NCBI GenBank assembly: GCA_001600635.1
Contig: BCKL01000001.1
Span: forward strand, 1,663,216-1,727,215
Direction: 5' to 3'
Origin: Leucosporidium creatinivorum
Taxonomy: Eukaryota; Basidiomycota; Microbotryomycetes; Leucosporidiales; Leucosporidiaceae
DNA length: 64,000 bases
Every line of letters starts with the position of its first letter. Within the stretch, counting starts at the first letter, position 1. Of the stretch, positions 1-64,000 are shown piece by piece. The translations under genes were made by a program, and so were the position numbers. Under the pieces are notes generated by a model that saw only the letters and a list, made by a program, of their open reading frames with translations, searched no databases and was not told the origin of the DNA.

Positions 1-501
1 CTGCTCCTGCGCATGCTACGAAGGCTCTGCTCTGGGCCGGGAGGCTCTGCTTCGTTGTCAGTTGTACCACACTATAGCTTGCTGACCCTCTAAGAGCAGC
101 TAAAGGGTGGCTGATGCTCCGCAGACCACAAGTGGGACGGGCGATCGTCTCGGCTTTCGCTTTTCTTGGGCTTGCAGGAGCACTACAGCGCCGAAGGAAA
201 GGCAGGGAGGAGTGGGATGATGCTGAGAGCCCCGCTCACGCTCACACGACCACTGCTAGCTGCTAGGGAGCAGCGGCTCGGCGCCGAACCTCGACTCGAG
301 GGCTCTGGGAGCGGGCGGCGAGGGAGACCGGGGCGGGGTTTATTGGGGAGGCTGGCTGTAGTCTAGTAGGGCCGATGGAATGGCCATTAGCGCATAAGAG
401 TAGGAACTTTCAGCGCTCCCTCTCTTTCCTTCCTACCTCTCACTGCTCCCCTCCTCCTTCTCGCTCTTCTCGCCCTTCGCTCTCGCCTCCCTCCTACCAC
501 C
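1..501. other. 5' gap, no supported gene
   Basis: No reading frame here has splice signals or a recognisable domain. The last roughly 90 bases are pyrimidine-rich (CTCCCTCTCTTTCC type), as expected just upstream of a start codon in this genome, so they probably belong to the leader of the gene starting at 502. Confidence 0.4.
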
Positions 502-1439
502 ATGTTCTCCTCCCTCTTCACCTCGCTCTTGCACTACAGTCTCTCGCTGGTGATGAGCAACGACTATGAGGACGTCAAGCCCCGCGCACAGCGCTACAGC
601 TTCACCACAGCAGAGGAAGAGGTGAGTTCCTTCAAGCTTCAACCGAGTCTGGTACAGTTCGCTGATATCCGCTCTCCCCTCGCACAGTTCTTCGCCACTT
701 TCAACGAGCCCTACAAGACTACATCGCCTCGCCAGCGCCCCTCCACCACTCACGACGAGTTCCGCGCTGCAGAGGACGCCTTCTTCGCTTCTCCTCCCGT
801 CGCCGTCGTCCCTCAAGAGCTCGCCTTGGTCCCNTACAGCAGTCACATCAGCAACAAGAGCACCACCTCGGCTCCCCTCGACATCCCCCGTCCTCCTCTC
901 GCCCTCATCGAGTTCGCCAGCGTCGAGGAGCAGCAGCAATCGCTCGTCTACAGCTCCGATTCGGCCTCCTCCGACCTCATCGACTACAGCTCGGACGATG
1001 ACAGCTCTGCATCCGACTCGGACTCGGACGACGAGGAGGAGGAAGACCCCGTTTCGTCGACCTCTCCTCCCNTCGCTCCTGCTCGCCTTGTCGCTCGCGC
1101 TTTCCCAGCAACAGCAGCAGTTCGTCACTCGAGGATGCACCACTTCTTCGCCAACTTTTCATCAGTCGGATTGAGGCTCAATACCAGTCGTCGTGCTCGT
1201 CGGAGGACTCGTTCGAAGAGGAGGAAGAGCTGAGCGAGGGGGACCTGTTCGGCGATGATGAGTCGGAGGATGAGGAGGAGCGGGGAGGGATGGAGCGGCC
1301 GGGATCGAGGTGCGGATGGTACGGTGAGGATGATGAAGAAGATGTCTACTCGTTGGACGAGGAAGAGGAGCCCTACAGGCCGATGGAGAGGTGCCAGTCG
1401 AGGTTGGGATTCTACGCCGAGGACGAGGAGGAGGCCTGA
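502..1439 (+). CDS. Ser/acidic-rich protein of unknown function, frame broken at an ambiguous base
   Basis: I do not recognise this protein. It starts at ATG 502, or possibly at the in-frame ATG 553. A 66-base intron (622-687, GTGAGT...CACAG) keeps the frame. The first half is Ser/Pro-rich and runs into an acidic stretch of Asp/Ser/Glu. After the ambiguous base at 1072 the sensible frame changes by one: the old frame becomes basic and low-complexity to 1233, while the new one gives another long acidic stretch ending with TGA at 1437-1439. A single miscalled or missing base at 1072 explains this better than a real mutation. A second ambiguous base (834) leaves its codon as proline. Two acidic blocks and no membrane segment suggest a nuclear or regulatory protein, but that is only a guess. 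Confidence 0.45.
834..834. other. ambiguous base N
   Basis: An N lies in a CCN codon, so proline is read whatever the base. Similar Ns occur at 1072 and 3699, all inside predicted exons of the first 4 kb, pointing to a locally poor assembly. Confidence 0.95.
1072..1072. other. ambiguous base N at an apparent frameshift
   Basis: The reading frame of the surrounding gene switches exactly around this N. A one-base assembly error here would restore an open acidic C-terminus to 1439. Confidence 0.7.
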
Positions 1440-1539
1440 AGGAGGAGTTTGGATAGCTTAGCCTAGTGTTAATTGTCGTTAGGAGTCATCTGTTGTCATC
1501 ACTATAACTTATATGCCATCTCTTGGTCCGAGCTCGCCC

Positions 1540-2449
1540 CCTCCCGAAGCTTCACTTTGACAAGAACACTTACGCTCCTCAGCCTCGCTTCAGCAAGGGC
1601 GAGTTCGTCAAGGTGAGACGAGCGAGCGAGGAAGGCGCGGGCAACGAGGGACCAGGGGCGAGCTGACACCTCCTCTGCTTCCGTACAGCTGCATGTCTCG
1701 ACCCTCTGCCCGCAGGAGGGAGCGCACAAGATCGACGACCCTCGCTACTCGATTGCGAAGGGCCACCCCGGCTCGGAAACCACCCTCCTCATGTGAGTCG
1801 CTGAGCGCTCATTCAACTCTCAGGTCCAGCTCGGCTGACTGTTTGCTTTGCCCGTAGGACTCACTTCGACCCCAAGACCCTCATCTGCACGTTCAAGGCG
1901 CCCAAGGACGAGGGCGACATGCTCAAGGTTGTGCCCCACACGATTTCCGTCAACGAGGAGGGCGAGGAGTTCTCAGACGTTGCCATTTGCTTCTCTCTGG
2001 TCTCGAGCGCTTGGTTCCGCCCCGCGACGGAGAACAAGCAGAGCATCTACGGCCTCGAGCTCGCCGGACGTCCCGAGCGCTTCCCTCTCTGTGGAGCGGC
2101 GGGCTTCTACCCCGAGGTGGTTGGACCCAAGGATATAAAGAAGAAGATGGGAAGGGTTGAGGCGGAGAACAAGAAGCTCAGGAATGGATGGATCGGCTGT
2201 GAGTGGCCGTACTCGAGTCTTCGCCGAGGGCGCGCCGAGCGGCTCGCTAACCCGCTCCCCTCTCTCACAATAGCCTGGCACACCTACCGCATGGAGGGCA
2301 AGCCTCCCAAAGGCTCGGGCATGCTCGCTCGGGTGGATGTGCTGCTCGTCATGCACGAGGTCAAGATTCCCCTCATCGACTTGTTCTGCCCGAGGGCGAC
2401 GAGCGCCGAGAAGGGCTATTATAGCGATATGTACGACGACGATGAGTGA
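1540..2449 (+). CDS. paralogue of the F-box-type gene at 3664-4835, 5' end missing
   Basis: Exons at about 1540-1612, 1689-1792, 1858-2198 and 2274-2449 match, position by position and with the same intron phases, the gene at 3664-4835. Shared blocks include DDPRY, STL/KTL-CTFKAP, VSSAWFRP, IYGLEL-GRPERFPL, GFxPE, and near the end IDLFCPR followed by EK. The C-terminus ends in Asp/Glu after YYSDMY. The exon encoding the F-box-like part in the paralogue has no counterpart here: upstream of about 1540 the frame meets a TAA and has no ATG. A possible acceptor (CCGAAG) precedes the first matched exon, but no suitable upstream donor exon was found. It is either a 5'-truncated copy or a gene whose first exon was lost in assembly. 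The function of the shared C-terminal domain is unknown. Confidence 0.5.
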
Positions 2450-2784
2450 GAAAGCGTGAGCAGCTGATCCTTTCTTTCTGACCGCGGACGCTCACTAGAC
2501 CATCCGCAGGCCTCGAATTGTCTGCTCGGAGAAGAAGGAGCTCGGCGCTGGCTTCACGAGGGAGGGAGAGAAAACTGATAACCTCGTCTGATGGCTTCGG
2601 AATTCAGCTTGATACTCTACAATCGTCGCTCAGAGTCAACAGAATTGAAGAGAACTGAAGCTGCTTGTCAATGCGTCGGTTAGCCTCGACTTTAGTAGGG
2701 AATTAGAGATTTGAAAGGGCTCAATCGGGAGAAGGGGCCCGCCCGCGCTGCTCTCTCCCTTCCTCTCTCTCCTCACCGTTCAAG
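2450..2784. other. intergenic stretch
   Basis: This lies between the F-box-type paralogue and the septin fragment. A GTGAGC...GACC...CCGCAG pattern at about 2455-2510 could be an intron in the 3' untranslated region. The last 80 bases are CT-rich and look like a promoter/leader for the fragment that follows. Confidence 0.35.
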
Positions 2785-3054
2785 ATGACTGAAGTGCAGC
2801 AGCCCCTCGTGCAGAGCGAGACTACCCGCCTGAACAGCTAGTGAGTGGCCTCTGCACCTCATTACGCCTCCAAACTAATCGCGCGCCTTACTCAACTCAG
2901 CGTCGGCTTCGACACCATCACGAAGCAAATAGAGCATAAGCTGCGAGTCCACCCCGAGCGGCCCAGCGACGCGCCGAGCGAGCTCGGCGATGACAAGCGA
3001 AGGAGCTGGAGGCGTGCTTCGCCACCCAGTCGGTCGACGATAGGCTATTTGTGA
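2785..3054 (+). pseudogene. 5' fragment of a septin gene (Cdc10/Sep3-like N-terminus)
   Basis: ATG 2785 opens a short exon (2785-2840). A GTGAGT...CTCAG intron (2841-2900) joins it to an exon encoding YVGFDTITKQIEHKL, the conserved start of fungal septins just before the GTPase P-loop region. Homology stops abruptly near base 2943. The following residues are unrelated and the frame ends at 3054, about 69 codons in all instead of the usual 300-400. There is no P-loop (GxxxxGKS), G3 or G4 motif. The preserved start codon, intron and CT-rich leader show that this is a DNA-level copy of the first two exons of a septin gene rather than a processed transcript. A chimeric short peptide might still be made; there is no evidence for it. 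Confidence 0.65.
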
Positions 3055-3663
3055 AAAAGAGTAGTCTCAGAGTAACCCTGAGAGACGCTCGCCTCGAGTT
3101 ATGTCGGTCTCGCGCAGAAAGAACGACTTTCAGCCAACACCGAGCATTGTTCAGAAGAACTTGCGCTTCTGTGATGCTGTTGCGAAGCTCTACGGCGGCT
3201 TGATCCACCTGGGCGCTCACAGACCCCTTAGTTAATGATCTCGAGGTACTCAAGGCAAGGGGAAGAGCGGCAGAGAGATTGGCTCGGACTGCTTCCTCTC
3301 GGTCGAAGCCATGCTGCATCAAATCAGCTTCTAGAGCTCTCTTGGCTCATGCGATAAGCCTGAAGCATTGTGATTGAGTGCAGTATCGCCCAAAAACCTC
3401 TCAACCATCTGTATCTCGACAAGGAAGATGGCGGTAGACGAAGACAAGGGGGAAAGGAGGAGGCGCTGCTGTTTCAAAGTGCGGCTTGCGGAGTTGCTAC
3501 AGCTTTGGAAGACCTGAAGGATGCTGTTCGAGCAGTAGCGCCCTACAGAGCAGCAGTGATACACTCCCTCGGCGAGAGAAGGGCGCTCAGCTTCTCCGCT
3601 TTGCAGCTCTCCTTCCTCCCACTCACTCGTTGCTCAGCTCGCTTCTCGTTTCGTTCGCTCAGG
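3055..3663. other. intergenic stretch upstream of the F-box-type gene
   Basis: Open frames occur on both strands but none has a recognisable domain. The frame of the downstream gene stays open upstream to 3370; I treat that part as leader, because the bases before ATG 3664 are CT-rich and the F-box homology begins after it. Confidence 0.35.
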
Positions 3664-4835
3664 ATGACTTCCACCTTCTTCTCGGAGCCTTTTGCTCANC
3701 TACACGACGACGTCTTCGCCTTCCTCGCTGCTAGTCCTACCATCCACGCCGCTCTCCCTCTCCTGGGCGTCAACCGCTACTGGAGGAAGCTCACCATCCG
3801 CAAGCTCGTCAAGGAGTTCAGCAGGACGAAGTTGATGAATTGGAGCCTCGAAAAAGACGGAGATGGGGACAGCTACAGCCCCGAGAGTACGTTCAGCGAG
3901 GGGGAGTACATCAAGGTGAGCGCTCGCTGCCCTTGCTGGCCGAAGAAATAAGCTGAGGCTCGGAGCCTATACAGGTACATCTTTCCAACATCTGGGAGTA
4001 TGGCGCTGCAGAATCAGACGACCCTCGCTACCACCTGACGCACCAGGCCGGTTGGAACGAGATCACTCTCTTGCTGTTCGTCCGCTCCCGTTCTTGCATC
4101 CTTTCAAGCTCGGTCGTTGAACGTACACTCTTTATCAGCGTCGACTTTGATCCCTCCACCCTCCTCTGTACCTTCAAAGCTCCAACCTGGGACGACGAGT
4201 CGGCCTCCCTCCATGTCATCCCCTACGGCCTCGCCGTCGACGAGCACGGCGATCAGGTATCCGACCTGGTTAAAGAATTCGGTATCGTCTCTTCGGCATG
4301 GTTCCGACCCACGACAGAGGAGCAGAACCCCGACTCGATTTATGGGCTGGAGCTCGGCGGTCGGCCCGAGCGCTTTCCTTTGATGGCCAATAGAGGAGCG
4401 GGCTTCTCTCCCGAGATTGCGGATATGGAGAACTATAGGAAGAGCGATGGGTGTGTGAGGGTCTTTGACTTGCGGCTGAGCAACGGCTGGGTCGCTTGTG
4501 AGTTGGGTTTTCCGAGGCTTCGGAGCTTGCGCCGAGCTGACCACGTCCTCGCTCTACAGCGTGGCACACCCTTCGAGAAGAGGGCAGTCCTTACGGCGGG
4601 AACGAATTTGCCAGCGTCGAGCTCTGCTTCCACTCCCTTGAGGTGCCCCTCATCGACCTCTTTTGCCCGCGCAAGACGGCCGCCGAGAAAGACTACCACG
4701 AACTTGGGATCACTTGGGTGACATGTGACGGTACGCTCATCTCGCTCTCTCTTGAACCTCTGCCTGAGATCATCGCTGACCACTCGCACTCTCTCAGGCG
4801 GCGCAGAGCTGGGCTCAGCCGAGAATGAGGATTGA
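3664..4835 (+). CDS. F-box-type protein with an uncharacterised C-terminal domain
   Basis: Five exons: 3664-3915, 3975-4075, 4139-4497, 4560-4730, 4798-4835; 306 residues. Residues about 12-45 (LHDDVFAFL...PLLGVNRYWRKL) resemble a degenerate F-box, the Skp1-binding helix set of SCF ubiquitin ligases. The rest is a domain I cannot name, with DDPRY, VSSAWFRP, SIYGLEL-GRPERFPL, GWVA and a C-terminal IDLFCPRKTAAEKDY block. The second intron starts GTTCGT, a donor used repeatedly in this genome. An N at 3699 falls in the first exon. The 5'-truncated paralogue 1.2 kb upstream shares exon phases, so the two arose by tandem duplication. If the F-box is real, the C-terminal domain would be the substrate-binding part; that is inference. 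Confidence 0.6.
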
Positions 4836-5060
4836 GTCAAGGGCGAGCCGCAACGGAGCGTAGCTTTGCGTCATATAGCAGTGTGACCAGTCGCAGCGAA
4901 TGCGAGGAAGGCGCGAAGCTTCCCGCAGCTCGAGCGTCTGCCGCCTCCGCCATCGCCGAGCTCTTGTCTCCCCTCTCCTCCCGCTCGCTCGCTCTCTCCT
5001 CCCGAAATGACACTAAAGCAAGCCACCTCTCAATATTCTCAACACCGCCTCAATATTACT

Positions 5061-7577
5061 TTACTCGCTAGGATCCCACTTGCCAAACGCCTTCTTGAAG
5101 CTCTGGGTGTCGGCCTTCTCCTCCGCATCAGTCTGGGTGCAGGCTTTCCAGTCGGCGCGCTCGGGCGTGGCGAGGAGGGAGGCGAGGGTGGTTCTATCAC
5201 GGTTCGGGTCTCTTCGTCAGCTTGCGAGAGCGGGAGAGAAAGAGCAAGAGAGAAAGAAGAGAAGGGACTGACCGGCCGAACCCAAGATCATACCGCTGCC
5301 CCTTCTCGACGACAGCGCAAAGGACCTTCCCATCCGGCAGGTCGATGCGCCAGTAATCGTCGACGAGGGTGCCGGCTTTGCTCGATTCGAGGAGCGAGGC
5401 GAGCACGGAAGGGTCGGAGGAGAAGGTGAGCCCGGATTTGGCGCCCGCGTCGATAAAGTGCTGCGAGGCGAGGGGGGAGAGGTGCCGCGGGAGGGGGACG
5501 ACCTGTTCGTTGACGTCGCGCGTGTTAGCTTCCTTCTTCTTCTTCTCCTCACCACGGCCGCCGAGCCCGGGAGAAAAGTTAAGGAAGGAAGAACCGAACC
5601 CCACCTGAACATGCGCATGCCCTCCCTTTCCGCCCAACCTGCCCAGTTCAAACGCCACCAAATCGGCCCCAAAGCCATCATAACACTTCCTCAGCGCCTC
5701 CTTGTAGCTCTCCACTTCGGCGAGGATGGGCCCGGAAGCTTCAGAGGGGATGGAGAGGAGGGTGGGGTAGTGGGCGATCTGTTGCGTGTCACACACCATC
5801 AGCTTCTCGTCTCGGCAGGGGCAAAGAGAATGAAGGGAGGGAGGAGAGAGAAGGAAGAAACGCACAGGAATGATCAAAACGTGACCACCGCCGGGGACGG
5901 GGGAGCCCTCGCTCGGTTGTTCGCCCGAGGAGCTGGTGACGCAGAGCTGGCCTTTGGGGAGGGTGAGGTACGTCTCGGACCCGATGGAGGCGATGAGATG
6001 CTTGGTTACTCGGGGGTTGGAGAGGCAGAACCAGCATTCGTCGGCTGTGGAGAGTTTCGGTCGGATCGAGAGGGTCAGTGGGGGGTCGGCGGCGAGACGC
6101 AGGCGCGAGAGGCGAGGGAGAGGGAGAGAGAGAGAGAGGAGAGGAAAACGCACGCTGAAGAGGCCTCCTTGCCGCTGCTGCTCCAGGACCACGAGCCGCA
6201 CGCTCCGCCTCGCGCTGAGCATCTCGTTCGGCCTTCTCGGGACATTCTTGGATCCAGTGGCCCTTCTGCTCGCAAATGTTGCAGATGTAGTGGTCGCTGT
6301 TGAGAGTCATCGGGGTCGTTAGCGATGTTTCCGCACCGAGATGAGATGAGGCAAGAGAGACACGAACGGCGGTGGTCCTCCCGCTCCTTTTCCCTTCTTC
6401 CTCTCCCCACCGCCCTGTCCTCCAAAGATGTAGTTGGGCACTCCATACTCGTTCACATCGCTCGTGGTATCGAGGGATCCGGCTGCACGCTTCATGCCCC
6501 TCGGTCCTCTTCCTCCTCCAGCCGAAGCTCCAGCGGCCGAGATGATCGAGTTGTAAGGCGAGGGAGTGAGGTTCGCGGGAGGAGGACCGGAGGGAGCGGC
6601 AGAGGGAGTGATGGAGAAGGCGTAGAACCACTGTTGTTGTATCATCCAACCGTCAGCTTAGCGCAGAGCGACAAGAAGGGAAAAAGAACAGCAAGACCCA
6701 CCCTCTCCTTCTCCTTATTCCCCATCTCGCCCAAGCTAATGGCTCTACAAATCCCCCCACCCTCACTCTTATTCCACTCGAACGGTTCCCTCTCCCAGAA
6801 GGCTCCTAGTCCGCCGATGAAAGCATACTTGGGTCGCGCGAGCTTGATGATTTGATCAAGCTCGGGGGAGGAGTTGGAGCTGGAAGTCGGTGGGGCGGGC
6901 TTGGTGGAGAGGAGAGGGAGCGAGGAGGGGAGAGTGTGAGTGAGGAGGATGTCGGGTGTGAGGAGGGGGCGAGGGGGGAGGGAGGAGTTGGGTGGGGGTG
7001 GGGTGAGGGAGGAGAGGAAGGTGATGATCGAGTGGGAAGTGAAGTGGGGGAGGCTGAGAGGGTCCAGCTGTAGACGAGTAGAGTGAGGGATGATTAGCAG
7101 ATGATGCTGTAGCAGAGTAGCCCGAGAGAAGGCAAACGGACCGAGCCATCGTCGTTGAAGAGGGCGGCGTCGTAGTTGCCTCCAAAAGTGCCGATGCGCA
7201 GGCCGGAAGCGAGGGTGAGGATCCCCGTCTTGCCTGTAGTATGGTACGAGTGATGAGATGTTGTACCCCGCTGCGAGACGAGCACAGGACTGACCTAGAA
7301 CCGACAAGTTGTGACAGATCTCCTCCCCACTGGCGACTTTGGCTCTGATCTTGTCGGGGAGAGCTCCAGCTACAGCGACATAGACTTGCACAGGCACTTT
7401 GATCTGCCCTGCCAATAGTTGAGCGAGTTCCAAGTCGTCGTTGTCGGTAGTAGAGAACAAGTCTTGAGCGAGGATCAAGTCGAAGGAGTGTTTGGTTTGG
7501 AGCGAGGTGAGTTTGGTAAAGTAGGCAGAGAGGGAAGGTGCTGGTCCTGTCACGAGCACTTTGAGAGGGGAGGCCAT
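5061..7577 (-). CDS. CWF19L1: CWF19-like protein 1 (Drn1/CwfJ family), spliceosome and debranching factor
   Basis: Nine exons on the minus strand: 7577-7295, 7233-7142, 7067-6702, 6630-6368, 6296-6154, 6044-5866, 5778-5605, 5502-5273, 5211-5061; 626 residues. The N-terminus (KVLVTGPAPSL, FDLILAQDLF) is the metallophosphatase-like domain of the family. ARPKYAF and GEMGNKEKERW-FYAFSI mark its end. Residues about 337-350 form a CCHC zinc knuckle (C-x2-C-x4-H-x4-C). The CwfJ C-terminal domain 1 follows, with DECWFCLSNP and HVLIIP then HYPTL, then the HIT-like HAHVQV, and the closing ADW...F-K-F region of domain 2. In yeast, Drn1 binds the lariat debranching enzyme and the late spliceosome, so a nuclear role in intron turnover is expected. 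The gene is divergent from RPA70, with a 362-base shared upstream region. Confidence 0.88.
6117..6143. repeat. GA-rich microsatellite in a CWF19L1 intron
   Basis: A run of GAGAGG/GAGA units lies within the intron between exons 5 and 6 of the gene on the opposite strand, so it reads as a CT-rich polypyrimidine tract there. Confidence 0.7.
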
Positions 7578-7939
7578 CTTGATGTGCTGCAGAAAGCCGA
7601 GCGGGATGAGGCGGGAGGGAGAGGGAGAGGGAGAGAGCTGAGAGCTGAGAGAGGTCGAAGAGGTCGTTTAGAGGGAACAAAGCTGTAGGCTGGTAGAGCT
7701 GAACAGAGAGCTACAATAGAGCTGGGCAGTATTTACTCTACCGTATTACAGCTGAAATGAGACGGCCCCTCTCTTTGACGCGACTCTGGATCTGGGCAGT
7801 ATTTACTCTACCGTATTACAGCTGAAATGAGACGGCCCCTCTCTTTGACGCGACTCTGGATCTGAACAGAGACGCGACTTGCTCGCTCTCCCTTTCTCCC
7901 CTCTCTTCTCGCTACTTTGACTACTCGACTACAGGGAAG
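7578..7939. promoter_or_regulatory. divergent promoter of CWF19L1 and RPA70
   Basis: The 362 bases between the two start codons contain a perfect 70-base tandem duplication and three copies of GACGCGAC at 7777-7784, 7847-7854 and 7871-7878. The ACGCG core resembles the MluI cell-cycle box (ACGCGT) that drives G1/S genes, including RFA1, in budding yeast. The similarity to a known element is established knowledge; its use here is inference. The 30 bases before ATG 7940 are CT-rich. Confidence 0.45.
7724..7863. repeat. 70-base perfect tandem duplication
   Basis: Units 7724-7793 and 7794-7863 are identical. Each carries one TTTGACGCGACTC element, so the duplication doubles that motif upstream of RPA70. 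Confidence 0.95.
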
Positions 7940-10754
7940 ATGGCAGAGCAGCAAGATTTCGATACTACCCTCTCCACTGGCGCTATCAGGTAGGCTTACA
8001 CCTCTCCCTTACAGCTCACTCTTGGACGCGCTTGGAGAGCTGACTTGACTTGCGTGTGCTCCCTCTCGCTCTCTCTGTCTGTAGGGCCATGTACGACGGC
8101 GGAGACGATGACCCCATCGCTATTGAACCTACTCTCCAAGTACTCTCGGTCAAAAAGGTCAACCCTACTGGCAACTCGACAGTAGACAGGTATCGGTAAC
8201 TAGCCTCTCATCTCTCTCATCTCTAAAGACTACTCCTACTCTGTTACTGCACTCTGTAGCATGGTAGACAGCTGCAAGTGTATCTCTTCTAAGCACACTA
8301 CTGACTTACCTCTCTCCCACTTTTACACCAACAGCCTAATCGTCTCTGATGGAGAGCACTTTGCCCAAGCCATGCTCGCCACTCAACTCAACGGCCTCCT
8401 CGCTACCGACCCCCCTTCCATCGAAAAGAACACCGTCATCAAACTCAACACTTACGCCTGCAACGTCGTACAGAACCGTCGGTAGGTCCTTTCACCTTCA
8501 CTGTCGAGACGCGTCCGACTACGCGTCGTCGGCGACTTAGCTTAGCTGACTCTTGCTCTCCTCGATTGCACCCCTTCGCTCCTACTCTGCTATAGCATCA
8601 TCATCTGCCTCTCACTCGAACCCATCGCCCACGTCGCCGAGAAGATTGGTCAACCGCAAACGATCGACCCTGGCCCATCGGGCGGAGCGGCTGCTGGAGG
8701 AGGAGACGTCGCGATGAAGGACGTCAAGCCCGATGTTAAGCCCGCTCCTGTCGCGGCTGCTCCGGCCCCTGCGGCGGGAAGGGGTGGAAGCAATGCGAGT
8801 AGTACGAGCGCGGCCAAGAAGCAGCAGCCGGGGAGGGGAGGGGCCAAGGGAGGCGCGCCCATTTACCCGATTGAGGGACTGAGTCCTTACCAGAACAAGT
8901 GAGTTTGGAGCGGAAGTGTGTACGGCGGTTCAAGGAGTGGGTGGAGAGCAGAAGGAGCGCGCCGAGACGACCGAGAGCTGACCGAGCTTCCCTGCATCCT
9001 CCTCACTCTCCCTCGCTCGCTTCGCTCCTTTACTACACAGGTGGACCATCAAGGCTCGCGTCACCGTCAAGTCGGACATTCGTCACTGGTCCAACGCCAA
9101 GGGCGACGGCAAGCTCTTCAGTGTCAACCTCCTCGACGATACCGTTCGTTCTCTCGCTTCCCTCTCTTCTCCTCTCCTCATCTGACCCTCCCGCCCTCTC
9201 ACTCCCACTACTCGCCCATCACACATCACCACAGGGAGAGATCAAGGCTACGGGCTTCAACGATGCATGCGAGAACCTCTACCCGCTGTTCGAGGAGGGC
9301 AAGGTGTACTACATCTCCAAGGCGCGCGTCAACATTGCCAAGAAGCAGTTCTCCAACCTGAGCTCCGAGTACGAGATCATGTTTGAGAAGGATACGGACG
9401 TGCAGCTGGTGAGTTTGGTCGTCCTCGCTCGGCGTTGAGACGAGGGAAGGGCAGGAGCTGATCAGAGGGCGTTTGCACAGTGCGAGGACCAAGACGCGGC
9501 GCCGCAGATCAAGTACAACTTTATCGAGCTGGGCAACCTCGGGTCGCAGGAGAAGGACGCTACGGTCGACGTCCTCGGCATCGTCAAGGACAACGGCGAC
9601 CTCTCGGAAATCACGGCCAAGGCGACGCAGAAGCAGATCAAGAAGCGCGAGTTGACCATTGTCGATCGGTCGGGATATAGTGTCAGGGTGACGCTGTGGG
9701 GGAGGAGCGCTGAGACGTGGCAGGAGAGCGATAATGGCGTGTTTGCGTTCAAGGGGGCGAAGGTGGGAGACTTTGGAGGCAGGACGTTGAGTATGGGGGG
9801 ACAGAGTACTATGACGGCGGATCCGGATATTGCTGAGGCGCATGATTTGAGGGGATGGTGAGTTTTAAGCGATGCGCTGGTGCTCGGCGAGGGCGAGGAG
9901 CTGACCTCTGTCCCTTCTCTCACTCCTCGCCTCCTCCACCTCATCACTACACCGTCCTCCCATCTCCTCGGCTCAACTCTGCATCAGGTTCGACACCGAA
10001 GGCAACGCCCAGTCCTTCCAATCCTACTCCAACACGATGACCACGGGCGGCGCGGCAACGTTCAAGAAGGACGAGTTCCGCACCTTCGAGGACGTCACGG
10101 CGGACGACACGGTCGGTATGGGGGAGAAGCCCGACTTCTTCTCGTCGAGGGCGACCATCACGTTCGTCAAGGGGGATAACCTCAGCTACCCCGCTTGCCC
10201 GACCGAAAAGTGCAACAAGAAGATGAGTCAGGAGGGCAACGATGAGTGGAGGTGTGAGAAGTGTAGTCAGACGTACCCGGCGCCCGAGTACCGGTGAGTT
10301 CTAGGAGCGCTTGAGGTGGTTGAGGAGCCTTCGCCGAACCAGAGCTGACCTCTCTCCTCCTCCCCTCCGTTCTCACCGCCCTTCCTCTATTTCCCTCCAC
10401 CTCCCTCCGCCAATCTCCATCATCTCCGACCCTCACTCAACCAGCTACATCCTCTCCCTCTGCGTCAACGACTTCACCTCGCAAATCTGGATCTCGGGCT
10501 TCAACGAGATGGGCCTCCAAATCCTCGGCAAGTCGGCCGACGAGATGCAAAAACTCAAGGAGGACGAGGACCCCCAGTTCCAGCAAACGCTCAACAAGGC
10601 CATGGGCCAGACGTACAACTTCAACATTCGCGCCAAGGCCGATACGTACCAGGATCAGACCAAGGTTCGGTTCCATATTCAAAAAGCGGCCAAGGTGAAT
10701 TATGCAGAGGCGGCGAGGCAGATGTTGGAGACGTTGGAGCAGTGGGGCGTTTGA
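7940..10754 (+). CDS. RFA1: replication protein A large subunit (RPA70)
   Basis: Nine exons: 7940-7989, 8085-8195, 8335-8481, 8596-8898, 9041-9143, 9235-9408, 9481-9857, 9988-10293, 10445-10754; 626 residues, the usual length. The order is an N-terminal OB domain (ending RIIICLSLE), a Pro/Ala/Gly-rich linker, DBD-A (WTIKARVTVKSDIRHW, LFSVNLLD), DBD-B (ELTIVDRSGYSVRVTLWG), and DBD-C with a zinc ribbon of four cysteines (CPTEKC, then C-x2-C). It ends in the trimerisation helix. RPA binds single-stranded DNA in replication, repair and recombination in the nucleus. The start ATG follows a CT-rich leader and gives the conserved acidic N-terminus. The third intron boundary (8196-8334) spans an unusually long 139 bases. 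Confidence 0.95.
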
Positions 10755-11011
10755 GCGAGCGCTCGGGGGAGGCCCGGAGCGCCGAGGTTGAGCGCCGAGG
10801 GAGGGGAGGGGGTCAGCAGTAGTAGTCGCTTGTGATTGTGTGTCGTCCTCTCGCTTTGTGTATCAATAATAGCTTTTGCTTTGACGTCTACCTCGATCTT
10901 TGAGTCGAGAGCGGGCGAGCCGTACTCTAGTCGCTGCGCTCCGCCTCAGCGCTCAGCGACTCGACGCGCACGCTACTTGGCTGTCTCGTCGTTCTTGCTC
11001 GTCTGCTTCGC

Positions 11012-14000
11012 ATGCTCCTTCGGCGGCTGAGCATCCTCACATTACGGTCACCTATCGCACCTCACCTACAGGCTCTCTGCACCTCACCTCTCGCCGCCGC
11101 TACTTCCCTCCGACCGCGTCCCTCATCCTCAGCAGCAACTCGGACCATGGCTACTGTCTCCTCGCCCTTCTCCAGCCGGCAGAGTCAGCCGTTCGATCTC
11201 ACGTCTCTAGGACCCAAATGGGAGATCAGGCAGAGTGACAGGGGAGAGCAGTACAGCGTCCTCAAGCCGGCAATCGAGGTCAGCGAGAACGATTCGAGGA
11301 AGTATAGGTGAGCCCTGTCTCGACTCGTGGGGAGGAGATGGAAGAGATGCTAATGGTCCTGCTCGGCGACGACTGTAGGATGATCACCCTCTCCAATGGA
11401 CTGACGGCACTGCTCATCGAAGACCCAAAGACGGATAAAGCGGCGGCGGCTATGTCTGTTGGTGTGGGACATCTGTCGGATCCTGTACGTTGACATGGGC
11501 TGCGTTCGCTGCTGCTGCTGGGAGAAGCGCTGATGAGCTGGATCGCTTGCACAGGACGACCTGCCGGGGTAGGTCTGAGTTGGGCCGTTCTGCACCCCTT
11601 CGCACCTCTGCTTGAGTCTCGAGCGCTTCCCTACACTTTCCGACTTCTCTCTTCTTTTTGCGCCTCATCTCTCCCTCGGCGCATGACTCGCTCGCCGGCC
11701 GGCACCTCGCTTGGACTGCTCGGCGCTGACCTCCTTCCCCCTTCCGCTCCCCCTTCTCGCTCCATCTCCCTCCCCTTTCTCCCTCAAACAGCCTCGCCCA
11801 CTACTGCGAGCACATGCTCTTCCTCGGCACCTCCTCCTACCCGGAAGAAGCCTCCTACAAGCACTACCTCTCGCAACACTCGGGCTCCTCCAACGCCTTC
11901 ACCTCCCTCGCCGAAACAAACTACTACGCCGACGTCGCTCCCTCCGGCCTCCCTGGATTTCTCTCCCGTCATGCTTCTGTCTTCGTCAGCCCGCTGTTTG
12001 ATGCCAGCTGTGCCGAGAGGGAGGTCAATGCCGTGCATTCGGAGCAGAGTCGGAACTTGCAGCTGGATGCGAGGAGGCTGTTCCAGTTGGGGAAGGCGAC
12101 TAGTAGGAGAGGGGAGGGAAGTCGGTATTGGAAGTTTGGGACGGGGAATAAGGAGACGTTGTGGGAGGGACCGAGGAAGAGGGGCGTGGATGGTGAGTGA
12201 GGGGTTCGGCGAGGAGTGGACGGCCGTTGATTCTCCCTTGCGATGACAGTACGAGACAAGCTGCTCGAGTGGTACGCAAGCAACTATTCGGCTAATGTCA
12301 TGAACCTGGTCATCCTCAGCACTCGTGAGTCGTCCCAACTCTGCGCCTTCCTCCCTCGCCGCTGACCTCTCGCATGCACAGACACCCTCGATGAGCTCAC
12401 CAACCTCGTCCTTGCCGAGTACTCCGCCATCCCCAACCTCAACCTCGAGCACAACGTCTTTGACGCCCCCGTCCTCACGCCCGCCGAGCTCAGCACGGAG
12501 ATCAGCTATCGTACCATCAAGGACGTCCCGACCCTTCGCATCGAGTTCCCTCTCCCGGACCTGCGCGAATACTGGTCGAGCAAGCCCGGCCGCTTCATCG
12601 CTCACTACCTCGGGCATGAGGGACCTGGCTCCATCCTCGCCGAGCTCAAGAAGCTGGGATGGGCGACTTCACTCTCCGCCTCGTCGTCGAACGGCTCGCC
12701 AGGGTTCGAGTTCTTCCGGATCAATATCAACTTGACTGCTATCGGACTTGGTGCGTCTCGAGCCTTTCGCCGACTACACCGCGCTGACCTCCCTCCGTCG
12801 ACAGCCAACTACAAGCTCGTCCTCCAACACGTCTTCTCCTACCTCTCACTCCTCCGCTCAACCCCACCTCAAGAATGGGCCTTCCTCGAGCAGCAAAAGT
12901 TGGGCCAAATCGGCTGGCGCTGGAAGGAGAATGGCCAGCCCTCGCCGCTCGTCAAGGGGCTCGCTTCGCGCTTGACGGATCGCGAGTACCCTGCTGAGCG
13001 GGTGCTTGTTGGTCCTTGGTTCGCGGTGGAGTTTGATGAGAAGGTTATCGAGGAGTGCTTGCAGAGGCTGACGGTGGAGAGCTGTAGGGTGTTGGTGGGG
13101 AGTAAAGAGCCGCTCGAGGGGAGGGGCGACTGGACGGAGCGGGAGCAGTACTATGGGACGGAGTATGATAGGAGGCCGTTGGATGTCGAGGTGATCAAGG
13201 TGAGCTATCGGTCCGCTTCCATAAGAGAGGTCGAAAGCTGATCTCGTCTCCTCGCAGGCTCCAGCAACCGCCAACCTCGCCCTTCCCGAGCCGAACATGT
13301 TCATCCCCTCCGACTTGGAGCTCGTCACGCCTACGTCAGTCGAGGAGGTGAGTCTGCTGCACCTTGCTGCCGCTTTGAGCCGTCGCTGATGCCATCCTCG
13401 CCATCGCAGCCGGCCAAACGCCCCTCGCTGATACGTCAGACCTCTTCGGCGCGCCTGTTCTTCAAGAAGGACGATACTTGGCGTGTTCCTCGAGCCACAG
13501 CTTACTTCCTGCTTCGATCGTGAGTCGTTTGTGACTCTCTCGCGCTCCAGTCTCCGCTTCTGGGTGCCTTCGCTCACAAACTCGCTGAACAGACCTCTCG
13601 CCGACCGCACCGCCGTCGCCGCCATCAAGTCGCAGATCTTCACTGCTTTGGTGGAGGAATCTCTCGCTTCCTACTCCTACGATGCCACCCTCGCTGGACT
13701 CGCCTACTCCGTCGGCAACGAGGTTGACGGCCTCGAGCTCGTCGTTTCGGGCTACTCGGACAAGCTCCCGCTGCTGCTCAAGGTCGTGCTCGAGAAGCTC
13801 AGGGATTTCGAGGCAGATCCGAAACAGTTTGACGTCGTCCATGAGCGGCTCGCGAGGGCGTACAAGAACACCAAACAGAACAACCCGTCGACGATGGCCG
13901 ATTCGCACCTTCGCCATTTGACGAGGCAGACCCACTGGACCTTCGACGATAGGCTCGAGGCGCTGATAGGTGAGTCACAGCTGTGCACGATTGCTCGTTG

Positions 14001-15459
14001 AGCGACCGAGAGGGAGCTGACCCTCTCGCTCTCCCCAGGTCTGACCCCTCGCGATATCGAGGAGCAAGCGAAGGCGCTGCTGGCCGAGCTGCAGATCGAG
14101 GGACTCGTACATGGGAACGCTACGAAGGAGGTGAGCCTCCGGATCTTCGTACGAGGCGGCCGTAGCCTCGGCTGACCCGCTGCTTTTCCATCGTAGTCGG
14201 CTCTCAACATGCTCAAGCTCGTCGAGACCATTCTCGAGTCCAAGCCCGCCGATCCGGCACAGAACGACTATCACCGCGCTCTTGTGCTCCCTAGTCGTGC
14301 GTCTTAGCTTCGGTCCCCTACTTCGCGCTATGCCGAGCTGACCCGCCTCACCATCGCCGAGCAGCTTCCAACCTCGTCTACCGCTCCGAAGTCCCGTCGC
14401 CGCAAAACATCAACTCGGCAGCAGGTGTCTACTATGAAGTAGGATCCACGACCGACGACGACCAGCTCGCTCGGCTACACCTGTTTGCTCAGATCGCCAA
14501 GGTCCCCATCTTCTCGACGGTTCGTTCACTCTCTCCCTGCTGACTGAACACCTGACTGACCTCATCTTGTACCAACAGCTCCGCACCAAAGAAGCACTCG
14601 GCTACATCGTCAGCTCAGCGGTCTGGAGCGTCAATCAGCGTCAAGGCTTCCGCGTGATGGTGCAGTCCGAGCGGACGGCCGAGTATCTCGAGGATCGCAT
14701 CGAGGCGTTCTGGACCGAGACCTTCGAGAAGTACTTGGAGGAGATAAGCGAGGAGGAGTTTGACAAGCAGAAGGAGAGCTTGGTGCTGAGAAAGAGGGAG
14801 AAGGTCAAGAACCTGGGGCAAGAGTGAGTGGTTTCTCTACTTGTACGCTGCGCTGAGCCATAGCTGACGCGCCTCTCGTCAACAGGACCTCCCGCTACTG
14901 GAGCGAGATCGAGTCCGGCTCGCTGGACTTCTTTCACCGTCCGTGATCCCTCTTCGGCGATGGCGGACCTTTCGCTGACTCTGCGTTTCACCTTCCCACA
15001 GGCGAAAGAGAAGCTGGCCTTATCCGCACCCTCACCAAAGCCGACATCACCACATTCTTCCGCGACTTCTTCCATCCCGCTTCCTCCTCTCGTGCCAAAC
15101 TCTCCATTCTTATGCGCTCGCAACGCCTCCAGCCCGCCTCTTTGGCGTCCCTTCTCGCCCTCATCCAACAGCAAGATCCCGCTTTGCCCTCGGAGAAGCT
15201 CGAGGAGGTTCGCAAGATGCTCGACGAGGGCAAGCCGACGGTGGAGGATCTCCGATATTTCATGGAGAAGGTGTTTGGCGGTGAGGTGCCGAGTGGAGTT
15301 GCCGCTGAGGTCAACCGGGTGGCTGAGAAGGCTCAGCTGCGCGAGAGTACGAAGGAGATTGAGGAGGACGAGGTCGAGAGTTGGCGAGCGGGGCTGAAGA
15401 AGGGCGAGGGAGTGAAGCCGGTGGGAGATTTTGCGACTGATCTAGAGGCGCACTTGTAG
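11012..15459 (+). CDS. STE23: insulin-degrading-enzyme / Ste23-type M16 metalloprotease
   Basis: Sixteen exons: 11012-11307, 11379-11484, 11555-11568, 11792-12192, 12250-12324, 12382-12750, 12805-13199, 13258-13347, 13410-13519, 13593-13969, 14039-14130, 14197-14296, 14365-14519, 14579-14823, 14886-14938, 15002-15459; 1,111 residues, or 1,066 from the second Met (11147). The inverted zinc motif HxxEH is HYCEH near residue 143, with the downstream glutamate in the EREVNAVHSEQ block. LGTSSYPEE, GSSNAFTS and the RTKEALGYIV exosite/C-domain region are all present. The enzyme cleaves peptides up to a few kilodaltons; in yeast it processes a-factor. The first 45 residues are Arg/Ser/Leu-rich without acids, like a mitochondrial presequence, and are followed by an in-frame Met. 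Exon 3 is only 14 bases. The intron before exon 13 ends GAGCAG, allowing a one-codon alternative acceptor. Confidence 0.93.
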
Positions 15460-15765
15460 ATGCTATTTCGATTGAAAGAAAGTTTTCACACAGTACCGCC
15501 GAGAGCTCACAATGAGCCTGTTTTCGCACTTCTCGGCGCTGCCGGCTCGGCTGAGAGAGCTCTGTAGACCTTCGCCAGCCGCTCTCGAGTGCACGCAACA
15601 CTAACTATGACTGATAATTGCCCTGCGTTGGCTATGTGCAAGTTGAGAGTGTCCTTTCTAGTCTATCGCACTCCACAGCATCGGCGACCCGCGCTTCCGC
15701 TCCATCTAAACTTCTCTATACAGCATCCGATGCGGTCTTCAGCTCGCCAGCATCCAGCATCGGCA
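15460..15765. other. convergent intergenic stretch
   Basis: This 306-base spacer lies between the 3' ends of STE23 and the fringe-like gene. I see no gene in it. Confidence 0.5.
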
Positions 15766-18215
15766 TCATCTGATCTCCTTCTCCCTCTTCTTCCGTTCTC
15801 CCTCCTCCCTCGTGCTCGGCGTGACTTCGGCGCTCCTCCTCCTCAGATGTCCTTCCCCTCCCCTCCCTCGATTATGTCCCTTCCCTCTCCCCATCAAACG
15901 TCCAAACCATCCTGTATCTCCCTCCTCCTCGACCTCGTCACTAACGTCCCAGACGATGTCGATTTCTCGCAATCCTCCTTGCACCTCGGCGGAAGGGCAT
16001 GTGTGACGGAAGAGGGTACGGAAGGGGCCCAGGGGCTCGACAGAGGTGAGGTAGTAGGTGAGCTTTTGGGTGCCTTCGAGGAGAGCGGGGCGGGAGGGGC
16101 GGTGAGGGGCGAAGCCGGACCAGGTGTGCTCCTGCGAGAGAGGGAGGGAGAGGGTCAGCAAGAGTGCGCGAGTGGAGAGTGGGGTCAAGTCGAAGAGCAA
16201 ATATAGGTGTCATGCGCGAGCCGAGCAGGAAGGGAATGAGACAGGCAAGAAGAGATCAACGACTCACAACTTCGCCGAGCATCCGCTCAGTCAACGCCTC
16301 CTTGTACACTGTGACGCTATATCCGACACTCCATGCTACTCGCCCACCATCAAAGATCCACCTTCTGAGGAAGTTGCGACCGCCGACAGCGTTCACGGCT
16401 TGCGCGAATAGCGAGATAGCATCGAGAGGAGAGCGAGAGTCCGGGAACAGGTCCAGCCATCCTGCCCAGTGGCTGTTGCGAGTCGTGGAAAGGAAGGCGA
16501 AGAGCGTGATGTTCAGGAGAGTGACGTAGGGTGGGGGAAGCGAAATAGGGAGGCGACGAGGGCGAAGAGGTCAGCGCCGAGTCTAAAGGGAAAGGCGGGA
16601 GGGACTCACTGCAGGGTCAGGAAGGGTGTCGCTCCGCTCGCGAGGTAGCCGCTAGCATCTCCTTGGACGTCCATCTGCTTGAGGGCGGGCACCTCGGACA
16701 CGACGTGGTCGAGGGGAGTCTGGAGAGTGAGGGCGGCGCAGTTGGACTGTGAAAGGAGGACGTCAATCCGAGTTCGAACTAGCTAGGTGAGCTGCAACCT
16801 GAGCTCACAATGAGTCCATCTCCCCCGAAGACGCTGGCAAACTTGTCGGCGCAGCGGTCGACTGTAGAGTTGATAAGAGTTAGCTACTCAGTTCGTCGCA
16901 TCTCGCCACCACGGCAGCTCACCCATCGGCTGCATCTTCCTGATCAGCGCACGCGAGATGATGATGCCTGCACCGCCGTATGAGATCCTGCCGTTGTCGG
17001 CGAGGTTCTGCGTCGCCTCGGAGAAGGAGCCAAGCAGCCAATCCTCGGCGGGGTCGTAGCCGGTGAGAAGGGAGCGGACGAGCGAGATGTCGGACCACCA
17101 GGTGTCGTCGTCGCTGTTGAGGGAACATCGTTAGCGAGGATAGCCTCGAGAGGAAGAGGAGCGACGCACCCAAAGATGAACCACTCGACAATGTCGCCTC
17201 CCTCTTGCCAACGCCGACGTTCCGATTCGAGCCAGGCATCCTTGACGAGGCCGAGTACGCGCATCTCGTATCGTTGTCCGCTCTGTCGACCGAGGATGCA
17301 GGTCAGCTCTTTCCCTCTCCTCGAAATCGCCGAAGCACTCACCCTCGAGCTCTCCCTCATCGAGCAGCTGCTTCCCATCTTCTTCAGCTCCTCATTCGCC
17401 ATCCTCTTTCCATTCTCATCCCAAACTCCCATAGCATCCGTGATCAAACATCCAGGCTTCTGTCCACCTTCCACGGCGGGTCGGAGGAAATGGGACCAGA
17501 CGGGCGAGTAGTCGATTACGCGTTGAGGGCCGGTGCACATGGAGAAGAAGAGGTTCGGGGCATGGGTTGGAGGAGCATCGAGTGAGGTAGAAGGTGCGAG
17601 AGCGTTGGAAGGCGGGTGGAGAGGGAGGTAGTGTGTTGAGGAGGGCGCGAGGCAGTCGGAAGGGGGAGTGACGGCCGCCGTGGGGACGGGGGCGTGGCTC
17701 TCGATGGAGGCCGAAATGGGCATGCTGGGGTACTCGAACAGGAGGGGAAGGTGTTCTGTGAGGCGAGCGTCGAAGGATTGGGGAAGGAGAGTGTTGTCTG
17801 CGGTGCGCGCCGGTTCGGCGATGGTTGGTTGCTTAGCCGAGAGCGAAGACAACGGCTTCATCCTCACCACTAGACGATGCGTGTCGTTGGCTCCCTCTGA
17901 GCTGACCCAGCCCCGCTCCTCACAGCTTCCCTCGCCTCCGAAAGTGACCTGCTCGCTCCTTCTCCGCCTGCTCCCCTCCTCCATGCGCCGAGCTTCCTTG
18001 ACCGCTGCCTCTCCCGGAGAGCTACTGCTGCTCCATACATACAGCGCCGCTCCTATCAGCAGGAAGCATACTGTTCGAAGCTGAGTTGACCGTGCCCGTG
18101 CGGTCCCTGTAGGCGACGAGGAGCGATTTGAAGGAAGGAGCTGAGCGGTCGAAGCTCGTCGTGGTGAGGAGAGGGCGCGAGGTGATGAAGGTGAAGTTGC
18201 TCGTGTGAAGAACAT
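15766..18215 (-). CDS. fringe-like (GT31-type) glycosyltransferase, type II membrane protein
   Basis: Seven exons on the minus strand: 18215-17343, 17282-17170, 17113-16923, 16861-16809, 16746-16610, 16472-16268, 16131-15766; 645 residues. A basic cytosolic N-terminus precedes one membrane anchor (VCFLLIGAALYVW, about residues 49-61) and a Ser/Pro-rich stem. Then come LFFSMCTGPQRVIDYSPVW, the metal/nucleotide-sugar site FGDDDTWW near residues 328-334, and SYGGAGIIIS, the latter two typical of fringe-type beta-1,3-glycosyltransferases. Expected location is the Golgi lumen. Donor sugar and acceptor cannot be told from sequence. The C-terminal 40 residues are Gly/Arg-rich and basic. The intron at 16473-16609 lacks a branch point at the usual distance, so that junction (giving TLQHHWAGW) is the least certain. 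Confidence 0.75.
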
Positions 18216-18640
18216 GCTGCTTTGGCGCCTTGGCTAAGTTGCGAGAAGGGCGAGGGTCCTGGAGCTTTGCGAAGCGAAAGGAGGGCTCGGGCGGCGAGAG
18301 GTCCTTGCGGGGCTTGGCTGCTGGTTGTGGTGAGGCGGGGGTTTGGTAGAAGAGAGAGCCGCAAAGCCTTGCTCCCTCTCAACTGAAACGCTCGTTAACT
18401 GAGCGAGCTAGAAGAGCTGCGAACGGTCGACGCTTTAGTCTGGGGCCCGGAGTCGTCAGACTTGCATCTCTGTGTGCTGTTGTAGGCCCACGAGCGTTGA
18501 TGTTGTAATGTGTGATGAGGTGCAGATTCGAGGCGCTGTACGAGAGCAGCCTCGGTGGGAGTAATCGAGAAAGGAGAGAGGGGCCTAGCTTTCTGCGCTT
18601 TGTCGCTCTCCCCGCATCGCCTTTCTCACTAGCAACCACG
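18216..18640. other. divergent upstream region
   Basis: This is the 425-base spacer between the fringe-like gene (minus) and the Dad2-like gene (plus). No coding feature is supported. It ends in a CT-rich tract before ATG 18641. Confidence 0.4.
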
Positions 18641-19026
18641 ATGCAGCAAACAGCGGATCAAGTGAGCACGTCGCTGAGCTCTGTACTGCTCTAGTAGTAT
18701 AGCTGACGTCCCTCCTCTACAGCGCGAACTCCTCGCCCTCCAAAGTCCGTCGCGTCTCTTCTGCAGCCTATCGTTCTACAGCTCGCCGTCTGAAGGGACG
18801 TCCTCGTATCTGACAAACTGACTGCTCTACTCTCGCCCTCTGCACCCCATCAACAGCCATGCGCGCCTCGCTCGAATCCCTCCGCGCGTCGACCGCGACC
18901 CTCGCGTCGGATCTGGAGCAACACCAGACGAGCTACGAGAAGCTGGGCGAGGTCAGCGAGGCGTGGAAGAAGGTGTTGGAGCAGACGAGTGCTTTGGGTG
19001 GAGCGGAGGAGGCGAATGGGGTGTGA
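18641..19026 (+). CDS. small coiled-coil protein, DASH complex Dad2-like
   Basis: Three exons: 18641-18661, 18723-18744 and 18857-19026; 70 residues. The two first exons are only 21 and 22 bases, so the gene is easily missed. The product is a single predicted helix: RELLALQ, then LESLRA, LASDLE, YEKLGEV and a closing W-x2-VLEQTSAL. The spacing of leucines and the tryptophan near the end resemble Dad2 of the DASH/Dam1 ring, which couples kinetochores to microtubules in fungi. The match is by eye; other short coiled-coil proteins (prefoldin-like, other DASH subunits) remain possible. An intron-like GTGAGT...CTGACC...AGCAG at about 19041-19100 probably lies in the 3' untranslated region. Confidence 0.5.
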
Positions 19027-19937
19027 GGGGGAGCGCGAGGTGAGTTGAGCGAGCGTCGGGGGGGTGTATGTAGGTAGCTGACCGCGTCTTGACGAGCAGG
19101 AGCGACTACTTGACGTAGCCTACCAACATCTCGGGAACGCGTTTGGGCAGCTACGGCCGACTTCGGTGGGCTTTTGTTGCTCGGCGCTCCTTCCTCTCTC
19201 TTGGAGTTCCCTTCGCTGATCTCGTCGTGGCCCTCGCAGCTCGCCCACGAGCCCTCATCTTCGACCATTACGCTCGGCACTGCTGGCTCGTTCTATCGGC
19301 GCCGCGGCGACAGGCAACCGGCTCAATCGACGCGCAAGGCCCTTCGCCGAGCAAACGACGACCTATTTCAACACCAAGGCTTTGTCGTAGCGCTTTGGTC
19401 GAGAGAGAGGATGAAATTCGGAGGTGTACAAGGCTTAGCAAGCCTGCTGAGAGGTGCGAGAGGTCACGAGAGCTTCGCGAGCCGTCTTCGAGTAGGAGCT
19501 CTCATCGCCGAGCTGTCTTGAACGAATTCGAGAGGCTATCAAATCGGCCCAAGCGTCTCGAGCGCTCAAAAGGTCACCCTCGGGCAGCTCCGATCCACCA
19601 GCCTACGAGTCTTGAGCAGTTCGGACTGCTGTAGCGGCGCCGAGCTCGAACAAGTCCGAGGTGGGTCTTTCGCGGCGCGAGAAGTCGAGGGGCGCTTGTG
19701 CAGGTGCATAGCAGGGGGCTCTAGATGGCCTCGGCCTCTCGCAAAGCTAGAAGGCTACATCAGTAGAAGCCAAGCGGCTTCGCCGAGCATCCCCCCGCCG
19801 CGGCGCGCCGCTTAACGAGTAAAAGCGAAGCGAGTGTTGCACAACTGTATATACGAGGACGATCAGCGATCCAACCCTACTCTCGAGTCAAGACTACCAA
19901 CTCACCAAGCAAATCAGAACCACGAGCTCGAAGCACC
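19027..19937. other. long intergenic stretch
   Basis: Open frames of up to 163 codons occur on the plus strand (19143-19634), but they have no introns and no recognisable domain, and composition explains them. CGCCGAG/CTCGGCG heptamers are frequent. I see nothing else I can support. Confidence 0.4.
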
Positions 19938-21291
19938 TTAGTCGAGCTCAATCACCTCGGGCTTGCCCTTCTTGCCTCCCGAGTTCGATCCGCTGCCTCC
20001 ACTCGAGCTGCTCTTGTCCTTCTTGATCTTCTGCAAGCTCGACTCATTCTCCTCCTTGACTTTGACGCCCGGCTCGACCTTGACGCGCTCTCGCTCGGCG
20101 ATCTCCAACTCGGCAACTCGGGCGCGAAGACGCTCCAGCTCGGTGAGCCCATCGTCCTTGTCGTCTGACTCGATGGTAATCCTGATGGGGCGCTTGTTCT
20201 TGTTCTTGTTGTTCTCGGAAGCGGGAGGTGCTTTGATGGGAGGAGGAGGAGAGTCTCGGGCGGCGATGATGGGAGGAGCGGGGGCAGGAGCGGGGGAAGC
20301 TGTAGCAAAGGTCTCAGCTACGGCCGACACCAGCGAGAAGACAGGAACGCACCAGGAGCATGTCCTTCGAGCTCGAGAAGGGCTGTCGAGGCGAAGGCGA
20401 GTCAGCTCAAGTCATCGCCGAGATCCGACTCGACTCGAAAACTGACCTCGCGAGCGGTAGCGGAACTCAAACGCGCAGTACGGGCTACTCGACGAGTCAA
20501 TCTCAGTGCATGTCAATGGCTTGCGCTGCTCGTGAGTCCTCAGCGGCCCCAGACTGTTGGTAGGAGAACTTAGCGAGGCTCGGCGCTCACGAGGGATACG
20601 CCACTTGCCTGGTTTGATGACTGAGTTGAGCCTTCTTTGTCTGCTCGTGAAGTACATGATCCGGGAACTCCCTGCTTCCTATAAGGTCCACGTCTCTGCG
20701 GACATCCTTGACGCGATAAATCCTGAGCTGAATCGTTCCCATCGACTTGATGACCTCCTCATCGTTGCAAGCAAGATCCTCGTTGTCGGTGAGAAGGAGC
20801 TTGGAGAACAGGAAGGGGCGCTCTGAGGTCGAGCTGATCTTGGCAGAACTCAAGGTGTCGATGCGACTTGGACTGTCGAGCGGCTCGGTGAAAGTGGAAG
20901 AGGTTCGGCGATAGGCGAGGCCTTGAACCCTGCGGGACGGATGAACGACCACATTAGCAGAGCTCTGTAAGGGTATATACACTACCCACCAGCGTCCATC
21001 CAGGTAAGCCTGAGCGATGTAGTCGTTGGCGGGTGGCTGCTCGCGTCCTTCGCGGTACTTGATCTCAAAGTGCGCTCCTTCGACGGCTTCAATGTATCCA
21101 GAGCTCTTGCTACCATCGACTTGAGCTGAGTAGACGCTGAGGGGCGTGCCATCGACCGTGACCCAAGCCTCGCAGCCGGGAAGCAGTGGAGAGGTCCTGG
21201 CGTCGAGCGAGAGCGCATGAGCAGCAGCTCGCAAGGAGAGCTCGATAGTGTAGAGGGCTCACAGCGTGGTGGGAGAAGCTTGCTGAGGCAT
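19938..21291 (-). CDS. DUF7918-family protein, copy 1 (full length, SUMO-motif tail)
   Basis: Six exons on the minus strand: 21291-21263, 21196-20990, 20929-20609, 20553-20447, 20382-20353, 20299-19938; 351 residues. The first 220 or so follow the fungal DUF7918 pattern: CEAWVTVDGTPLSVYS, a glycine-rich strand GYIEAVEGAHFEIKY, LDGRW, RPFLFSKLLLTDNE, IGT-type strand GTIQLRIYRV, HEQTKKAQLSHQTR, FEFRYRSR and the closing LLELEGHAP. DUF7918 is known in basidiomycetes but has no assigned function. The tail has a Pro/Ala linker, RITIESDDKDD, a coiled coil (LTELERLRARVAELE), psi-K-x-E sites VKVE and VKEE, and ends EVIELD, a SUMO-interaction-type motif. The third intron begins GC (GCAAGT), while copy 2 has GT there. 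Confidence 0.72.
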
Positions 21292-22964
21292 CTTTGAGAG
21301 CCGGCGAGACGAGCGAAAGAAGACGAAGAGAGGTGGGAGAGGGAGAGCCGCTCGAGTTCGCAACGCGCTAAGGCTGGAGTGATTTGACGAGTATCGGGCA
21401 GAGACATCTGAACGCTGCGTGAGGATCTGATGCATCTCAGAGATGTGCGTTGGCCTTCCTCGGCGCTCCTAAGGAAGCCTAATCTGCAGCACGAAGCTTC
21501 CTGCCTCCTCGCCGAGCTCGACTGTAGCTGTATGAAGGGAACTGGTATTACGCTGAGGGTCGCTGGAGGTCACAGTAGGTTTTTGTATCTGCTCAGGAGC
21601 TCTCTCAGTCCATTACGACCTCATCGGAAGGCAAACGAGGCGCCGAAGCGTGCGCCGAGCATCGGCGGCGAGGACGTCAAGCTGCCGCTCTTCGCGTAAC
21701 GCTCGCGAGGGCTTGAAACTGCCAGGGAAGGTAGCTATATCAGTATCAAAGCTACCCCTATGGTCGCGAACACCGCGGAATCCCTTGCTGCACCTCGAGA
21801 GCGGCTGAGCTAAAACGGGGGTCCGAGCGTCAAGCCAAGACGAGCTCGCCTGTAGCTCAGCTGCAGTTCAGTTTCGCCTCTTTCCCTCCTACCACATCTT
21901 GCTCAACTCTCGACCAGCGCTCTAGCTCTCATGACGAGGTGCGTGCGACTGTCCTACAGCGTTAAAGTGCTTCTCCTCCCCTCCCTACTCCCCTTCCCCT
22001 TTCCCCCTCCGTCTAGCTCTCCTTGCATCGTACCTACACTAGACACATAGCACTACTATTACCCCCTCATCACACACCTGTCCTCCCTCGCCACACGCCT
22101 CCCTCTCAGTCAACCCGAGCACGAACGCCTGCCTATCGAAGGAGGCCGACTGCTCTACCCTCGTCCTCGAGCTAGGCCACGGTCAGTGTCGCGCGGCTAT
22201 GTTTTCAGGCAGCCTCAGTGCGTAAGCCCGGCCTCTTCCCCCACCCCGCTAGCTCACCAAAGAGGACAGGGCGTCAGACCGGCTGGGGGATGAGAATCGA
22301 GTGGAGCCCGAGGAGTCGCCGAGCCGAGCTTGACAGCATCTGTAGCTGCTCAGGTTTGGTTTGGTTGAGGAAGCAGGTCTTGTTTAGCTTCTTTGTCTTA
22401 GCTTACTACCAGCGCCGCAAGGCTCTCCAAACGACTGGGCGGCTCACTTCGGTGAGTCGCCCGCAGAAACCGGTCGCCGAAACAGGGTGAGCCCATGAAG
22501 TCCCCCATGAAGTCCGTCGTGAGGGCTATCTCTTGCTTGAGAGCTGTAGGGCGGTAGTAAAGACTACATATCGCATTCATGGCTCTCATCGGCTCGCTTT
22601 GAGCTTCTAGCGAGGTCGAGAGAGCCCTACAGCGGGAGTTGACCAGCGTCGGCTCGCTCGTGCTCGGCGCACCTTTCGTCTCGTCCACAGCACGACAGAG
22701 CTCTCTGAGCTAGTAGCTACACGACACGCAGACCTCGGTCGATGCCATACAGTGCTTGAGCAGCAGCCTTTGAGCGAACATGACGCCAGATCTCGCGGCC
22801 AGTCGCATCAAGCGAGTGGAGAAAGCCCTTCTCCGAGCACGCTGCCGAGAAGGGCACAGCAAGGATTGCACAACTGGGGAGTCAGGAGTCAAAGCGGTCA
22901 GTAGAGATTCGCGAGCGAAAAAGGAGAAGCTCAACTCACCAACTACAAGGTTACAGCGACCGCC
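21292..22964. other. noncoding spacer containing a duplicated block
   Basis: About 21705-22964 is copied at about 51600-52853, in both cases immediately downstream (on the minus strand) of a DUF7918 gene. Most of the block differs at roughly one base in ten by eye, but 22096-22424 is identical in the two copies. Frames in the block carry stops in at least one copy. An open frame at 22218-22490 is preserved only because the DNA is identical. Confidence 0.6.
22096..22424. repeat. 329-base identical segment, copy 1
   Basis: It is base-for-base identical with 51997-52325, 30 kb away, while the flanks are clearly diverged. Content is mixed, with no tRNA-like or rRNA-like structure that I can see. 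Confidence 0.9.
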
Positions 22965-23817
22965 TCAATCAAGCTCGATGACCTCCGGCTTGGCCTTCCC
23001 TGCCCTCGGGCTCGAAGACGCTGCCCCACTCGACCCACTCTGCTCCATTTTGACCCTCTTCAGACTCGGCTTCTTCTCCTCCTTGACCTGAACTGTTCCA
23101 GCCTCGACCTTGACCGCTCGCTCGGCCCTCAACTGAGCGTTCTCGGCTCGGAGGCGCTCCAGCTCGGTCATGTCGCCCTCGTCGTCGTCCGAGTCGATGG
23201 TGATCTCGATGGCGCGTTTCTTCCCCTTGGCGTTCTCGGAGACGGGAGCTTGCTGAGCCATGGCGGCGGGTGGGTCCTCGGCGGCGGGAGCGGGAGGAGG
23301 TGTAGGGACGGGGAGTGCTGTATCACGGAGGTCAGCGCGACGGGGAGGTGGAGAGACTAATAGAGCTCACCAGGAGCGTGTCCTTCGATCTCGAGGAGAG
23401 CTGTACGGAGTGAGCGAGTCAGCTTCACTCATCGCCGACTTTCGAGGTCGGCCTACCTCTTGAGCGGTAGCGGAACTCGAAAGTGCAGAAGGGGTCATCA
23501 GACGAATCGAGTACGAAGTTCGTAGAGCGGCGCTTCGCCTCCTTCACGAAGCGCTCAGGGCCGAGACTGCGGGAAGAAGTCAACTCGCCGACCTCTCGCC
23601 GAGCCGCCGAGCTCTTGTCGTACCTTGTCTGATGGCTTAGTTGCGCCTTCTTCGTCTGCTCGTGCAAGACGACGTCCGGGACATCTCGATAGCGCGCGTC
23701 CGTACCCTCCCCCTTCGGAGACGTGCTAGCACGCGTCGTGGCATCAGCAGCGGCTCAGCAGAGGCGAGGAACAGTGAAGAGTGCTCACAGCTCCGTAGGA
23801 GGATTTGTTTGCGCCAT
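22965..23817 (-). CDS. DUF7918-family protein, copy 2 (core deleted in frame)
   Basis: Five exons on the minus strand: 23817-23789, 23725-23624, 23566-23457, 23400-23371, 23317-22965; 207 residues. Exon 1 (MAQTNPPTEL) and the following LTSP match copy 1, but the next residues jump to the region just before HEQTKKAQLSHQTR. Most of the first two thirds of the DUF7918 domain (about 110 residues of copy 1) is missing, yet the frame and all splice sites survive. The tail is complete: Pro/Ala linker, GKKRA basic patch, IEITIDSDDDEGD, coiled coil LTELERLRAENAQLRAE-like, psi-K-x-E sites VKVE, VKEE and VKME, and the terminal EVIELD. It could act as a tail-only variant of the family, or be decaying slowly. 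Confidence 0.6.
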
Positions 23818-24110
23818 CCCTGTAGCGAAGCGAGTCGAGAAGCGAAAGACGAGGACAGCGGCGGAGGAAGAGAGGCAGTGAGGACGTCGAAGCTGAGGTG
23901 GAGCTGCAGTCGACCGTTGATGATGTGCAGAGCAAACAAGTCGTCAAAGCTCTCCTTTGAGCTCCTGCTGCAGCTGATAGACACTTTCCCTCGCAAGCCC
24001 GGCCCCGTTTCCCTTTCGCCGAGCTCCCTATCCCTTCTCCTTGACCGCAAAACCGAGTCTTACAACAAGCACTGACGGCACAGAATACTGCACTACCCTC
24101 TACAAATATT
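23818..24110. other. short spacer
   Basis: This 293-base spacer lies between copy 2 (start) and the 3' end of the coiled-coil gene, both on the minus strand. No gene is seen. It presumably holds the promoter of copy 2. Confidence 0.4.
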
Positions 24111-25538
24111 CTACACCCCATCCATCTTCCTCCTAGCATCCCTCCGGTCCTCCTCCCACCCCAGCACCCACTCCAACACCCACCCCTCCGTCTCCTCCTC
24201 GGCCCTCTCCCTCTCCCTCCCCATCGTCTCCAACTTCGTTCCAATGTCCTCCCTTTCCACCGCTAGTTGATCCAACGAGGCCGAGGTCGAGCGAGTGAGG
24301 GAATGAAGGCGGGCCAGCTCGGCGCGCGTGGAGAGGGATGTGCTGGAGGTTGAGAGGCGGGAAAGGAGGGTGGAGGTGCGGTGGGAGGAGGTGGTGAGGG
24401 AGGAGGTGAGGTAGGCGAGCTGTTGGGGTCCGAAGGCTGGGTTAGCTCAGCTCGCAGCTCGGCGCGGTGAGGGCCAGAGGGGGGAGAAAGAACGAACCTG
24501 CCGACGGTACAGCTCCTCCCGCTCCTCCTTCAACTTGCTCTCCGTGCTCCATTCCTTACTAGCTTCCTCCCACTCCACCTTCCCCCCATCCTCACTCTCA
24601 ATCCTCGGCGCTCCCTCAACGTCAACGTCCACTCGAACTCCCTCCCCCTCGGCTCTCTGATAGAGCGCCTCTATCTCCCTCGTCCAGGATTCCTGCAGCG
24701 CCATCTCGCGGCGGCAGGTGGTGAGGAGTTCCCTGCTGCGTTGTTGGGCTGGAGGTTGAGGCAGGGTCAGCTTCGGCGGAGAGGGAGGAAGGAAGGGCGG
24801 GCAGACCGGCGAATTCGAGCTGTAGGATAGTGTCCCTCTCGAGACGGAGTTGGTTGAGATGTGAGACTGTGGCTACTCGTTGCTGAGCGTTTGAGACTAG
24901 GGAGGTGAGGAGCTTGAGGATTGAGATGGTGAGGTGGTCGGCCTGAGCGGTGAGAGAGTGGAAGGAGGTGATGGAGTAGTCTGAGGGATGTAGGTGAGCA
25001 GGAGCGGGAGAAGGAGATGGTTTAAGAGGGGATTGAGGGAGGTCGAGTACAGGGTGTGGGTGTCTAGTGAGGGAGAGATGAGAGAGAGATGGAGATGATG
25101 AGGATGAGGGGTGCATGATCCAAGCGAGGTTGGATTGAGTAGGCGAGGAGCAAGTGACGGGTGAAAGGAAGATATTGAGTGATTCCTGTAGGTCGATATT
25201 ACTCTTGAACAGCGAAGAGAGCTGTGCAGAGGGAGGAGGGAACGACGACAAGAGAGACGCGATTGAAGTCATGCAGGGATTAGCAAGGGTGAGGGCGAGT
25301 GAAAGCAGGAGTGTAAGAAGCGCACCCGTATGATTCTCCAGGCTGTAACCGACCAGCTTCGCCGTACCGCCGAACAGCAGCAGCAGCTGCGACAAGGCGG
25401 GAAGCCAACCTCCGCGACCGTTTGGCCCGAGCTTTGAGATCGTCCCCTTCCCGTGGATCACTTCGGAGCCGAGCGACCTAGATGCTCAACATAGAGCCTA
25501 TGAGGATCTACCTGCTCTGCTGCTGTGATCTGTAGCAT
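24111..25538 (-). CDS. coiled-coil protein of unknown function
   Basis: Four exons on the minus strand: 25538-25512, 25431-24807, 24748-24506, 24436-24111; 406 residues. The start at 25538 needs an 80-base intron that ends CAAAG and leads into LGPNGRGGWLPALSQLLLLFGG in the right frame. The middle is Ser/Pro-rich. The second half is a long acidic/basic coiled coil: LRLERDTILQLEFA, REMALQESW, REIEALYQRAE, EEREELYRR, then REDIGTKLETMGRERERAEEE. The last intron requires an unusual donor, GTCGGC, to keep the obvious coiled-coil frame, so that junction is weak. I do not recognise a family. The architecture would suit a kinetochore or spindle component, but no motif proves it. Confidence 0.55.
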
Positions 25539-25844
25539 ACCGGCGCAGAAAGAGAGACGCGCGCGCCGACCGAGCTCCGAGCGCAAAGAAGTGTCTGCTC
25601 AGCGAGAGGCTGTCCGACAGCAGGTACGAGACCAGTATGAATCAAAGGCTATTTCTCTACACCTGCACTACCACTGCAGGAGACGACCGAGCACTTGGCC
25701 CCTTTTCCAGTCTCCCTTCGGCAGGCCTCGCCGCGCAACCCTCCTCTGCCTTCTGCACTCTACTTACATCTCGGCTCTCACTCGTTTCGACTCGTTCACT
25801 CGCTGTCGACTCAGTAGTAGCCTACTACAGGAATCACTTTCAAC
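25539..25844. other. divergent promoter region
   Basis: This is the 306-base spacer between the coiled-coil gene (minus) and LETM1 (plus). No motif is recognised beyond CT-rich stretches before ATG 25845. Confidence 0.4.
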
Positions 25845-28745
<2,901 letters not shown>

Positions 28746-29425
28746 GGAGGAAGGAAGAGACACTACTCGCCACTCTCGTTGTTCTAGAAGTTGACCCAAA
28801 ATTGATGACGCGCAATGAACGCGTTGGTTGTACCACATTCTTCGAGCGACCCAGCCAGCGAGCGAGGGGCGAGGGGAAGGGGCTCGGCGATGCTGCGCAG
28901 AGGTCTGGCGAGCGCTTGAGGCGAGGTCATGATGCTTCGAAATGTTCACTGTGTCGTCTGCTAACCTCCTGCGTCGCCTGAAGCCGACCCAGCAACTCGT
29001 CTGAGCCTACAGCGCTGCACGGGGGCCTGCGAAGTGAGTGGGGATCGCCGAGCAGGAGAAGTAGGAACTCGCAACGCTTGGTCACGCTACAGCAAGCACT
29101 CTGATATCTCTGACCACTTTACACTGCTCATTCGCTCTCACCCAGCCGAGTCGACTGAGAGAAAGGGAGCTCATACCTCTCCGCGCTCGGACGACGAGCC
29201 CGCCGACTTTCAACCGCTCTTGCTCCTCCCACACTCTGCTCTCACCACTTCAACGCGTCAAACCTCGTTTCACACCGTCCACCACCCTCGAACCAACCTA
29301 TAAATCCCTCCTGCGCTCTCCCTCCCTCAACCCGCGCGAAGAGCGCTCTCAAACAACAACCAACTCGTCCGTCCTCCCGCCTCTCAAGCCAGCTCGCCTA
29401 CAGCAAGAGCCACACCAACATTCAG
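28746..29425. other. intergenic stretch
   Basis: This 680-base spacer holds no supported gene. The last 250 bases are strongly CT/CA-rich and look like the promoter and leader of the gene at 29426. Confidence 0.4.
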
Positions 29426-32277
29426 ATGGAGCGCACTCTAGCCGTGTTCTACGACCCTGTACAGCCCCCCCTTCGCACCTCCCTCGAAACAGCGCTCCTT
29501 CAGGCGGGCTTCGTCGTTCGCGCACAAGTCGACGCCGTTGATGAGGAGTTGGAGGAAGCTGGATTGGAAGGAAGTGGTCAAGGGGAGGAGGTCAAGCATT
29601 GGGCGGTCGTGTTGGAGAGGATGGACGCTGTGAAAGCGCTCAAGGACCTCAAGGGAGAGGGTCATGCCGCTCTCAACTCGAAAGCGTGAGTATTTGCTCA
29701 GTAGCAAGCTCGGAACACTACAGGCGAGACTATTGGACTGCACTGATGCTCTGTAGCGCTCCAACTTCTGCTGTACGCGTTAGCTGACCCCATCTCGACG
29801 CGCTTCGCAGGCTCTCGTCCCTCTTCCCCGAGCTCAAGGTGCACTGCTCCCCCTCCGTCTCCGCCGCCAATATGTCCATATCGACCCTCTTCCCTCAACT
29901 CGGCTCCGCTCCTTCGCCCTCCCCTTCCCCCGCTACGACCGTCTCCTCGAGCTCGGTCGAAACGACCCCCACCCCCTCCGCCATCGCTCCTCCCAAGCCC
30001 AAGCCTTTCGCCCTGTCCAACCTCGCTCATCCGGCTCCTCTTGTCATCAACACCAATGCTAGGGAGAAGCAGCTGTCGCCGAGTATTGAGAGGGCCTTGA
30101 GGGATTTGGAGTTGAAGGAGCAGAGCAGGAGAAGGAAGGTCAGTGGGGGGAGCGCGGGAAGTAGGAGTAGCTTGGGAAGGGCTTTGGCGGTTGAGGAGCA
30201 GAGTGAGGAAGAGCAGCAGCCGGAAGAGGAAGTGGATAGCGAGGAGGAGGAGTCGCCGGCGGGAGATGGGAGGAGGGTCTTCTCGGCGAGGTCGAGGGAT
30301 ACGACGGCCGATTTCAACGTCTTCCCCGACGCCGAAGACGTCACTCTTCACCCTAATGATACCCCGCACGACGACGAACAGCAGAAGGAGCTCGCCTCGC
30401 CTTCCATGGACGACGAGCAACCCTTCTCGCCCCTCGCTCCTTCCGACTCGGCCTCCCTCGCCTCCTCCCACCGCCTCACTCGCCAAACCTCCACCATGTC
30501 TTCTGCGGCTTCCACTACCTCCGCCACTTCCTCACACCGCCGCCCTCGCTCCTCTCTCTCGGCCCCAGCCATCCAACCTCGCATGACCAAAGCCGCCGCT
30601 CTCCGCCTCGGGATCCCCTACGAGCCCACCCCCATGCGTCGCCAAAGCTCCGTCAACAGTGTCACCACCGTCTCTTCTTCCGAATCCCGCGTCGTCCCTA
30701 CTCCCAAATCCCTCGCCGCGCCTTCCATCGCTCCTCGCCCGACCAAAGCTTCCGCTCTTCGCGATGGCACGGGAGCTCCCGCCTCAGCAGCGCCAGCCAA
30801 GAGGCGCGAGACTATCGGAACAGCTGAGCGTGCGGCGCTGGATAGGCAGAGGCGGGCGAGTTTGGCGGGTGGGGAGGTCTCGGCGCTCTCGTCGCAGCGG
30901 AAGCCAAAGGTCGAGGTCAGGATGAGCAAAGCGGCGATGCTGAGGCAAGGGATGGAGCTCCCTCCTTCCGCGGCGGCGATGAGGAGGCAAGCTTCCGAAT
31001 CGTCGGCTGCTTCGGACGTCAGCGTCAACGCCGCCGAGTCGGTCAAGGCGACGAGAAGGCAGAGTCTCAGCGGCGCCATCAAGTCGACTGCACCTCCCAA
31101 AATCCTCCCGCGTCAGACCAAATCCTCCTCGCTCCGCACCGGCGTCGACAGCCCCATCATGACTCGCGGTCGCAGCGCTTCGGCCTTGGAGGACCTTCAC
31201 GAGGAGGGCGCCGACGGTGGAACTTCCGCTCCTCCCATGGCTCGCGTCAAGACGACCACTTCTTTCGAAGGCGTACCAGGACACAAGCGTCGCGTGTCAG
31301 TCGGCGTTCCATTCCTCTCGGCGCCGCCCAAGATTGCCGTCAGGTTGACGAAAGCCGCTGCGCTGAGGGCGGGCCAGGAGGTCGCGCCGATTCCAGCGAT
31401 GAGGCGTCAGGCGTCGGCTACCAGTAGTGAGGGTGGAGAAGCAGGATTTGAGGGCATCCCGGGTCATAAGAGGAGGGAGAGCATCCAGGTCGCTTCGACG
31501 GCCAAGCCCAAGATCCAGCCCAGGATGTCGAGGGCTAGTATGCTGAGATTGGGGATGGAGGTGGAAAGCCCTTCGCTCAAGAGGACGAGTTCAACGCCCA
31601 CTACGGTCGACCACGAAGGAGGTGAGTTTGGTGTCTCGCTTTCCGCCCCAGCCCAAACCGAGCTGACCCTCTCCGTCTGCACAGTCCCTGGTCATCCTCG
31701 TCGTCGCGAGTCGCTCTCCGTCGCTTCTCTCACCAAACCTCCTTCCATCACTCCTCGCCTCAACCGCTCCACCCTCCTTCGTCAAGCTTCCTCCGACTCG
31801 AACCCCTCCGCCATCTCTCCGACCATTCGCCGCGCCCGATCCTCCCTCGCCCTCGCCCCTCCTACCTCCTCCACAAACGGCGCTCGACCTTCATCCGCCC
31901 TCTCCTCCATCTCCAACCTCACCCTTCCCACCACCTCCACCGCCGGCACTCGGGTCCGCTCGGCGCACTCCTCTTTCTCATCTCATTCGACTCTTTCCAC
32001 TCCGGCTCCCGCTACCACCAGCAAGGCTCCTCCCACTCCTCGCGCACCAACTATCACCCCTCGCAGTAACAAGAGCGCCATGCTTCGCGCCGCCAAGATG
32101 GAGGCCGAAGCTGCGAAGGCTCTGAAGGGAGCAGCGCCGCCGAAGTCGAGGAAGGCGGGAGGGCTGCCGAGCTTGCTTAGCGGAATGATGGGCAAGGGCA
32201 GGCCTAGCACGGCGCTTGGGTTGACGAGGGAGGCGAAGGGTAGTAAGGGGAGCGAGGAGAATGAGGATGTCTTCTGA
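29426..32277 (+). CDS. NDPK-like domain fused to eight short repeats with basophilic phosphosites
   Basis: Three exons: 29426-29685, 29811-31621, 31685-32277; 887 residues. Residues 1-120 look like a degenerate nucleoside diphosphate kinase fold: RTLAVFYDP, WAVVLERMDAVKALKDL, and VHCSPSVSAANMSISTLFP, which corresponds to the H-G-S-D-S-x2-A-x2-E-I block. The phosphorylated active-site His context is altered (HCSPS), so catalysis is doubtful. The remainder is disordered and carries eight copies of a roughly 15-residue unit of the form P-x-I-x-P/V-R-x-T/N-K-A/S-A/S-x-L-R-x-G (near bases 30568, 30727, 30907, 31100, 31330, 31510, 31745 and 32050). Between the units lie RRxS/RxxS sites (MRRQSS, RRASL, MRRQAS, HKRRVS, HKRRES, RRRES). 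I know no described function; a phospho-regulated scaffold is inference. Confidence 0.72.
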
Positions 32278-32911
32278 GCGGGAGGTATGGCTCGGCGGCG
32301 CTGATCGTCCGTCGAGAGAGATCTACGGGTTCCGCTGTGCATTGGGTGCTCTCGGTATTGCTTAGTTAAGTCTTTTGGGTTTTACGGGCTCGAGCTCGCG
32401 GGGTTGGAATCTATTGTCGAATGATTTGCTCCACCTTGAGGCTTGAGCTCGGCGAAGGCGAGAGCAAGGAGAGAAGCAGCGAAGGCGACCGTGATGTGAG
32501 GGTCGCCGCGACTCCTTTTAGCCTTACTCGCTGAGCACTATAGCTCCACAGCTCGTGTAGCGAATCAGAAGAGTGTTGTCGAGGTAGCATGGAGCGAATC
32601 AGAAGAGTGTTGTCGAGGTAGCCTGGAGCGCCGACTCGGCGCCGAAGGTGAGGGCTGTCGAGCGCCGTAGGGCTGTCTGCCAAGGTCAGCACGAGTTTTG
32701 GTAGGGTGCAGAGTTACTGGGATACCTCGCAAGTCTCTCTCCGAGCAACTGCACGGTGTCAAGGCATGAACTCGGACCTCCCTTTCCTCGACTTGAGCGA
32801 GAGGCGAAGTGCAGCTCCTCCCTTGCCCTCCCACGCTCACCTCGTTTCTGGCGCTCTCGACCTCGCTCGCTGCTCGGATAGGAGGAAGCTCGTCTCGGGT
32901 ATATCGCCAAC
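32278..32911. other. intergenic stretch
   Basis: This 634-base spacer contains a 34-base tandem repeat at 32560-32626 and no supported gene. Confidence 0.45.
32560..32626. repeat. 34-base tandem repeat, two copies
   Basis: The unit beginning GCGAATCAGAAGAGTGTTGT occurs at 32560-32593 and again from 32594, with one base change near the end. Confidence 0.9.
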
Positions 32912-34609
32912 ATGGAAGCTGCTTGTGAGTCCTCGTGCCTCGTGCCTCCCTACAGCTTCACAGAACGCCCCAGCTCACCACGCGTCTCCTCCGTCATCGC
33001 AGCTCCCCCTTCTCCGCCTCTCGCCCTCCCTCCGCCGTCTGCATCGAGGTTGAACACATCGGAGGACCTTGAAGCTGCTGCTGTTGAGTTGGGAGATGCG
33101 CTAGAAACGCTGAAGCTGAACCGCGAGACGAGTGACAGCGAGGAGGTGCGTGCAGTCGAGTCTGCCAGATCGAGGAGCGAGAAGGAGCTGACCCACCCGT
33201 TTAACAGAGTAATACGCGCTGCTACCTTCTCACCCTCCCCCCCGAGCTCCTCTCCCGCATCATCCAGCTCGCCCTTCCCCACTCCTTAGCCGAGCTTCGC
33301 CAACGCCACCACGCCATCCTACACCTCTCCCTCACGCACCGCGTCTTCACTCAGCTCGCAAGAGAAGCAGCAGCCCGAGAGCTCTGGATCCCGACCATTG
33401 GGAGGGCAATTGAGCTCGAGCAGAAGGGACAGAGCTCGGCCGGCGGTGGAACGCCTACGCGTTCGTTGTCGATTGTTGTCACTGCGCAAGTGCCGGCGGG
33501 GCGCGAGGCGCATCTCGCCAAACATGTCACGAGCCGTACCGGTCTAAAAGAGCTCCGCATCGCCTCGGCTTCGCAGGGAGGCGCCTCGTTTGGCCCAGCT
33601 CTCTTCTCGGCTTTAATGTTGGACGGCCAGGACGTCTTGCGAGGTAGGTCTTGACTGTAGCGCATACTCGATCCGAACTGACACATCTCCATACTTACGT
33701 AGGACTCTCCTCGCTCGTCTTACACGACATCCCCCTCGTCGCAGGCGACCTCGTCGGTTTGACGTCCATCGCTCTCCCGCACGTCGAGCGACTCGCGCTT
33801 TCGCAAGTCGGAGACATCTCAGAGACGGCTACACTTCTGTCGAGGATGACCCTTCCCAATATCCACACTCTCCTACTAGCCAGTCACGACGATTCAACCT
33901 CCCATTCCCGCGACTTTCCCATGCTCCTTGCGTCGACTATCTCTGGACTGGCTCCTCAGCTTCGACATTTCGAACTGTACAACGTCTCCCTCTTCCAGGT
34001 GATGTATGGTAGCAGACGCAACGAGATGCTCAGCATGTGGTCCCAGTTCGCCGTCCTTCAAGAGCCCGGTGTCGACGACTCTGAATGCCATATAAGGCTC
34101 ATGTGCCAGCACATCCCGACTCGCCTCCGATGCCTCGTCCTTCGAGACTCCGATGCTGATTTCAGTCGCGCGTGGCTACAGCTTGCTTTGGCGGTGCTGA
34201 ACCCGGCTTCCCAGATCGAACCCGCCCCGGCGCTTTCGACCCTTCGTGAAATCTTCCTCCCGGTTCGGCCTGCTCTCGTATCCGCAGAGGAGGCACTGAG
34301 GAACCAGCACAGCAACCCTAATAAAGCGTCACACATGCTTGCTAGCTTCGAGGAGGAACTTGCCATTGTGAACTTCTGCCGAGGCGGAGGTGTCCAGATT
34401 CGCCGGGCGCCGTTCGAGATGATGAGCTTCGTGTCCTTCGAAGGGTTTCAGGGGTGAGTAGAGGGTTCAAACTCCTTGCTGCTCGCAATGCTGATGCTGT
34501 TCTCTCGCTCGACAGATCGCCCTACGAACTTCTGCCAGGCGTGACCGAGGAAGAGCAGGCTCGTTGGAAGCAGCTGGAAGCTGCCGTCAGAGCTGCCGGT
34601 TTGCGCTGA
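32912..34609 (+). CDS. F-box / leucine-rich-repeat-like protein
   Basis: Four exons: 32912-33145, 33208-33643, 33703-34453, 34516-34609; 504 residues. After a Ser/Pro-rich start, residues about 84-125 read LTLPPELLSRIIQLALP and HHAILHLSLTHRVF, an F-box (Skp1-binding). Next come alternating hydrophobic strands and helices such as LKELRIAS, SSLVLHDIPLV, ERLALSQV and IHTLLLAS, consistent with irregular leucine-rich repeats that would bind a substrate. A role in SCF-type ubiquitin ligation follows from the family; the substrate is unknown. The first ATG also reads through a GTGAGT at 32925, which I did not use as a donor because splicing there breaks the frame. Confidence 0.65.
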
Positions 34610-34777
34610 GGAGATGCTGTCACTAAGCTTTGTTTTGCTTTAACCTTCGCTGTCGTGGCGCGAGAAGGGAGAGCGAGCGCGAAAGAACAAAGCCGAGCAG
34701 CAGCGAGCTTCGCGATGCTCAGCCCGCTACAACAAGTGAGGACAGCAGAAACGACAATCCGATTTCGCCTACTCTAT

Positions 34778-37700
34778 CTACCACCGACTCATTCCCTGCA
34801 GTCCATCATGGAACGGATTGACCGCCTCGAGTTCGATGAGCAGGTCGGCGGGGGGCTGTCGAGCGGTGCAGAGGTCAAGTGGGGCAAGGCGAAGGCAAGG
34901 AGAGACGGCGATGATGGGGAGGAAAAGAGGAGAAAGAGTCAGCGAGCTGCTCGGCGAAAGCGAGAAGCTTGAGAGCTACTCACCGACCGCTCCTCCGCGC
35001 CGAACCCTCCGTCGCTGCTCGAACTACCGCTGGTCTCCCTCGCCCGCTCCCGCTCGACAGAGCTCTCCATCAGCGTCCTCTCCTTCTCCTGCTCATCATA
35101 ACCGGGTCAGCTCTCTCCTCCCCTCCTCGTTCGCCCCGCTCGGCCGACTCGAAAAAGGAACTCACCTCATCGCTCATCCCATCTCCTTCTTGGCCGTCTC
35201 TCCACCCCAATCCCTCCTCCCCTCTCACCCTCTCCAACTCCCCCTCCTCCATCAAACTCTCGCCCACCGTCACCCCTCCTCGACCACCGAGCGCTAGTCG
35301 GTCCCGAGCGGTGGGGTCAAACGGTCGTCCTTGGCCGTCTCCTGCGTTGGTGGAGGTCGTGCGAGATGGTGGTGGAGAAGTGCTGGTGATGTAGGGGGAG
35401 GAAGGGTGGTGCAGAGGTGGGCCGGAAGGAGGAGGTGGTGAAGCGCCGCTGGAGTAAGGGTGAAGAGCGGCGAGCTCGGCTTGTGCGGATTCCCACCAGT
35501 CGAGGAGGGTCTTCCTCTCCCCTTCTTCTCCAGTCGTGTTACTCGAGCTAGCCCGTCGGAGAGCAGCGATTGTCGGCCCCTCTTCCTCCTCGCTCGTCCC
35601 AGCCTCGAGGACGACCCGCCCAAGGATGTCCAGGAGCTCCAGCGTCTCGGGCGAGCGAAGATGCTTGGTCGTTGGAAGGTGGTCGAGAGGTGGTGAATTG
35701 ATGAGCGAGTCGAGAGCGGAGGGAGGGAGGAGGGAAAGCAGTCGGAGGAGGGCGAGGAGGAAGGGCGGGATTAGGAGGGGGTTCGGCGGTGCTGGTGGTG
35801 CTGGGAACCGGTCGAGGTCAGCTTGATATCTTCTCTTTCAATCAGCGAGCAAGGGCCGTACCTTCTTCTCCTCCTCCTTCTGTCCCTCCCCTCCCGGCAA
35901 GCCAACCCCCAACCTCCTGCACTCTCTCCGCCCTCTCATCCTCACTCGCCACCTCCAGTGTACCTGCCACTATTAACCCCTTCATCACTCCCCCCTTTCC
36001 GCCTTCTCCCTCTCCAGCGCGCCAGCCTTCCTCCTCCCACATTCCCCGCGCGAACGATCTCCTCGTCTCCTCCGAGACCCCGGGGGAGGAGAACAAGTCG
36101 ATGGTGCTTGTGATGAGACGGGGGTCGATCGCTGAGGAGGAGAGGGAGGAGATGATTGAGCAGAGCCGAGTCGCCCAGGCTGCGCCGGCGTCGGCCGAGG
36201 CCGAGGATGAGGCAGGGGAACGGGACGGAGGGGAGGTAACGAGCACCGAGTTGGAGTAGAGGAGGAGGGAGAGGAGGCGGTCCTTCTCTTTCCGGCTCTT
36301 GTGCTGCTCCTGAGCCTGAGAAAGTGGGCGCGAGCGGGAAAGGCGCGAGGTCGAATTTGAGGTGGTCGAGGCGGTGGAGGAGGCGAGTTGCGAGCCGCTC
36401 GTCGAGAAAGGTTGCGAGGCGAGCGTTCGAAGAGCGTTGAGTAGTCGAGTGAGATGAAGGTCGATCAAAGAAGCGTCAACACGGAGGAGGAGGAGAATCG
36501 TCTATCGCATCATATCGCAGAAGGGTCAGCTCGGCTCGGCGGTCAGAAACCAGCAAGCCACTCACCTCCCTCCGCACCCCCTCATCCCCACTCTCCAACC
36601 CCCCCAGCACAGCTTTCCAAGTCCTCTCCCCCCAAACCCCTTCCCGGCCTTCTCCCTTCTCTTTCGTAGTCCATACCCTCGGGTCGACCGCGCAGAGGGC
36701 TTTCAGGCCGAGCAGCATCCGATTTGGTTGGTGCGGGTGCTGAAGATGGTGCGCGAAGAGGGTTAGGAGGGGAGATAGCGTGGGTGAGGTGGAAGGGAGG
36801 AGGGGGACGGTGAGGAGGAGGAGCGCTGTGAGGGAGGTAGAAGGGGAGGGGTTAGCTCGGCGCCGAACATGAGGAAAGGGAGGGGGAGGCGCGTACCTCC
36901 CGCTAGACCCGGCTCATCGTTCCCAGCCAGCTCCAACAAACCCGAACTCTCAATCCACTCCTCTACAGCCTCTCCAACCCTCTTGCTCTCCTCGCTTTCC
37001 TCGCCGAGACCGCCGAGCAAGCTCCCGAACCCCTCCAACACCCCCCTCGCCAACCAGCCGCACTTCACGCCCTGGACCATCCATTTCCCTCCTCCTCCGT
37101 TAGTTCCCTCCGACGGCGGCGGCCAGTGGGGATCCGAAAGCCGAGCAAGGAGGGAGAAATGGATCTCCAGGAGTGAGGAGGGTGAGGGGAGGGGGTGCAG
37201 GGACGAGGAAGGGGAGAGAGAGCGGAGCAGGGACAGGAGGAGTGAGGGGTCTTCGATCGACTCGGTGGTTCGCCTCCTCCGGCCGTGAGAGGAGGAGGAA
37301 GAGGAGGAGGGCGCCGATGGAGCAGGGGAGAGGAGGGTCACAACGGTAGCTTGAAGGGCAGGGAGGAGCGTCTCTCGTGTGGTTGTTGGAGCGTCGGGGA
37401 TGGTGAGCAGGTTGAGCAGCGCGGCGAGGGCGAGACGGCGGATATGGGGCCGTCTGTTTCACTCGGTTCGGTCGGGTCGGTCAGCTTTCGGCGAGACTGG
37501 GAGAGGAGGATGAGGAAAACACGCAACGCACAGCTCGGGTGATTGGAGCATTTCCAAACAGCGGTATGCTACTGCTGGTACGAGCTCCGGGCTGGTCAGG
37601 TTGGGAGCGGCGATCGCTCGGAGGGCGAGGGTTTGGCGCTGGGGGGAGGTGGAGGGGGCGTGTAGGTCCTGTTTCGATTCGAGTGGTCGGGGTCAGTTCG

Positions 37701-38373
37701 AGTACATCGGCGAGAGGAAGGGAGAGAGAGAGAGGAGACGGACCGAGCGGATCGTGTTGATTAGTAGGAGCTTCAACGGGTGAGGTGAGCGAGAGAAGAT
37801 GAGCGAGCAGGCGAGATAGCCTGTGGGTTGGGTCATTCGGGGCGGGGCGGGGTAAGAGGTCAGCTCTGTTCTGTCTCCCTCCCTCTGCTCCTACTCTGCT
37901 GCACTGCGACTCACCGACCCTCCTCAACTCATTCGCTGCTGCTCCCCCTGCTCCTCCTCCCGCAGCGAGTTTGACAGCAGTAGGCAAGCACCATTCCAAT
38001 CCCAGTAGGTCTGCATCCTCTGTAGATAGTGACTGAGTTGTAGCAGGCCGTTGAGAGGCGCAGTAGAGGCAGAGGAGGAGGTCATGCCGGAGGGAGGCCT
38101 GTGGGTGGGGCGGCGAGGGGTTAGCCTGACGAGATGTAGCAGAGCAAGAAGCGTACGGGAGAGATGGATTTCTTGTTCCATCTCTGTTTGATTGACGAGA
38201 GGGTCGAAAGGAGCAAGGAGAGGATCGCCTGTTGATGGGTGGGGAGACGGGTCAGCGAGAGAGAGCAGGAGAGTGTGATGACGTACAGCTGGAGTAAGGG
38301 CAGCTTCCAATTGCTGTACTAGACGGTAATGTGCAGGGGATAGAGCAGAGGAATTCGAGTAGGAAACGTCCAT
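34778..38373 (-). CDS. large adaptin of an AP coat complex, epsilon (AP-4)-like
   Basis: Eleven exons on the minus strand: 38373-38287, 38228-38157, 38098-37915, 37820-37744, 37668-37532, 37453-36897, 36825-36566, 36501-35862, 35800-35166, 35088-34984, 34855-34778; 943 residues. Adaptin trunk signatures are plain: NELRRVGYLACSLIF, LLLINTIRSDLHAPS, YRCLEMLQSPELRPHIRRLALAALLNLL, LLGLKALCAVDPRVW, and RRETILLLLRVDASLIDLHLTRLL. These line up best with epsilon of AP-4 (GYLAVSL, LLLLVNT-KDL, GLKALTYVV-QDP, IKRETLELLYRIT); gamma of AP-1 is the main alternative. The C-terminal third is a Ser/Gly/Glu-rich hinge ending in ADLLIELEAVNPFHDGL, with no clear ear domain. It would act in clathrin-independent sorting at the trans-Golgi. 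Confidence 0.68.
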
Positions 38374-38458
38374 TAGAGATCCGAATGAATGAGCGGAGAG
38401 AGAGATGCGAAGCGAGAGTACAACAGCGTCAAGTAGTTACAGAGCTACAGAATCCTGA

Positions 38459-39141
38459 CTAATGACCCCTCCTAGCCACCTCCAAACACTCGTCTGCCAA
38501 CCCTTTATCCTCTACTACATAGACCTTTCTCCCACAATCGAGTAACAATCTAACTCCCTCACATTCAACGAAATCCCTCGGTTCCTGCACCCCAATGTAG
38601 ACTTGTTGGATGCCACTCTGCAACACCCTCTGCACGCAGGGCATGTAGCCCGATAGACGGAGAGAACAAGGTTCCATGGTAGTGTAGATTGAAGCGCCAG
38701 AGAGGAAGGGAGCCGCTTCCGAGGGGGAGCCCAACTTGTCCAACGCGCATTGCTCGGCGTGCGTGTTGCCTGCTAGTTCACGAGAGTAGCCAGAGGATAA
38801 CAAGGTCCCAGAGGAGGAGGTGATGATGCAGCCTGTGTAGTCGAGTAGCAGACGAGAGAGAGTAAGCTCGGCCGATCTAAAGCTGAGAGAGAGAAGGCTG
38901 TAGGAGATTACATACCTACGCAGAAGGCGGTGGGAGTAGGGACGCTCTTCTTGGCTTCTTCTAGAGCTAATCGCATCCTATGTACATGCTCGGCATCTGT
39001 AAGGAGCAGCGAGAGCAGAGAGCGCAGAGAGGAGAGAAGTGGGGGTCAGCTGAGCTCGTTTCTGTAAGGCGGTAGAGCTGTAGTAAGCCCACCTGTAGTC
39101 TTGGGTAAAGCAGTAGAAAGGGTATTCTCGTGCTCGGTCAT
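38459..39141 (-). CDS. Rib2/RibD-type cytidine-deaminase-fold enzyme (riboflavin pathway candidate)
   Basis: Three exons on the minus strand: 39141-39093, 38996-38916, 38832-38459; 167 residues. The zinc site is complete: HAE at residues 68-70 and PC...PC at 98-99 and 107-108 (EPCSLRLSGYMPC). The LRLSG spacer and the following QVYIGVQEP are those of fungal Rib2 and related DRAP deaminases, which remove ammonia from the pyrimidine intermediate of riboflavin synthesis. Yeast Rib2 also has an N-terminal pseudouridine-synthase domain that is absent here, so this is a stand-alone deaminase. The start at 39141 (MTEHENTLS) was chosen because only this frame splices in phase with DAEHVHRMRLALEEAKKS; an ATG at 39190 does not. 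Another nucleoside-type deaminase is possible. Confidence 0.78.
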
Positions 39142-39502
39142 GAGCGAGTTCTGTAGCTGATTCTGGACAATCTGAATTGGTCGGAGGCAAGCTTCAAGAG
39201 GCGAGCAAGATCGACAGATCGCCTCTTTGCTTCCTCCCTGTCACTTGGTCTGCACTCGACTCGTCTACTAGGCTACAGCATACATCGCCCACTGCTCCCT
39301 CAGTGCTCTGCTGTACCTCGTCACTCTCAGTTTGGTCAGTTGCGCTTTCGAGCCATCTCTGAGCACCGCCAAGCAACCTTGGCTGACCAGGCTCTACACG
39401 ACTACAGCTCTCTCTCAACGACACAGCAGCACACACCCCAATGCTACTCGATAAGCACCGTTAATCACCCCCCTCACAGCCTCCAGCCTCAACGCTGCTC
39501 TG

Positions 39503-40201
39503 ATGGCATCCCCCGGCACTTCCTCCACTTCCACTTGCTCCCCCTCCGCTTCCACTTGCGTCTCTGCCTCAAATCAACTGCGCTTGCGCCCTCGGTCACC
39601 TACTCAAGCCTCAGCAATATCACCTACACGCTCCCTGCCCCCTCTCCAACGCGCGACCTCGGCCCTCAACGCCTCGTTCCACTCTCTCGGCCTCCTCCTC
39701 TCCTCTCACCAAATCCCCTCCCTCCTCCTCACTTCCGTCTTGATCTGCTCCCTCCTCGCTCCCTCCCTTCTTCCTTTCCTCTCCTCCTCCACACCCACTT
39801 CTTCGCGCACCTCCGTCCAGTTAACCTGGGATGCCGAAGGGTTGAAGCGACAGGGATTGATTGCCAGTGAGGATCGAGTCTGTTGGGAGAGATTGGCCGA
39901 GTGGTATAAATATAGAGAGGTCGAGGCTAGGGTGGTTAGAGTCGAGCAGGTTCTCGTGTCTTCGGCCGAAGGGAGAGGGAGGGGAGGAGGGGGAGCGCTG
40001 AGTAAGGCGACGTTGCATAGGGCTATGGTGCTGCAGGATGAATTGGAGAGGAGGTTGCTCGCGGGAGAAGTGCAAGGGTTGACGTGCGTGAGGGAGGAGG
40101 GAGAAGGAGGGGGAAGGTGCGCACTGGGCAGCCCTTTGAGGTGGTGGACGAGTGAGCAAGCGCTGTTGAGGGATGGGGATGTACATGAGACGCTGTCCCT
40201 C

Positions 40202-40239
<38 letters not shown>

Positions 40240-43200
40240 AGGAGGGGAGGAGAAAGGGATGGTGCCGTTGACGAGTAGTAGCACCCTTGTCGGGATTGGC
40301 AGGGATCGGCAGGTGAGTTCTCGGCGTTCGGTCGGTCGCAGGGAGGGAGGGAGAGTCCGCTGACGAGTGAGAGCTGGAACAGGGACTCGTCAAAGGCGCG
40401 CACCACCTCGCCATCACTTTCTACCTCCTCTCCACCTCCGCCGCCAACACCTCCTCTGCCTCCTCCTTCCCTCATCTCGGCGCTGGGGGGCTGGATGGAG
40501 CGGAATCGGCCAGGATGAAGCAGAGTTGGAGGAGGGCTGTCAGGGAGGTGGTGGATGGCAAGGGGTGGGGAGACGACAGCGGTGGGAGGGACAAGATGGG
40601 CAAAGTCACCGAGGCGAGGGGCAAGGGCAGGAGGGTGATCCTCAAGGTTCGTTCTTTTCGTGTTCTCTCTCTCTCTCTCTCTCTCTCTCGCCCGCTCTCC
40701 CGGCTCTCCATCTCTGCGTGGCTCTGCGCGCTCCTCCCGCCTCGCCTCGGGCCTCGCTAACCCACTCTTGCGACGCCACACAGCACCTCCCGCACCTAAC
40801 GCCCGTCCCCCACCCTCGCCTACTCGAAGCCTTCTGCTTCGCCCTAGGCTACCTCCTCGTCCTCCTCTACATCACCCGCAACCTCTCCCTCCTCGGCCCG
40901 CACGTCGTCAACTCGATGCCCGGGCTGCTCCTAACCGGTGTAGTGCAACTCACGCTGAGCGGAGTCATGAGCCTCAGTGTGGTGGGATTGCTCGGGTGGG
41001 AGACGGGGTTGGTGCCGTGGAATTTGATGGCGTTTTTGGTGCTCGTGTGTGGGGTGGATAATATGCTCGTGCTGTGCGTTTTACTTCTTCTTCCCTCGTC
41101 TCGCCACCTTCGTCGAGCTGATCCTCTCCTTGTCTCTCTCTCTCCCTTTCCTCCTCGCCTCCCGCGCTCTCCCTCTTGCCTCCCCTCCCGCCTTCCCTCT
41201 CCCCCCCTCCCGTCGCCCTCTCCGCCGTCTCCCCTTCTCCTGCTCTCCTCTTAACCCTCCTCCACCACACCGCCTAAACACGAAAACAGCACCCACGCCG
41301 TCTCCCTCACCGACATCCGCCTACCCATCCCACAGCGCCTCGCCGCCGGTTTGCAAGCCGTAGGCCTCTCGAGCACCGTCACCCTGCTCGCCGAACTCGT
41401 CGCCATGGGGGGTTTGCTACTCGTCATCGACGTTCAGGTGGGTCTGCTTTGTCGTCGTAGGAGATGAAGCGGGGGCAGAGGAGATCAGAAGCTGACGGTG
41501 GACGTGGGAGAACAAACAGGTCATTCGCCAGATCCTCGTCTTCGCCGCGGTGGTGCTCGTCGTCGACTACTTTTTGGAGATGACCTTCTTTGCGACGATT
41601 CTGAGTATTGATATTCAGCGGCTCGAGGTGCGTAGCTGGGCTCGCTCCGTGGGTGCCGAGCTCGAGCTGATACGTCCTCGCTCTTTCCCAGCTCGCCGAC
41701 CTCCTCACCCAGGGTCATCAAACCCACCACCGACATCTCCCTTCCACGCCTTCCGACCTCGACGATAACGAGCTCTTGGACCATGAGCTCGACGACCCGA
41801 CGACTGCAACGACAACGAAGCAGCACTTCTTCTCGGTCCTCAATGCTACCAAGTCAGTGCTGAGGGATCGAGCGGCGAGGACGACGACTTTTGGCTGTTT
41901 GTTCTTGATTGACTCGCTGCTGTACCTCGCGTGAGTTCAATCTCTCCCTTCTGTTCTTTCGACGAGTGCGCCGAGCTGACCTCGACCCGACACAGCTACG
42001 GCCCCGACCATTTCCTCCCCGCCTTCTGCTCGGAAACGGCCCTCTCCCCCCACAACCGACCCTTCCTCTCTCCCTCCCTCTCGTCGGAAATCTCGCGCTC
42101 CCTCCAACGCGGGCAACGCTCCTCTTCCTCCCCCGCCACTTTGTATCCCGCCGAGCAAATCGCCCCTCGGGCAGCCGCCCATTTCTGGCAATTGCTCAAC
42201 CCGGGCAACGGCAGCTCAGCGGTGCATGTCATGCTGGAACCGGTGACGGCGGTTAGGTTGTTTGATGTGGAGGGTGCTTTGAGCGCGCCGGAGAGCTTGC
42301 TGCTCGGCGCGGCTTCTGGCGCGGGAGGAGGAGGAACGGGAGGAGGGATTGTCGAGACCGCGTGGTGGAGTAGGGTCGGGATGATCCTCCTTCCCATCGC
42401 GGGGACTATCGCCATCCTCTATGTCCTGTTGCTTTACTTGCTCAAGGACGCCGAGTTGTTGGAAGGGGAGAGGGAGAGGAAGGAGAGGGAGAGGGAGGAG
42501 AGGAGGAAAGTCAGGGAGGGGGCGGGAGTCGAGGGCAGGAGATTGGAGGGGGGGTGGAAGGGTGATGTTGAGCTTGTGGCGAGTGGGAGGGAGGCGGTCG
42601 TTTGTTGGGCCGGGTTGGAGGATCGGGTCGTCCTCTGGCGGCGGCGGAAGACGGGCAACGCCAGCAGCACCAGCAACTTCGACCCTCCCATCCCCCTTTC
42701 AATCCCTCTCGCCGCCGACCCTCCTTCGCTCACCCTCCTCGCTATGGACCCATCTTCGAGGTTCTGCGCCGCGGCGACGACGGCCGGGAGGATCCTCGTC
42801 TGGTCGTTACAGAGGCAGTTGTTAATCGACTTCAGTGCTGTCGACGAAGAGGAGGAGAGGAGGGGGATGAAGATTGGGAGACCAGTGGCGCTGTTTGCTG
42901 GGCCGGAGGGGGAGAAAGGTGGGTTAGTGGGACCGCCGAACAGTCGAGGAGCAGGAGTAGGTGGGAGGAAGGAGGAGGCGAGGTTCTGCTCGGTCCATGC
43001 GAGTGGAGTCGTCGTGCTCTGGGATTGCGTCGCCTGCACCTCGACCGTCGTCTTTCGCCCTGGTTCGACGACCAACTCCCCTCCTCCTTCGCCGAACTCG
43101 ACCCCTCCCGCCCCGTCTCCCTCTTCCTCGCGCCCCGCCCCGAAGATCAAAACCGCCATCATCACTCCATCACCTCATCTCTCCCACACCTCCCCCTCCT

Positions 43201-44756
43201 GGCCCATCTACGCTCGTCTTTCCTCGGACGGCCGTCTCGCTCTCTACCGCGCCGATCCAGCCGCGCCTCATCGAGCGTGGGCAGCGATCTTTGACGAAAA
43301 GGTCACGAGCGAGGGGGATCCTATCACTGCCTTGGCGTGCGGGGAGGTCGAGATGGGAGGAGTGGACGGCTCGGCGGGGAGGAGAGGCGTTCTCGTCGTC
43401 GGTACGCTCGAAGGCGTCGTCTCGCTCTACTCGCTGCCTCTTTCCGGCGACTCTACATCCTCCTCTTCGACCTCGCCAGCTTCCGCTACCCGCCTCGCCA
43501 CCCTCGCCGAGCTCTCCTCTCCGATCCGCCAACTTCGACTGGCTCCTACCACTCGCCGAACCTCTTCTCCTTCCTCTACACCTTCCTCCACCGCCACCTC
43601 CTCCGAAAAATGTCCCACTTGCGCCCAACTGCTGCACGAAGGCTTCCTCGTCATCATCTCGAGTAAGGAGCATCTCCACGTCCTCCGAGTCTCGCTCGGC
43701 GGCGGCGCTGCAGCAGGTGCAGGAGGCGGGAAGGGGTGTATGTGCCCGCCTCGCGGAGTCGGAGCAGGAGCAGGAGCAGGAGTGAGGACGAGGTCCGAGT
43801 CGTTGGGTTTGGGAATGGGAGTGGCGAGGACTACGCCGAAGAAGAGCAGGAGGGCGAGTCATGGGAGGGTTGCGAATGGCGGTGCTGGAGGTGAGGATGG
43901 GAGTGGGAGTGAGGGCGGGACGAGGAGGGAGAGGGAGTCGAGCGAGGGTAGTCAGGCGACGCCGACGAGGACGCCAGCAAGGACGCCCGTCACGCCGACG
44001 TTCAAGATTGATCACCCCGAGCCGCTCACCGGCGATGATACCTCCTCCTCGCATTACAACTCGCCTCTCCCACCCCCCACCGACGTCTTCTCGGTCCCCC
44101 TCTTCGATACCTCCACCTCGGACGACTCGTTCCTCCCTTCAACCCTCCCCTCCTCCACTGCCAACCAGCTCCAGATCCACGAGCTGTTTAATACCTACAC
44201 CGACGAACGAGGCGGATGGGAGGTCGTCGGCGACAGGATCGTCGGCGTGCGGAGGACGAAGCGAGGGAGCAGCTTGCTCGCTGAGGCGAGTGCAGGGCTC
44301 GGCGGCGGAGGGAGGGGATCAGGAGGTCGATGGGAGATGTGGAGTGTGGAGCTCGCGATGAGCGCAGTCATCGGACAGAGCGAGTTGGAGAACCTCCTTC
44401 GCATGGCCCCTACGGTCGGCTCCGCTACCAACTCGGCCGACCTCTCGCTGGACGACCCGTCCTCCTCCTCCCTCCGTCGCCGTCATCAAGTCTCCACCAC
44501 TCCCTCATCCCGCCATCTCCTCGAACCGCCCTCCTCCAGCACCTCATCCCGCTCCATCCGCTTCCTCCAAACGCCCGACCTCCCCTTCTCGCGCGCACGA
44601 CCTTTGGTCGCAGCTCTCGATTCCTCGGCTATAGCAGTCGGATTGGGAAATCAGTTGATGCTGTTCTCGCTGAGGCAGACGGCGGGGAGAGTGGGAGGGT
44701 TGTTGGCGTTGCCGACGAGGGGGAGGGGCGTACGAGAGGGGAAGAAGGGGCTTTGA
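39503..44756 (+). CDS. SCP1: SREBP cleavage-activating protein (SCAP) homologue
   Basis: Seven exons: 39503-40312, 40383-40646, 40784-41073, 41290-41437, 41520-41627, 41692-41930, 41996-44756; 1,539 residues. TM1 (IPSLLLTSVLICSLLAPSLL) is followed by a large luminal loop. A sterol-sensing domain of five segments comes next: GYLLVLLYITRNL, a Met/Ser/Val-rich segment, VPWNLMAFLVLVCGVDNMLVL, one around LLAELVAMGGLLLVI, and FAAVVLVVDYFLEMTFFATIL. IDIQRLELADL then follows directly, nearly identical with the IDIRRMELADL of animal SCAP, whose hexapeptide MELADL binds COPII Sec24. TM7 and TM8 and a WD40 C-terminal half (ILVWSL, VVVLWDC, VSLYSL) complete the family layout. SCAP escorts SREBP from ER to Golgi when sterol or oxygen is low. 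The start was chosen as the first ATG giving a basic N-terminus before TM1. Confidence 0.9.
40203..40238. repeat. CTGCTC hexanucleotide repeat inside SCAP
   Basis: About six uninterrupted copies encode an alternating Pro-Ala run in the luminal loop. Copy number could vary between strains. Confidence 0.9.
40665..40689. repeat. CT dinucleotide microsatellite in a SCAP intron
   Basis: This uninterrupted CT run lies in the second intron, shortly after its GTTCGT donor. Confidence 0.9.
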
Positions 44757-45665
44757 GGAAGGGAAGCATGGACACTGGGGAGGGTTTGAGCGATTTTGTT
44801 GTCTATATTAGAGCAGTTTATATCGTGTCGGAAGTCACGCACGGTCTCGTAGATGACTTCGAGTCGAGCTCCGCGAGCAGGAGCAGGTTTCGGCGATAGA
44901 TAAATGAGCCATCGGGTCGTGTCGAGAGTTGCGAGGGAAGTTGATAGTGACAGGCGACATGCGAAAGGGTCTGTAGTCTAGCTCGAACGCTTGACGGACA
45001 GCGAAAGGGCTTTGAAGGAGCCCATCACACTCGACCGAGCTTTGCATCCTGCGCCGACCGCTGCTCTCACATCTCCTCGCCTCGCACCCTCACAAAGCAG
45101 ACACAGCTTCTCCCGCGCGTGAGAGCTTAACAGCTCCAGCTTGCCTTCCCGCTTCCTTGGGGTCTCCACGAATTGTGGCCCTGGGATGAGACGTGCGAAG
45201 CGAAAGGAGAGGCGCCGAGCGGCGGGACAAAGCAGTGGAGCGCTTTCAGACCATCAATGATGACCTCGTACTGCTCTACATCTCCTCGCTATCTTAGAAC
45301 AGTGAGGAACCCTACGCGACGGGAGCGCGACCGTTGGATCAGCTCGACCGAATTTGGCCAGAGAGGTGCAGCTCTACTTTGGCGCACATCGTCCTACAGC
45401 TTTAATCAGTGCTCTCCGTCCCCTTCTACGCCCCTTCAGCTCCAGCCTCGACCAAGCCGCCGTCTCCCCCGCTCGAGCCGCTCGCTCCTCCTTTCTCCTT
45501 TCGCCCTCTCGTCTTGGAAACAGCTGCAGCCTCTCGTCGGCGCCGAGCTGACACTAGGCAACCCTCGCCACCACATTCCTTCTACTAAGCTACAGCTATC
45601 GACACTCGTTTCACCCCTTCGCCAGCTCGAAACGGCCCTAGTCGAGGACGCGCTCAGATCTGCGG
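44757..45665. other. intergenic stretch, probable 5' untranslated region with intron
   Basis: No gene is supported. A GCCGAGCTGAC branch-point-like site at about 45541 followed by CTACAG at about 45594 suggests that the leader of the next gene is spliced. A 179-codon open frame (45173-45712) has no recognisable content. Confidence 0.4.
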
Positions 45666-48478
45666 ATGCTCGGAGCACACGACCTCAGCCCGCGGTGGCT
45701 CAAGCTGCATAAGCGAGCTCCTACTAGTACTACTACACGTCGGCGCAGTGAGTCTTTTCCTGTACCACATCACGGGAGAGCTGAGCGCTGACCCTCGACC
45801 CCCGCGTCTCTCAGCTACCGCCGCAACGGCCACCACGGCAGCACCAGTAGTAGCAGCAACTACCCCTACATCTTTCGGTCGTTCAGGCGCAGCTGATACG
45901 GCTACAGGAGCAGATCGGACAGTCGGTGAGTCCCTCGCCCGTCTTCTCGAGCATACCCCGCCAGGCTAACACGCGCCTCGTCTCGCTGTACAGCTGCTAC
46001 CACTCCTCCCGTCACCGCCGCCGCATCATCATCAGTACCACAACGCTCCTTCGTCACCACCCTCGCCCAAGAGAACACCGACTACCACCCGAACGCTTCG
46101 GGCGCGACTTCGGCGCTAGTCCCGGGCGCCTCGGTCAGAAGCTCGTCGGCAGGCTCATCTACAGGCTCATCGTCGGCCGCTTCGATAACTGGAACCGGCG
46201 CCAAACCCATTCTCAGTCAAACCGCTCTCATCGGAATCATCGCCGGAGGTGGAGCACTCGTCCTGATCCTCATCGCCACGGTCGCCTGCTGCTGCTGGAA
46301 GCGCAAGAAGGCCAAGAAGGATGAGGCGCAGTGGTGGAAGCTGAATGAGAGTCAGGCTAGCGTTGGAGGAGCAGTTGGACCGGGTACGGCGATGCGGAGC
46401 CTGGGCAAGGAGACCGCGCCGAGCCGAGGTCCTGGAGGAGCAGCAGGAGGCGAGAAGGATTGGGCAGGATCCTTTGGTGACGACAAGGTCGCTCCACCAC
46501 GACGATTCGACAGCCACAGCAACCTCTCGGGCCACCACTCGTTTGGATCGAGGGACGCTTCGACCCTCCGGTCGGCGAGGGAGGAGCTCTTCGCGGCGCC
46601 CATCAATCGCTCAGGGTCGCCTATCAGTCAGCACCACCCGCAGCAGCTGCAACCTCAGCACCAGCAACCCCAGCGCGGCACCAATCCCTTCCTCTCCCGC
46701 GACGACAGCGCCCACTCCCTCCACTCTCAATACCCTCCTCCTCGCCTCTCCCCTTCGCCCGCCCCTTCCCAAGTTCACACCGACCGCTCTCTCTACTCGC
46801 ATCACTCGGCCTCCTCCTCCGCTGCACCCCTTCTCAGCCAAGGACCTTCCCGTCCTCCTCGACCGAGCGAGGTCCTCAGCGTCGCCACGGCTCCAAAGCC
46901 TTCTCATCTGCAGGAAGAGCGCACCGATCGTCGCGATACGCAGGAGCGTAATCAGCAGCTCGAGTCGCGCTTCCGGGAAGTCATGACGGGCGCTATCGGG
47001 CGACCAAACTCGGATGCCGTGAGGGAGGAAGACACGGAGGAGAAGAAGAAGCGACAGAGCATGCTGAGGAGGAGGAAGGATACGGTGATGAACTTCACCG
47101 ACGCGTACGGGCAGGCTGATGACGAGGGCGAGACGGATTGGGGTGAGTAGCGACGAAGGTCGGGGGACAAGGGCGCTCGCTGACTCTTATTCTCTCCGCT
47201 TTAGACCACATCCCTTCACCGGCGGTCGACAGTGCTCTGATCCCTCCGCAACGCTCGTCTTCGAAGCGAACTGCCGGTGAACGACTCCCCTCCGCTACCC
47301 CTCCCATGCCCCACGCGCCTCGCGACTCCTACTTCCCTCCTTCTTCGCCCGCCGAATCGTCCTCCTTTCCTCCGCAATCTCGCTCCGCTTTCGCCGCTAC
47401 CGATGCCCCTACACGGCGCCAACCTCGGTACAGCAGTCGAGTCGACTCCAAACCGCTGCGGGAGCTCGAGGACATTCTCGACTCTTTCGCCGACGACCCG
47501 CGCAGGACTACCCAGCCTCCTCTGCCGGAAGACCAAGAGAGTCTCAGGAGTAACTCGGTCCACTCGGGCATGTCCAACGCCTCGCCGCTGCAGTATCCTC
47601 GAGCGGCCGAGAGCGGCATGGTCGCCTCCTCCTCATCGTCCTCCTCCCTCTTCGCACCGGGCGTCCCATACGGCAACTACGCCCTCAATCACCACCACAA
47701 CTCTTTCCACTCCTCGGCCGGCGACATTGGCAACACCAGCCCCGTCAAGTCCCGCTCGGGCGCTCCTCTCTCCTCCCCACCACTCTCGACCCTCTCCTCA
47801 TCGGACGACCTCGCATATGACCACCCTCTCGCCGCGCCTTCACGACACATCTTCAACCCCTCGATGTCAAGCTCGATGCTCTCCTCGGCGGATGAGGCGA
47901 GCAGTCCGGTGGTCGCGACGACTCAGATGGTCCGCAAGATCAGCATCAAGAAGGACAACGACGCTCCCGTTCGGCTCACCAGGAATGCTTCTCTGCAACA
48001 CCACCAGCAGTACCAGCAGCAGCAGCAGCAGCCGGGCGCGCCTCGCCCCGCCAACTATGCTACGCCCGCCGAGCGCGACCTCTACTCTCAGATGATGTTT
48101 GACGGATCGCCTCGGTCGAGTGATGGCGTACCCTCGGCCAGCAACTCTCCTACCACCACTCCGACAACACCATCGGCCTTCGCTCCCCTAACCGGCCACC
48201 AGAAGGATCCGGTCGTAGTCGGCGATCAGCACGGCTTCGCTCCCCTCTCCTCCCACAACCTCGACGTGAGCTACCGCTCGGCTACGCTGAGCATATACGG
48301 GCTCTACGATGACGACGATGCTCCGAAAGACCTCAAAGGATTGCCCAGTGAGTTGCTCGTCTGCTCTCGAGAGGCTCGAGCGCCGAGCTGACCGATTGCT
48401 CCCTCTCCTGCTACAGTGAGCGACCCTCGAGTCTCTCGCCATCTTTCGGGGATGTATCCTGCTCAGGTAGCCGTGTAA
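45666..48478 (+). CDS. single-pass membrane protein with Ser/Thr-rich N-terminus and long cytosolic tail
   Basis: Five exons: 45666-45747, 45815-45925, 45994-47142, 47205-48347, 48417-48478; 848 residues. After a short Arg-rich start the protein is Thr/Ala/Ser-rich up to about residue 150, then has one clear membrane helix (LIGIIAGGGALVLILIATVACCCW) followed by the stop-transfer KRKKAKK. The remaining roughly 670 residues are disordered, rich in Ser/Pro/Gln with a polyQ run near 48010. This layout resembles fungal wall sensors such as Mid2/Wsc-type proteins, with an O-glycosylated stub outside and a long tail inside. No signal peptide precedes the Ser/Thr region at the chosen ATG, so an upstream exon may be missing. 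The exact family is not recognised. Confidence 0.6.
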
Positions 48479-48781
48479 CCTTCTTAGTATTAGCCCCTTC
48501 ACTCCTTCCTATTCGGACACTTCAGCTCCTCCACCCTCCTTTTCTCATCCGTAGTAATTTCTTAGAGAGATCTAGCAGTTTTGTAAAACAGATCATCTGC
48601 ATCCCATCAATTCTCGACGCTTTTGCAGCCAAGTAAGCTTCCCGCTACTAGCGATTCGATCAACTCGAGTGTTTGAGGCCTTCGCCGCTCAGCTTCCGAC
48701 GCTCTCCCTCGCCTTCTCACCTCGACTCTAGGCGCTCGCGAGAAATTACAGAAAGCTCGACAGCTTTACTACAAGACGACC
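48479..48781. other. intergenic stretch
   Basis: This 303-base spacer between two plus-strand genes shows nothing beyond 3' and 5' untranslated-region composition. Confidence 0.45.
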
Positions 48782-50830
48782 ATGGCCTCGCCCGGCGTGC
48801 TCAACGTCTTGGGCGTCCCCATCCCCTTGGGCGCCCTCTCCCTCATCACCCTCACGCTGCAGAACTCGGCTCTCACTATCGTCCTGCACTACGTGGGTCA
48901 TCTATAGCGCTATATCGAGCTACAGCAGAGCTCCCCAGAGCTAACCCTTTGATCCCTACGCTCCTTCCGCCGCTCCTTTCTCGACACGCCAACTCTCCTC
49001 GCCTCGCCCTCACCAGTCGCGCATCTCTGTACCAGCCGACAAGATGTACTCGGCAGCGTCAGCAGTGCTATTGAACGAGTGCTTGAAGGGCACCATCTCT
49101 ATCTCCATCGCCTTCTACAACACGCTACTCGCGACGCCAGGTTCAGGCTACGCGCCGTTGAGCCCAGAGGACAGGTCGGAGGATGAGGAGAAGGCAGAGC
49201 GGCCGAAGCGGTGGGATGAGCTCATGACAGCTTCCAGAATTAAGAAGGCGGGCGCCAAGCTGAGGAAAGAGGTCTTTAGGTACGTTTCGCAGGCCCGCTC
49301 AGGAAGCGGGAAGCGGGAGCTGCAGCTAACGCGTTGATGTCGTCTACAGCTCCGACTGCTGGAAGCTATCGATTCCTGCTTGCCTCTACGTCATTCAGAA
49401 CAACGTAAGTGCTGCTGCAAGATCTGGAACGACCGAGCTGACCGTTCGTGCGTGTCTGCAGCTCCAGTTCGTCGCCGCCAGCAACCTCGATGTACCGACG
49501 TTCCAGGTCACCTACGTGAGCTCAAAAGTCGGTCTCACCCTCCATCAGATCGCTGACCCCCTACTCGCTCGTACAGAACCTCAAAATCCTCACGACGGCC
49601 CTCTTCTCCGTCGTCCTTCTTCGCAAGCGCCTCACTCCCAAGAAGTGGCTCGCCCTCTTCTTCCTCGCCGCTGGAGTCGGAGTCGTTCAGCTGCAGTCGA
49701 GCGCAGCTGCGGGATCGCACAAGGAGGTAGCCGGCGCGCACCAGATGGAGCGGGCCAAGGGGCTGCTGGCCGTCGCCAGCGCCTGCATGACCAGTGGACT
49801 CGCCGGCGTCTACTTCGAGATGGTCCTCAAGGGCTCCAAGGCCGACCTGTGGATCCGCAACGTGCAACTCTCCTTCTTCTCCCTCCTCCCCGCCGCTGCG
49901 GCCGTCTTCCTCCCCGACCTCTCCTTCTTCTCCTCTGCTGCTGCTTCGGCACCACCAGTCGAACGGCAAGCCATCTTTGCGCACTTTGGGGTCTGGGCGT
50001 GGGCCGTGGTCCTGATCCAAGTGCTTGGGGGACTCGTTACGGCGCTCGTCATCAAGTTCAGGTGCGCCGAGATCTTCTTTCTTCTCTCGAAGATTGCGCG
50101 GCTGACCGTTTCCTCCTACAACAGCGACAATATCATGAAAGGATTCGCCACTTCCCTCGCCATCGTTCTCTCGTTCTGCGCCGGCATCATTCTCTTCGAA
50201 TTCCAGGTCACCCTCTCCTTCCTCGTCGGCACCTGCATCGTCGTCGGCGCCACCTACCTCTACAACCAACCCGACGCAGCAGAACGGCGTGCTCGTTCCA
50301 ACTCGTACTCGCTCGCTACCGTCTCCCCTTCTGCCAACGGCTCGCCGAGACACTTCATCCCCGCCGTGCACGACAGCCCAGGCCGGCGCATCTACCCCAA
50401 CCACTCGCACTCCTCCTCCCAAGGCGGCATCGCCTCCCATAGCGCGCTTCGCAACCAATCCTTCTCCGCCTCCGCCTCTCCACCGACCTATCGCCGGCCG
50501 TCAGGCGCCCCCTCAACTCTCGCCGGCTCCCAGACTCCCGACCACATCCTCGGCTTCCCTCAAGGCCTCGGGATGCACGACGGCCCTTCACCAAGTAGTC
50601 GAGCGACGACGCCGAACGGGACCGTCATCGAGGGAGGCATCGCCATCCCCATGCTCAACGAGAAGCTCTCGGCGCAGCAGCAGCACGGAGCGGGAGGCTC
50701 ATTAGGGCCAGGAGGAGCGCAGATGCAGGTCGAGACGTCGCCGTGGGTGCCGTATGGTCCCGGCGTGCCTTCGTTGGCGCAGAGGAGGGGGTTGAACGAC
50801 GGCGACTATGAGAGCCCACTGACGCCGTAG
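48782..50830 (+). CDS. nucleotide-sugar transporter (UDP-galactose / UDP-GlcNAc type, SLC35A family)
   Basis: Six exons: 48782-48892, 49017-49279, 49350-49404, 49462-49515, 49577-50061, 50125-50830; 557 residues. Family hallmarks are SALTIVLHYSR, VLLNECLKG, SIPACLYVIQNNLQFVAASNLD, FQVTYNLKILTTALFSVVLLRKRL, KWLALFFLAAGVGVVQLQ, GLAGVYFEMVLKGS, WIRNVQLSFFS and the C-terminal SDNIMKGFATSLAIVLSF. These belong to the ten-helix Golgi antiporters that exchange UDP-sugar for UMP. The sugar (galactose, GlcNAc or other) cannot be fixed from sequence. A Ser/Pro-rich tail of about 170 residues after the last helix is longer than in animal members and probably cytosolic. A fringe-like glycosyltransferase 31 kb away could use such substrates, but no linkage is implied. 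Confidence 0.88.
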
Positions 50831-51164
50831 CGCGGTGTGGCTTTGTCGTTTCTTTGCATGGGTCGCTTTCTCGGTATAGATCATCGTCTCTTCTCCATCC
50901 CTTTTGTTATACCCCTCCCATCTCGGTCGCCCTCTTCCCTATTCCCTCTCTCGGCTGGTCGAGTTCTGCTGTCGATTTGTGCGGTAGAGGCGTGTGGTCG
51001 CGGTGCAGATGTGCATCAGAAATTGATTTTGTGGTGCTCAGAGGACCAGAAGCAGAGCGAGCAGTGCTGAAGGCCAGCTAGCGAGCAGGCGCTGTAAGCG
51101 AAGAGAGGCGCTTAAAAGCGAGCGAGAGAAGCCCGAGGGTCGTCGTTACCCGTAAAAAGCTGCA
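50831..51164. other. intergenic stretch
   Basis: This is the 3' flank of the transporter gene. No gene is seen. Confidence 0.4.
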
Positions 51165-51345
51165 AAGAGTTTCAAGGTGATTTGCGAGGTTTCTGCGATC
51201 CTGGGGCCTCACTAACGCCCTACATTCGCAGGCTATCCTCGCTGGAGAGCTCGACGACCTCCCTGAGTCCGCCTTCTACATGGTTGGTGACCTCAACGAC
51301 GTGAGGGCTAAGGCCGAGGCTCTTGCCAAGGAGTAGCTGAGGGGG
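51165..51345 (+). pseudogene. decayed copy of the last intron and exon of ATP2
   Basis: From about 51165 the sequence follows the end of exon 10, the final intron and the final exon of the ATP synthase beta gene at 56484-59023. The acceptor region and the [19 protein letters not shown] coding stretch are almost unchanged, with one silent base difference. The copy keeps the intron, so it came from DNA. Near the end a lost base turns the coding GAG-GTG-GCC into GAG-TAG, ending five codons early. No upstream exons are present, so no ATPase can be made. It is in opposite orientation to the functional gene. Confidence 0.85.
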
Positions 51346-52853
51346 CCGAGACTGTGTGTGACGTCGACGGAGCCATTCATACGCTGTTCAAGGTGAAGTC
51401 GACGCTTCGCCGAGATGCTCCGCCGGCCCGACTGTGCTTTACACAGGCTTTCACTCAACTACAGTGCTACCCAAGGGTATGCAGTGACTTATCAAAAGCG
51501 GCTATTCGATCTCGAGGGGCTCTTGAAGGCCATTGAGCGATATCGCAGAGCAGCTGGTCCTTCGGGTCCGTTATCCGGCCGCCTCTCCTCGCACACGGTT
51601 TGTGAAGGCTTGAAACTGCCAGGGGAGGTGGATGTAGTACTACTGAAGCTATTATTATGCTCAAGAACACCGCAGAAGCCATTGCTGCACCTCGAAAGCG
51701 GCTTGAGCTAAGACGGGGGTCCGAGCGTTAAGCCAAGACGAGCTCGCCTGTAGCTCAGCTGCAGCTCGCTTTCGCCTCTTTCTCTCTTACCACATCTTGC
51801 CCAACTCTCGAACAGCGCTCTAGCTCTTATGACGAGGTATGTACGACTGTCCTACAGCTTTATCGTGCTCCTCCCCTCCCCTGCCTACTCCCCCTCCCCT
51901 TCTTCCCTCCGTCTAGCTCTCCTCGCATCGTACCTACACTAGACATATAGCTCCACTAGTAACCCCCTCATCACACACCTGCCCTCCCTCGCCACGCGCC
52001 TCCCTCTCAGTCAACCCGAGCACGAACGCCTGCCTATCGAAGGAGGCCGACTGCTCTACCCTCGTCCTCGAGCTAGGCCACGGTCAGTGTCGCGCGGCTA
52101 TGTTTTCAGGCAGCCTCAGTGCGTAAGCCCGGCCTCTTCCCCCACCCCGCTAGCTCACCAAAGAGGACAGGGCGTCAGACCGGCTGGGGGATGAGAATCG
52201 AGTGGAGCCCGAGGAGTCGCCGAGCCGAGCTTGACAGCATCTGTAGCTGCTCAGGTTTGGTTTGGTTGAGGAAGCAGGTCTTGTTTAGCTTCTTTGTCTT
52301 AGCTTACTACCAGCGCCGCAAGGCTACCAAACACCTGGGCGGCTCACTTCGGTGAGTCGCCCGCAGAAATCGGTCGCCGAAACAGGGTGAGCCCATGAAG
52401 TCCGTCGCGAGGGCTAGTCCTCGAATGAGGGCTGTAGGGCGGTAGTGAAGACTATATACCACATCTCTAGATCTCTTTGCCTCGCTCCGAGCTTCTAGCG
52501 AGGTCGACAGAGCCCTATGGCGGGAGTTGACCAGCGTCGGCTCGCTCGTGCTCGGCGCACCTTTCGTCTCCTCCACAGCACGACAGAGCTCTCTGAGCTA
52601 GCAGCTACACGACACGCAGACCTCGGTCGATGCCATACAGTTCTTGAGCAGCGGCCTTTGAGCGAACATGACGCCAGATCTCGCGGCCAGTCGCATCAAG
52701 CGAGTGGAGAGAGCCCTTCGCCGAAGCACGCTGCCGAAGAAAGAGAAGGGCACAGCAAGGATTGCACAACTGGGGAGTCAAAGCGGTCAGTAGGGATTCG
52801 CGAGCGAAAAAGGAGAAGCTCAACTTACCAAGTAAAGGACTACAGCGACCGCC
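51346..52853. other. spacer containing the second copy of the duplicated block
   Basis: About 51600-52853 matches 21705-22964, again immediately downstream of a DUF7918 gene on the minus strand. The first 250 bases after the ATP2 fragment are not shared. No gene is supported. Confidence 0.6.
51997..52325. repeat. 329-base identical segment, copy 2
   Basis: Every base is identical with 22096-22424, while the flanking parts of the same duplicated block carry substitutions and small gaps. Confidence 0.9.
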
Positions 52854-54223
52854 TCAATCCAGCTCGATGACCTCCAACTTGACTTTCCTTCCCCTTGGGC
52901 TCGAAGACACTGCCCCACTCGACCCACCCTGCTCCATCTTGACCCTCTTCAAGCTCGGCTTCTCCTCCTCCTTCACTTGAACCGCTCCAGGCTCGGCCTT
53001 GGCCTGAACTGCTGCGGCTTCGACCTTAACCGCTCGCTCGGCCCTCAGCTGGGCGACCTCGGCGCGGAGGCGCTTGAGCTCGGACATTTCGTTCTCCTCC
53101 TCGTCCGAGTCAATGGTGATGTCGATGGCGCGCTTCTTTCCTGTGACTTTTGTTGCTTTTGATGAAGCGGTAGGTTGCTGAGCGTCAGAGGCGGGGGGTT
53201 CCTCGTCGGCGACGGCGAGATGTGGCGTAGGGGCGGGGAGCGCTGCAAAGCCCCGGTCAGCAGATACAGATCTAAGAGAAACAAAAAGAACTCACCAGGA
53301 GCGTATCCCTCGAGCTCGAGAAGGGCTGTCGTGAGGGAACGAGTTAGCTTGAGTCATCGCCGAGCTTCGCAATCGACCCACCTCTTGAGCGATAGCGGAA
53401 CTCGAAGGTCCAGAAGGGGCTCTCCGGTGGGTCCAAGTAGTTACATGCAGAGTAGGGCTGCCCTACGCGATCCCTTGCCTGTCCCAGTCTGCGAAGAAAG
53501 CAGTCAGCTCGGTCGTTCCGATGACTCGTCTCAGCGAACGTTGCTGACCTCGTTTGGTGGCTGAGTCGCGCCTTCTTTGACGTTTCATGCAGCACAAGGT
53601 CCGATAGACCTGTGTACTCGTCTTAGACCTTCTTTCGCCATAGTTGTCTGGTGATACGAGCGACTTTACACTGGATGCTGCCAACCTCGGCGATGATCCG
53701 CTCGTCCTTGCAGCTGAGCTCCTCATCTTCGGTCAAGGCCAGCTTGGAAAAGACGAAGGGCCGTTCTGCTGTCATGCTTGTACGAGCAGCACTGAAGCTC
53801 AACACGCGTTGAAGGCTGTCTGGCGCGAGCGAGACGAGGAGTGAGGATGCGCTTGTCGAGGCCCGCATCCTGCAAGATCGGATGAGCGGGACAGGGCAGA
53901 GCATCACATAAAATATGACTGACCAGCGTCCGTCGAGGTGGAGGGTAACGGCGTAATCGTGAGCAGGACCTGCCCCACAACTCCCGTCTCGATAATGCAC
54001 CTTGAAACGTGCTCCTTCGACGGCCTCGATGTAGCCAATGCTCTTTTTCTCTTCTGCCGTAGCCGAGTAGACTGGTAGTGGCTTGTCGTCGACCGTAACC
54101 CAGGCAGAGCAGCCCGGCATTCGAGTTGAGGTTCTGAGAACGAGAGAGAATCAGCAGCAGCTCTGGAGAGGCGAGAACAACGGAAAGGGCTCACAGCTCA
54201 GAAGGAGGATCCGGTTGTGCCAT
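52854..54223 (-). pseudogene. DUF7918-family copy 3, interrupted by an in-frame stop
   Basis: Six exons on the minus strand: 54223-54195, 54133-53924, 53869-53549, 53488-53382, 53325-53296, 53242-52854. The layout is the same as in copy 1, and the sum is a multiple of three (362 codons). The DUF7918 parts are present (CSAWVTVDDKPLPVYS, GYIEAVEGARFKVHY, LDGRW, RPFVFSKLALTEDE, LHETSKKARLSHQTR, FEFRYRSR, LLELEGYAP). However, a TAA at 53623-53625 falls between the last beta strands, in a segment where copy 1 is open. No intron can remove it. Downstream the frame and splice sites remain intact to the tail: IDITIDSDEEENE, coiled coil, VKVE, VKEE and VKME sites, and terminal EVIELD. It is either a young pseudogene or encodes a truncated protein. 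Confidence 0.65.
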
Positions 54224-54659
54224 CCCTGCAGTGCAGCGAGTCGAGATGCGAAAGACGAGGAAAGCGGCGGAGGAAGAGAGGCCGTGAGGAGGGTCGACAA
54301 GTCGTCGGGCTGAGATGAAGCTGCAGTCGACTGCTGAGTTGCATACAGAGCAATCAAGTCGTCAAACCTTCTCTTGGAGCTCTCCCTGCACTTGGAGGAC
54401 CCTTCCCAGTGCAACGCCGACCCCTCTCACCTTCGCCGAGCTCGCCTGAAGTTGTAAGAAGACATACCTGGCCCGGAGAGCTACGAGGTGACATCGTAAA
54501 CCTACTAGTGTACAACTACAGCCGAAGTACGTCTACGTTATCCAGCTAACGGCCTCGCATCCCCCGAAATGCCCGACCCGGCCCCGAGCTCACCCCGCGA
54601 CGCTCCCACTCGGGTCCACCAGGCCTTCCTTAGCCATCCCACCGCTCATATGTACCATC
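54224..54659. other. spacer between DUF7918 copies 3 and 4
   Basis: This 436-base spacer is probably the promoter of copy 3. It resembles the region upstream of copy 2 for the first 200 bases (AAAGACGAGGA-AGCGGCGGAGG type stretches) and shows no gene. Confidence 0.45.
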
Positions 54660-55917
54660 TTATTGTCCTAGACGACTTGCAGACCTCAGCTGCCTCTGTC
54701 CGACGCTCCCGTGTGCCAGCTCGGCCTCGGCGAGGGAGGCGGCGTTCCTTCGGCATTGCTCCTCGTCGTCGTTGGAGGAGCTGGTCTGGCGGGGATCGTC
54801 TTGGATGGTATTAGTAGCTTGTCGGAAGGTCGAAGAGGAGGTTTTGGTGGCGACCGGCGCTTGTGGTACGGAACGCAGCTCGGTCGAGGGGAGGTGAAGG
54901 GTTGAGGAGGGCTTGTGGAGCGCTGTTGACGAGAAATCAGCTGCTGCAGCGAGTAGTCCAATCGAGGGCTCACGTGCGAGGCCGGATGACTCGAGGTATG
55001 CTGTAGAAAAGCAATGAAGTCAGCGCGAATGATCGCCGAGCATCGCATGACCGAACTCACCCCGACTGCCAATCCTGAACTCGAATATCCAAACGAGGTC
55101 ATCAAGACTGCAGGAGAGGTGGTTCTCGTCCTCGTTGCGAGTGATCTCGGGATCCGATCTGCAGAGGAGGAAGGTCAGCGCTGGGATTCGGCTCGCGAAG
55201 ACGGTCGACGTACGAGGCGCGCGCGACTTCTTCCTTTGCCACCGACTGACTGCTGAGCTGGACATCCTCGCAAAGCTCCATCTTCGATTCCGGACCCGTT
55301 GCTTTAGAAGCTTCCAAGCCCGAGATGAACCAGAATCGAAGCTGCACGATATCGAAGTCCTCGGCGACGCCCGAATCCGAGGTAGCGAGCAGGTCGTCTT
55401 GGGTTTGGCTGGAGTTGGCGAAGATGAAGAAGCGTTTGACATTCGAGCTGACCGTGGTGGCGTCGAACTTGCCGTATCGCTTGCGGCTGTTGAGGGCTGA
55501 ACCGAACGTCGGCGAAGTCGTCTCGACGAAGAAGCCGTCAACGCTGCGAGTGAGGCTCGATTAGAGGTGCTCGAAGCCGGGAAATGAGAACTCTCTACTC
55601 ACCTGGATCCGTTGAGCCACAACTCAACCCCACAGTCCCCTTCTGGGTGCTGCTCAAGACCGTTGTAGAACCAGACGTCGAACGCCTCGCCTTCTAGCGC
55701 TTCGACGTATCCCAAGCTTCTCCTTTGCTCGGGGTCTGTCTGTGAAGAGTAGACTCGAAGCGGTTTACCCTGCGAGCTGATCCAAGCGCCGCATCCTGGC
55801 AGCTCGGGCGAGGTGCTACCGACGGGGGACGAGCGAGCAAGGTCAGCAGCAGCTCAGGATCGGGCCGAGTAGAGTGTGAGAGGCCTACAGAGCAGTTTTG
55901 GGAATGTGCTTAGCCAT
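54660..55917 (-). CDS. DUF7918-family protein, copy 4 (divergent, different tail)
   Basis: Six exons on the minus strand: 55917-55889, 55815-55603, 55543-55214, 55158-55061, 55000-54974, 54922-54660; 319 residues. The domain order is as in copy 1: LTSPELPGCGAWISSQGKPLRVYS, GYVEALEGEAFDVWF, RFFIFANSSQTQDD, VQLRFWFI, WIFEFRIGSR, YLESSGLA. The first and fifth exons have exactly the same positions and phases. The HEQTKKA block is replaced by an Ala/Ser/Glu stretch. The tail lacks the coiled coil, the psi-K-x-E sites and the EVIELD end; instead it is Ser/Thr/Gln-rich and ends RLGQ. It looks like an older paralogue that has no SUMO-type tail, or has lost it. Confidence 0.6.
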
Positions 55918-56483
55918 ACGAGCAGAAGCGAGCGACTGAAGCGAACGAGGTGAGCGGTAGAAGGGCAACAAGGGAAGCTGAGATTTGAGCTCGCTTGGGC
56001 TCGAATGCGAGTCTGTGTCGAACCACGGTTGACGGCTCTGGAAGCTGCGAGAGGGTGAAAGTTACATCCCTGTAGCTCCATAGAATTCAGCTCGAGAGCT
56101 CCCCCAGAAACGGCTCCCTCTTTCTGCGCCGAATCGAGCTCTCTGCGATCCCGCTCAATCGCCTTTGCAGGGCTTCGAGGTCGTGGCTTAGTGTAGGTCT
56201 CTACATGCCTACAAAACGTCCTGTAGTCCACCCAGAGTACGTGGGAGGGACAGCTGTGCCGAACGAGCATCTCGGCGAAGGGTTCGGCTCGACTCTTGCC
56301 GGCTGCGAGGGACTCCACCGACACGCCCAGGGGTTGCACCTCGTCAGATTGTACATCTGTACAAGTTCTCACTCGCTTGGGACACGCTGCAGGTCGGTGT
56401 ACGCACTCAAACCGATGAATTTCTTTTCGGGCAGGGCAAATCCCTCTCTACCGCGAGTCTCTGACGTCCCTACAGCTCCCAGA
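55918..56483. other. intergenic stretch
   Basis: This 566-base region lies between the start of DUF7918 copy 4 and the end of ATP2. No gene is supported; overlapping open frames on both strands have no recognisable content. Confidence 0.4.
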
Positions 56484-59023
<2,540 letters not shown>

Positions 59024-60205
59024 TTTGGATGGGGGGGAGAAAGGGAGGAGGGAGAGGAAGCAAACCTCGAAGTCGAATCGTCGGGTGCTCTCGCTCAAGC
59101 AGGCGGTAGACTTTTTTACCAGCCTTCGCGTCCTGTGCTCCAACCTGCACTACACATCAACTTGACCTTGCGGGGCGCGAGAGTAAACTTCAAATGACCG
59201 CCTCCCACCGACTGCACTGCTGCAACGCCAGCAGGAGCCGACCGACGAGCCGACCAGGACCGAGCGGGCACGTTGGCTACTGGCGCCGAGTTGCTGTTGA
59301 GTCGGACAGGCAGTTAGGACTGCAAGCGCCGTCGGTACTGGACTACATACCATTCAGCCTATCCCCTCTGCTCTCAGCACCCCCTAAGACATGCTTTGCT
59401 CCGACACTTCGCACAATTCGCGAAAGGCCAACTCGGCTCAGGGAGCGTTAGAAGCGCTGGGAGCTGCGGAGGGCACAGAGCAATGAGAAGCGGCTTATCT
59501 GAGGTCACCCTCGATCCTGAATGCCCCTACAAGAACAGCGAGGCCTCCGGTTGCTGCTCGGCTCGGCGAACCCTCGGTCCTCGTCTCAGCGGTCTGCTTC
59601 GTGGCACTGTGGGGCCAAGCCGAGATGGAGCGTTCGAAGAGGAAGGTTAGAATCTGCCTGGGTGGACAGCGTAGCTACTCGAGCTCACTATGAGGCAGAA
59701 CAGCGACTCAAGTCGTCGAATCGCCGCTCGACCGCGCTGAGGTCCATCTGCTCGCCTTTAGCGCGACAGAGACTCTTCAGTCGAGCTCCGGTAGCTACCA
59801 GAGTCCTCAAGAGACAATGCACTAATCCCAAACGCCCGAAGCTAGCACGTTGAGCAAGCCAGTGAGCGCGAAAGCCAGCGCCGAGCAGGTCGGGAGGGAT
59901 TTTTGCATCCTTGTAGCGGGCGATGGACGGCGTGGGAGGGTGCAATGTTGTACTGAGCTCGTATCTGACCTTTTGGCGCCATTAGCTATCCCTCAGCAAC
60001 GCTGCTTACCGACTCGGCGAAGGGGAAGCCCCCTTTCTCGGCGCCTTTCGAGCGGGCTGTAGACTGGTTTGAGCGAAAAAGTGGATGCTGCAGGTACTTT
60101 CAGCTCAGTACGTACCGCCCTGCAGCCAGCCCTGTACCTCAGTACCCTCCGCCCAAGCCTCCTTCCCCACCTCTTCTCACGCTCAACCTCTCTCCTTCTC
60201 GCTTC
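59024..60205. other. divergent intergenic region
   Basis: This 1.2-kb spacer separates ATP2 (minus) and the RraA-like gene (plus). Open frames exist on both strands, none with splice logic or a known domain. The first 40 bases before ATP2 are CT-rich on its strand. Confidence 0.4.
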
Positions 60206-61358
60206 ATGCTCTTTCGCCGCGCACCACTACAGCAACTCCTCCGACCTCACGCGCCTGCTACTCGGCTACAGCTCTACCGCTTCATGTCGACCACTCCCTC
60301 CGCCAACGACTCCGCGCGTCCCCGGGCGACTCCAGAGCAAGTGCAGCAGCTGGGCACTTTCTCGACTTGCGAAGTGGGTCTCTGTACAGACGCAGCCCCT
60401 TTGGATTGTCTAGCTAATTCTGCTGCTCTTCCACAGATCTCAGACGCTCTCCTCAAGCTGAAGCAGCCGGGTGGGGGCTATCTGCCGGATCTCGAGGTGT
60501 TCAGCAAGGGAAGTGAGGGGACGGTTGTAGGCGAGGCTTACACGGTCAAGGTGAGCTGTCTGTGCTCTGTAATTTTGGGCCGACGCTGACCCAGAGCGAG
60601 CAGATGGTGGATCAGCGAGATACCGAGGCGCCCAAGTTGGAGGGTCATTTCGTGCGTCGCTGCCTCGCCTGAGCATTTTTAAGGAAGCTAATGAGTACTA
60701 CACAGGTCGACCTCGCACCCGAAGGTAGCGTCATGGTCATCTCTTCGCCTTCCCGTGAGTTTCGGTCGGCCTTCGAGCTTGCGCCGAGGGCGATGAAGCT
60801 GACCTCACTACTCTACAGACGTCAAATCCGCTTCTTTTGGAGGCCTGCTAGGCGCTGGAGCTTCAGTCAAGGGCGTCAAGGGCGTAGTGATTGATGGGAG
60901 GTGTCGCGACCTCGGCGAGCTGAGGGGATTGAAGCTGCCAGTGAGTGGAGGATTTACTCGCGTCTCGCTTCTCCAGCATAGAAAGCTTGATTTGACGCGC
61001 ACCGCATTGCCTGCAACAGGTCTTCGCTCGCGGTCACTCGACCCTCGGCCAATCCCCCTTTACCCGCCCCTCGGCCGTCCAAATCCCGCTCACCATCTCG
61101 CCGCTCTTTCCCTCCCCACCACCCTCTTCCTCCAACACTCCCACCTCGACTTGGCCTTCCATTGAAGTTCACCCGGGCGACCTCGTCCTCGCCGACGAGG
61201 ATGGAGTGGTCGTCGTCCCCTCCCCGATGATCTCGGAGGTCTTGGAAGCGGCAGCAGAGGGGAAAGAAGTGGATGAGAAGTGTAGGCAGGATATCCTGGA
61301 GGGGAAGGGAGTCAAGGAGACGTTTGCCAAGTGGCGAGGGGCGACCAAGAAGCATTGA
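60206..61358 (+). CDS. RraA-like / HMG-aldolase-family protein with mitochondrial-type leader
   Basis: Six exons: 60206-60373, 60437-60550, 60604-60651, 60706-60754, 60819-60940, 61020-61358; 279 residues. The fold signatures are FSTCEISDALLKL at the start, a glycine-rich GGLLGAGASVKGVKGVVIDGRCRDLGEL core (the G-x-R-D substrate/metal site), VFARGHSTLGQSP and DLVLADEDGVVVVP near the end. Members are class II pyruvate aldolases (4-hydroxy-4-methyl-2-oxoglutarate aldolase, oxaloacetate decarboxylase) or RNase E regulators in bacteria; in fungi the substrate is generally unknown. The first 26 residues (RRAPLQQLLRPHAPATRLQ and so on) have many Arg and no acids, followed by Met27 (MSTTPS). Mitochondrial targeting with a second cytosolic start is plausible. 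Confidence 0.8.
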
Positions 61359-62796
61359 GGACGGCTTCGGAGACGGGCTCGCCTTAGCTTCAAGTCGAAC
61401 GAGATGAGTTTTAGACTGCTATCGAGGAGCGCAAAGAATGTAAGCATACATTCCAGCACTACTGTGTTTCACTTTGAGCAACTCGGCTGCTCTACATCGA
61501 CCCGCAAGCGAGAGAATAGAGCTCGGCGCTGGCGAAGAGGGAGGGCAAAGGGCCGCTACGAGGCTTATGTACTGCTCCTGATTAATTGAGGTTTGGACAC
61601 ACTAAACTTGCAGTATCCTTGGAGGGGCTGAGCTCAAGACCGAGGTCATGTAGTCGGACAGGAGGTGCAGAAACTGTTTGTCAGTCTCCGCCGGCAGCAG
61701 CGCGCCCTTTCCCTCTCACTCAACCCTCGACAACTCTCCCCCGCCGCCATCCTCTTCGACGAGCAGGGTACAGCAGCAATCAGTAGCATTGCCTTCAGTG
61801 AATCGTCGAGGTTCACATACACCTCCCCCGCCTGTCCCGAGCGACAGAGCAGAGAGAGAGAGCCGGCCAATGTCGGTTTGGAGCTCTCCCGGTCGGCGGT
61901 TCGGAATGCTTTCGCTGCTGCACCTCGTGGCGACGGTGCTGCACAGGAGGGTCAATCTCTACTGCCCGAATGTCGCTCTACCACACTTCAACGAGCCAAA
62001 GCCCTCTTCTGGCGGTACAGCTCGCGTCGACCGGGAACTGCTTGGAAGAGCGGGAGCGAGATGGAAGGAAGTGCTTCGGCGTTGAGACCTAGGGACGCCT
62101 GTGAGTAGACTGAACTGGCGTCGAGTGAGCTTTGAGGGTGCCAACCGCTTCGGCGAAGGCTTCGGCGCGCTTTGCTAGGCCAGCCGGGCTCGCTTTCGCC
62201 GCCGAGGACAGTCGGAGGGTCGCCGTGGATCTTCAAGATTCCGCTAAGCTCGCCTGCGATGGTCTGCATCCTCTGCCACGCCCTGCACGCCTTCGCAGCA
62301 TCCTCCAGCCCTCCCTCGCTGGGGTCGCTCGGCGCTCGGCGCCTCGGTCGAGGCGTAGGAGAGCTTTCAGGCTGCTGTTCGGGTTCCGTACTATCTTATC
62401 ATCTGCTCACAGCAACCAGCTTGACTTCAAACCGTGTCTCGAGTGCTACAGCTAGGGCGTGACCTCCGCCGCCTCACTCAACCAGCTCTTTGCTTCCTAC
62501 CACATCCTCGCCTCGTCTTCCCGTCTCTCTCCTCACCTACAACAGCACCACTAGCAGCAGATCTCACGCCAACACCCCTCGGAGCTACTCTCCTCGTACG
62601 TGACTGCTCAGCTACAGCCTCTGCGCTTACGCGACGCTTTCAGAGCCAACAAGCTGACCTCGCTTGCCGCGCTCTCCTACAGAATCACCACACGCGTCAC
62701 CACCTCACTCTCCTACACCAACCGCTCACCAACCTCTCTACTGCGCTCTTTACCACACTCTTTCACCTCTTCAACGACCTCACACCTCCGCCTCTC
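61359..62796. other. intergenic stretch with weak coding candidates
   Basis: Two overlapping plus-strand frames, 61665-62108 and 61678-62085 (135 codons, Ser/Pro-rich with TPPPPVPSD), could be a small gene but have no recognisable domain or splice pattern. The 3' part (62580-62680) holds a GTACGTGACTG...GCTGACC...CCTACAG arrangement, probably an intron in the leader of the kinase-like gene. Confidence 0.35.
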
Positions 62797-63671
62797 ATGC
62801 CCCGCCCCTCCTCCCACACCGCCGACATCAGCTCCGACGATGGTTCGCCGCTCGACGTCTCTGACCTCTCTGACGTCGTAGCCGACCGCTACCCCTCCCC
62901 CACTGCCGACGACTCGCTCGACTCCGCCTCTCAACTCAGCCCCGACATCCGTCCCCCCTCGCCCGCCTCGTCGTCGTTCAACGAGGGTTCCGTGGCCGAG
63001 GACGACTCGGAAGAAGCATTCTTCACTCGCCGCTTGCCAGATTCGGACGATGATGGGCAAGATGATGTCGAAGTTCAGTGGAGCGGCGCTCAGGTCGAGC
63101 AGCAGTCGGAAGGAGGGGAGAGTGGCGAGGTCGGCGAGGGAGCAGGGGATGACTCGAAGCACTGCGACGGAAATGCGGTCGAGGACCTTGATCTCAGCGT
63201 TCTCCCTTTTCTCCCCTTTACTTTCCAATGCTCGACGAGGCGCGTCTGGAAGAAGGGCGAAATGACAGTCGCCCGCCTGCAGCGCGACGATCCGTTCTGG
63301 GGCGCCTGGTCAATCAAGAAGGTTCTGAGGCATGTGAGTTGTCTCTGCTGCTCGCCTCATCGTTCCAAACTGACCCATCTCGGCTCGCAGGGTCACTCGT
63401 CGGTCGTCTACCTCGGCGAGCACCACCTCGGCGCAGTGAGGGCGATCAAGGTCACTAAGGTGACTTGCTGTGGAGTCTCCTCTTCTCGTCAGACGTGCTC
63501 ACTCGCCACATTGCCCAGGAACCCTCCAGCACAGCCGAGCACAACCTGTACCAGGGGTTCCAATGTCAATCGCTCATCAAGGGTCCCGGAGTCGCCTCGG
63601 TCGACTTGTTCGGCTACTTCGAACTTCTTAGCAAACGTCACGGCTTCATTATGATGCCTCAGCTTCGCGGA
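62797..63671 (+). pseudogene. truncated protein kinase-like gene (N-lobe only)
   Basis: Exons 62797-63333, 63391-63459 and 63519-63671. A Ser/Asp/Glu-rich N-terminus of about 150 residues precedes a kinase N-lobe. The nucleotide loop is GHSSVVYLGEHHLGAVRAIKV with the catalytic Lys. An alpha-C-type helix with EHNLYQGF and a hinge GFIMMPQLRG follow. After the hinge a GTACGT donor leads into sequence that still resembles the alpha-E helix (LVEAVHDA) but then meets stops. No HRD/HGD catalytic loop, DFG or APE follows in the remaining 300 bases in any frame. It is either a 3'-truncated copy or a pseudogene. The frame upstream of 62797 is also open; I prefer this ATG because protein-like composition begins here. 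Confidence 0.55.
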
Positions 63672-64000
63672 GTACGTCGCGGTTCTGCTCTCTCGGCGCT
63701 TCGAGTCTAACTCGGTCCAATCTCGTTGAAGCCGTTCACGACGCGAGGCGGGAGATGTAGCTGAATTGGGCGGCCTGCCGTACATTTCGATGAGCTGATA
63801 AAAACTACAAGTTGATAAAACTATACGGAGGGCCAGTGAAACCTGCCCCTGCAGGGAAACTGTCCGCCCCGTGGTCAACGAGAGTAGCCGAGACGAGAAG
63901 GGGAGCGAGACTGAGAAGGGGAGATGAGACCGAGCCAAGGGAGAGAGAGCCGAGAGGCGAAGGAAGTGTGAGATAAAGAGAGAAAAGAAGGGAAGGAGGG
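63672..64000. other. 3' end of window, no gene
   Basis: After a short alpha-E-like remnant near 63715-63745 the sequence becomes GA-rich toward the end (AGGGAGAGAGAGCC type). No continuation of the kinase domain is seen. Confidence 0.5.

Follow-up and report, generated by a model that had tools for sequence, protein, structure and literature searches.

DUF7918 paralogues of Leucosporidium creatinivorum share a C-terminal tail with candidate SUMO acceptor sites and a candidate terminal SUMO-interaction motif

Most DUF7918 proteins encoded by the genome of Leucosporidium creatinivorum end in a tail that probably acts as a disordered nuclear SUMO module, conjugated with the help of its own terminal SUMO-interaction motif (SIM) as for DAXX. 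The features on which this reading is based are a hydrophobic C-terminal end that changes less than any other part of the tail, and two or three psi-K-x-E lysines that are retained among the alignable tails of the paralogues. In the open-licence PMC literature no role is described for DUF7918 (PF25534), and a link between a SUMO tail and this domain was not found in print there. The conserved combination of a SUMO acceptor type and a SUMO-binding type of element provides a first concrete, cheap and testable hypothesis for the family.

Results

The window analyzed is a 64,000-nucleotide stretch of L. creatinivorum contig BCKL01000001.1, and coordinates are positions within it (Table 1). Fifteen DUF7918 copies were located in the genome. 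Copies 1, 2 and 3 in the window are designated w1, w2 and w3 and the others by letter (A, B, C and so on); copies G, H, K and M map away from the main cluster (C1:1.49 Mb, C3, C37). All conservation counts given below were made on paralogues of one genome and are non-independent. Gene models of copies 1–3 were built from exon borders common to the copies. Spliced copy 1, in which intron 3 is of the GC-AG type, is a full DUF7918 protein that scores 107.8 bits over profile positions 1–226, which is nearly the whole profile, compared to a curated Pfam cut-off of 27 bits; the tail falls outside the profile. No Pfam family other than DUF7918 exceeded its cut-off with the spliced copies. The families PB2_627-dom, ExbD, EF-1_beta_acid, Docking and Med21 were far below cut-off with tails or whole proteins and were taken as reflecting composition.

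The first-pass annotation had described copies 1–3 as DUF7918 paralogues with tails of the same design. Copy 1 is complete. Copy 2 is without DUF7918 positions 1–169 of 228 and yields 37.4 bits over positions 170–226 only, in a model for which the acceptor at the exon 1/2 junction was chosen by us. In copy 3, the core contains an in-frame TAA at 53623-53625. In its spliced reading copy 3 scores 89.2 bits, and the gene would be intact only if a candidate, unproven intron of 48 nt (GTATCA...ACACAG) removes the TAA; otherwise it is a disrupted copy.

A search of the PDB with spliced copy 1 using phmmer gave no matches up to an E-value of 10. Relatives of the core-exon alignment were sought in a viral contig collection (34 pattern stretches, none confirmed) and a genome contig collection (108 pattern stretches, none confirmed). 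AlphaFold modeling of the w1 and w3 core exons, from two input sequences with intron 2 read in frame and the last exon of the domain absent, gave a mean pLDDT of 41.6, which was too poor for a fold search. The repeat in the 3′ flank of copy 2 is common to the flanks of copies 3, E and A and to places on contigs C16, C14, C63 and C22; a functional tie between this repeat and SUMO-like genes was dropped as the C16 copies adjoin varied genes.

As annotated previously, copies 1–3 share a tail design on the minus strand, the outer coordinates of the genes being the positions of the ATG and stop codons. In copy 1 the order is a proline-rich linker, RITIESDD, a coil, VKVE, VKEE, IKKD, an SG linker and EVIELD-stop. 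Copy 3 has an additional VKLE that overlaps the end of the tail.

Table 1. Positions of DUF7918 copies and their tail elements in the 64,000-nucleotide window.
Feature	Position	Strand	Basis
Copy 1 (w1), DUF7918 gene, 351 aa, six exons	19938-21291	-	shared exon borders
Copy 1 exons	21263-21291, 20990-21196, 20609-20929, 20447-20553, 20353-20382, 19938-20299	-	
Copy 1 tail exon	19941-20297	-	translation and mapping
Copy 1 RITIESDD	20160-20183	-	
Copy 1 coil, leucine-rich	20088-20144	-	by eye
Copy 1 VKVE	20073-20084	-	
Copy 1 VKEE	20049-20060	-	
Copy 1 IKKD	20016-20027	-	
Copy 1 EVIELD	19941-19958	-	
3′ flank of copy 2 with dispersed repeat	21681-22964	not assigned	
Copy 2 (w2), 207 aa, tail complete	22965-23817	-	shared exon borders
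Copy 2 exons	23789-23817, 23624-23725, 23457-23566, 23371-23400, 22965-23317	-	
Copy 2 tail exon	22968-23315	-	
Copy 2 EITIDSDD	23184-23207	-	
Copy 2 coil	23118-23168	-	
Copy 2 VKVE	23103-23114	-	
Copy 2 VKEE	23076-23087	-	
Copy 2 LKRVKME (holds VKME)	23043-23063	-	
Copy 2 EVIELD (before stop)	22968-22985	-	
Copy 3 (w3), 345 aa only if spliced	52854-54223	-	
Copy 3 tail exon	52857-53240	-	
Copy 3 DITIDSDEE	53097-53123	-	
Copy 3 coil	53034-53084	-	
Copy 3 VKVE	53019-53030	-	
Copy 3 VKEE	52965-52976	-	
Copy 3 LKRVKME (holds VKME)	52932-52952	-	
Copy 3 EVIELD (before stop)	52857-52874	-	

Amino acid change was compared in 107 overlapping six-codon windows across the eight alignable tails. EVIELD was the least changed window (pN 0.10, pS 0.63, all pairs), PVPTPP was second, and the VKEE and KRVKME windows ranked third to fifth. 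When five lineages (w1, A, C, E, F) were considered, EVIELD was the sole element with a clearly low pN/pS ratio (0.18). A SIM-type core is present in the last 10 residues of 11 of 12 tails, or of 11 of the 15 copies if D, I and J, from which it is absent, are counted; the background frequency was 20 of 272 ORF ends. Copy B reads MIEL, and divergent copies terminate in IIVIDD (G), VVIVDSDSD (K) or VLVLD. A hydrophobic end is also seen in copies from other contigs, the tails of which are otherwise unalignable. The spacing of residues in PEVIEL misfits the PxVxL chromoshadow motif, and this assignment was rejected.

It is very improbable that chance or shared descent alone produced this pattern, with the tails belonging to recent, little-diverged duplicates some of which are pseudogenes. 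Copies w2 and w3 do share a 1.86-kb block that is 85% identical and a proximal flank that is 93–95% identical, and w3 has the in-frame TAA. Frame breaks in copies B, D, F and K suggest that some members of the family could be undergoing decay. However, the pS value at EVIELD reveals that synonymous sites had time to change, and the same kind of end is found in the divergent copies on other contigs.

A hydrophobic core followed by an acidic end could serve other strand-addition partners, and the core and acidic end are the only conserved feature of the terminus. The end might instead be a C-terminal peptide that forms a strand with some nuclear partner distinct from SUMO and is common to DUF7918 proteins and an RNAi-type RNA-dependent RNA polymerase (RdRP), the remainder of the tail being a nuclear localization signal (NLS) and an acidic patch. 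Six instances of VIELD-stop exist genome-wide, in five DUF7918 copies and in one RdRP gene (L047; 70.3 bits) that ends in EVIELD-stop and is the only other gene whose frame finishes in this way. However, a backward control pattern also has one genomic match in some frame, and the single RdRP match therefore may be due to chance. Furthermore, 11 of the 15 copies possess at the C-terminus a four-residue hhxh or hxhh core with an acidic flank, which fits the published description of SIMs (PMC8616421), the end of copy K approaches the DAXX motif, and the sites that accompany these ends belong to the SUMO type. A non-SUMO partner is judged improbable, and the terminal end is treated hereafter as a candidate SIM.

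The psi-K-x-[ED] pattern is found 27 times in 12 tails, which are paralogues with copies D, I and J scored apart, whereas 20,000 same-composition shuffles gave 4.5 on average and never more than 14. Six tails that hold 76 lysines contain 18 such sites, and seven cores (that of w2 being partial) contain none among 66 lysines. At the three acceptor sites in the eight cluster tails, lysine is present in 23 of 23 cases, psi is V, I, L or F in 23 of 23, and glutamate occupies 21 of 23 with one further aspartate, site 2 of copy F having been placed by hand. Position x varies at two of the three sites, with the commonest residue accounting for 4/7 at site 1, 7/8 at site 2 and 3/8 at site 3. The exceptions are G, which is without psi-K-x-E, K, which has only MKAE located in the coil, C, which is without site 1, and B, which has VKVK. 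The two or three psi-K-x-E sites per copy noted in the first-pass annotation are borne out by VKVE and VKEE in all three window copies and by VKME in copies 2 and 3, but the third site of copy 1, IKKD, is not strict. The proposal that the acceptor lysines and VIEL are conserved beyond their neighbors withstood the comparison among paralogues: K and E persist although x changes at two of the three sites, and EVIELD is the slowest window. Nevertheless, both the psi-K-x-E and SIM consensuses are loose, and the acceptor windows taken whole did not have pN/pS ratios clearly below those of linkers in the five lineages (0.96, 0.61 and 1.18 for sites 1–3 versus 0.77–0.82).

In a further explanation, unconjugated proteins read SUMO through a genuine terminal SIM, and the psi-K-x-E sequences are by-products of a K/E-rich NLS region. 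In the five lineages the terminal end alone has a clearly low pN/pS ratio, G combines a terminal IIVIDD with a complete lack of psi-K-x-E, the only site in K is in the coil, and site 3 lies within a basic stretch (LKRVK, KKIKK). In contrast, retention of K and E with variable x and flanks at two of the three sites, the excess of 27 sites over shuffled tails and the absence of the pattern from seven cores argue against this explanation. We consider a tail that solely reads SUMO unlikely, although it is the most plausible of the alternatives, and favor a tail that is also conjugated.

The acidic I-x-I-[DE]-S-D-D patch, which had been viewed as part of the shared design, is no better conserved than the linkers: pN/pS ratios were 0.80 for all pairs and 1.05 for five lineages, with linker values of 0.78 and 0.73. 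The patch was rejected as a second classical SIM as a strict core exists in only two of 12 tails (VDII in A and VITI in H). The coil had a somewhat lower ratio than linkers (0.43) in the five lineages. Overall the tail does not evolve more slowly than the core (0.68 versus 0.58 in four copies).

Discussion

We infer from sequence patterns that the DUF7918 tail would be disordered and nuclear, and would bind SUMO and be conjugated to it. The C-terminal exon would encode this SUMO module, in which two or three psi-K-x-E lysines beside basic NLS-like stretches are the putative acceptor sites. The terminal SIM (VIEL-D, IIVI-DD, VVIV-DSDSD or VLVL-D) would hold SUMO or SUMO-charged Ubc9 and thereby favor conjugation in cis, and nuclear complexes rich in SUMO would then retain the conjugated protein. 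Dimerization of the tail might be mediated by the coil, and the acidic patch might be a site of the CK2 type. The previous designation of the proteins as adaptors is not supported. The genome contains one zf-MIZ match (MIZ-type SUMO E3) and 14 Rad60-SLD matches; visual inspection of five of these showed a resemblance to ubiquitin in four and to a Rad60-type end in the fifth.

Paralogous tails with graded loss of sites (w1, B, C, G) form a natural set with which co-operation between acceptor and terminal SIM in cis can be addressed, and the RdRP with the same six terminal residues is a lead towards nuclear RNA silencing. More speculatively, and with little probability attached, DUF7918 might represent a fungal class of SUMO scaffold that combines a folded nuclear domain with a portable SUMO tail, the EVIELD of the RdRP might mark a shared SUMO-rich silencing assembly, and copy 2 might be a nearly stand-alone tail able to compete with full-length copies.

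The first-pass annotation stated that it was aware of no such system having been described. However, SIM-aided SUMOylation of proteins with SUMO sites is described for DAXX, BLM, USP25, TDG and Srs2 (PMC12751080), and the arrangement of an acceptor with its own SIM is already known. In DAXX, the SIM is located at the C-terminus (PMC6418139), as proposed here for DUF7918 tails. This motif, IIVLSDSD, is likewise terminal, hydrophobic and acidic or phospho-acidic (PMC6418139, PMC8616421, PMC12751080), and the VVIVDSDSD end of copy K is close to it. Kinship of the folded parts was not seen, with only DUF7918 matched in Pfam and no chain in the PDB. The ZNF451 ligase module, in which two tandem SIMs with a PLRP spacer constitute an E3 (PMC12630355), is similar in that a short SIM peptide raises SUMOylation of its own chain. 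Unlike ZNF451, PLRP is present in none of 12 DUF7918 tails, most of which have a SIM core at the end only, and no E3 activity is claimed. TDG, USP25, BLM and yeast Srs2 resemble DUF7918 tails in possessing acceptor and SIM in one chain (PMC12751080). Unlike these proteins, the DUF7918 family has a single exon of ~120 codons, repeated from gene to gene, that encodes as many as three candidate acceptor sites together with a candidate terminal SIM.

Distribution and Structure of the DUF7918 Genes

The genome (27.7 Mb, 63 contigs) was considered fungal on the basis of the first-pass annotation, its short introns and the presence of DUF7918. A search of it with the Pfam DUF7918 model produced at least 24 matches that were assigned to at least 15 copies, both counts being lower bounds. 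Three of the genes (copies 1, 2 and 3) are located in the window (G+C 59.5%), all on the minus strand, and the further copies are denoted A–K and M. Gene models were constructed from exon borders common to the copies, and clean spliced models were obtained for A, C, E and G. Copy 1 matched PF25534 with 107.8 bits (profile positions 1–226) and copy 2 with 37.4 bits (positions 170–226). Intron 3 of copy 1 (window 20554–20608) is of the GC-AG type with the donor GCAAGT; the donor is GT in the seven other modelled copies (2, 3, A, B, C, E and G). A 48-nt putative intron would excise the in-frame TAA of copy 3, the other introns of the clean models being 51–74 nt, and the gene would be intact only if this intron is spliced out. 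Frameshifts are present at the tail start in B (L034, about 3470–3478) and within the core in F (L036, about 2855), and in-frame TAG codons within the core in D (L035:4890–4892) and within the coil in K (L041:3403–3405). These breaks in four of 15 copies may represent decayed genes, in a family that is then partly decaying, or small assembly errors.

Locations of the DUF7918 copies and associated features
Feature	Location	Strand	Description
Copy 1	window 21291 to 19938	minus	six exons, 351 aa, introns 53–66 nt
Copy 2	window 23817 to 22965	minus	exon 1, last part of the domain, whole tail
Copy 3	window 54223 to 52854	minus	two open frames split by in-frame TAA
Copies 1–3, A, B, C (L034), D, E (L035), F (L036)	contig 1, 1.607–1.776 Mb
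G	contig 1, 1.49 Mb
H	contig 3
I, J	contig 10
K, M	contig 37
Dispersed repeat	window 21681–22964; near 51578–52853		~0.8–1.2 kb, 3′ of several DUF7918 copies
RdRP frame	C2:257564 (L047:1501–2526)	minus	341 aa, ends KEQEVIELD

Copies 2 and 3 have a common 1.86-kb block that is 85% identical. The proximal 3′ flank is 93–95% identical, and 88% further out, compared to 81% in the tail exon; as the flank is more alike than the exon, it probably was converted or inserted later. This flank contains the dispersed repeat, which also adjoins E and A, is present on contigs 14 and 63 and in short pieces on contig 22, and occurs at many places at 208–400 kb on contig 16. Its clustering on contig 16 might indicate that this stretch is centromere-like or rich in repeats. 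Two similar-looking genes (L054:4036–5448 and L057:3996–4841) lie beside two of the contig 16 repeats. The former has a SUMO-like Rad60-SLD domain (33.2 bits); the latter had no Pfam match at E 0.01, even though one of the genome-wide Rad60-SLD matches lies close to it. The proximity of Rad60-SLD-type genes to the repeat is probably coincidental.

Organization and Conservation of the Tails

The last exon of the eight tails in the contig 1 cluster (copies 1–3, A, B, C, E and F) comprises ~115–129 codons that specify elements in a fixed order: a proline-rich linker, an acidic patch, a leucine coil assigned by eye, three SUMO-acceptor-type psi-K-x-E sites (sites 1–3), a linker and a terminal motif, [EVQ][VMI]I[EV]LD-stop, resembling a SUMO-interacting motif (SIM). 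The acidic patch reads I-x-I-[DEN]-S-[DS] in seven of the eight tails and YISSSDD in C.

The first-pass annotation proposed that the proteins with these tails are both SUMO-conjugated and SUMO-reading, an idea examined here through conservation of the psi-K-x-E lysines and VIEL residues relative to neighboring positions. Among 107 overlapping windows in a codon alignment of the eight tails, EVIELD had the lowest pN (pN 0.10, pS 0.63), followed by PVPTPP and then by KEEKKP, KRVKME and VKEEKK. Over all pairs, pN/pS was 0.16 for EVIELD, 0.40 for site 2, 0.45 for the coil, 0.60 for site 3, 0.80 for the acidic patch and 1.10 for site 1, with linkers at 0.78 and 0.73. In the 23 site instances scored (C lacks site 1, and site 2 of F was placed by hand), the lysine was retained in all and the glutamate in 21, with one aspartate. 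The commonest x residue was found in 4/7, 7/8 and 3/8 tails at sites 1, 2 and 3, respectively, and flanking positions agreed in 2–7 of 7–8. However, when confined to five lineages (copy 1, A, C, E and F), whole acceptor windows (pN/pS 0.96, 0.61 and 1.18) were not clearly slower than linkers (0.77–0.82), although this ratio is weak at acceptor sites because AAG and GAG codons carry little synonymous signal; only EVIELD (0.18) clearly was slower. Nor was the whole tail slower than the core (0.68 vs. 0.58). The five-lineage result is a caution regarding conservation of the acceptor sites.

Tails outside the cluster could not be aligned by eye. Nevertheless, a hydrophobic core combined with an acidic terminus, close to basic NLS-like stretches, is seen again in these divergent copies: G ends in KKRKIDGSSIIVIDD, H, which has VITIDSDSD further upstream and also two IKxE sites, in KGQKIVLEVD, K in EVVIVDSDSD, and M in KVKVEKRAMEVLVLD. 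This recurrence is the strongest indication that the terminal motif is functional. The G tail has no psi-K-x-E site, and that of K only MKAE inside the coil; acceptor sites are thus not as widespread among the copies as the terminal motif.

Motif Frequencies

Twelve tails contained 27 psi-K-x-[ED] motifs, whereas the count averaged 4.5 and never exceeded 14 in 20,000 shuffles; the excess was not significant for tails B, G, K and M taken singly. As a natural control, seven cores with 66 lysines contained none, whereas six tails with 76 lysines contained 18. Of the 12 tails, 11 had a SIM core among their final ten residues; the exception, B (MIEL), did not fit the strict definition. Copies D, I and J, with one, three and five psi-K-x-[ED] motifs, respectively, were excluded from this set and scored apart because they have no terminal SIM, and overall the core is present in 11 of 15 copies, including copy 3, F and K despite upstream stops or frame breaks. 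For a rough background estimate, ORF ends, mostly not from genes, were scored in the same way, and 20 of 272 had a SIM core among their final ten residues; a narrower pattern of core plus D/E/S end, devised after the family was seen, matched three of the 272, copy 1 itself among them.

VIELD followed by a stop codon is encoded six times in the genome, in five DUF7918 copies and in a frame on contig 2 that is the sole non-DUF7918 instance (seven pattern matches, one reading TGG; one match for the backward control pattern). This frame matches the RNA-dependent RNA polymerase (RdRP) family PF05183 with 70.3 bits, and its final six residues are identical to those of copies 1–3 and E.

Comparison with Known SUMO-Interacting Proteins

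No paper on DUF7918 or PF25534 was found in open-licence PMC, nor relatives in viral and prokaryote sequence collections. SUMO-pathway matches in the genome comprised a MIZ-type E3 and Rad60-SLD. By analogy with the SIM-containing proteins described below, the DUF7918 tail would probably bind SUMO or SUMO-charged Ubc9 through its end, become conjugated ~20–50 residues upstream of that end, and remain in SUMO-rich nuclear complexes. Acceptor sites and a SIM in one chain are of a known kind. The SIM consensus, as given in an excerpt of PMC8616421, is four residues, hhxh or hxhh, with an acidic or phosphoserine flank. DAXX possesses a C-terminal SIM, IIVLSDSD, which is required to place the protein in PML bodies (excerpt of PMC6418139), and SIMs in DAXX, TDG, USP25, BLM and Srs2 raise SUMOylation of their own chains (excerpt of PMC12751080).
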